From: a virus | Direction: 5' to 3' (one strand) | Virus record (IMG/VR): IMGVR_UViG_3300027816_000402 | Location: 1-23,868 of that record | Length of the DNA stretch: 23,868 nucleotides | Part shown: positions 1 to 23,868 of the stretch, one piece after another | How the letters are laid out: the number at the start of each line of letters is the position of its first letter | Position numbering within the stretch: the stretch's first letter is position 1 | The notes under the pieces: generated by a model | Database searches by the model: none | What the model was told of the DNA's origin: nothing | What the model saw: the letters and a program-made list of their open reading frames with translations, nothing else | Position numbers and translations under genes: made by a program

Positions 1-2
1 CT

Positions 3-1319
3 AAACATCCAGAAACAACTATTCTATATGTATCTGCTACGGCAGACTTAGCTGAGAAACAGCTGTATGCGATTAAACAGATTATTGATAGTCCTATCTA
101 TAGACGTTACTGGTCAGAGATGATTAATCCTGATGAAGGTAAACGTGAGAAATGGGCAGTAGCTGAGATTGCAGTTGATCATCCTCAACGTAAACTGGAA
201 GGTATTCGAGATGCAACCTGTAAAGCCGTTGGACTTACATCAAATACTACAGGCTTTCATGCTGATGTTGTTGTTCTTGATGACATTGTTGTACCTGGTA
301 ACGCTTATACTGAAGATGGTCGTGATAAAGTATCCTCAGCATACTCACAATTAGCTTCTATTGAGAATCCAGGAGCACTTGAATGGGTAGTAGGTACGAG
401 ATATCATCCAAAAGATATCTATGATACCATGATCAATATGAAAGAAGTGCACTACAATGAAGCTGGTGAAGTAGAATTAGAAGAAGAAGTCTATGAGCTC
501 TTCCAAAGAGTAGTTGAAACAGATGGTGAGTATCTTTGGGCTAAACAAACTCGTGCAGATGGTAAAACATTTGGATTTGACTCTAAAGAACTTGCAAGGA
601 TTAAAGCTAAATATGTGGATCAAACTCAATTTTATGCTCAGTATTATAACAATCCGAATAGTGGAGATACTGCTAGGATTGATTCAGATAAGTTCCAGTA
701 TTATGATAGAGCAGTCCTCCAAAATAAAGAAGGTGACTGGTATATACGAGATAGAAAACTTAGTGTGTATGCTGCTATTGACTTTGCGTTCTCATTAAGA
801 AAGAAAGCTGACTATACTGCTCTTGTTGTAGTTGGTGTAGATCATCAAGGTAACTTCTACATACTAGATATTGATAGATTTAAAACTGATAGAATCATTG
901 AATACTATAACCATATAGTGACTGCTTGGGAAAAGTGGGGATTCAGGAAGTTAAGAGCTGAGATTACTGTAGCTCAACAAACGATTGTTAAGGAACTCAA
1001 AGAGAGTTATCTTAAACCAAATGGAATTGCTTTATCTATAGATGAATTTAGACCAACAAGACATCTAGGTGATAAAGAAGAACGTGTTGGTGCTGTACTT
1101 GAACCAAAGTATGATAATATGCAGATATGGCATTATAAAGGTGGTAATTGTCAGACTTTAGAAGAAGAGTTAGTAATGGCTCATCCTCCTCATGACGACA
1201 TTAAAGACGCTTTATCTAATGCTATATCAATCGCAATCATACCTAAACAAAGAGTTGGTTCATTTAGTTTAGGACAAAATGTAATGACACACTCACGCTT
1301 TGGTGGTGTCTCTTTTTAA
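3..1319 (+). CDS. terL: Terminase large subunit, C-terminal part (5' end outside window)
   Basis: This is the phage DNA-packaging motor, an ATPase plus nuclease that docks on the portal. The frame is open from base 3 with no stop, and the first visible residues (KHPETTILYVSATADLAEKQ) already look like the interior of a T7 gp19-type terminase, so the start codon and Walker A lie left of the window; the ATG at 120 is internal. A Walker B motif is visible in ADVVVLDDIVV. The RNase H-like nuclease domain shows its first acidic motif in AAIDFAFS followed by KADYTALVVVGVD, and a late acidic motif in HPPHDDIKDALSNA. It ends 9 nt before the portal gene, the usual TerL-portal adjacency. Function is secure; the missing length is unknown. 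Confidence 0.93.
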   Translation, partial: KHPETTILYVSATADLAEKQLYAIKQIIDSPIYRRYWSEMINPDEGKREKWAVAEIAVDHPQRKLEGIRDATCKAVGLTSNTTGFHADVVVLDDIVVPGNAYTEDGRDKVSSAYSQLASIENPGALEWVVGTRYHPKDIYDTMINMKEVHYNEAGEVELEEEVYELFQRVVETDGEYLWAKQTRADGKTFGFDSKELARIKAKYVDQTQFYAQYYNNPNSGDTARIDSDKFQYYDRAVLQNKEGDWYIRDRKLSVYAAIDFAFSLRKKADYTALVVVGVDHQGNFYILDIDRFKTDRIIEYYNHIVTAWEKWGFRKLRAEITVAQQTIVKELKESYLKPNGIALSIDEFRPTRHLGDKEERVGAVLEPKYDNMQIWHYKGGNCQTLEEELVMAHPPHDDIKDALSNAISIAIIPKQRVGSFSLGQNVMTHSRFGGVSF

Positions 1320-1328
1320 GGAAAAAAC

Positions 1329-3131
1329 ATGGCTGGAAAAGTAGCTCAAATTAGAGAATTGATGGCAGGTGATACACTTGCTAGACAACTATCAGGTTTA
1401 TACAATAACTGGTGGATTCAACGTAGACAAAAAGAAGAAGAGTGGAGAGAACTCCGTAACTATCTATTTGCTACAGATACTACTAAAACAACTAATTCTA
1501 AGTTACCTTGGAAGAATAAGACTACTCTACCTAAACTTACACAGATTAGAGACAATCTTCATGCGAACTACATGGATGCTTTATTCCCTAATGACAACTG
1601 GATGAAGTGGGAAGGCTATAACCTAGAAGACTCTACTCAAAAGAAAAGACGTGCTATTGAGTCTTATTTAAAGAATAAGATCAGAGAATCTGGCTTCAGA
1701 GAAACAGTTTCACAGCTTCTTTATGATTATATTGACTATGGTAATGTATTTGCTGAAGTAACTTATGTAAACCAAGTCCATAAAGATCCATATACTGGTG
1801 AAGAAATTACTACATACCGTGGTCCAAAACTTGCTAGAGTATCACCATTTGATATCGTATTCAATCCTACAGCAGCTAGCTTTGCTGAATCACCTAAATT
1901 TACTCGTTATGTTAAATCTCTTGGTGAACTTAAGAAAGACATCCAATATCGTCCAGACTTAAATTATGATGAAAGTGCGTTTAAACGTGCTACAGAGTTC
2001 CGTAGACATCTATCTGCTTTCCAAATGGAAGATATTAACAAGTCAGAAGGTTATATCATTGATGGTTTTGGTTCTTTACAAGAATACTACCAATCAGGAT
2101 TAATTGAGATCCTTGAGTTTGAAGGTGATATCTATGATGAAACTAAAGACGAATTACTTGAGAAACGTATTATTACTGTGATTGATCGTCAATATGTTAT
2201 CCGTAACATTGAGAATCCATCATGGTTAGGTAGAGATTCTAAACACCATGTAGGTTGGAGAACTCGTCCAGATAACCTCTATGCTATGGGTCCTTTAGAC
2301 AATTTAGTAGGTATGCAATACCGAATTGACCATCTAGAGAATCTTAAAGCTGATGCTCTTGATTTAACTATTCATCCACCTCTTAAGATTAAAGGTGATG
2401 TAGAACCATTTATGTGGGGTCCAGAGTCAACTATTCACATTCCTGAAGATGGTGATGTCGTTGCTATGCCTCCTAACCAAGCTGCTTTCCAAGTTAATAA
2501 TGAGATTGGTGTTATTATTCAACTTATGGAAGAGATGGCTGGTGCACCTAAAGAAGCTATGGGATTCCGTAGTCCAGGTGAGAAAACTGCTTTTGAAGTA
2601 CAGCAACTGCAAAATGCTGCAAGTCGCATCTTCCAACATAAGATTAACAAATTTGAGATTGAATTCCTAGAACCAATCCTCAACACTATGTTAGAAGTAT
2701 CTAAACGATATATGGATATTGCGGAAGTTGCTAGGGTAATGGATGATGATCTTGGCGTAGCTGACTTCATTTCTATTACGAAAGAAGATATAACAGCAAA
2801 AGGTAAGCTTCGTCCTATTGGAGCTAGACATTATGCTGCTAGAGCACAGCTCATTCAAAATATGCTAGGTGTCTTTAATAGTCCTATGGGTCAAATGATA
2901 GCTCCACATCTCTCATCTAAACGCTTAGCGTCAATGATTGAAGAGTATATGGGCTTTGAACAATATGAGTTTATTAAGGATAATGCTGCTATATTTGAAC
3001 AAGCCGAGACTCAAAAACTTGTAAATCAAGTACAACAGTCAATTCAAACTGAACAAGCCACACCAGGATTAGAGGAACAAATGCTTATGCAACAAGAAGA
3101 AGCCCTTAATCCTAATGCTGGTATGATGTAA
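1329..3131 (+). CDS. Portal (head-tail connector) protein
   Basis: 600-aa portal protein, the dodecameric ring at the unique capsid vertex through which DNA enters and leaves and to which TerL and the tail bind. It follows the terminase with an AAGGA ribosome site 8 nt before the ATG. The N-terminal half (YNNWWIQRRQKEEEWRELRNYLF, PWKNKTTLPKLTQIRDN) and the later segment GPLDNLVGMQYRIDHLENLKADALD are typical of podovirus connectors; the C-terminus is Gln/Glu-rich and acidic, as in many portals. It is slightly longer than T7 gp8 (536 aa). The assignment rests on recognised segments plus gene order between TerL and scaffold. Confidence 0.88.
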   Translation: MAGKVAQIRELMAGDTLARQLSGLYNNWWIQRRQKEEEWRELRNYLFATDTTKTTNSKLPWKNKTTLPKLTQIRDNLHANYMDALFPNDNWMKWEGYNLEDSTQKKRRAIESYLKNKIRESGFRETVSQLLYDYIDYGNVFAEVTYVNQVHKDPYTGEEITTYRGPKLARVSPFDIVFNPTAASFAESPKFTRYVKSLGELKKDIQYRPDLNYDESAFKRATEFRRHLSAFQMEDINKSEGYIIDGFGSLQEYYQSGLIEILEFEGDIYDETKDELLEKRIITVIDRQYVIRNIENPSWLGRDSKHHVGWRTRPDNLYAMGPLDNLVGMQYRIDHLENLKADALDLTIHPPLKIKGDVEPFMWGPESTIHIPEDGDVVAMPPNQAAFQVNNEIGVIIQLMEEMAGAPKEAMGFRSPGEKTAFEVQQLQNAASRIFQHKINKFEIEFLEPILNTMLEVSKRYMDIAEVARVMDDDLGVADFISITKEDITAKGKLRPIGARHYAARAQLIQNMLGVFNSPMGQMIAPHLSSKRLASMIEEYMGFEQYEFIKDNAAIFEQAETQKLVNQVQQSIQTEQATPGLEEQMLMQQEEALNPNAGMM

Positions 3132-3138
3132 GTTTAAC

Positions 3139-3174
3139 TTGACTTTTTAACAAAACTATGGTATAATTATTATA
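3139..3174 (+). promoter_or_regulatory. Sigma70-type promoter between portal and scaffold genes
   Basis: The -35 box TTGACT (3139..3144) and the -10 box TATAAT (3162..3167) are separated by exactly 17 nt, and TG one base before the -10 (3159..3160) makes it an extended -10 as well. Standard spacing puts +1 at 3174, the A of the ATG of the 84-aa gene. It lies in the only real gap (42 nt) of the early structural cluster, upstream of scaffold and capsid. This is a visible near-consensus match; activity is inferred. Confidence 0.85.
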
Positions 3175-3428
3175 TGGATTTAAAATCTGACAAAGCTAAA
3201 AGCTTGACTAAAAACCAGGTATTTTTAGAGCTTAGAAAGTATATCCGAGAACAGATTGATTTGTCAAACCGTAAGTCGTTAGATGAGGATAATTTCTCTC
3301 TTCCAGCATGGTCTGAACATCAAGCGTACCAATTAGGCTTCCAAAAAGCCTTTCTTAAACTATATAATCTTATTCCTGACCAAGGAGAAATAAATGACAG
3401 AAGTAACAGCAACACAAGTAACGAATAA
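3174..3428 (+). CDS. Small conserved-looking phage protein (84 aa) between portal and scaffold
   Basis: Function unknown. The 84-aa product is charged, with an amphipathic N-terminal helix (NQVFLELRKYIREQIDLSN) and a segment FSLPAWSEHQAYQLGFQKAF that resembles a motif I associate with small podovirus proteins next to the scaffold gene (recall, unverified). There is no other ATG in the frame and no Shine-Dalgarno before it; the predicted transcription start coincides with the start codon, so it may be translated leaderless or only from read-through mRNA. The 3' end overlaps the scaffold gene by 35 nt in another frame. The last ten residues are low-complexity (NDRSNSNTSNE) and come from the overlap. 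Confidence 0.7.
   Translation: MDLKSDKAKSLTKNQVFLELRKYIREQIDLSNRKSLDEDNFSLPAWSEHQAYQLGFQKAFLKLYNLIPDQGEINDRSNSNTSNE
3335..3356 (+). other. Short stem-loop followed by a T-rich run inside the 84-aa gene
   Basis: AGGCTT (3335..3340) and AAGCCT (3346..3351) form a perfect 6-bp stem with a 5-nt loop (CCAAA), followed by TTCTT. It lies 160 nt downstream of the promoter and 40 nt before the scaffold start, so it could be a weak attenuator, but it is in coding sequence and short, and may be chance. Confidence 0.3.
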
Positions 3429-4110
3429 CGAGCCAAGTACCAACGAGGTTCAAACACAAGATAGCCAAAAACCACAGTTTCAGATTCCGACAGAAGCTGC
3501 TGACTTTGTAGGTGATGGCAAGAAGTATAATTCTGTAGAAGATGCGTTAAAATCAGTTCCTCACGCACAGAAGCATATTCAAACTTTAGAGTCTGAATTA
3601 GCTACTTTGAAGGAAGAACTCACTAAACGTAAGACTGCAGAAGAACTTCTAGATGAATTGAAGTCTGGCATCCAACAACCTGAGAATACCACTCAACCTG
3701 CTGGAATAGATCAAGATACAATTACGAACCTTTTAAATCAAACTCTAGAGAATAGAGAAAAACAAGCTAAGGCTAAGGCTAATGCCGATTCAGTAGCTCG
3801 TAAATTTGTAGAAAAATATGGCGATAAAGCTGAAGAAATCTACAATAAAGTTGCTCAAGAGAGTGGTTTAAATGTTCAGCAATTAAATAACTTGGCAGCT
3901 AGCTCTCCAAATGTTGTATTAAAACTTTCAGGATTAGAAGGTACATCTACACCAGTAGGTAAACCCACTAGTTCTGTAAACACAGAGGCACTCAATACTA
4001 AAGTTGATCCTAATCAGCTTTCAGCTAGAGTTAAACCTGGTGCTACTACGAAAGATTTAGTTAATGCTTGGAAGATTGCTGGTGAAAAAGTTAAATCTCA
4101 ACTTAACTAA
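3394..4110 (+). CDS. Capsid assembly scaffolding protein
   Basis: 238-aa scaffold that should direct capsid polymerisation and then leave the procapsid, the counterpart of T7 gp9. The N-terminus is low-complexity and polar (T/N/E/Q-rich), then comes FVGDGKKYNSVEDALKSVPHAQ, a motif common in podovirus scaffolds, a predicted coiled coil (HIQTLESELATLKEELTKRKTAEELLDEL), and a basic helical C-terminus (ATTKDLVNAWKIAGEKVKSQLN) of the kind that contacts the capsid protein. The start is supported by AAGGAG 5 nt upstream. It lies directly before the capsid gene, as expected. It is shorter than T7 gp9 (307 aa). Confidence 0.88.
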   Translation: MTEVTATQVTNNEPSTNEVQTQDSQKPQFQIPTEAADFVGDGKKYNSVEDALKSVPHAQKHIQTLESELATLKEELTKRKTAEELLDELKSGIQQPENTTQPAGIDQDTITNLLNQTLENREKQAKAKANADSVARKFVEKYGDKAEEIYNKVAQESGLNVQQLNNLAASSPNVVLKLSGLEGTSTPVGKPTSSVNTEALNTKVDPNQLSARVKPGATTKDLVNAWKIAGEKVKSQLN

Positions 4111-4122
4111 TAAGGAAATATT

Positions 4123-5106
4123 ATGTCACAATTAACTTCAAATACTACTGCTTTTATTGAAGCACAACAGTATTCTCAGTTCATTCTTGACAACTTACAC
4201 GACTTCTTATTGCCAGAAGGTTTATACAGAGATGTAACAGACTTCGGATCTGGTACTACTTTAAACATTAAGACAGTTGGTACAGTTACACTTCAAGATG
4301 CTGCTGAAGATACACCTTTAGCTTTTAATCCTATCGACACAGGTACAATCACACTTTCTATCACTGACTATGTTGGTGACGCTTGGAAAGTTTCTGATGA
4401 ACTTCGTGAAGATGGTGCTCAAGTTGATGCACTTATGTCAATGCGTGCTATGGAATCTACTCGTGCTCTTGGTGAAAACCACGAATCACGTTTCTTAGCT
4501 GTAGCAAACGGTGCACAAACTAATGCAAACGTAAACTTAGTAAATGGTCGTCCACATCGTTGGGTAGCTGGTGGTTCAGGTGCTTCAACTCGTGTTATGA
4601 CTTTAAGCGACTTTATTGCTATGAAATTAGCATTTGACAAAGCTGGCGTTCCTGCTGGTGGTCGTATCGCTATTGTTGATCCAATTGTTGAAGCTACTTT
4701 AAATAGCATCACCAACTTGGTATCTGTTTCAAACAACCCAATGTTCGAAGGTATCGTAACATCAGGTTTTGCTCGTGATCATAAGTTTGTTAAAAACATC
4801 TTCGGTTTCGATGTATGGACTTCTAACTACTTACCAGTTAAAACTGCAACTGAGGCATTAAATGCTTCTTCTTACGGTTTAGCTAATGACACTGCAGAAA
4901 TTGGTGACGTTGCTAACGTATTCATGAGCGTAGCTGATGATTCAACAAAACCAGTTATGCACGCATGGAGACGAGCTCCTAAGACAGAAGGCTGGAGAGA
5001 CAACGAAGAACGTGCTGATAAGTATCAAGTAACATCACGCTTCGGTTTCGGTGCCCAACGTGTTGACACACTTGGCGTTATTTTAACAAGTGGTTCTACA
5101 TACTAA
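4123..5106 (+). CDS. Major capsid protein
   Basis: 327-aa shell protein, HK97-fold family by relation to T7 gp10-type capsids (345 aa). Recognisable parts are the N-arm (MSQLTSNTTAFIEAQQYS), FLLPEGLYRDVTDFGSGTTLNIKTVG, and KNIFGFDVWTSNYLP near residue 225. An AAGGA ribosome site precedes the ATG. Codon use differs from the neighbours: most arginines are CGT/CGC and many codons end in C (TTC, AAC, ATC), while the large genes downstream favour AGA, which fits selection for very high expression. The first 17 residues recur almost unchanged at the start of the 39-aa protein at 7024. Function is secure from gene order and sequence. Confidence 0.93.
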   Translation: MSQLTSNTTAFIEAQQYSQFILDNLHDFLLPEGLYRDVTDFGSGTTLNIKTVGTVTLQDAAEDTPLAFNPIDTGTITLSITDYVGDAWKVSDELREDGAQVDALMSMRAMESTRALGENHESRFLAVANGAQTNANVNLVNGRPHRWVAGGSGASTRVMTLSDFIAMKLAFDKAGVPAGGRIAIVDPIVEATLNSITNLVSVSNNPMFEGIVTSGFARDHKFVKNIFGFDVWTSNYLPVKTATEALNASSYGLANDTAEIGDVANVFMSVADDSTKPVMHAWRRAPKTEGWRDNEERADKYQVTSRFGFGAQRVDTLGVILTSGSTY

Positions 5107-5117
5107 GGAGATATAAT
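5105..5117 (+). promoter_or_regulatory. Strong ribosome binding site before the decoration-like gene
   Basis: AAGGAGATATAAT immediately precedes the ATG at 5118 and differs by a single base from the well-known T7 gene 10 site (AAGGAGATATACAT). It overlaps the capsid stop codon, so capsid and the next gene are translationally adjacent, and suggests the next protein is made in large amounts. Confidence 0.75.
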
Positions 5118-5609
5118 ATGACATTCGAAATTGATGCAAAACGTGGCGTTGCAAACCACTATGGTGTTAGAACAACAAACGGTAAGTTTGGTGCTCAACA
5201 ATCAACAAAGAACGGTATCGTTAAGTCAGCTGTATGGGACTTTGATTACAATGATCTTCCTAACTACGGAAGTAATGGTCTTCAACTTTCTATCCCAGCT
5301 AACGCAACTATCGTTTCAGCTAAATTATATGTTGACGTAGCATTTACTTCAACATCTACTACTACTGACTTGAATATTGGTCTTTATCAAGCTGGTGGTA
5401 CTGTAATTGATGCTGACGGTCTAATTGCTGCTGCTGAGGCAACTCAAACAGCAATTGGTACTGCAGGTAATGTAGTTACTGGTGCAGGTGCTCTAGTTGG
5501 TAAAACAATTGGTGCTGCAGCTGGTGAACTAGTAGTTGCTCCTTCAGTTGATGACTTACTCACAGGTGCTGGTCGCATCGTTGTTGAGTATATCTACAAC
5601 AAGGATTAA
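5118..5609 (+). CDS. Putative capsid decoration or minor head protein (163 aa)
   Basis: Not a family I recognise. The 163-aa product is beta-rich in its N-terminal two thirds (short alternating hydrophobic strands such as GLQLSIPANATIVSAKLYVDVAF) with a Gly/Ala-rich middle (AAAEATQTAIGTAGNVVTGAGALVG) and a final strand RIVVEYIYNKD. It has a very strong ribosome site, shares the high-expression codon style of the capsid gene next door, and is the last gene before a stem-loop terminator. These points together suggest an abundant head protein (decoration or cement), which is inference. A tail or head-completion role is the alternative. Confidence 0.6.
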   Translation: MTFEIDAKRGVANHYGVRTTNGKFGAQQSTKNGIVKSAVWDFDYNDLPNYGSNGLQLSIPANATIVSAKLYVDVAFTSTSTTTDLNIGLYQAGGTVIDADGLIAAAEATQTAIGTAGNVVTGAGALVGKTIGAAAGELVVAPSVDDLLTGAGRIVVEYIYNKD

Positions 5610-5619
5610 GTAACAAACT

Positions 5620-5661
5620 TGGATGGGCTCTTAGATTGCTAGGAGCCTCTCCATTTCTCTT
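5620..5661 (+). terminator. Intrinsic terminator-like stem-loop after the capsid/decoration genes
   Basis: Bases 5620..5634 pair with 5639..5653 around a 4-nt loop (ATTG): 12 Watson-Crick pairs, two G-U pairs and one mismatch, followed by TTTCTCTT. The core is GGCTC/GAGCC. It occupies the 65-nt gap between the decoration-like gene and the next gene. Its place matches T7's T-phi terminator just after gene 10, suggesting partial termination that lowers tail gene expression relative to capsid. Confidence 0.75.
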
Positions 5662-5674
5662 ATAAGGAATTCAA

Positions 5675-6244
5675 ATGACGATCCAACACAAATTAATTAC
5701 AGATCCAGACATCCACGAACCTAAAGGTGTAGCTGCTGCCGTTACAGGTAAAGTATACCAATCAGATGGAGCTGGTTCAGGATCTTGGGTCTATCCTCCA
5801 GGCAAACAACATGCCGAAATCTATATTGATGCAGGAGCAACTGCACAAACTCTTTCAGGTTCATCAGCTTACGCCAAACTAAATCCAGGTACAGAATGGA
5901 CAGCTGGAGTATCTAATGTATTAACAGTATCTGCTACAAATGGAACAATCACACTTGGTGAAGCAGGTAACTATCTAATTAATTTCTGGTGCCAGTTTAG
6001 TACAGCTTCTTTAGCTTCTGGTACTCTTTATAACTTTAAATTTAACTTAGATGGCACTTCAAGTAGTAGAACACTAACAGTTTCTAAAACAAGTAATGGT
6101 TCTGATAAGTTACATATATCAGCAACTGGTTTAGTAACTGCTACTGCAGGTCAAGTATTATCTATCTATGTTGGTGGAGATGCAACATCATCATCTACCG
6201 CAATTACAGTTATTGAAGCAGGACTTTCTGCAGTTAAACTATAG
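5675..6244 (+). CDS. Beta-rich virion protein, head-fibre/C1q-like (189 aa)
   Basis: Probable structural protein. The N-terminus (ITDPDIHEPKGVAAAVTGKVYQSDGAGSGSW) is a segment I associate with phage head or fibre proteins. From about residue 45 on, the sequence alternates strands and turns (AEIYIDAGATAQTL, YLINFWCQF, LYNFKFNLDG, AGQVLSIYVGG, TAITVIEAGLSAVKL), a pattern like the C1q/TNF-type jelly rolls found on phage head fibres. The start is preceded by AAGGA. It is the first gene after the post-capsid stem-loop and so may be made in lower amounts than capsid. The fold is inferred from pattern only; a tail-associated role is possible. Confidence 0.55.
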   Translation: MTIQHKLITDPDIHEPKGVAAAVTGKVYQSDGAGSGSWVYPPGKQHAEIYIDAGATAQTLSGSSAYAKLNPGTEWTAGVSNVLTVSATNGTITLGEAGNYLINFWCQFSTASLASGTLYNFKFNLDGTSSSRTLTVSKTSNGSDKLHISATGLVTATAGQVLSIYVGGDATSSSTAITVIEAGLSAVKL

Positions 6245-6253
6245 GAATAAATC

Positions 6254-7024
6254 ATGGCAAAAATGACTTTACTTGAAATGGTTCAAGACATCTTATCTGA
6301 TATGGATTCAGATGAAGTCAACTCTATCAATGATAGTACAGAATCTCTTCAAGTAGCTCAAATTATTAAGTCTACTTACTATAACATTGTAGATGGTAAA
6401 GACTATCCATTCTTTAAAGAATTATTCCAATTAGATACAAGTGGTACAGTAAGTCGTCCTACACACATGAGATTACCTGAAACAATCATTGATCTTGAAT
6501 GGATTAAATATGATTGTAAGAAATCAGGTGAGACTCGTAATCGTTATACTAAGATTGAATATAAGACTCCAGAAGAGTTTCTTGATATTGTAGATCAACG
6601 ACTTAGTACTGCATCTAATATTCAAGTAGTTACAGATGCTACAGGTATTAAACTTAATATCTATAAAGATAAAGCTCCTACATACTTTACTTCTTTTGAT
6701 GACGATTATCTTGTATTTGATGCTTTTAATAATACAGTAGAGTCTGCTTTACAAAATAGTAAGACACAATGCCATGGTAAACGATCAGTAACCTTTACTT
6801 TATCTGATTCATTTATACCTGATATTCCAGTTCAAATGTTTAGTTATCTTCTTAATGATGCTAAGTCAGCTTGCTTTGTAACATTAAAACAAATGGCTAA
6901 TCCTAAGGTAGAACAACAAGCAGTATCTCAAAAACGTAGAATGAGTCAAGAAGCTTGGAAGATTAAGAATGGTATTACATATCCAAATTATGGACGTAAA
7001 CAAAATACATCAGGAAAATACTAA
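6254..7024 (+). CDS. Tail adaptor / tubular protein A-like (T7 gp11-like)
   Basis: 256-aa protein expected to form the adaptor ring between portal and tail nozzle. The N-terminal helical part (LLEMVQDILSDMDSDEVNSIND, VAQIIKSTYYNIVDGKDYPFF) followed by a beta domain (THMRLPETIIDLEWIKYD) is characteristic of gp11-type proteins, and the C-terminal SQKRRMSQEAWKIKNG helix also fits. It precedes the nozzle gene, as in T7, although four small genes intervene. It is longer than T7 gp11 (196 aa). The stop overlaps the next ATG (TAATG), indicating translational coupling to the 39-aa protein. Confidence 0.8.
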   Translation: MAKMTLLEMVQDILSDMDSDEVNSINDSTESLQVAQIIKSTYYNIVDGKDYPFFKELFQLDTSGTVSRPTHMRLPETIIDLEWIKYDCKKSGETRNRYTKIEYKTPEEFLDIVDQRLSTASNIQVVTDATGIKLNIYKDKAPTYFTSFDDDYLVFDAFNNTVESALQNSKTQCHGKRSVTFTLSDSFIPDIPVQMFSYLLNDAKSACFVTLKQMANPKVEQQAVSQKRRMSQEAWKIKNGITYPNYGRKQNTSGKY

Positions 7025-7143
7025 TGGTTATGCTCACAAGTAATACACCAGCATTTATTAATGCTCAACAATATGGTAAGAAATCTAAAAAGAAAGTAAC
7101 TACTAAAAAAGTTAAAAAACAATCTAAAAAGGTAGGAAAATAA
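7024..7143 (+). CDS. 39-aa lysine-rich protein with a capsid-like N-terminus
   Basis: A short gene that starts in the TAATG overlap with the tail adaptor gene and ends 1 nt before the next ATG, so it tiles the gap exactly. Residues 4..17 (LTSNTPAFINAQQY) match 12 of 14 with residues 4..17 of the major capsid protein (LTSNTTAFIEAQQY). The rest (about residues 18..39) is a basic tail with 14 lysines. Seven of the 12 shared residues use a different codon, so the likeness is held at protein level and is not a recent DNA copy. Function unknown; see findings. Coding status is supported by tiling and by the match. Confidence 0.72.
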   Translation: MVMLTSNTPAFINAQQYGKKSKKKVTTKKVKKQSKKVGK

Positions 7144-7144
7144 T

Positions 7145-7393
7145 ATGTCTACTATGCCAATTCAAAAGAAAAAGAAACTACCTCCAGGTAGCATTATACC
7201 AGATATGGAAGAAGTTCCTATGTCTGAGATCCAACGTGTTATGGATATGCAACAAGGTACTTTAGTTAGAAAAGCAATTGAACAAGGTACATTTACTTCA
7301 CCAGCAGATGCTGCTAAAAACTCTATGACTATTACTGAAAAGATGCTTCAGGATGAACTTAAACGTAGAGAAATGATGAAGAAGAAGAAATAA
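7145..7393 (+). CDS. Small basic protein (82 aa) with shared C-terminal tag
   Basis: Function unknown. The product begins MSTMPIQKKKKLPPGSIIPD, is otherwise helical and Met/Gln/Glu-rich (MSEIQRVMDMQQGTLVRKAIEQGTF), and ends in QDELKRREMMKKKK. The last 22 residues match 14 of 22 with the C-terminus of the following 131-aa protein. The ATG has AGGAAA upstream. It overlaps the next gene as TAATG. It sits in a run of four small proteins between adaptor and nozzle, so a virion or tail assembly role is plausible but unproven. Confidence 0.7.
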   Translation: MSTMPIQKKKKLPPGSIIPDMEEVPMSEIQRVMDMQQGTLVRKAIEQGTFTSPADAAKNSMTITEKMLQDELKRREMMKKKK

Positions 7394-7788
7394 TGGCTGG
7401 TCCTTATTCTAAATTAAAAAGAGCACAAGAACCTGACTATGGTACTCGTTTAGATAATACTCCTAAAGAACGTGGTTTCTTAGGTGAAGTTAGATTACCT
7501 AATCAACGTGATGTAATGACTGAAGTATCTGTAGGTATGCCAGGAACTAAGGAAACATATAGACCTGCTCTTACTAAAGGCATTCATCCAGCTGATCTTA
7601 ATTATATTAGAGAAACAGGTAAGGTACCTGAAGATGTTTATGCAACATCACAAAGAAGTGCAGAGAAACGTATAGCAGAAGGTAAGTCTCCATTTTGGAA
7701 TAAACTACAAGATGAGTCTACTAAAACTACAGAATCTATGCGTCAAGATGAACTTAAAAGAAGAGAACTACTTAAAGGAAAAAAATGA
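7393..7788 (+). CDS. Hypothetical tail-region protein (131 aa) with shared C-terminal tag
   Basis: Function unknown. It contains GFLGEVRLPNQRDVMTEVSVGMP near residues 28..50 and PALTKGIHPADLNYIRETGKVPEDV near 58..82, then KSPFWNKL, and ends in QDELKRRELLKGKK. The body gives the impression of a conserved phage protein, but I cannot name the family. The C-terminal 22 residues resemble those of the preceding 82-aa protein. It starts in a TAATG overlap and ends in an ATGA overlap, so it is coupled to both neighbours. No signal peptide or membrane segment is visible. Confidence 0.7.
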   Translation: MAGPYSKLKRAQEPDYGTRLDNTPKERGFLGEVRLPNQRDVMTEVSVGMPGTKETYRPALTKGIHPADLNYIRETGKVPEDVYATSQRSAEKRIAEGKSPFWNKLQDESTKTTESMRQDELKRRELLKGKK

Positions 7789-8024
7789 GAGTATTAAGCG
7801 AACACGAAACAAGTGGTGGTAAGAAAGTACAAGTAATTATTGATCCAAAGACAGCTCACTACAAAGTCCAATTTGTTCCTGGTGGTGAATTACCACAAGA
7901 ACTTACTGGTCTTTATACATCACTTGCTATGGCAAATGTTGCTGTTAATGCTTATTTATTAAAATCTGCTGAAACTAAAGCTAAAAAAGAAGAAAAAGTA
8001 GCCTTTACTCCTAAGGAAGACTAA
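7785..8024 (+). CDS. Small hypothetical protein (79 aa)
   Basis: Function unknown. The N-terminal 50 residues look like a small beta domain (MRVLSEHETSGGKKVQVIID, HYKVQFVPGGELP), followed by one Ala-rich helix (LAMANVAVNAYLLKSAETKAKK) and a charged tail. It starts in an ATGA overlap with the 131-aa gene and stops in a TAATG overlap with the nozzle gene, so it is firmly part of this translationally coupled string. Confidence 0.65.
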   Translation: MRVLSEHETSGGKKVQVIIDPKTAHYKVQFVPGGELPQELTGLYTSLAMANVAVNAYLLKSAETKAKKEEKVAFTPKED

Positions 8025-10273
8025 TGGCAGCTTTAACTGAGAAAGTCTATAGATCATTTATCAAGGGTCTTGTAACTGAGGCTAGTCCTCTTACATTCCC
8101 TGAAAATGCTTCTATTGATGAGCAAAACTTTGTTCTTAATCGTGATGGTTCTAGATCTAGACGTTTAGGTATCGACTATGAAGACAACTATGGTCTTAAA
8201 ACCACAGGATTTACTGCTGCTCAGTTAGCTACAGGTAGACAATCATTTCATCGTTGGGATACTCCAAGTGGAGATACGACTGTTTCGATTGGTGTAGTTC
8301 GTGTTAATGATAAACTTTGGTTTGTAGATCTTCTTACAAATAATCCTAGTAATAACCTTCTTAATGGAGGTAGTTCAATTTCTCTTACAGGATTAAGTGA
8401 TTCTAATATTGAAACCACTGTTATTAATAATAAACTTATTATTGTTTCTAAAGATTTAGCTAAACCAGTTGTTTTAAGTTATAACAGTAGCACAGATACA
8501 GTATCTCAAAGTACAATTAGTATTGAAGTACGAGATATTTGGGGTGTGAATGATGGACTTTTAGTAGACGATAGACCAGGTAGTTTATCCACTACTCATA
8601 AGTATAACTTAAGAAACCAAGGTTGGAATCCAACTATATCGACAGTATCAGGTGCTGATGCTATTGACTATACATTTACCATTCTTGGTTCATATCCAAG
8701 TAATGCTGATGTATGGACTTTAGGTAAAATTAGTAATGCTGCTTCAGCTGATTATGAAAAATATGATCCTAATGTATTAAAGAAAAACTCTACATCTAAT
8801 TACCAAGTAGCTCGTGGTAGTTATATTATTGATGCGTTTACTAGAGGTACAGAAAGACAAAATGTATCAGGATTAACTGGATTACCTTTAGATAAAGAAA
8901 CAAACAATATAACTACAGTAGCATCTTATGCTCAACGCTTATTCTATTCTGGAATAAACTCTATTGTTTCTGGTGGAGACTCTAGATCACCTAACTATAG
9001 TGGTTATATCTTTTTTACACAAGTTATTCAAAGTGAGGATCAACTTGGTAAATGCTACCAAGTAAATGATCCAACTGATCCATCTATTAATGACTTAGTA
9101 GCTTCTGATGGTGGATCTATTCAGATTCCAGAAGCAACACAAATTATTAAAGTAATCTCATCACAATCATCTCTACTAGTATTTGCAGAGAATGGTGTAT
9201 GGGAAGTTTATGGTGACACTGGTGGATTTATTGCAACATCATTCCAAGTATCTAAGATTTCACCTAATGGTATTATTAATCCAAGATCTATCGTAAACGT
9301 AGGTGGAAACTTTGTATACTGGTCTAAAGCTGGTATTTATTTATTAAGTCCTGATGCTGGATCTGGTCGTTTTTCTGCTCAATCTATTTCTCTTACATCT
9401 ATTCAAAAGTTATATCTAGACATTCCAGATCTAGGTAAGAATCATTGTAAGGGTTTCTATGATGAGAAAGAAAATAGAGTTCGTTGGATGTATAATGATT
9501 CGACTACATATTCTACAACAAACTATATTAATAGATACACTAAAGAACTTGTACTTGATTTAACATTACAAGCTTGGTATACAAACAGTATATCTTCTTT
9601 AGCAAGTAATTCTCCAGCGATTATAGATTATATTGAGATACCAGGTTACGCAGTTTCTACGGCAGAAAGTACAGTAGAAGTAGGAACAGATGATGTTATT
9701 GTAACTTCAGGTACTACTGTAGTGATTACAGATACTATTTTAACTAATCGTAGTTCTTTATTTAGTTTCTTAACTATGGTTGGTTCAAGTTTTACTATTT
9801 CTAAATATAACAGTTCTTCCTTTACGGATTGGAAAACAGCAGGATCAGGTACTGGTGCAAATTACTCTAGTTATCTTGTTACAGGTTACGAGTTATTCAA
9901 TGATATTATGCGTAAAAAACAAGCACCTTATATCTTCTTCTACTTTAAACGAACAGAAGATGGCTATAGTTTATCAGGAGCTAGTTTGATTTTAGATAAT
10001 CCTTCTTCATGTTTAGTACAAGCTCAATGGAATTGGGCAGACTCTGCTAATAGTGGTAAGTGGGGTAATCAATTCCAAGCATATAGATTATTAAGAAACT
10101 ATATTCCAAGTGGTGTAGGTGATCCATTTGACTATGGTGATTCTGTGATTGTAACAAAGAATAAATTAAGGGGCTCAGGTAAATGTTTAAGTTTAAAGAT
10201 AGAATCTGAAGCTGGTAAAGATATGAAATTACTAGGATGGGGTATCTCAGCATCAGCTACAAGTAACGTTTGA
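8024..10273 (+). CDS. Tail nozzle / tubular protein B-like (T7 gp12-like)
   Basis: 749-aa tail tube/nozzle protein, close in length to T7 gp12 (794 aa). The N-terminus FIKGLVTEASPLTFPENASIDEQNFVLNRDGSRSRRLG carries the hallmark start of this family (a 'G-V-(T/S)..P....P..A....N....-DG..-RR.G' pattern). The central part, with LLVFAENGVWEVYGDTGGF and NFVYWSKAGIYLLSPD, suggests a beta-propeller-like repeat, and the C-terminal part is Ser/Thr-rich. It follows the small coupled genes through a TAATG overlap and is joined to the next gene by TGATG. Function is well supported by sequence pattern and order. Confidence 0.85.
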   Translation: MAALTEKVYRSFIKGLVTEASPLTFPENASIDEQNFVLNRDGSRSRRLGIDYEDNYGLKTTGFTAAQLATGRQSFHRWDTPSGDTTVSIGVVRVNDKLWFVDLLTNNPSNNLLNGGSSISLTGLSDSNIETTVINNKLIIVSKDLAKPVVLSYNSSTDTVSQSTISIEVRDIWGVNDGLLVDDRPGSLSTTHKYNLRNQGWNPTISTVSGADAIDYTFTILGSYPSNADVWTLGKISNAASADYEKYDPNVLKKNSTSNYQVARGSYIIDAFTRGTERQNVSGLTGLPLDKETNNITTVASYAQRLFYSGINSIVSGGDSRSPNYSGYIFFTQVIQSEDQLGKCYQVNDPTDPSINDLVASDGGSIQIPEATQIIKVISSQSSLLVFAENGVWEVYGDTGGFIATSFQVSKISPNGIINPRSIVNVGGNFVYWSKAGIYLLSPDAGSGRFSAQSISLTSIQKLYLDIPDLGKNHCKGFYDEKENRVRWMYNDSTTYSTTNYINRYTKELVLDLTLQAWYTNSISSLASNSPAIIDYIEIPGYAVSTAESTVEVGTDDVIVTSGTTVVITDTILTNRSSLFSFLTMVGSSFTISKYNSSSFTDWKTAGSGTGANYSSYLVTGYELFNDIMRKKQAPYIFFYFKRTEDGYSLSGASLILDNPSSCLVQAQWNWADSANSGKWGNQFQAYRLLRNYIPSGVGDPFDYGDSVIVTKNKLRGSGKCLSLKIESEAGKDMKLLGWGISASATSNV

Positions 10274-10575
10274 TGGAAATACTTTACGCTGAAGAAGGTA
10301 ATGGTTTTGTTGGTTTGTCATTTGATGACCGACTACAAGTTTGGATAATGCACAATGAGCTTAAAGCTTGGAGTGTATCAGAATTTAAACGCTATAAAGA
10401 AGTGTTTAAACAGATTAGAATGATGCTACGAGAACGAGGTATCTACGAAGTTTATGGTCTTGTAGATAATCAAAAGTCATTAAAGTTTAATAAAATGTTT
10501 GGTGCTCTTCCGACAGGTGAAGTAGCAACAACTGAAGATGGTATAGTCAATATAATAACAAGGTTGGAGGTTTAA
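10273..10575 (+). CDS. Small acetyltransferase-like protein (100 aa)
   Basis: The ATG at 10273 overlaps the nozzle stop as TGATG and is preferred over an in-frame TTG one codon earlier. The product resembles the second half of a GNAT fold: strand GNGFVGLSFDDRLQVWIM, then a helix (FKQIRMMLRERGIYEVYGLVDN) and an end helix KSLKFNKMFGALPTGEV like the 'N..a...-e-GF' close of GNAT enzymes. T7 gene 13, at the same place between tail tube and gp14, encodes a protein of this general kind, so a similar virion assembly role is likely. No clear acetyl-CoA P-loop is visible, so enzymatic activity is doubtful. Confidence 0.6.
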   Translation: MEILYAEEGNGFVGLSFDDRLQVWIMHNELKAWSVSEFKRYKEVFKQIRMMLRERGIYEVYGLVDNQKSLKFNKMFGALPTGEVATTEDGIVNIITRLEV

Positions 10576-10576
10576 T

Positions 10577-11182
10577 ATGAAACATAAAAATGTAAGAAAA
10601 GTAGGGTATGGTGGTGCAGTTAAAGCTGTCACAAGCGTAGTTAGTTCTGTGGCTAAAGCTATACCAGCAGTGTCTCAGTTTATTCCAGGAGCTAATGTAT
10701 TGAGTGCCCTTAGTTTTGGAGCTCAACTATTCTCTGGTATGCAAGAAAGAAAATATGCAGGTAAAGCTGCAGAAGCTTCTCAAAGACAATTTGAACTACA
10801 AAAACAAAAAGCAGAACAAGAATCTAGATACCAAGAAGTTCTAGCTCAAAGACAAAGAGCAGCTTCTACTAGAGAACAACGTATTCGTATTGGTAATATT
10901 GTAGCTCAAACTGGTGGAACTGGTTTAGGTATGGGTGGAACTTCTGCTTTTACAGGTTCAGTAGGAGCACTTTCAACTCAAGGTGCTGCTAATATTGGTA
11001 ACATTAACGTAGCTGAATCTACAGGTCAAACTTTATCAAATATTAATCAACAGATAGGTGGAGCTGCCTCAGAACAATATACTGCTCAATCTCAACAACA
11101 AGGTTGGAGACAAATTGGAACAATGGCTTCTAATTTCCCAACATCGTTTGGTAATATCTTTAAGACTACTGAGACTACTTAA
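10577..11182 (+). CDS. Internal virion protein, T7 gp14-like (201 aa)
   Basis: Almost the same length as T7 gp14 (196 aa) and in the same place before the large internal proteins. The N-terminal third is a hydrophobic/amphipathic stretch (AVTSVVSSVAKAIPAVSQFI, NVLSALSFGAQLFSG) suited to insert in the outer membrane during ejection. Residues about 65..105 form a Gln/Glu/Arg-rich helix (AEASQRQFELQKQKAEQESR), and the rest is Gly/Ser/Gln-rich. GGAGG lies upstream of the ATG. Expected role: first component of the trans-envelope ejection channel. Confidence 0.75.
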   Translation: MKHKNVRKVGYGGAVKAVTSVVSSVAKAIPAVSQFIPGANVLSALSFGAQLFSGMQERKYAGKAAEASQRQFELQKQKAEQESRYQEVLAQRQRAASTREQRIRIGNIVAQTGGTGLGMGGTSAFTGSVGALSTQGAANIGNINVAESTGQTLSNINQQIGGAASEQYTAQSQQQGWRQIGTMASNFPTSFGNIFKTTETT

Positions 11183-11196
11183 TTTAGGATTATCTA

Positions 11197-14100
11197 ATGC
11201 AATTCGAAGAATACGAGTTACCTCTTGAACCAATAAATGTTGTTCCTGTTATGCCTGAAAAACAGGCTAAGGAAACTGCATTTTACACTACAGCTATCAA
11301 TAAACCTGCAGATATGATTGCTGGTTTTAATGAAGTAGTAGATGATTTAGTAAGACAAGGGTACTCGCAAGCTTATGCTAATACTAAAATTAGTTGGGCT
11401 AATGAACAACAAGCCAAGGACAAAGTAGTTATAGCTGATCTTATCAACGATCCAACCATTGATAAACAGACTAAACTTAAAGTTCTTAATGGCTATACTA
11501 CTGGTGATTATATCTCTACTGATATAAGAGATAAGTATGTTCAAGATACAGCTATTCTAGATATTGCAGATACACATATTGATAGATCTGCTCAAGATCA
11601 GATTGTAGAAGATCTTAATGCAAGTATTGCTAAAATAGACGAAGTTAAGAAAGCTCCAGTTACTATGTCAGCTAGACAAGTAGCTAAAGAAATACCTAAG
11701 ATGGCTTCTGGTGAAGCTTTAGCTATTGTAAATCTAATTACTTCTCTTCCTAACTTTGCTCTTGCTACAAGTGGAACTGTAACTGATTTAGTGCGTCAAG
11801 CTCTTAAGAGTAAGAATCCAGTAGACTGGGAAGCAGCTATTAAAGCTGGTCAAAACTTTGCAGAGAATGATCCATTAGCTTCTGTCTTTGACTGGAGATT
11901 ACAGAACGTAGCTAAATTTGCTGGTGTAGAAAAAGAATATAACAATGCTGCTACATCTAAAGCTTTTGAGTCTATTGGTAATGCGATTGATTTTCTTGAT
12001 GAGAAACTTGCAAATGGTCCTATCCTTCCTCCAGGTGCGTTTAAACGAGGTCAATTTAAAGTTCTTACAGATGCTTTCTTATTAACTACACCATTTACCA
12101 AACCTTATTTAAAAGCAGGTTTTGATAACCTTAGACATAAAGTAGGTAGTGCTTGGGATATAACAACTACTGCTAATCCTAAAGTTGCTAAAGAAATGGC
12201 AATCAATACTATCAAAGATCCTGATGGTGCGTCATTTGCTGATGCTGCAGGTACGACTGTAGAAGCTGTAGTAGCTGAGAATGTTCTACCAGATTATATA
12301 GAAAGATCTAAACCTAAAGTAGAGCCTGATGTTAATGATCGTTTAGCTATTGAATTTAGTGATCCTGATCCTAGAGTACAAGCTAAGATTGACTTACTCT
12401 TTGATGATAACATCATTAATAAACAAGAACGACTCATTGATTATGAGCGTAGAGCTAATATTCATCAAGGAACTAAACTTTACTACAATCAAGCTAACTC
12501 ACATTTTAACATGATTGATACTCGTCTTGAAGGTAAGATGGTATTTACTCAAGGTCCAGATTACGCATTTACAACTAAGAAAGCTGTTACTAATGCAGTA
12601 GATGAACTAACAAAGAATATTGCAGAGCTTGAAGCTAAAGATCAAGGTAAAGTATTTGTTAGAGATATTAAAACGAATACTCGTTATACTCCAGAACAAT
12701 TTGACAAACTTAACAAAACTCGTGGTCAGTTTAATGTTGAGTGGGAATTTAAAAAGAACTACAAACTTCTAGACAATGAAATCCTAGGTCAAGGCTTAGC
12801 AGATACTAATATCTCATTCTTTGGCTTTGGTGGCAACATTGGTAACGCTCTTAAACGATCAGTTGTTGGTGAGTATCTATTCAGTACTGGTGCTACTGCA
12901 GGTTGGTATGAAAGAGCTAGAGCCGCTCTAAGTCCTAAAGCAGGTAGAACTAAAGCTGATATTACTGTTCAATTAAATTACCTCATTGATACTAACAAAC
13001 CATTACACAAAGATATTCGTGCTATGGTTAATCAAATGGAAGTAGAAGGTAAAGATTTATTCTCTACTGCTGAGTTATCTAGAAACCATCCTAACCTTAC
13101 AACAACACAGATTGCTAAGTTAGATGAGATCCAACAAGCTTGGAGAGCTACACAAGACACACTCTTTGATATTACTAATCAAGGTGAAAAGACTAGACTT
13201 ATTAATGCAGGTTACGATAAAGGTATCTATGTCAATAAAGAATATAAAGGTGCTGTAAAACAAGTATTTAATCTTCTTGATGACGAAGTACCTACTAAAG
13301 TCCTAGACTTTGAAACAGGTCAAATCGTAGACTTTAAAGCAGATAAATCTAAAGGTAACGCTGCTAATTCTAAAGGTCAACAACTTGTTAAACTTGATGG
13401 TAAACATGTCGTAGATAAAGCTGCAGTAGAATATGGTCTATTAAGTAAGAACGCAGAACTAGGTATTTTACCACAAAGAGTTTTAAACAAATTACCTGGA
13501 CACAACTATAAAGAATATAAGAGTCATTTCTTTGTCGAAGTAAGACCTAAAGTTATTGAGTTAAATGGTAAGGTTCTACAAAAAGGTGATCCAAGATATA
13601 ATGAATTTGTTAAAGTAAAAGGTACTGCTACGACTCGTTACGAAGCAGATATGCTTGTTGAACAACTAAGACAAGAACTTGGTGGTGACTTTGATGTTCT
13701 AGAACCAAGACAAGCTAGAGAAGGTTCACTCACAGACTTTACTGCTGAGTATAAACTTACAGAAGATAACTATAGAAATGCTCTATCTCGTAACCAAGAC
13801 ATCAGAACAGTACAAGGTGATTCAGTTCTTGTTGATCCTTTAGAGGCACTTAATAACGCAGCAAATCGTATTTCTAGAACTGCAGCTTACAGTCAATTTG
13901 ATAAAGCATTTAAAGAAGCTTATGTAAGAGACTTCAAACCTGTACTACGAGGTGGTGAATTCCCTACATCTTTAGATGATATTAGTATTGCTGGTAAAGA
14001 AGCTGCACCTGAACTAAGAACTATGGTTAAAGATGCTCAAATGGTATGGAATCGTCATACTCATTTCCAAAATAGAGCAGCAGGTTCAGTAGATAGATTC

Positions 14101-15900
14101 ATGCAAAACTCTTTACATGGTCTAGCAGATGTATTTGAAAAGGTTAAATTTAAAGCAGGATCAGATTTAGCTAGAAGAACTGGTGATCTTGGTGCTTATC
14201 CTATTACTGGATTCCCTAAGAAACTAGCTTCATTGGCATTGATTACTTATCAATTCCCATTACGTCACATGGTTATCCAACCTATGATGTTCTATGAGCA
14301 ATCTATTGTCTTCCCAAGTACGTTTAAACAGACTATGAAGAAGACTCCTATTGCTGTGATGGAGTTACTCAGTGGTCATCCTACATTAAGAGAACATGGT
14401 ACTAGACTTAAAGAGTTCTTAACTAAAGAAGAACGAGTAGAGTTTGATAAAGAGATTAAAGCTTTAAGAAGTATTGGTGTTTTAGAATCTATTGACCAAA
14501 ACTTAGCTGTAATGGAAGTACTTAAAGGTAAGACAGTATCCTTAGCTGAAAGATCTACTTTAACTGGTAAAGCATTTGGTGCTCTTAAAGATGTAGGCAC
14601 AGCTACTACCAATGTATTTAATCGTTATGGCTTTACAGCAGGTGAATTAACTAATAGAGTAGGTCTATTCTTACAAACTAAAGAAAGATGGAAAGCTGCT
14701 CATCCTGGTGAAAGATGGGATACACCACAAAATATCCAAACAATAGCGTTTGAATCTTGGAAACAGTCAGGTGCGATGACATCTTCAGGTGCATTAGCAT
14801 TCCAAAGATTACCTTTACTTGGCTTTGTAACACAATTCCAAGCAATTAATCTTAAAGGTTTTATGAACCTTATTCAAGATAATGCTACTAATTTAAGCAA
14901 AGTAGATAGAGTTAAACTTACTGCAGCTAGAATGTTAATCCATGGTGTAGAATATGGAGTTCCTCTTGGTGGTGGTAAACTCTTATATGATTACTTTATA
15001 AGCAGTGAAGATGAAAGTATTGTAGAAAATGCAGAACTTTTAAGAAGAGGTGCTCTTGACATTATTACTAATGATGTAATGCAATTAATTACACAAGGTG
15101 AGACTGATTTCTCATTAAGTGAAAGTTCATCTATCAATGCAACTAACTTTTTTGCTGATATTCTAAAAGAACAAATTAACTTCTATAGATTCGTAACAGG
15201 TGATCCTAGAGTACAGAAACCTAATATTCCATCTGTCTCTGTAGCTATCAGAGCTTATGAAAGATTCCAAACTGCAGCTGATATATTTGCATATAATGAA
15301 GTGACTGGTGATTCTTTCTTAAAGAGTATTGGTGAGATAGCTCAGATTACTTCAGCTGGTAATAACTTTACCAAAGCTATGACTGCTCTAGCTGGTGAAG
15401 AACTTATCACCAAGAATGGTTATAATAAGGATTTAAAACTTACAACTGGTGAAGCGATTGCTCAGATGGCTGGCTTTAAGACTAGACGAGAACTAGATCA
15501 ATGGAAGATTGAAGAACTCAAGATGACCAGAGAACAAAGAATTACTGAAGCTATTGATGGCTTTGATAAGGAAATTATCCATGTTCTAAAGAATGAACCT
15601 TCACCTGAAAAGTTCTTTGGTATCATTAATATGCAAATTAGTGCGATGGAAAAAACAGGTAAGTTCTCTCCTGGTGAGATGGATCGTATTGTTAAAGGTA
15701 TTATGGAAAGAGATAGACGTAGATTCGATTCAGATAAGACAACAAGCTTAATTAATTATATAATGAATACGGATGCTATGGATGCAGATATGAGAAACAT
15801 TATCAATCGCTTCTCTGCTTCTGGAGATCCAGTAGTTAAAGACTTAGTAAAAAGAATTAAAGAAAATAGTAAACCACAACAAGATATATTTAAGGAATAA
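11197..15900 (+). CDS. Giant internal core / ejection protein (1567 aa)
   Basis: The longest gene in the window. By position, after the gp14-like gene and before the transglycosylase protein, it should be an internal core protein ejected with the DNA, corresponding to T7 gp15/gp16. It is mostly predicted helical and polar, with many Lys/Asp/Glu/Ala. The N-terminal region around residue 180 has a hydrophobic stretch (ALAIVNLITSLPNFALATSG), and about residues 1190..1240 (AFESWKQSGAMTSSGALAFQRLPLLGFVTQ) contain another. I see no catalytic motif, in particular no lysozyme motif, which instead sits in the next gene. AGGAT precedes the ATG. Arginine codons are mostly AGA, unlike the capsid gene. 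Confidence 0.75.
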   Translation: MQFEEYELPLEPINVVPVMPEKQAKETAFYTTAINKPADMIAGFNEVVDDLVRQGYSQAYANTKISWANEQQAKDKVVIADLINDPTIDKQTKLKVLNGYTTGDYISTDIRDKYVQDTAILDIADTHIDRSAQDQIVEDLNASIAKIDEVKKAPVTMSARQVAKEIPKMASGEALAIVNLITSLPNFALATSGTVTDLVRQALKSKNPVDWEAAIKAGQNFAENDPLASVFDWRLQNVAKFAGVEKEYNNAATSKAFESIGNAIDFLDEKLANGPILPPGAFKRGQFKVLTDAFLLTTPFTKPYLKAGFDNLRHKVGSAWDITTTANPKVAKEMAINTIKDPDGASFADAAGTTVEAVVAENVLPDYIERSKPKVEPDVNDRLAIEFSDPDPRVQAKIDLLFDDNIINKQERLIDYERRANIHQGTKLYYNQANSHFNMIDTRLEGKMVFTQGPDYAFTTKKAVTNAVDELTKNIAELEAKDQGKVFVRDIKTNTRYTPEQFDKLNKTRGQFNVEWEFKKNYKLLDNEILGQGLADTNISFFGFGGNIGNALKRSVVGEYLFSTGATAGWYERARAALSPKAGRTKADITVQLNYLIDTNKPLHKDIRAMVNQMEVEGKDLFSTAELSRNHPNLTTTQIAKLDEIQQAWRATQDTLFDITNQGEKTRLINAGYDKGIYVNKEYKGAVKQVFNLLDDEVPTKVLDFETGQIVDFKADKSKGNAANSKGQQLVKLDGKHVVDKAAVEYGLLSKNAELGILPQRVLNKLPGHNYKEYKSHFFVEVRPKVIELNGKVLQKGDPRYNEFVKVKGTATTRYEADMLVEQLRQELGGDFDVLEPRQAREGSLTDFTAEYKLTEDNYRNALSRNQDIRTVQGDSVLVDPLEALNNAANRISRTAAYSQFDKAFKEAYVRDFKPVLRGGEFPTSLDDISIAGKEAAPELRTMVKDAQMVWNRHTHFQNRAAGSVDRFMQNSLHGLADVFEKVKFKAGSDLARRTGDLGAYPITGFPKKLASLALITYQFPLRHMVIQPMMFYEQSIVFPSTFKQTMKKTPIAVMELLSGHPTLREHGTRLKEFLTKEERVEFDKEIKALRSIGVLESIDQNLAVMEVLKGKTVSLAERSTLTGKAFGALKDVGTATTNVFNRYGFTAGELTNRVGLFLQTKERWKAAHPGERWDTPQNIQTIAFESWKQSGAMTSSGALAFQRLPLLGFVTQFQAINLKGFMNLIQDNATNLSKVDRVKLTAARMLIHGVEYGVPLGGGKLLYDYFISSEDESIVENAELLRRGALDIITNDVMQLITQGETDFSLSESSSINATNFFADILKEQINFYRFVTGDPRVQKPNIPSVSVAIRAYERFQTAADIFAYNEVTGDSFLKSIGEIAQITSAGNNFTKAMTALAGEELITKNGYNKDLKLTTGEAIAQMAGFKTRRELDQWKIEELKMTREQRITEAIDGFDKEIIHVLKNEPSPEKFFGIINMQISAMEKTGKFSPGEMDRIVKGIMERDRRRFDSDKTTSLINYIMNTDAMDADMRNIINRFSASGDPVVKDLVKRIKENSKPQQDIFKE

Positions 15901-15902
15901 TT

Positions 15903-18170
15903 ATGGCAAAAGCACCTGACTTTCAACAAATCATGCAAGAGTATAACGTAAAACCTTACGTTGCTGAACCTATTATAAATAAAGCTCCTGGCTTACGAGC
16001 AGGTGCTGAACTAGGAGCTATTGCTGATATAGGAGGAACAATCATTAGAGGTGTTCAAGCTTATGATAAAGCTAAAACTCTTGAAGGTGTAACACAACAA
16101 GTTAATGATATTGTTAATGAACAACAACAAAGAAGTCTTGGTGGTGTAGCTTCTCTTGAAAAAGATGTTGTGGGTACTCAAGCTCAAATGGAACAAGTTA
16201 AGAAAATGGCTGGATATGATGAGACCTATCCAATCATGCTTAATCAGCAATTAAGTAAAGATGTTGCAGGTATTCAGAATGTACTTACTGATAAAGCTGA
16301 TCGTTTAGTAAGAGCTAAAAACCAAGGAGTCATGACTGAGTTTGAACTTAAAGAAAGACTTTCTAAAATTACTCGTGAAGCTTTAGCGGCTAATCCAGCT
16401 TATGCTCGTGAGATTGCTTCTCATGTAGCTACTATTGCTGAAGTTAATAACTTATCTGCTAGAGTAAGTCAAGATGTTAATATTATTAAACAACAACAAT
16501 CTTCTTTCGATGCTCAAGTTAAACAACTTGAAACTCAAGCTCTTCAAAATGAAGTAAATATTTATAGTCCTAAGTATCAGAATCCAGATGGGTCTAGAAA
16601 CTATGACAAAATTGCTCAAGATACAGGTGAAAAGATAGAGAAGAAAGCTTTATTTAATGCTGTTGACCAATCAGTTAAAACTAATCAAGCTATCTCTAAT
16701 CTTAATGCTCAACAAGTATCTGATTCAGGTCTTCATTATAAAGTTACAGATGCTGTGACTGACAATATTAATTCTCAGTTTGATAAGATTCTTAAAGATC
16801 CTAATATTAAAGATAAAAATATGGCATTTACACAAGTAGCTAACAACGCTACAATTTTAGCTAGAAGAGCATTTGTTATTAACAATGTAAATCCTGATGA
16901 TCCTAGAATTAAACCAGCTCTAGACTTATTTGATAGTCAATTAAAACTTATTCAAGAGACTTATAGTAAACAAGCTAATGGTACCTATACAGCTGAACAA
17001 GCTAAAAATAGACTTGATACTCTAGTTAATACTAAGAAGTATGAAGCTTATACTAAGATGCCATCACTTATTGAATTAGATTTGACTGCTGGTATTCTTG
17101 ATAAGATGTCAGATAGAAATAGAGCTAAATACCAAGTAGAGTTTGATAATAAAATCAAATCAATTTTAGATATTCCGCCACAAGCTATTGGAACTGATTA
17201 TGATAAATCAGATGCTGCCTTTAGCACTAAAGCAGGTGGAAAAGATACTGTTGCTAAGACATTACTCGATGCAAATATCAATAAAATTGCTACTGAAAAA
17301 CAAGGAGGTACTGAACTAGAAACTACCCTATCTAAATATATAGCCAAATTGGATACTAATCCAGCTACTGGCAAACAAATTACACAAGACTTAATCAGGT
17401 CTTTAGCTAATCCACAGTTTAAACAAGCTGTCTCTGAAATAAAAGACCCAGCTATTTTATCAGGATTACAAAGACATATCTCTGACTATGTACCATTATT
17501 GAATAACGCAGTTAATCAGTTTAGGATTACCAATCCAGGTAATTTAAACGTGACATTTAATGATAAAGATGGTACTATTGTCGTTACTGGTACTGACCAA
17601 GATGCACGATCAGTTAATCAGTTTAACGCACAAACTGTAAGGAGTATCAATGAAACATTTACTGCTTTCTATAATACTAGCGGTCTTTCTTTATCCGAGG
17701 CTAGGGTACAATTCTACGGAAAGTTACCATCACTCGTACCTACAGGATCTTTGGATAAAAAAACCTCTGAGTCTACAGTAAAAGGGGCATCTGTAGACTT
17801 AGTTATCCCCAAGTTAGCTCAAGTTGAGTCTGGCAATAAACATACCGATGACCAAGGTAAGCTTGTTAAGTCACCTACTGGAGCATTAGGTAAGTATCAA
17901 ATCCTTCCATCCACAGCTAAAGATCCAGGTTTCGACATCAAACCTATTCCTGATTTAGCTAAAGCACCAGAAGCTGAGCATAAACGCTTTGCTACTGATT
18001 ACTTATCAGCTATGTTAAAAGAGTTTGGTGGAGATATGGAGAAAGCTTTAGCAGCTTATAATGCAGGACCTGCAGTTGTAAGAAATGCTATTGATATTGA
18101 TCCGATCAACTGGAAGCAACATATTACAGCTGAAGCTAAAACTTATATCAATAAATTCGCATCCCTATAA
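15903..18170 (+). CDS. Internal virion protein with C-terminal lytic transglycosylase domain (755 aa)
   Basis: Residues about 1..620 are helical, Gln/Asn/Lys-rich core-protein sequence. The last 130 residues are a soluble lytic transglycosylase domain: LAQVESGN with the likely catalytic Glu at residue 642, then GALGKYQILPSTAKDPG and LAAYNAGPAVV, the three conserved SLT blocks. It should open peptidoglycan locally at infection so that the ejection channel and DNA can pass. It begins 2 nt after the 1567-aa gene, so the two are likely co-translated. In T7 the SLT domain is at the N-terminus of the largest core protein, so both gene and end differ here. It is the last plus-strand gene before the convergent terminator. 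Confidence 0.87.
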   Translation: MAKAPDFQQIMQEYNVKPYVAEPIINKAPGLRAGAELGAIADIGGTIIRGVQAYDKAKTLEGVTQQVNDIVNEQQQRSLGGVASLEKDVVGTQAQMEQVKKMAGYDETYPIMLNQQLSKDVAGIQNVLTDKADRLVRAKNQGVMTEFELKERLSKITREALAANPAYAREIASHVATIAEVNNLSARVSQDVNIIKQQQSSFDAQVKQLETQALQNEVNIYSPKYQNPDGSRNYDKIAQDTGEKIEKKALFNAVDQSVKTNQAISNLNAQQVSDSGLHYKVTDAVTDNINSQFDKILKDPNIKDKNMAFTQVANNATILARRAFVINNVNPDDPRIKPALDLFDSQLKLIQETYSKQANGTYTAEQAKNRLDTLVNTKKYEAYTKMPSLIELDLTAGILDKMSDRNRAKYQVEFDNKIKSILDIPPQAIGTDYDKSDAAFSTKAGGKDTVAKTLLDANINKIATEKQGGTELETTLSKYIAKLDTNPATGKQITQDLIRSLANPQFKQAVSEIKDPAILSGLQRHISDYVPLLNNAVNQFRITNPGNLNVTFNDKDGTIVVTGTDQDARSVNQFNAQTVRSINETFTAFYNTSGLSLSEARVQFYGKLPSLVPTGSLDKKTSESTVKGASVDLVIPKLAQVESGNKHTDDQGKLVKSPTGALGKYQILPSTAKDPGFDIKPIPDLAKAPEAEHKRFATDYLSAMLKEFGGDMEKALAAYNAGPAVVRNAIDIDPINWKQHITAEAKTYINKFASL

Positions 18171-18247
18171 AAAAATAAGGCTATAACAAACAACTCTAAT
18201 CAGGGAGAGGCAGCCCTAATAGAATTCTTACGTCTGCTATAGCCTTA
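18169..18247 (-). terminator. Terminator between the convergent gene blocks, two-helix hairpin plus U7
   Basis: TAAGGCTATA (18176..18185) and TATAGCCTTA (18238..18247) form a perfect 10-bp outer helix. Inside, 18192..18205 and 18214..18226 form a second helix with one bulge and two G-U pairs (minus-strand reading), closing an 8-nt loop. On the minus strand the structure is followed by seven Ts (18175..18169), so it fits an intrinsic terminator for leftward transcription. On the plus strand no T-run follows, so rightward termination is less sure. The T-run overlaps the stop codon of the transglycosylase gene. Confidence 0.7.
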
Positions 18248-18255
18248 AGGGACGA

Positions 18256-18627
18256 TTAAACTACTTTGATTATCATCACAGGTAGGTTCTTCTTTTGAGT
18301 ATACTTGATACCATATTCAGTACCTTTACTCTTACCATCCCATATTACCAGAACCTTATCTGCATTGTCAATCATTTGTTTATTTCTAATGAAGAAATAT
18401 TTACTACTAAACTCTACCGTTTGATCTATTAAATGATACGGTAAAAACTCTACAAAGTCAAATCCATTTGCTTCTGCATACTTCTTTGACAATTGATCTA
18501 CACCTTTAGCACCACCTGATATAAACGTAGGCTTGCCATTGGTTTGTTCTTTTACGAATCTATCTATAATAGGAAAGACAACTTCTGCTTTGTCAACACT
18601 ACGGCTTCCTATGATACATACCTTCAT
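18256..18627 (-). CDS. SLOG-superfamily nucleotide-binding protein (DUF2493-like)
   Basis: 123 aa with the pattern of the SLOG/DprA-like fold: an N-terminal strand ending in IIGSRS (residues 5..10), then FISGGAKGVDQLSKKYAEANG (about 35..55) with the Gly-rich GGAKGVD loop, later RNKQMIDNADKVLVIWDGKSKGTEYGI with the acidic 'WDG.S.GT' motif. Such proteins bind nucleotides or nucleotide-like ligands; the precise role in phages is not known. The ATG overlaps the stop of the 44-aa gene (ATGA), and it is the last gene of the leftward unit, directly before the terminator. Nucleotide sensing alongside the reductase would fit but is speculation. Confidence 0.8.
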   Translation of the reverse strand: MKVCIIGSRSVDKAEVVFPIIDRFVKEQTNGKPTFISGGAKGVDQLSKKYAEANGFDFVEFLPYHLIDQTVEFSSKYFFIRNKQMIDNADKVLVIWDGKSKGTEYGIKYTQKKNLPVMIIKVV

Positions 18628-18758
18628 ACTTGAGGTTTCTCTTTACAGAATTGTAATCTTACAATAAAAAGATCTAAAAGTAAATAGTGGTAATCACTAT
18701 CTTCTACAATCTCAAAACCTACATTTACACCACAGATTAACTCAGCACCGATTATCAT
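18624..18758 (-). CDS. Small protein (44 aa) between reductase and SLOG genes
   Basis: A short gene with a clear ribosome site (TAGGAGATAAT before ATG) starting 8 nt after the reductase stop and ending in an ATGA overlap with the SLOG gene. The product (MIIGAELICGVNVGFEIVED..., ending RLQFCKEKPQV) is hydrophobic with a possible short strand-helix pattern; DYHYLLLDLFIVRLQF is its second hydrophobic part. It resembles small 'MIIG...' proteins I have seen in other phages (recall, unverified). Function unknown. Its perfect tiling and ribosome site support it as real. Confidence 0.65.
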   Translation of the reverse strand: MIIGAELICGVNVGFEIVEDSDYHYLLLDLFIVRLQFCKEKPQV

Positions 18759-18766
18759 ATTATCTC

Positions 18767-20641
18767 CTAGATTTCACAAGTTCCACCAGTACAAGCTAAT
18801 GTCTGTGCACCTGTAGTATTATCTTCTTCTTCTTTAAAATTTTCCCAATCAATAACTTTAGGAGTCTTTGCAAGAAGCTCTTCGTATTGCTCTTTAGTAC
18901 AATCTTCGTAAGGAGCTTGTTGATATGTATGATTAGAGTGTGGTAAGAATGATACACCACTAATCTCATCAAAGTGTTTCCATACCCATGCACCTACTTC
19001 AACCCAGTCTTCATCTTTAACAGAGATAGTTACTGAAGGTTTATGTTCACACCAGTGACGTTGATAGACCAACCAATTGTCTAATTGTTCAATTGAGTTC
19101 TTATCATTTCTAAGAATAGCATTTTTAGGTGCCATCATTGGGAATGAGAACACTGCTGTAGAGTCAGGTCTAAACACTTCATCTTCTACTGCAACACCTT
19201 TGTCTTTGAGATAGTGATAGATTGGATCTTTTTTATCCATGCGTATGCGTCGAATATAAAAGTCATTGTGACGAGCATGGATACCACTAGCGGAATCAAC
19301 CAACTGCGATACAGTCCCTGAAGGCTTAACACAAGTGATAGAAGTAGAACATGGTATACCAAGTTTCTCAGCATACTCTTCATTTGTTTTTCTAGCGACA
19401 TCTCTTAACCTTTCTAACATCTTAGGATCAGGATTACTTGTAATCTCAGCATCCATAATACCAGTTAAACTAACACCAAGAAGTCTTTCTTCTTCAGTAT
19501 TCTTTTTCCATTCAGAAGATAAGAATTGGAAGTTAGTTAAAGTTGACTGAATTGTACCGAGTATTGTTGCGAGTCTAACTTTCTTGACAAGTGTAGGCTC
19601 GGTATCATTTGCTCGTACAACCACTTCCGTAAGGTTGCAGAATTGTTTATCACGCAAGATAATTTCTGAGCATGGATTGGTTCCGTAACTGAGAGTTGGA
19701 TCTCGTCTTCCCCACTTATTTGCTTGATTTTGAGCAGCAATACGATTAAAGATTCCACGTTCACCTGACTTGGATTTAACCAAAGATAGCCACTCTTCCA
19801 TGAAAGTTTCACTATCTGGTCGCTCTGTGTAGGCAACTGAGTTATTTGCGAGTCCTCTGTGTGGATGATCATTATACCATGCTCCCATTTTAGCTTCACG
19901 CATACGTCTATCAGTAAGATTAGATAGAGAAATAAGTGCTGATCTTCTTACACCACCTACTACTACAATCTCACCAATCATACACATAATGTCGTGAACT
20001 TCGATTGATGTTAATTTACGACCTATAGCTTGTTTAAACGTCTCAACTACAAAGTCAAATAATTTCTTAAGAGGTTCAGGACCACTAGCACGACCTCCAA
20101 ATACTTTAAGTCTTGTGCCAGCAGGACGAACTTTACTGAAATCAAATGTAGGAATATCTCCTTCCCATAAAGAAGATAAAAGTTTTTTAAATGCTTTAGC
20201 CCAACCTAGCTTACTGTCTTCTACAAATATTACATCATCACAGTATTTTAGCTCAGCAGGTACTTCAGGAAGTTTAGAAATCTCTTGACGTTCACAAGAG
20301 AATCCAACTCCTGTACCGTTCATGAGTATATATAGAGCTTCACTAAAAGCACGTTTATTATTAACAGCAAGATAACTACAGTTATAAGCAGCGATATTAT
20401 CTCTTTCACAGGCTTCTCCAGCAGTCATGAGTAATCTCATAGATGGCATGACTTCTAAGTTTAAAACAGCACTATGTAAATCTTTCCAATCATCATCAGT
20501 TAAATCTACTTTAGTACGAAGGTAATCAGTTAATCTTGTTACAGTTTCATCCCATGTCTCACGTCTATTCTTTTCAGGAATGAATCGAGCATATCTGCTC
20601 ATCGCAATTACTTCTTGGTAAACACTTGGTAAACTACTCAT
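18767..20641 (-). CDS. Class II (adenosylcobalamin-dependent) ribonucleoside-triphosphate reductase
   Basis: Makes dNTPs from ribonucleotides with a radical started by coenzyme B12, needing no oxygen and no second subunit. The start at 20641 is in an ATGAGTAG overlap with the preceding gene. In the 624-aa product: Cys88 in AAYNCSY and Cys335 in QFCNLTEV as the substrate-reducing pair, NPCSE with thiyl Cys324 and Glu326, MNGTGVGFS near 108..115, VKPSGTVSQL near 438..447, and a C-terminal redox pair CTGGTC (617..622). This matches the monomeric RTPR type (Lactobacillus enzyme 739 aa); the phage form is shorter, so some allosteric or insert region is probably missing. Expected role: supply DNA precursors during replication, with dependence on host B12. 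Confidence 0.92.
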   Translation of the reverse strand: MSSLPSVYQEVIAMSRYARFIPEKNRRETWDETVTRLTDYLRTKVDLTDDDWKDLHSAVLNLEVMPSMRLLMTAGEACERDNIAAYNCSYLAVNNKRAFSEALYILMNGTGVGFSCERQEISKLPEVPAELKYCDDVIFVEDSKLGWAKAFKKLLSSLWEGDIPTFDFSKVRPAGTRLKVFGGRASGPEPLKKLFDFVVETFKQAIGRKLTSIEVHDIMCMIGEIVVVGGVRRSALISLSNLTDRRMREAKMGAWYNDHPHRGLANNSVAYTERPDSETFMEEWLSLVKSKSGERGIFNRIAAQNQANKWGRRDPTLSYGTNPCSEIILRDKQFCNLTEVVVRANDTEPTLVKKVRLATILGTIQSTLTNFQFLSSEWKKNTEEERLLGVSLTGIMDAEITSNPDPKMLERLRDVARKTNEEYAEKLGIPCSTSITCVKPSGTVSQLVDSASGIHARHNDFYIRRIRMDKKDPIYHYLKDKGVAVEDEVFRPDSTAVFSFPMMAPKNAILRNDKNSIEQLDNWLVYQRHWCEHKPSVTISVKDEDWVEVGAWVWKHFDEISGVSFLPHSNHTYQQAPYEDCTKEQYEELLAKTPKVIDWENFKEEEDNTTGAQTLACTGGTCEI

Positions 20642-20819
20642 ATATATCGTATTCCTCTTCTTCGTTATCAATCTCTTTTGCAAGAGCATCCATGTTGTCT
20701 TCTATTTTATCTTGAAACTTTTCTACTATTTCTTCTGAAGTTATGTTAAGTAATTCTAATAACATAGTTTCATCGTACTTCTTTAAGTGCTCACAAATTT
20801 CTTCAAATGTTAATTGCAT
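20634..20819 (-). CDS. Small acidic protein upstream of the reductase (61 aa)
   Basis: Function unknown. The start at 20819 (MQLTFEEICEHLKKYDETML) has AGGTGAG upstream and lies 1 nt after the stop of the 75-aa gene; a longer ORF start at 20846 would run into that gene. The product is helical and very acidic, with LLELLNITSEEIVEKFQDKIED in the middle and a DNEEEEYDIYE tail. The middle segment recalls a small protein family common in podoviruses (unverified). It overlaps the reductase start by 8 nt, so the two are translationally coupled. Confidence 0.7.
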   Translation of the reverse strand: MQLTFEEICEHLKKYDETMLLELLNITSEEIVEKFQDKIEDNMDALAKEIDNEEEEYDIYE

Positions 20820-20820
20820 T

Positions 20821-21048
20821 TTAGTAGTGCTCACCTGTATTACCATTTTGACCTATGACATCTATTCTAGTAACTTGTTGAACTTCACCTGTAGATTTAT
20901 TAAGTTCGTATTCAGGCAACATGTCTTCTGTTGTTAGCTTCTGTTCCTTGATTCTCTTTCCGAAAATACGATCCCAATTGTCTTGTCCATCCTTGGATAA
21001 GGGTTTTGACACGAGCCTTGCTCCCGTGTGTTCGTTCTGACTTGCCAT
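20821..21048 (-). CDS. Small hypothetical protein (75 aa), 'WDRIFGKR' type
   Basis: Function unknown. It begins MASQNEHTGARLVSKPLSKDGQDN and then has WDRIFGKRIKEQK, a motif I recall from small phage proteins; the C-terminal half is polar. AAGGAG stands 7 nt before the ATG, one of the best ribosome sites in the leftward unit. It ends 1 nt before the next ATG. Its first 137 nt also lie within the 3' end of the DUF3310 reading frame. The ribosome site and motif argue that this frame is really translated. Confidence 0.7.
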   Translation of the reverse strand: MASQNEHTGARLVSKPLSKDGQDNWDRIFGKRIKEQKLTTEDMLPEYELNKSTGEVQQVTRIDVIGQNGNTGEHY

Positions 21049-21247
21049 ATTCTAACTCCTTTAATAACTCTACATAGTGTATAACTTTATCTAGATCTTC
21101 TAGACCATTCTTTTCTCTCCATCTACAGATATATTTTATCACATTACCTTCTATAAATGGAATTTTATTCTTTGTAATAAATTCGATAGGTTGTATCTCA
21201 AACTGCTTGTAGTGATTACCACTTACTTGCTTATCTAGTGCACTCAT
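20912..21247 (-). CDS. DUF3310-family protein with a long C-terminal extension (111 aa)
   Basis: Residues about 8..65 (QVSGNHYKQFEIQPIEFI, EGNVIKYICRWREKNGLEDL, KVIHYVELLKEL) are a clear DUF3310 domain, a small phage family of unknown biochemistry often seen with nucleotide metabolism genes. The start at 21247 is chosen because GGAGG lies upstream; the longer ATG at 21268 falls inside the preceding microprotein. After residue 65 the frame continues 46 residues as a basic extension (SERTHGSKARVKTLIQGW...) with no look of the family, all of it overlapping the 75-aa gene in another frame. The domain is certain; the extension may be translated overlap or the result of a lost stop. Confidence 0.78.
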   Translation of the reverse strand: MSALDKQVSGNHYKQFEIQPIEFITKNKIPFIEGNVIKYICRWREKNGLEDLDKVIHYVELLKELEYGKSERTHGSKARVKTLIQGWTRQLGSYFRKENQGTEANNRRHVA

Positions 21248-21248
21248 T

Positions 21249-21356
21249 TTACTCCTCCATGTCATCATAAAACCGTTTAAACATATAAAATACTAATACC
21301 AATAAAGGTAGTATAATTATTATATGTAAAACGTATCCAATAAATTCTTCCACCAT
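21249..21356 (-). CDS. Single-pass membrane microprotein (35 aa)
   Basis: A short frame, ATG at 21356, ending 1 nt before the DUF3310 start. The product begins MVEEFIGYVLHIIIILPLLV, continuing as LVFYMFKRFYDDMEE: acidic N-terminus, one membrane span of about 18 residues (9..26), basic KR after it and an acidic end. A promoter immediately upstream puts +1 at 21353, inside codon 1-2, so translation must use the GTG second codon leaderless or mRNA arriving from upstream. An AGGG 9 nt before the ATG could serve the latter. Possible roles are holin-like or inner membrane; none is shown. Confidence 0.55.
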   Translation of the reverse strand: MVEEFIGYVLHIIIILPLLVLVFYMFKRFYDDMEE

Positions 21357-21388
21357 AATATTATACCCTGTTTAAACAACTTTGTCAA
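21353..21388 (-). promoter_or_regulatory. Consensus sigma70 promoter on the minus strand
   Basis: Read on the minus strand, TTGACA (21388..21383) and TATAAT (21365..21360) are both perfect consensus with a 17-nt spacer. The -35 box contains the TGA stop codon of the SprT-like gene. Predicted +1 is near 21353. It would drive the microprotein, DUF3310, 75-aa, 61-aa, reductase, 44-aa and SLOG genes as a sub-operon. Match is seen directly; activity is inferred. Confidence 0.85.
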
Positions 21389-21729
21389 ACAAATTTTTCT
21401 TTATTTAACATTAAAACTTCACATATTTCATCTGCAATTTGTCTAAACTTTTCTTCATGTTGATTATAATCAGTATGTCCATTATAAAACAAATACAAAT
21501 GAACCATTTCATGAAGTAAAGTCTCATTAAGTAAATGGAAGTTATTGTTATAAGTAGTGATTTGTATTCTCATTGGATAAGGAATAAACATACCTAAATA
21601 ATCCTCGTCATTAGTCACTTCAAACGTAACTTTTCTAGCTGGAGGCATACGTTTACTACAAAAAGGAGGAAGTGTTATATAGCAATCATATAACTTACGA
21701 AGGAATCTTTTATCTAGTATTTGACTCAT
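21385..21729 (-). CDS. SprT-like zinc metallopeptidase
   Basis: 114 aa with the SprT/Spartan signature LLHEMVHLYLFYNGHTDYNQHEEKF: His73-Glu74-x-x-His77 (HExxH) as the zinc and catalytic site, and His91 as third ligand. Cellular SprT/Spartan proteases digest proteins crosslinked to DNA; here a role in clearing DNA-bound or capsid-external proteins is guesswork. It lacks a C-terminal zinc ribbon often seen in bacterial SprT and is short. The ATG overlaps the upstream stop (ATGA). The stop codon lies inside the -35 box of the downstream promoter. Confidence 0.83.
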   Translation of the reverse strand: MSQILDKRFLRKLYDCYITLPPFCSKRMPPARKVTFEVTNDEDYLGMFIPYPMRIQITTYNNNFHLLNETLLHEMVHLYLFYNGHTDYNQHEEKFRQIADEICEVLMLNKEKFV

Positions 21730-21956
21730 AATCCAAGGTTAGCCTCCACTAAAAGTTTGCTATCATACTTCTTTACATTAGTAACTTTCTTAATATTCTT
21801 TTCATCAGCAATCAAAGGAATGATGTCTACGTTATGGTGTTTATTCTTGAGGTCTTTAAACCAAGAGAGTTCAGTCGGCTCACTCGTAAGTATACCATAC
21901 CAAACTAAGTTACCTTTACTATCATATTCTCTAATTAACCAGGCTAAGGGCTTCAT
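21726..21956 (-). CDS. Hypothetical protein (76 aa)
   Basis: Function unknown. The product (MKPLAWLIREYDSKGNLVWYG... ending KYDSKLLVEANLGL) shows a short beta pair at the N-terminus, then a Trp/Lys-rich helix (LSWFKDLKNKHHN) and a strand (VDIIPLIAD). The N-terminal 'WLI.E......V.....P' pattern recalls small phage proteins of unknown role. It overlaps by ATGA at both ends (exonuclease upstream, SprT-like gene downstream), so it is embedded in a coupled string. Confidence 0.65.
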   Translation of the reverse strand: MKPLAWLIREYDSKGNLVWYGILTSEPTELSWFKDLKNKHHNVDIIPLIADEKNIKKVTNVKKYDSKLLVEANLGL

Positions 21957-22699
21957 ACATTCACCAACTTTAAATCACCTTTAACTTTAAGATTCTTATT
22001 ATCTCTGAACCAATTACCACAGCTACGGCATTGATAACGTTGATATTTGCCTGCCGAAGTCATATTATACCCTCTTCGCTGGAAATTCTTAGAAGTACAG
22101 GTAGGACAACATAAGTCAGTGCCTTCAACAAGGTTACGGTTAAGATGATTCTTTATCCAAGGTTTAAATCTTTCATACACTTTCTCAAGAAGTATAACAT
22201 CATTACGATTATATTCTTCCATGATCTTCCAAGCTTTAGGTATACCTGCCATACATTGAACCCATAACTCATGTCCACTGTGTTCTGTTTTCTTACCAAG
22301 ACCTAGCTGTTGAGCAACATAGTCTAACTTATTAGATACAAATCTAAAGCGACCTTTAGCTACAGTTAATAAGTCAATCTCTTTAAATGGTGCAGGAGGA
22401 AACATTCCATGTAAGAGAAACTCTTTGTTGAGTGATGGTATATCGAATCGTTTACCGTTGTAGTGTATGACAGCATCGGCTTCATCAAGAAGCTTATGGA
22501 TACCTTCTAGCATCTTTTTGTCACCTGACTTCTTCACAGAATCAAAGACCATCTTCTTATCACCGAGCCACTTCGCTGCATAGCACATAACATACGATGA
22601 CTCTTGAAGTTGATTGATACCAATGTTCTGATCCCAGATACCCCACACATGAGCTACATTAGGAGCCATCTCAATATCTAATAGTAATATCTTACTCAT
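21953..22699 (-). CDS. DnaQ/RNase H-like 3'-5' exonuclease with C-terminal zinc ribbon
   Basis: 248 aa when started at 22699, where AGGAGG precedes the ATG (a longer frame to 22744 runs back into the preceding gene). Exonuclease motifs: D8-x-E10 in LLLDIEMAP, H79..D86 in HYNGKRFD, and Y163..D167 in YNRND, as in the RNase_H_2/PolB-like exonuclease group. Residues 198..227 add CPTC...CRSC with QRYQCRSCGNWFRD, a zinc ribbon of the kind seen at the front of insertion-sequence transposases. Likely role: nucleolytic processing of host or phage DNA, or proofreading in trans. The ribbon probably binds DNA. It lies two genes downstream of endonuclease I. Confidence 0.82.
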   Translation of the reverse strand: MSKILLLDIEMAPNVAHVWGIWDQNIGINQLQESSYVMCYAAKWLGDKKMVFDSVKKSGDKKMLEGIHKLLDEADAVIHYNGKRFDIPSLNKEFLLHGMFPPAPFKEIDLLTVAKGRFRFVSNKLDYVAQQLGLGKKTEHSGHELWVQCMAGIPKAWKIMEEYNRNDVILLEKVYERFKPWIKNHLNRNLVEGTDLCCPTCTSKNFQRRGYNMTSAGKYQRYQCRSCGNWFRDNKNLKVKGDLKLVNV

Positions 22700-22700
22700 T

Positions 22701-22913
22701 CTATTCCTCCTTAGAATAAATCCAGTTAGGATTCCACATACCACGATGTAAATCGTTTTTAAATCCGTCTTCTTTTAACATCTTCTCAAACTTCTCTTGC
22801 TTATCTTTTGGTAATACTGAAGGGTACTTTACGTTGTTATCAATTACATACTCATAAGCTGAGTAGGTAGCTGATAGTGGTGTGTACATATTATCTATAT
22901 TTAGGAATTCCAT
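22701..22913 (-). CDS. Hypothetical protein (70 aa)
   Basis: Function unknown. The sequence begins MEFLNIDNMYTPLSATYSAY, then has KYPSVLPKDKQEKFEKMLKEDGF and ends NPNWIYSKEE; it is polar and Tyr-rich with one clear helix. No motif is recognised. The ATG overlaps the stop of the preceding gene (TAATG), and its own stop is 1 nt before the exonuclease start, so it fits the tiled operon. The AGGAGG that serves the exonuclease lies inside its last codons. Confidence 0.65.
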   Translation of the reverse strand: MEFLNIDNMYTPLSATYSAYEYVIDNNVKYPSVLPKDKQEKFEKMLKEDGFKNDLHRGMWNPNWIYSKEE

Positions 22914-23110
22914 TATGATATTTTACCTCCATTGTTTATGTAGTAATCAAGTTCATCTTGAGCAGATTCTTGATCTTGTAGTTGAATAGTACCACTGTGA
23001 ATTAACATTTCAATAGCCAAATGTATAAGATATTCTGCTTCGTCTTCACTTACACTAAACTGAAAGTCATAACCTCCACGTTCATTTTTCACACAGTTTT
23101 TGATAATCAC
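22913..23110 (-). CDS. Hypothetical acidic protein (65 aa), GTG start
   Basis: Function unknown. The chosen start is a GTG at 23110 because AAGGA stands 8 nt before it; a second GTG at 23092 has no ribosome site. This overlaps the endonuclease gene by 29 nt. The product shows YDFQFSVSEDEAEYLIHLAIEMLIHSG, i.e. a strand followed by a helix, then an acidic ELDYYINNGGKIS end. No named motif. It stops in a TAATG overlap with the 70-aa gene. Confidence 0.62.
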   Translation of the reverse strand: MIIKNCVKNERGGYDFQFSVSEDEAEYLIHLAIEMLIHSGTIQLQDQESAQDELDYYINNGGKIS

Positions 23111-23465
23111 GAAGCCAGTCCTTTCTGAAGTCTAACCACAGAAACCCTTGAGCTTCTGCCCACATAGCATAAGTTGTTTTACTTCTTTTAGTTAATTTGT
23201 TATCAGGATTTTGAAATAGAAATATAATAATAATGTTAGGATTGCACTGTTTAAACCACACCATTTTCTTTCTAGTCTCGAGATCAAGCTTACCCTTAGC
23301 TTCAATAAATATATTCCTACGACCAGTTTTAAAATCAGGAGTGTAAGTTCTTTCTTGCTCTGGTTGTACATATTTGTATTTAGTAGGTTCATATTTAACC
23401 GTTGGGAATACTTTCTTTAACGAAGCCCAGACTTTCTCTTCTAGTTTACTTTTGAATGTTGGCAT
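23082..23465 (-). CDS. T7-type endonuclease I (Holliday junction resolvase)
   Basis: Cleaves branched DNA and helps degrade host DNA and resolve replication intermediates before packaging. With start at 23465 the protein is 127 aa (T7 gp3 is 149). Catalytic positions of the family can be placed: Glu9 in SKLEEKV, Glu26 in KYEP, Asp44 in YTPDF, Glu55 and Lys57 in IEAKG, plus SKTTYAMWAEAQGF near 95..108. The ATG at 23465 is preferred over 23489 because AAGAG precedes it and the protein then begins close to the family's core. It overlaps the end of the upstream exonuclease gene by 20 nt, as T7 genes 3 and 6 are functional partners. Confidence 0.9.
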   Translation of the reverse strand: MPTFKSKLEEKVWASLKKVFPTVKYEPTKYKYVQPEQERTYTPDFKTGRRNIFIEAKGKLDLETRKKMVWFKQCNPNIIIIFLFQNPDNKLTKRSKTTYAMWAEAQGFLWLDFRKDWLRDYQKLCEK

Positions 23466-23868
23466 CAAATCTCTTTTTCCAATCGTCATCTATAGATCTA
23501 AGTATCCATAGAACTCTTGCGTTCATAATAAATTCATCATCATTACCATATAAATTTCTTACGATATTGAACATCTCTTGTTCTGATTGGCAACCAGCAA
23601 GCATAACCTTTGCCTTCTTCTCACCAATCTTTTCAATACCTTTTATGTTATCTGAAGTATCACCTTTAAGACATTGTTCGTAGAAAAGACGAAGACCCTC
23701 AAGTTCTGTTTGTTCAACAAATCTGTCAGGTCTTGTCCAACCTTTACCACTAATTTCCCAGGAGAAGTGAGAACCTGGTACTTGTAGTAAATCTTTATCT
23801 AATGTACAAATAATTGTTTCATTAGTTTGGTTAATTGCTAGAGCATCATCTGCTTCTAAACCATCAGG
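23446..23868 (-). CDS. 5'-3' exonuclease, C-terminal part (T7 gp6-like, start outside window)
   Basis: The minus frame is open from the right edge to a TAA at 23446; no start is inside, so the gene is cut by the window. The 140 visible residues include DGLEADDALAI, LDKDLLQVPG, and LKGDTSDNIKGIEKIGEKKA, the acidic metal-binding and helix-hairpin-helix blocks of the FEN-like 5' nuclease family to which T7 gp6 and polymerase I 5' exonucleases belong. It should degrade host DNA and remove RNA primers. A DNA polymerase would be expected further right. It overlaps endonuclease I by 20 nt. Confidence 0.88.
   Translation of the reverse strand, partial: PDGLEADDALAINQTNETIICTLDKDLLQVPGSHFSWEISGKGWTRPDRFVEQTELEGLRLFYEQCLKGDTSDNIKGIEKIGEKKAKVMLAGCQSEQEMFNIVRNLYGNDDEFIMNARVLWILRSIDDDWKKRFDANIQK

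Follow-up and report, generated by a model that had tools for sequence, protein, structure and literature searches.

A phage peptide of 39 amino acids, encoded directly behind the head-tail adaptor gene, carries a copy of the N-terminal arm of the phage's own major capsid protein fused to a lysine-rich tail. The genomes themselves show how the sequence is built, that it is conserved as protein, that its locus is fixed, that only phages with this capsid have it, and that it changes in part together with the capsid; by their sequences the capsid-arm copy on a lysine-rich peptide is a real, conserved trait of the family. Our preferred reading, to which we give a probability of about 0.52, is that the peptide is a two-part minor head protein—i.e. 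the arm copy docks as the capsid arm does, and the basic tail lies in the head lumen and contacts DNA.

The phage and its head genes

The window, i.e. the whole stretch of DNA analyzed, is a virus record of 23.9 kb. Its capsid is 83% identical to that of the uncultured phage MW202697, 78–80% identical to those of the Methylophilales phages MEP401 and MEP402 (classified as Zobellviridae), and ∼50–57% identical to those of Klebsiella, Vibrio, Erwinia, Salinivibrio, and Pseudomonas relatives. Capsid identity and the gene order portal–scaffold–capsid–adaptor, which is that of named Zobellviridae, make the phage Zobellviridae-like. The initial annotation had called it T7-like; its head-gene order is typical of podoviruses, though by capsid, connector, and adaptor it belongs with the Zobellviridae and is not T7-like by descent. 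No head protease was identified in the annotation of the head genes examined.

The peptide gene (Table 1) lies 3 kb downstream of the capsid gene and encodes MVMLTSNTPAFINAQQYGKKSKKKVTTKKVKKQSKKVGK, with an ATG that overlaps the adaptor stop (TAATG, 7022–7026). Its 22-residue tail had been credited with 14 lysines; a recount gives 12. A PHROGs scan of the peptide returned only stray weak matches to families, and the counterparts in cultured phages, MEP401 gp37 and MEP402 gp39, are both annotated as hypothetical. Behind the peptide gene, the adjacent ORFs at 7145–7393 and 7393–7788 have similar C-termini (SMTITEKMLQDELKRREMMKKKK and TKTTESMRQDELKRRELLKGKK), a likeness that suggests duplicated tails in this small-gene interval. 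Farther along the window, a 123-aa ORF on the minus strand (18256–18627) matches the YspA/SLOG family (PF10686, E = 1.5e-8).

Table 1. Features of the window that bear on the peptide and its capsid counterpart.
Feature	Positions	Strand	Basis or remark
Scaffold protein, conserved C-terminal helix-like end TTKDLVNAWKIAGEKVK	3394–4110	+	Position, length; homolog annotated scaffold in MEP401; C-terminus comparison
Major capsid protein (PHROG 267)	4123–5106	+	AlphaFold2 HK97 fold
Capsid N-arm motif LTSNTTAFIEAQQY	4132–4173	+	N7, F11, E13, Y17, and S18 invariant in 50 capsids
Head-tail adaptor (PHROG 7592 tail protein; "head completion adaptor" in MEP401)	6254–7024	+	Peptide gene next
AGGAAAA, probable ribosome-binding site of peptide gene	7012–7018	+	Read from sequence
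39-aa peptide gene, capsid N-arm copy plus polybasic tail	7024–7143	+	Translation; same-locus homologs in ∼95 distinct records
N-arm motif LTSNTPAFINAQQY, peptide residues 4–17	7033–7074	+	12/14 identical to capsid residues 4–17
Polybasic tail GKKSKKKVTTKKVKKQSKKVGK, 12 K/22 residues	7075–7140	+	Translation
82-aa ORF with K-rich ends, same small-gene interval	7145–7393	+	Weak match to PHROG 4419 head protein (E = 0.006)
79-aa ORF resembling the gene right behind the adaptor in peptide-less relatives (CW02 gp44 type)	7785–8024	+	Likeness by eye

Similarity between the peptide and the capsid N-terminus

The capsid begins with MSQLTSNTTAFIEAQQYSQF. The match first noticed between its residues 4–17 and those of the peptide (12 of 14 identical) is confirmed, as is the count of seven identical residues that differ in codon, the other five of the 12 sharing theirs. 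BLASTP of the pair gives 13 identities in 19 positions (E = 7e-7). The Smith-Waterman score is 62, against which the best of 2000 shuffles reached 45 for the whole peptide, 36 for the peptide N-terminus alone, and 41 for the capsid. Across the six frames of the window, the regular expression [N/D/S/T]T-x(1-3)-F[I/V/M/L/T]-x4-Y is found in two places only, the capsid and the peptide. At the level of families, profile–profile comparison (hhalign) aligns the peptide family with the capsid family in register, residues 1–19 to 1–19 (96.7%, E = 3.8e-10). A chance match is rejected on the grounds of the shuffles, the profile comparison, and the conservation across the family.

Codon identity between the two motifs is 0.53 within genomes vs 0.56 between genomes. 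As it is no higher within genomes, a recent DNA duplication or gene conversion is rejected, in line with the original view that no fresh duplication was involved, and it is the protein sequence that has been kept rather than DNA recently copied. The copy is imperfect: most peptides replace the capsid's invariant E13 with N or H, and in the majority Gly stands where the capsid helix continues. The change at E13 may point to a different partner for the peptide, and it weighs against docking as an exact copy, in that peptide and capsid may not fit one site identically. A separate, chance-like resemblance occurs inside the terminase ORF (3–1319), where GLTSNTTGFHADVVVLDD matches the capsid's LTSNTTAF at 7 of 8 positions.

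Conservation of the motif and exchange of the tail

Directly behind the adaptor, relatives fetched by capsid similarity encode a short basic protein with this motif at its N-terminus. Of 101 distinct records with a capsid identity of 75% or more to that of the window, 94 have the gene, MEP401 and MEP402 included, and the carriers are freshwater and marine phages. The ∼95 versions of the peptide keep the N-terminal motif N/D-T-x-A/S-F-I/V-x4-Y, with F and Y invariant in the aligned peptides, and the core common to peptide and capsid is, with few exceptions, T-x-N-T-x-A/S-F-I/V-x-x-Q/E-Q/K-Y. Where groups could be aligned, the motif has a dN/dS of 0.07 and the tail one of 0.43. Specifically, tails differ wholesale in sequence and length (KKSKKKVTTKK, KGKKNGRKVDSKG, KKKKGISMAIKEYGGKEVYKSK, PFKQFQIKSTKRK, and others) and are exchanged across the family with the motif unchanged; they nevertheless remain basic, with a mean K+R fraction of 0.46 and a median net charge of +14. 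The conservation at the protein level proposed from the window is borne out, and homologous small ORFs exist in relatives, with the capsid N-arm copy, the basic tail, and the locus all kept.

A DNA-pattern scan for NTxxF[IV]..[EQ][QK]Y[GS]K in the 2.9 million viral contigs of IMG/VR returned 102 stretches. The readable matches are this peptide or capsids of this family, except for 2 that appear to be random (L213 and L247), and a few lie on fragments with no capsid in the fetched stretch. The same pattern was not found in the ∼85,000 bacterial and archaeal genomes of GTDB. With matches thus limited to the family in IMG/VR and none in GTDB, a general motif of unrelated phages or bacteria is rejected, and by these scans the motif-plus-lysine pattern occurs in IMG/VR almost only in these phages.

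The capsid motif reaches further than the peptide. In CW02 and in the Vibrio, Klebsiella, Erwinia, and Pseudomonas relatives, the capsid retains the motif and no such peptide ORF is present. The adaptor is followed by a small gene of another kind in CW02, Klyazma, Pecta, PS32B-4, GP100, and MW202697. Likewise, no small basic ORF with the motif was found within the fetched flanks of 80 contigs related to the divergent capsid L216, most of which have the capsid motif. Given that distant relatives keep the capsid motif without the peptide, the latter is an add-on of the clade and not a chance match. Its restriction to the clade also makes the capsid motif the more widespread and, judging from this distribution, probably the older of the two, with the peptide an added, dispensable part. 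A lack of homologous ORFs in relatives had been named initially as evidence against the proposal; such a lack is seen outside the clade only, and not within it.

Assembly does not depend on the peptide, as seven in-clade records are without it. Short K-rich remnants with no arm motif (e.g. MVCLSKKKKKPNPKPQK) are present in L059 (∼8505–8606), L061 (∼3685–3774), and L062 (behind 9146); these remnants behind the adaptor resemble, in their tail, the motif-bearing peptide of L192 (KKKKPNPKKKPQK).

Co-change of capsid and peptide

The initial annotation had also proposed that co-variation of peptide and capsid N-terminus would mark the link as functional. The capsid core is nearly invariant and few positions are testable; of the five tested, N-3 (Leu or polar) changes in a correlated way on the capsid tree (LR = 17.8, P = 0.0014) and on the adaptor tree (LR = 20–22, P = 0.0002–0.0005), a result that survives correction for five positions, this one having been chosen after the data were seen. 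For example, capsid MASTGNT occurs with peptide MANTGNT, and capsid HNTANT with peptide FTTANT. Co-change at N-1 is marginal (P = 0.08 and 0.04), and none was found at the other three positions tested. Clear co-variation is seen at one of the five positions, N-3, and we take it as moderate support for the arm-copy link. Against that link stand two records, L136 and L288, which are natural mosaics, with a capsid arm of one N-terminal type and a peptide of another.

Predicted structure and a possible docking site

In the AlphaFold2 model of the capsid, a helix at residues 11–24 starts at F11 within a low-pLDDT N-arm. Fold neighbors are general HK97-fold capsids, and no solved relative was found by sequence. 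On this model, the motif is the helix cap (N-T) and first turns of the predicted N-arm helix, which continues in the capsid where most peptides have Gly/Lys. AlphaFold2 gave no secondary structure for the isolated 39-mer; a helix could form on binding.

In the procapsids of 80alpha, P22, and phi29, the scaffold end contacts the capsid N-arm helix (summarized in PMC12749128; for 80alpha also PMC5644958), and the SPP1 scaffold end makes the same contact (PMC6813328). Because scaffold ends contact N-arm helices in other phages, docking of the peptide on the arm's partner in the procapsid is the best-supported reading, and the scaffold protein of the window is a candidate partner of the capsid N-arm. 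The N-terminal 17 residues would mimic how the capsid N-arm helix begins, i.e. the N-T cap followed by F-I....Y, and Gly and the lysines would terminate the helix in the peptide. The arm copy would dock at the procapsid site of the capsid arm—either the scaffold C-terminal helix or the inner face of a capsid subunit—and the disordered polybasic tail would hang in the head lumen, touching incoming DNA. In this manner the phage would provide a capsid-arm tag and a basic tail in trans, as the clade's addition to an older head-assembly system. We infer such a docking partner, together with the presence of the peptide in the head, its stay in the virion, and its contact with DNA.

Alternative explanations

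The arm copy could also regulate assembly, competing with the capsid N-arm for the scaffold and tuning either assembly itself or scaffold exit; the peptide would then not have to be part of the mature virion, and the basic tail would serve solubility or nucleic-acid sensing. A precedent is SaPI1 CpmB, a rival of the 80alpha scaffold for one site on the capsid (PMC5644958), and the clade preserves the scaffold C-terminal end (GASTKDLVNAWK.AGEKVK) well. That end looks no different, however, in clade members that lack the peptide (L059, L062, and L185), and a pure competitor needs no tail that is nearly always strongly basic; we regard such a regulator as rather unlikely. A part of the neck or portal vertex, binding the portal, adaptor, nozzle, or portal-surrounding capsid arms with a tail that grips the DNA end, would suit a gene that is coupled to the adaptor stop and, in this clade, has the adaptor and nozzle genes on either side. 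But the motif matches the capsid and is absent elsewhere in the window, and the interval holds other small basic ORFs without it, so position says little and a neck role seems improbable.

That the two N-termini have no connection, and converged on a sequence favoring translation, N-terminal processing, or solubility, could be argued from the shortness of the motif and from the chance match LTSNTTGF (7 of 8) in the terminase ORF. Yet the differing codons show that conservation does not act on the nucleotide sequence, and the invariance of F and Y, the profile match across the family, the near-exclusive co-occurrence with the capsid, and the co-change at N-3 all speak for a link, which makes convergence quite improbable. 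Capsid-sensing defenses exist, and a soluble mimic of the capsid arm might mislead one, or the basic peptide might act on host nucleic acid; the clade restriction, dispensability, and fast-changing tail of the peptide would suit such a decoy. We consider this far-fetched, given that the gene sits among head and tail genes with no sign of early expression, and that the uniformly basic tail would be left unexplained.

Comparison with known systems

By analogy, the arm copy of the proposed two-part head protein is best read as a targeting tag that would carry a polybasic, probably DNA-contacting tail into the procapsid. The closest working analog is the capsid targeting sequence of T4, where an N-terminal tag of ∼10 residues is enough to send proteins into the prohead (PMC7697877). 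Both place a short N-terminal peptide ahead of a head-lumen protein; they differ in that the tag described here copies the phage's own capsid N-arm and carries a basic tail, short and disordered, as its cargo, and neither cleavage nor a head protease was identified. CpmB is similar as a small protein competing for the binding site of a head-assembly protein (PMC5644958), but it competes with the scaffold, whereas the peptide imitates the capsid arm and is encoded by the phage itself. Nor does the peptide share a motif with the scaffold in the manner of CpmB: the motif is the capsid's, and in the window only capsid and peptide have it. Arginine-rich terminal arms of viral capsid proteins are positive, poorly conserved, disordered tails for genome packing (PMC7096446). 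The peptide tail shares these three traits, but belongs to a small protein of its own, in which the docking arm is all that is taken from the capsid.

More tentatively, and with somewhat less than even odds, the capsid arm in trans may be a modular self-encapsidation tag, with exchangeable polybasic tails that would help to condense or order head DNA, and a kind of head protein not described before. In the open literature, to which our coverage was confined, no paper describing a capsid-arm copy on a basic peptide was found. If the arm copy does work as a docking tag, it would reveal a simple evolutionary route into the phage head, i.e. to copy the docking arm of the shell protein and fuse any tail to it. 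It would also mark the N-arm residues read by the partner (N-T-x-A/S-F-I/V....Y), put a short tag at hand with which cargo could be loaded into HK97-fold capsids, provide natural variants on which to test scaffold/N-arm recognition, and give a function to the small hypothetical genes of MEP401 and MEP402.

SSV1 VP2 is a virion protein with a patchy distribution that is dispensable and has homologs in unrelated archaeal and bacterial viruses (PMC9608457). The peptide resembles proteins of this type in its patchy distribution and dispensability, and a neighboring ORF in relatives has a weak VP2 match; this match belongs to that ORF and not to the peptide, which was scanned against PHROGs only. 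The neighbor, a ∼60-aa ORF (MAEKWIQKAIKKPGALRKALGVKEG...), overlaps or follows the peptide in L013 (8970–9152), L015 (6352–6534), L018 (8965–9144), L041 (9220–9399), and L063 (4744–4950). Each of the 9 members scanned has a weak match to the fusellovirus VP2 family of Pfam (PF25632); the best E is 2.2e-4, and the single match given in full lies below the cut-off.

Follow-up and report, generated by a model that had tools for sequence, protein, structure and literature searches.

The lake-virus genome studied here, a 23,868-base virus record referred to below as the window, carries a perfect sigma-70 type promoter at the end of its SprT-like gene, and the spacer of this promoter holds one copy of a palindromic octamer, GTTTAAAC, that is enriched in the genomes of the window's closest kin. 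Taking the parts together, we consider it probable that the promoter gives rise to a short mRNA for the gene block beginning with DUF3310, and that a 35-residue hydrophobic frame lying between promoter and DUF3310 is read as a microprotein from a longer, read-through mRNA, with the octamer sitting in the promoter spacer. The genome-wide octamer, with one copy in a promoter, is the part of this arrangement that a specialist would not expect.

The window phage is related to the Methylophilales phages MEP401 and MEP402, which have been assigned to the Zobellviridae (PMC10580990); the MEP401 match shows 71.5% identity across 57% of a 4.9-kb query. Structural genes occupy the plus strand of the window, while replication and metabolism genes occupy the minus strand. 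Among the latter, the SprT-like metalloprotease-type gene (21385..21729, minus strand, 114 aa) matches PF10263 with an E-value of 5.5e-08 (33.1 bits against a cut-off of 25.6), its HExxH motif being present as HEMVH, and the DUF3310 gene (20912..21247, minus strand, 111 aa) matches PF11753 with an E-value of 1.6e-12 (47.7 bits against a cut-off of 24). DUF3310 heads the block that the promoter serves; it begins with an ATG at 21247, with an alternative longer in-frame start at 21268, and its Shine-Dalgarno sequence, GGAGGAG (21252..21258, minus strand), lies within the last codons of the small hydrophobic frame. Further down the same block lies a ribonucleotide reductase gene (18767..20689, minus strand, longest-ORF coordinates; phrog_367, E 5e-183).

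The promoter (21360..21388, minus strand) is composed of a TTGACA -35 box (21388-21383) and a TATAAT -10 box (21365-21360), both hexamers being perfect (12/12) and separated by 17 nt, i.e., within the 16-18 nt typical of sigma-70 promoters, while the TGA stop codon of the SprT gene (21387-21385) sits within the -35 box. This is the sole perfect match to TTGACA-17-TATAAT in the window, as compared to an average of 0.06 in dinucleotide shuffles; other promoter-like sites reach at most 10/12 in a 20-kb scan, and a site at 3139, located outside that stretch and found in a separate scan, reaches 11/12. Transcription from sigma-70 promoters usually starts 6-9 nt beyond the -10 box, and the start predicted from this geometry, 7 nt past the box, falls at position 21353 (minus strand), in codon 2 of the small frame. 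What is unusual about this otherwise ordinary strong promoter, judged by its sequence, is its economical placement. The preliminary description of this locus had reported the perfect promoter with the SprT stop in its -35 box, the end of the small frame 1 nt before the DUF3310 ATG and a predicted +1 on the G of a GTG second codon, and all of its statements of fact hold on direct reading.

Comparison with relatives indicates what the promoter serves. Among SprT relatives on viral contigs, all 15 readable loci possess both perfect hexamers with the stop codon inside the -35 box, the membrane frame being present in eleven and absent in four (L012-L015); both hexamers are likewise perfect in 33 of 33 SprT-type loci among DUF3310 relatives with enough upstream sequence (34 were listed, L037 being too short); and in a comparison of close and distant SprT relatives, for which 51 of 80 loci were examined (L159 and L195 being too short), the perfect promoter with its embedded stop was found in 17 of 17 readable close relatives versus none of 32 readable distant ones, although these locus sets overlap and contain many near-identical contigs, so that the counts are not independent. 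In the distant relatives lacking the promoter, the genes downstream of SprT differ or no clear gene follows. Spacer positions vary among ten distinct 29-nt promoters, a set chosen for perfect hexamers. In the promoter-bearing loci without the small frame (L012-L015, L038-L060 and L174-L175), the promoter is separated from DUF3310 by a short leader, mostly with AAGGAG, which in the window's closest kin is replaced by ~107 nt containing the small open frame. MEP401 has TTGACT-17-TATAAT before DUF3310, with neither an SprT gene upstream nor a small frame at that position. The proposal that the promoter feeds the microprotein was thus not borne out: since relatives outside the closest kin keep the promoter without the frame, it is conserved for DUF3310 and the genes downstream, and, on the comparison of these loci, it is with this block that the promoter goes and not with the peptide.

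Two further arrangements were observed. In L014, the promoter is followed by a GC-rich insert (4370-4545) and then by another gene, which replaces most of DUF3310; the insert, a folding stretch of ~130 nt, returned no Rfam or tRNA match. Furthermore, perfect TTGACA-16-TATAAT sites occur near positions 100-470 in L066, L077, L083, L095, L096, L100, L104 and L106, followed by a leader that may fold into a small stem-loop and then by a gene starting MIIEIIDVG or MIVEIIDVG.

The small frame (MVEEFIGYVLHIIIILPLLVLVFYMFKRFYDDMEE; 21249..21356, minus strand), a candidate membrane microprotein, begins 3 nt downstream of the -10 box with an ATG at 21356 and closes with a TAA 1 nt before the DUF3310 ATG. 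Among the SprT and DUF3310 relatives compared, it is restricted to the window's closest kin: the carriers show 85-99% DUF3310 identity to the window, versus at most 73% for relatives without the frame. The DUF3310 and SprT trees leave the grouping of the carriers unsettled, and ‘clade’ is therefore used here as shorthand for this set. Five haplotypes of 35-36 codons were found, none of which is interrupted by a stop; a single length change at the 3' end preserves the closure at the DUF3310 start, which is achieved either by TAA plus 1 nt or by an ATGA overlap, that is, with two different stop codons. All five contain a hydrophobic span (KD17 2.57-2.84), and the conservation of an open, hydrophobic frame, as envisaged in the preliminary description, is in this respect upheld within the clade.

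The selection signal is modest. NG86 dN/dS of the small frame is 0.33-0.58 between the main lineages (roughly 0.3-0.6 when rounded), compared with 0.09-0.28 for SprT and 0.15-0.83 for DUF3310; these values are below 1 yet nearer to 1 than those of SprT, and they derive from about three lineages of a single clade with recombination near by. The latter is illustrated by the window and L005, which differ with a dS of 0.55 in SprT and only 0.08 in DUF3310 (window 20912-21729), and this discordance for the same pair points to a recombination break near the promoter. The comparison of the frame with its synonymous sites, which had been proposed as a check, thus came out in favour of a protein in direction, while its size makes it modest evidence for a real one. 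Searches of PHROGs and Pfam returned no family match for the small frame, and a word search of a literature collection returned no paper on small membrane proteins of phage early genes with an internal promoter.

It could be argued that the sequence preceding DUF3310, downstream of the promoter, serves as an untranslated leader, in which an open frame arose by accident in AT-rich DNA. The preliminary description took a promoter retained without the membrane frame as the sign of such a leader; this is the situation outside the clade, i.e., in four of the 15 loci and throughout the more distant SprT-DUF3310 relatives, whereas within the clade the frame is kept. The modest selection signal is compatible with a leader, as is the finding that short hydrophobic frames are common in the window, where, of the 48 frames of 30-60 aa that start with ATG, three (the small frame included) attain the hydrophobicity of the weakest relative. 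However, all five haplotypes are open, their changes are conservative and both of their stop codons fit the DUF3310 start; in a neutral simulation across three lineages, the frame stayed open in 14% of cases and was both open and as hydrophobic as observed in 0.16%. The alternative reading frames of the region contain stops. In addition, the RNA is not more structured than its shuffles (folding z -1.1 to +1.2) and has no match to an Rfam family, and a structured leader or riboswitch was rejected on these grounds. We consider an untranslated leader somewhat unlikely; translation of the small frame has, in our judgement, roughly even chances or a little better, and a membrane microprotein is a plausible product.

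In three other loci (L072, L073 and L080), a lipoprotein-like frame of ~50 aa with an LSCSGC motif lies just upstream of DUF3310; its ATG follows TATAAT directly, and it is perhaps a second small membrane-type frame starting in a promoter.

If the small frame is translated, the geometry suggests from which mRNA. At the usual distance from the -10 box, an mRNA would begin beyond the ATG of the small frame, so that the peptide would come only from mRNA reading through from SprT. A weak Shine-Dalgarno-like stretch, AGGG (21366..21369, minus strand), putatively functional, lies 9 nt before the ATG, and AGGG or AAGG is found at this distance in all five haplotypes; both this stretch and the ATG are present in the read-through mRNA, and the former only there. 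Translation confined to the read-through mRNA, one of two possibilities raised in the preliminary description, therefore fits the geometry, and it retains the standing of a prediction from promoter position.

The other possibility, a leaderless microprotein started from the GTG with which the short mRNA is predicted to begin, did not survive. Although a GTG occupies the predicted +1 in six of eleven loci, and a TATAAT-N6-ATG geometry exists elsewhere in these phages, codon 2 is GTA in the remaining five (L002, L003, L010, L011 and L019; two of the five haplotypes), with the frame otherwise intact, and at usual spacing the 5' end coincides with codon 2 and not with the start codon. The GTG-leaderless start is consequently rejected as scarcely credible.

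A related alternative is that transcription starts from the A of the ATG, unusually near the -10 box; this would make the short mRNA leaderless for the microprotein and would also cover DUF3310 in L061, L119 and their kin. The DUF3310 ATG indeed lies only 2-3 nt after TATAAT in L061, L071, L076, L119 and L130, of which L119 has no good Shine-Dalgarno sequence by eye; this would be odd if such ATGs were always lost, and the exclusion of the small-frame start codon from the short mRNA is hence not certain. Nevertheless, such a start would depart from the usual sigma-70 spacing of 6-9 nt, and 6 nt is also the clear mode in these phages: among 1,020 non-redundant ORFs, 16, which derive from a few gene families, have TATAAT exactly 6 nt upstream of the ATG and none has it at 4, 5 or 7 nt, a second group being found at 20-21 nt. 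The ~6-7 bp given for Deinococcus leaderless genes in PMC12340547 also speaks against it. We regard a start at the ATG as improbable, and the read-through mRNA is retained as the predicted source of the peptide.

Leaderless geometry of the 6-nt kind was observed at other genes. A second mid-operon promoter, TTGACT-17-TATAAT (3139..3167, plus strand), was found by scanning and has the same layout in L109 and MEP401; in the window, the ATG of an 84-aa gene following the portal gene lies exactly 6 nt past this TATAAT, at 3174. Similarly, in L061-L082 and L025 (MEP401 gp21), which have no SprT gene upstream, TATAAT mostly stands 6 nt before the ATG, and DUF3310, or the gene in its place, is predicted to be carried on leaderless mRNA in these loci.

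The promoter spacer contains the palindrome TGTTTAAACA (21369..21378), within which the octamer GTTTAAAC occupies 21370-21377, and 95 bp away the small frame contains a second copy (21275..21282). The octamer occurs nine times in the window (positions 1979, 10404, 12039, 14322, 17417, 20032, 21275, 21370 and 23249), versus 0.84 times in shuffles. A census of 42 records found 120 sites in the 188,555 bases of the 14 records of the clade, i.e., ~0.64 per kb or about one per 1.6 kb, versus five for the reversed-word control (G016 and G017, whose contigs end before the small frame, were counted in the clade by SprT identity); 24 sites in 326,944 bases of the 15 SprT-DUF3310 records that lack the frame (G011-G014 and G018-G028; control ten); and 31 sites in the remaining 13 records, of which 13 were in G041 and six in G035. 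Among 256 palindromic octamers, GTTTAAAC ranks first in five of five clade genomes as well as in G041 and G035, and not in any of the seven other genomes tested; MEP401 has no copy. The word is strict, as one-mismatch forms are not generally enriched: the exact octamer stands at 4.6 versus 0.8 per 10 kb, while eleven of the twelve one-mismatch forms are similar or lower, the exception being GATTAAAC (0.64 versus 0.17).

The possibility that the octamer is a host-wide word was rejected, as in 300 genomes drawn from the order of a Polaromonas MAG the density does not exceed 0.04 sites per kb (82 sites over ~2.0 Mb) versus ~0.64 in the clade, although this order may not be that of the host. A search for capsid relatives in genome contigs, aimed at the host, found none, and a scan of genome contigs for clustered octamers returned scattered organisms among the matches listed. 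In the Polaromonas MAG itself (G042:C42:6931-7139), copies of GTTTAAAC are spaced at 21-bp steps, resembling a binding-site array. A word search of a literature collection returned no paper on overrepresentation of GTTTAAAC in phages.

Most copies lie in coding frame as xxG-TTT-AAA-Cxx, and codon usage might thus be held responsible. Synonymous-codon shuffles, however, failed to reproduce the octamer count in the five clade genomes tested; coding octamers numbered seven against 0.84 expected in the window, eleven against 1.04 in G002 and ten against 1.41 in G005, with none of 300 shuffles reaching the observed count in any of these three, whereas outside the clade the corresponding figures were three against 1.28 in part of G014, one against 0.72 in part of G011 and none against 0.64 in MEP401. 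At the seven coding sites of the window, the octamer is kept at 23 of 23 homologous positions in aligned clade genomes, compared with two of 26 in other relatives, and 22 of 22 compared octamers are kept as against 0.42-0.62 expected per site from codon retention in the same genes, even though shared ancestry of the compared genomes means that the retained sites are not independent. Moreover, some copies lie exactly between a Shine-Dalgarno sequence and an ATG (L156 at 8521, 10162 and 10374; L245 at 8214), a position that is not codon-driven. Based on the shuffles, the retention and these Shine-Dalgarno-to-ATG sites, the octamer network is selected, and by these measures the selection acts on DNA. 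Three of the small genes with the octamer between Shine-Dalgarno sequence and ATG belong to an octamer-dense row without assigned function in L156 (7500-10541), at the far end of the replication block.

We read GTTTAAAC as the site of a putative protein that binds or modifies DNA sequence-specifically, and the copy in the spacer of the promoter at the end of SprT as possibly placed to act on this promoter. Pfam searches with ten proteins gave no match to a helix-turn-helix partner, the records being incomplete, and visual inspection of the ORF list brought up no methyltransferase or helix-turn-helix protein; genes common only to the octamer-rich genomes (the clade, G041 and G035) were short, mostly antisense-looking frames. 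The spacer copy could alternatively be a chance occurrence of a word that is driven by codon usage or selected for other reasons, with no regulatory role there. The prevalence of coding-frame copies is in keeping with this, as is the loss of the spacer octamer from L008, whose record (G007) is the densest in octamers; the shuffles, the retained sites and the Shine-Dalgarno-to-ATG copies weigh against a codon-driven word, and at the density observed a copy would fall in a 17-nt spacer with a chance of ~0.6%. We judge a chance spacer copy to be only slightly short of probable.

In the mechanism that we favour, host RNA polymerase would fire the strong promoter at the end of SprT and thereby produce a second, shorter mRNA for the block from DUF3310 to ribonucleotide reductase. 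Early on, the longer mRNA may yield a small membrane protein with a single span, whereas the shorter one would yield DUF3310 alone, from its own Shine-Dalgarno sequence; a protein bound at the spacer octamer would lie between the -35 and -10 boxes and could close the promoter or set its timing. If the read-through model is correct, a single overlap would set the proteins made from two mRNAs, forming a compact switch. The fuller proposal, in which a protein of this phage clade recognizes GTTTAAAC and the copies, selected in genes, between Shine-Dalgarno sequence and ATG of early genes and in the one perfect promoter of the replication block, together form a palindromic control network spanning the phage genome, strikes us as unlikely; if true, the octamer would decide between the short mRNA (DUF3310 only) and read-through (with the microprotein), and the overlap of promoter and small frame would be a genuine two-state switch. 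The octamer network is the weightier part, as it represents a clade-limited palindrome selected against synonymous drift; it would mark an undescribed DNA-binding or DNA-modifying activity in freshwater phages, with the 8-bp site as a handle on the putative partner.

Like sigma-70 promoters that lie within phage operons and overlap the end of an upstream gene, the promoter described here combines consensus hexamers and 17-nt spacing with a position at a gene boundary, and serves a downstream block; it differs in that the upstream stop codon lies in the -35 box in all close relatives and in that the discriminator of one clade contains the start of a small frame. The adjoining of -10 box and start codon recalls the leaderless mRNAs of Deinococcus (PMC12340547), and the exact 6-nt spacing of that type is seen at MEP401 gp21, in most of L065-L082 and at 3174 of the window; at the small frame, in contrast, the spacing is 3 nt, by which the ATG would be lost from a short mRNA. 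As a strict octamer palindrome at high density, GTTTAAAC resembles the HIP1-type palindromes of cyanobacteria, which are linked to methyltransferases and characterize bacterial genomes (PMC4390886), while here an AT-rich word marks a phage clade in which no methyltransferase was noticed by eye. The stoperators of mycobacteriophage L5 and its kin (PMC9283540) are likewise short sites with many copies genome-wide, some of them in promoters and intergenic gaps, and the many selected copies of GTTTAAAC, with one in the spacer at 21370, agree with this pattern; L5-type stoperators, however, are asymmetric 13-mers, and the repressor that binds them has helix-turn-helix-type domains, whereas GTTTAAAC is a strict 8-bp palindrome found mostly within genes and, being exactly palindromic, cannot be oriented with transcription. 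Finally, the phages MEP401 and MEP402 (PMC10580990) carry related genes in this block.
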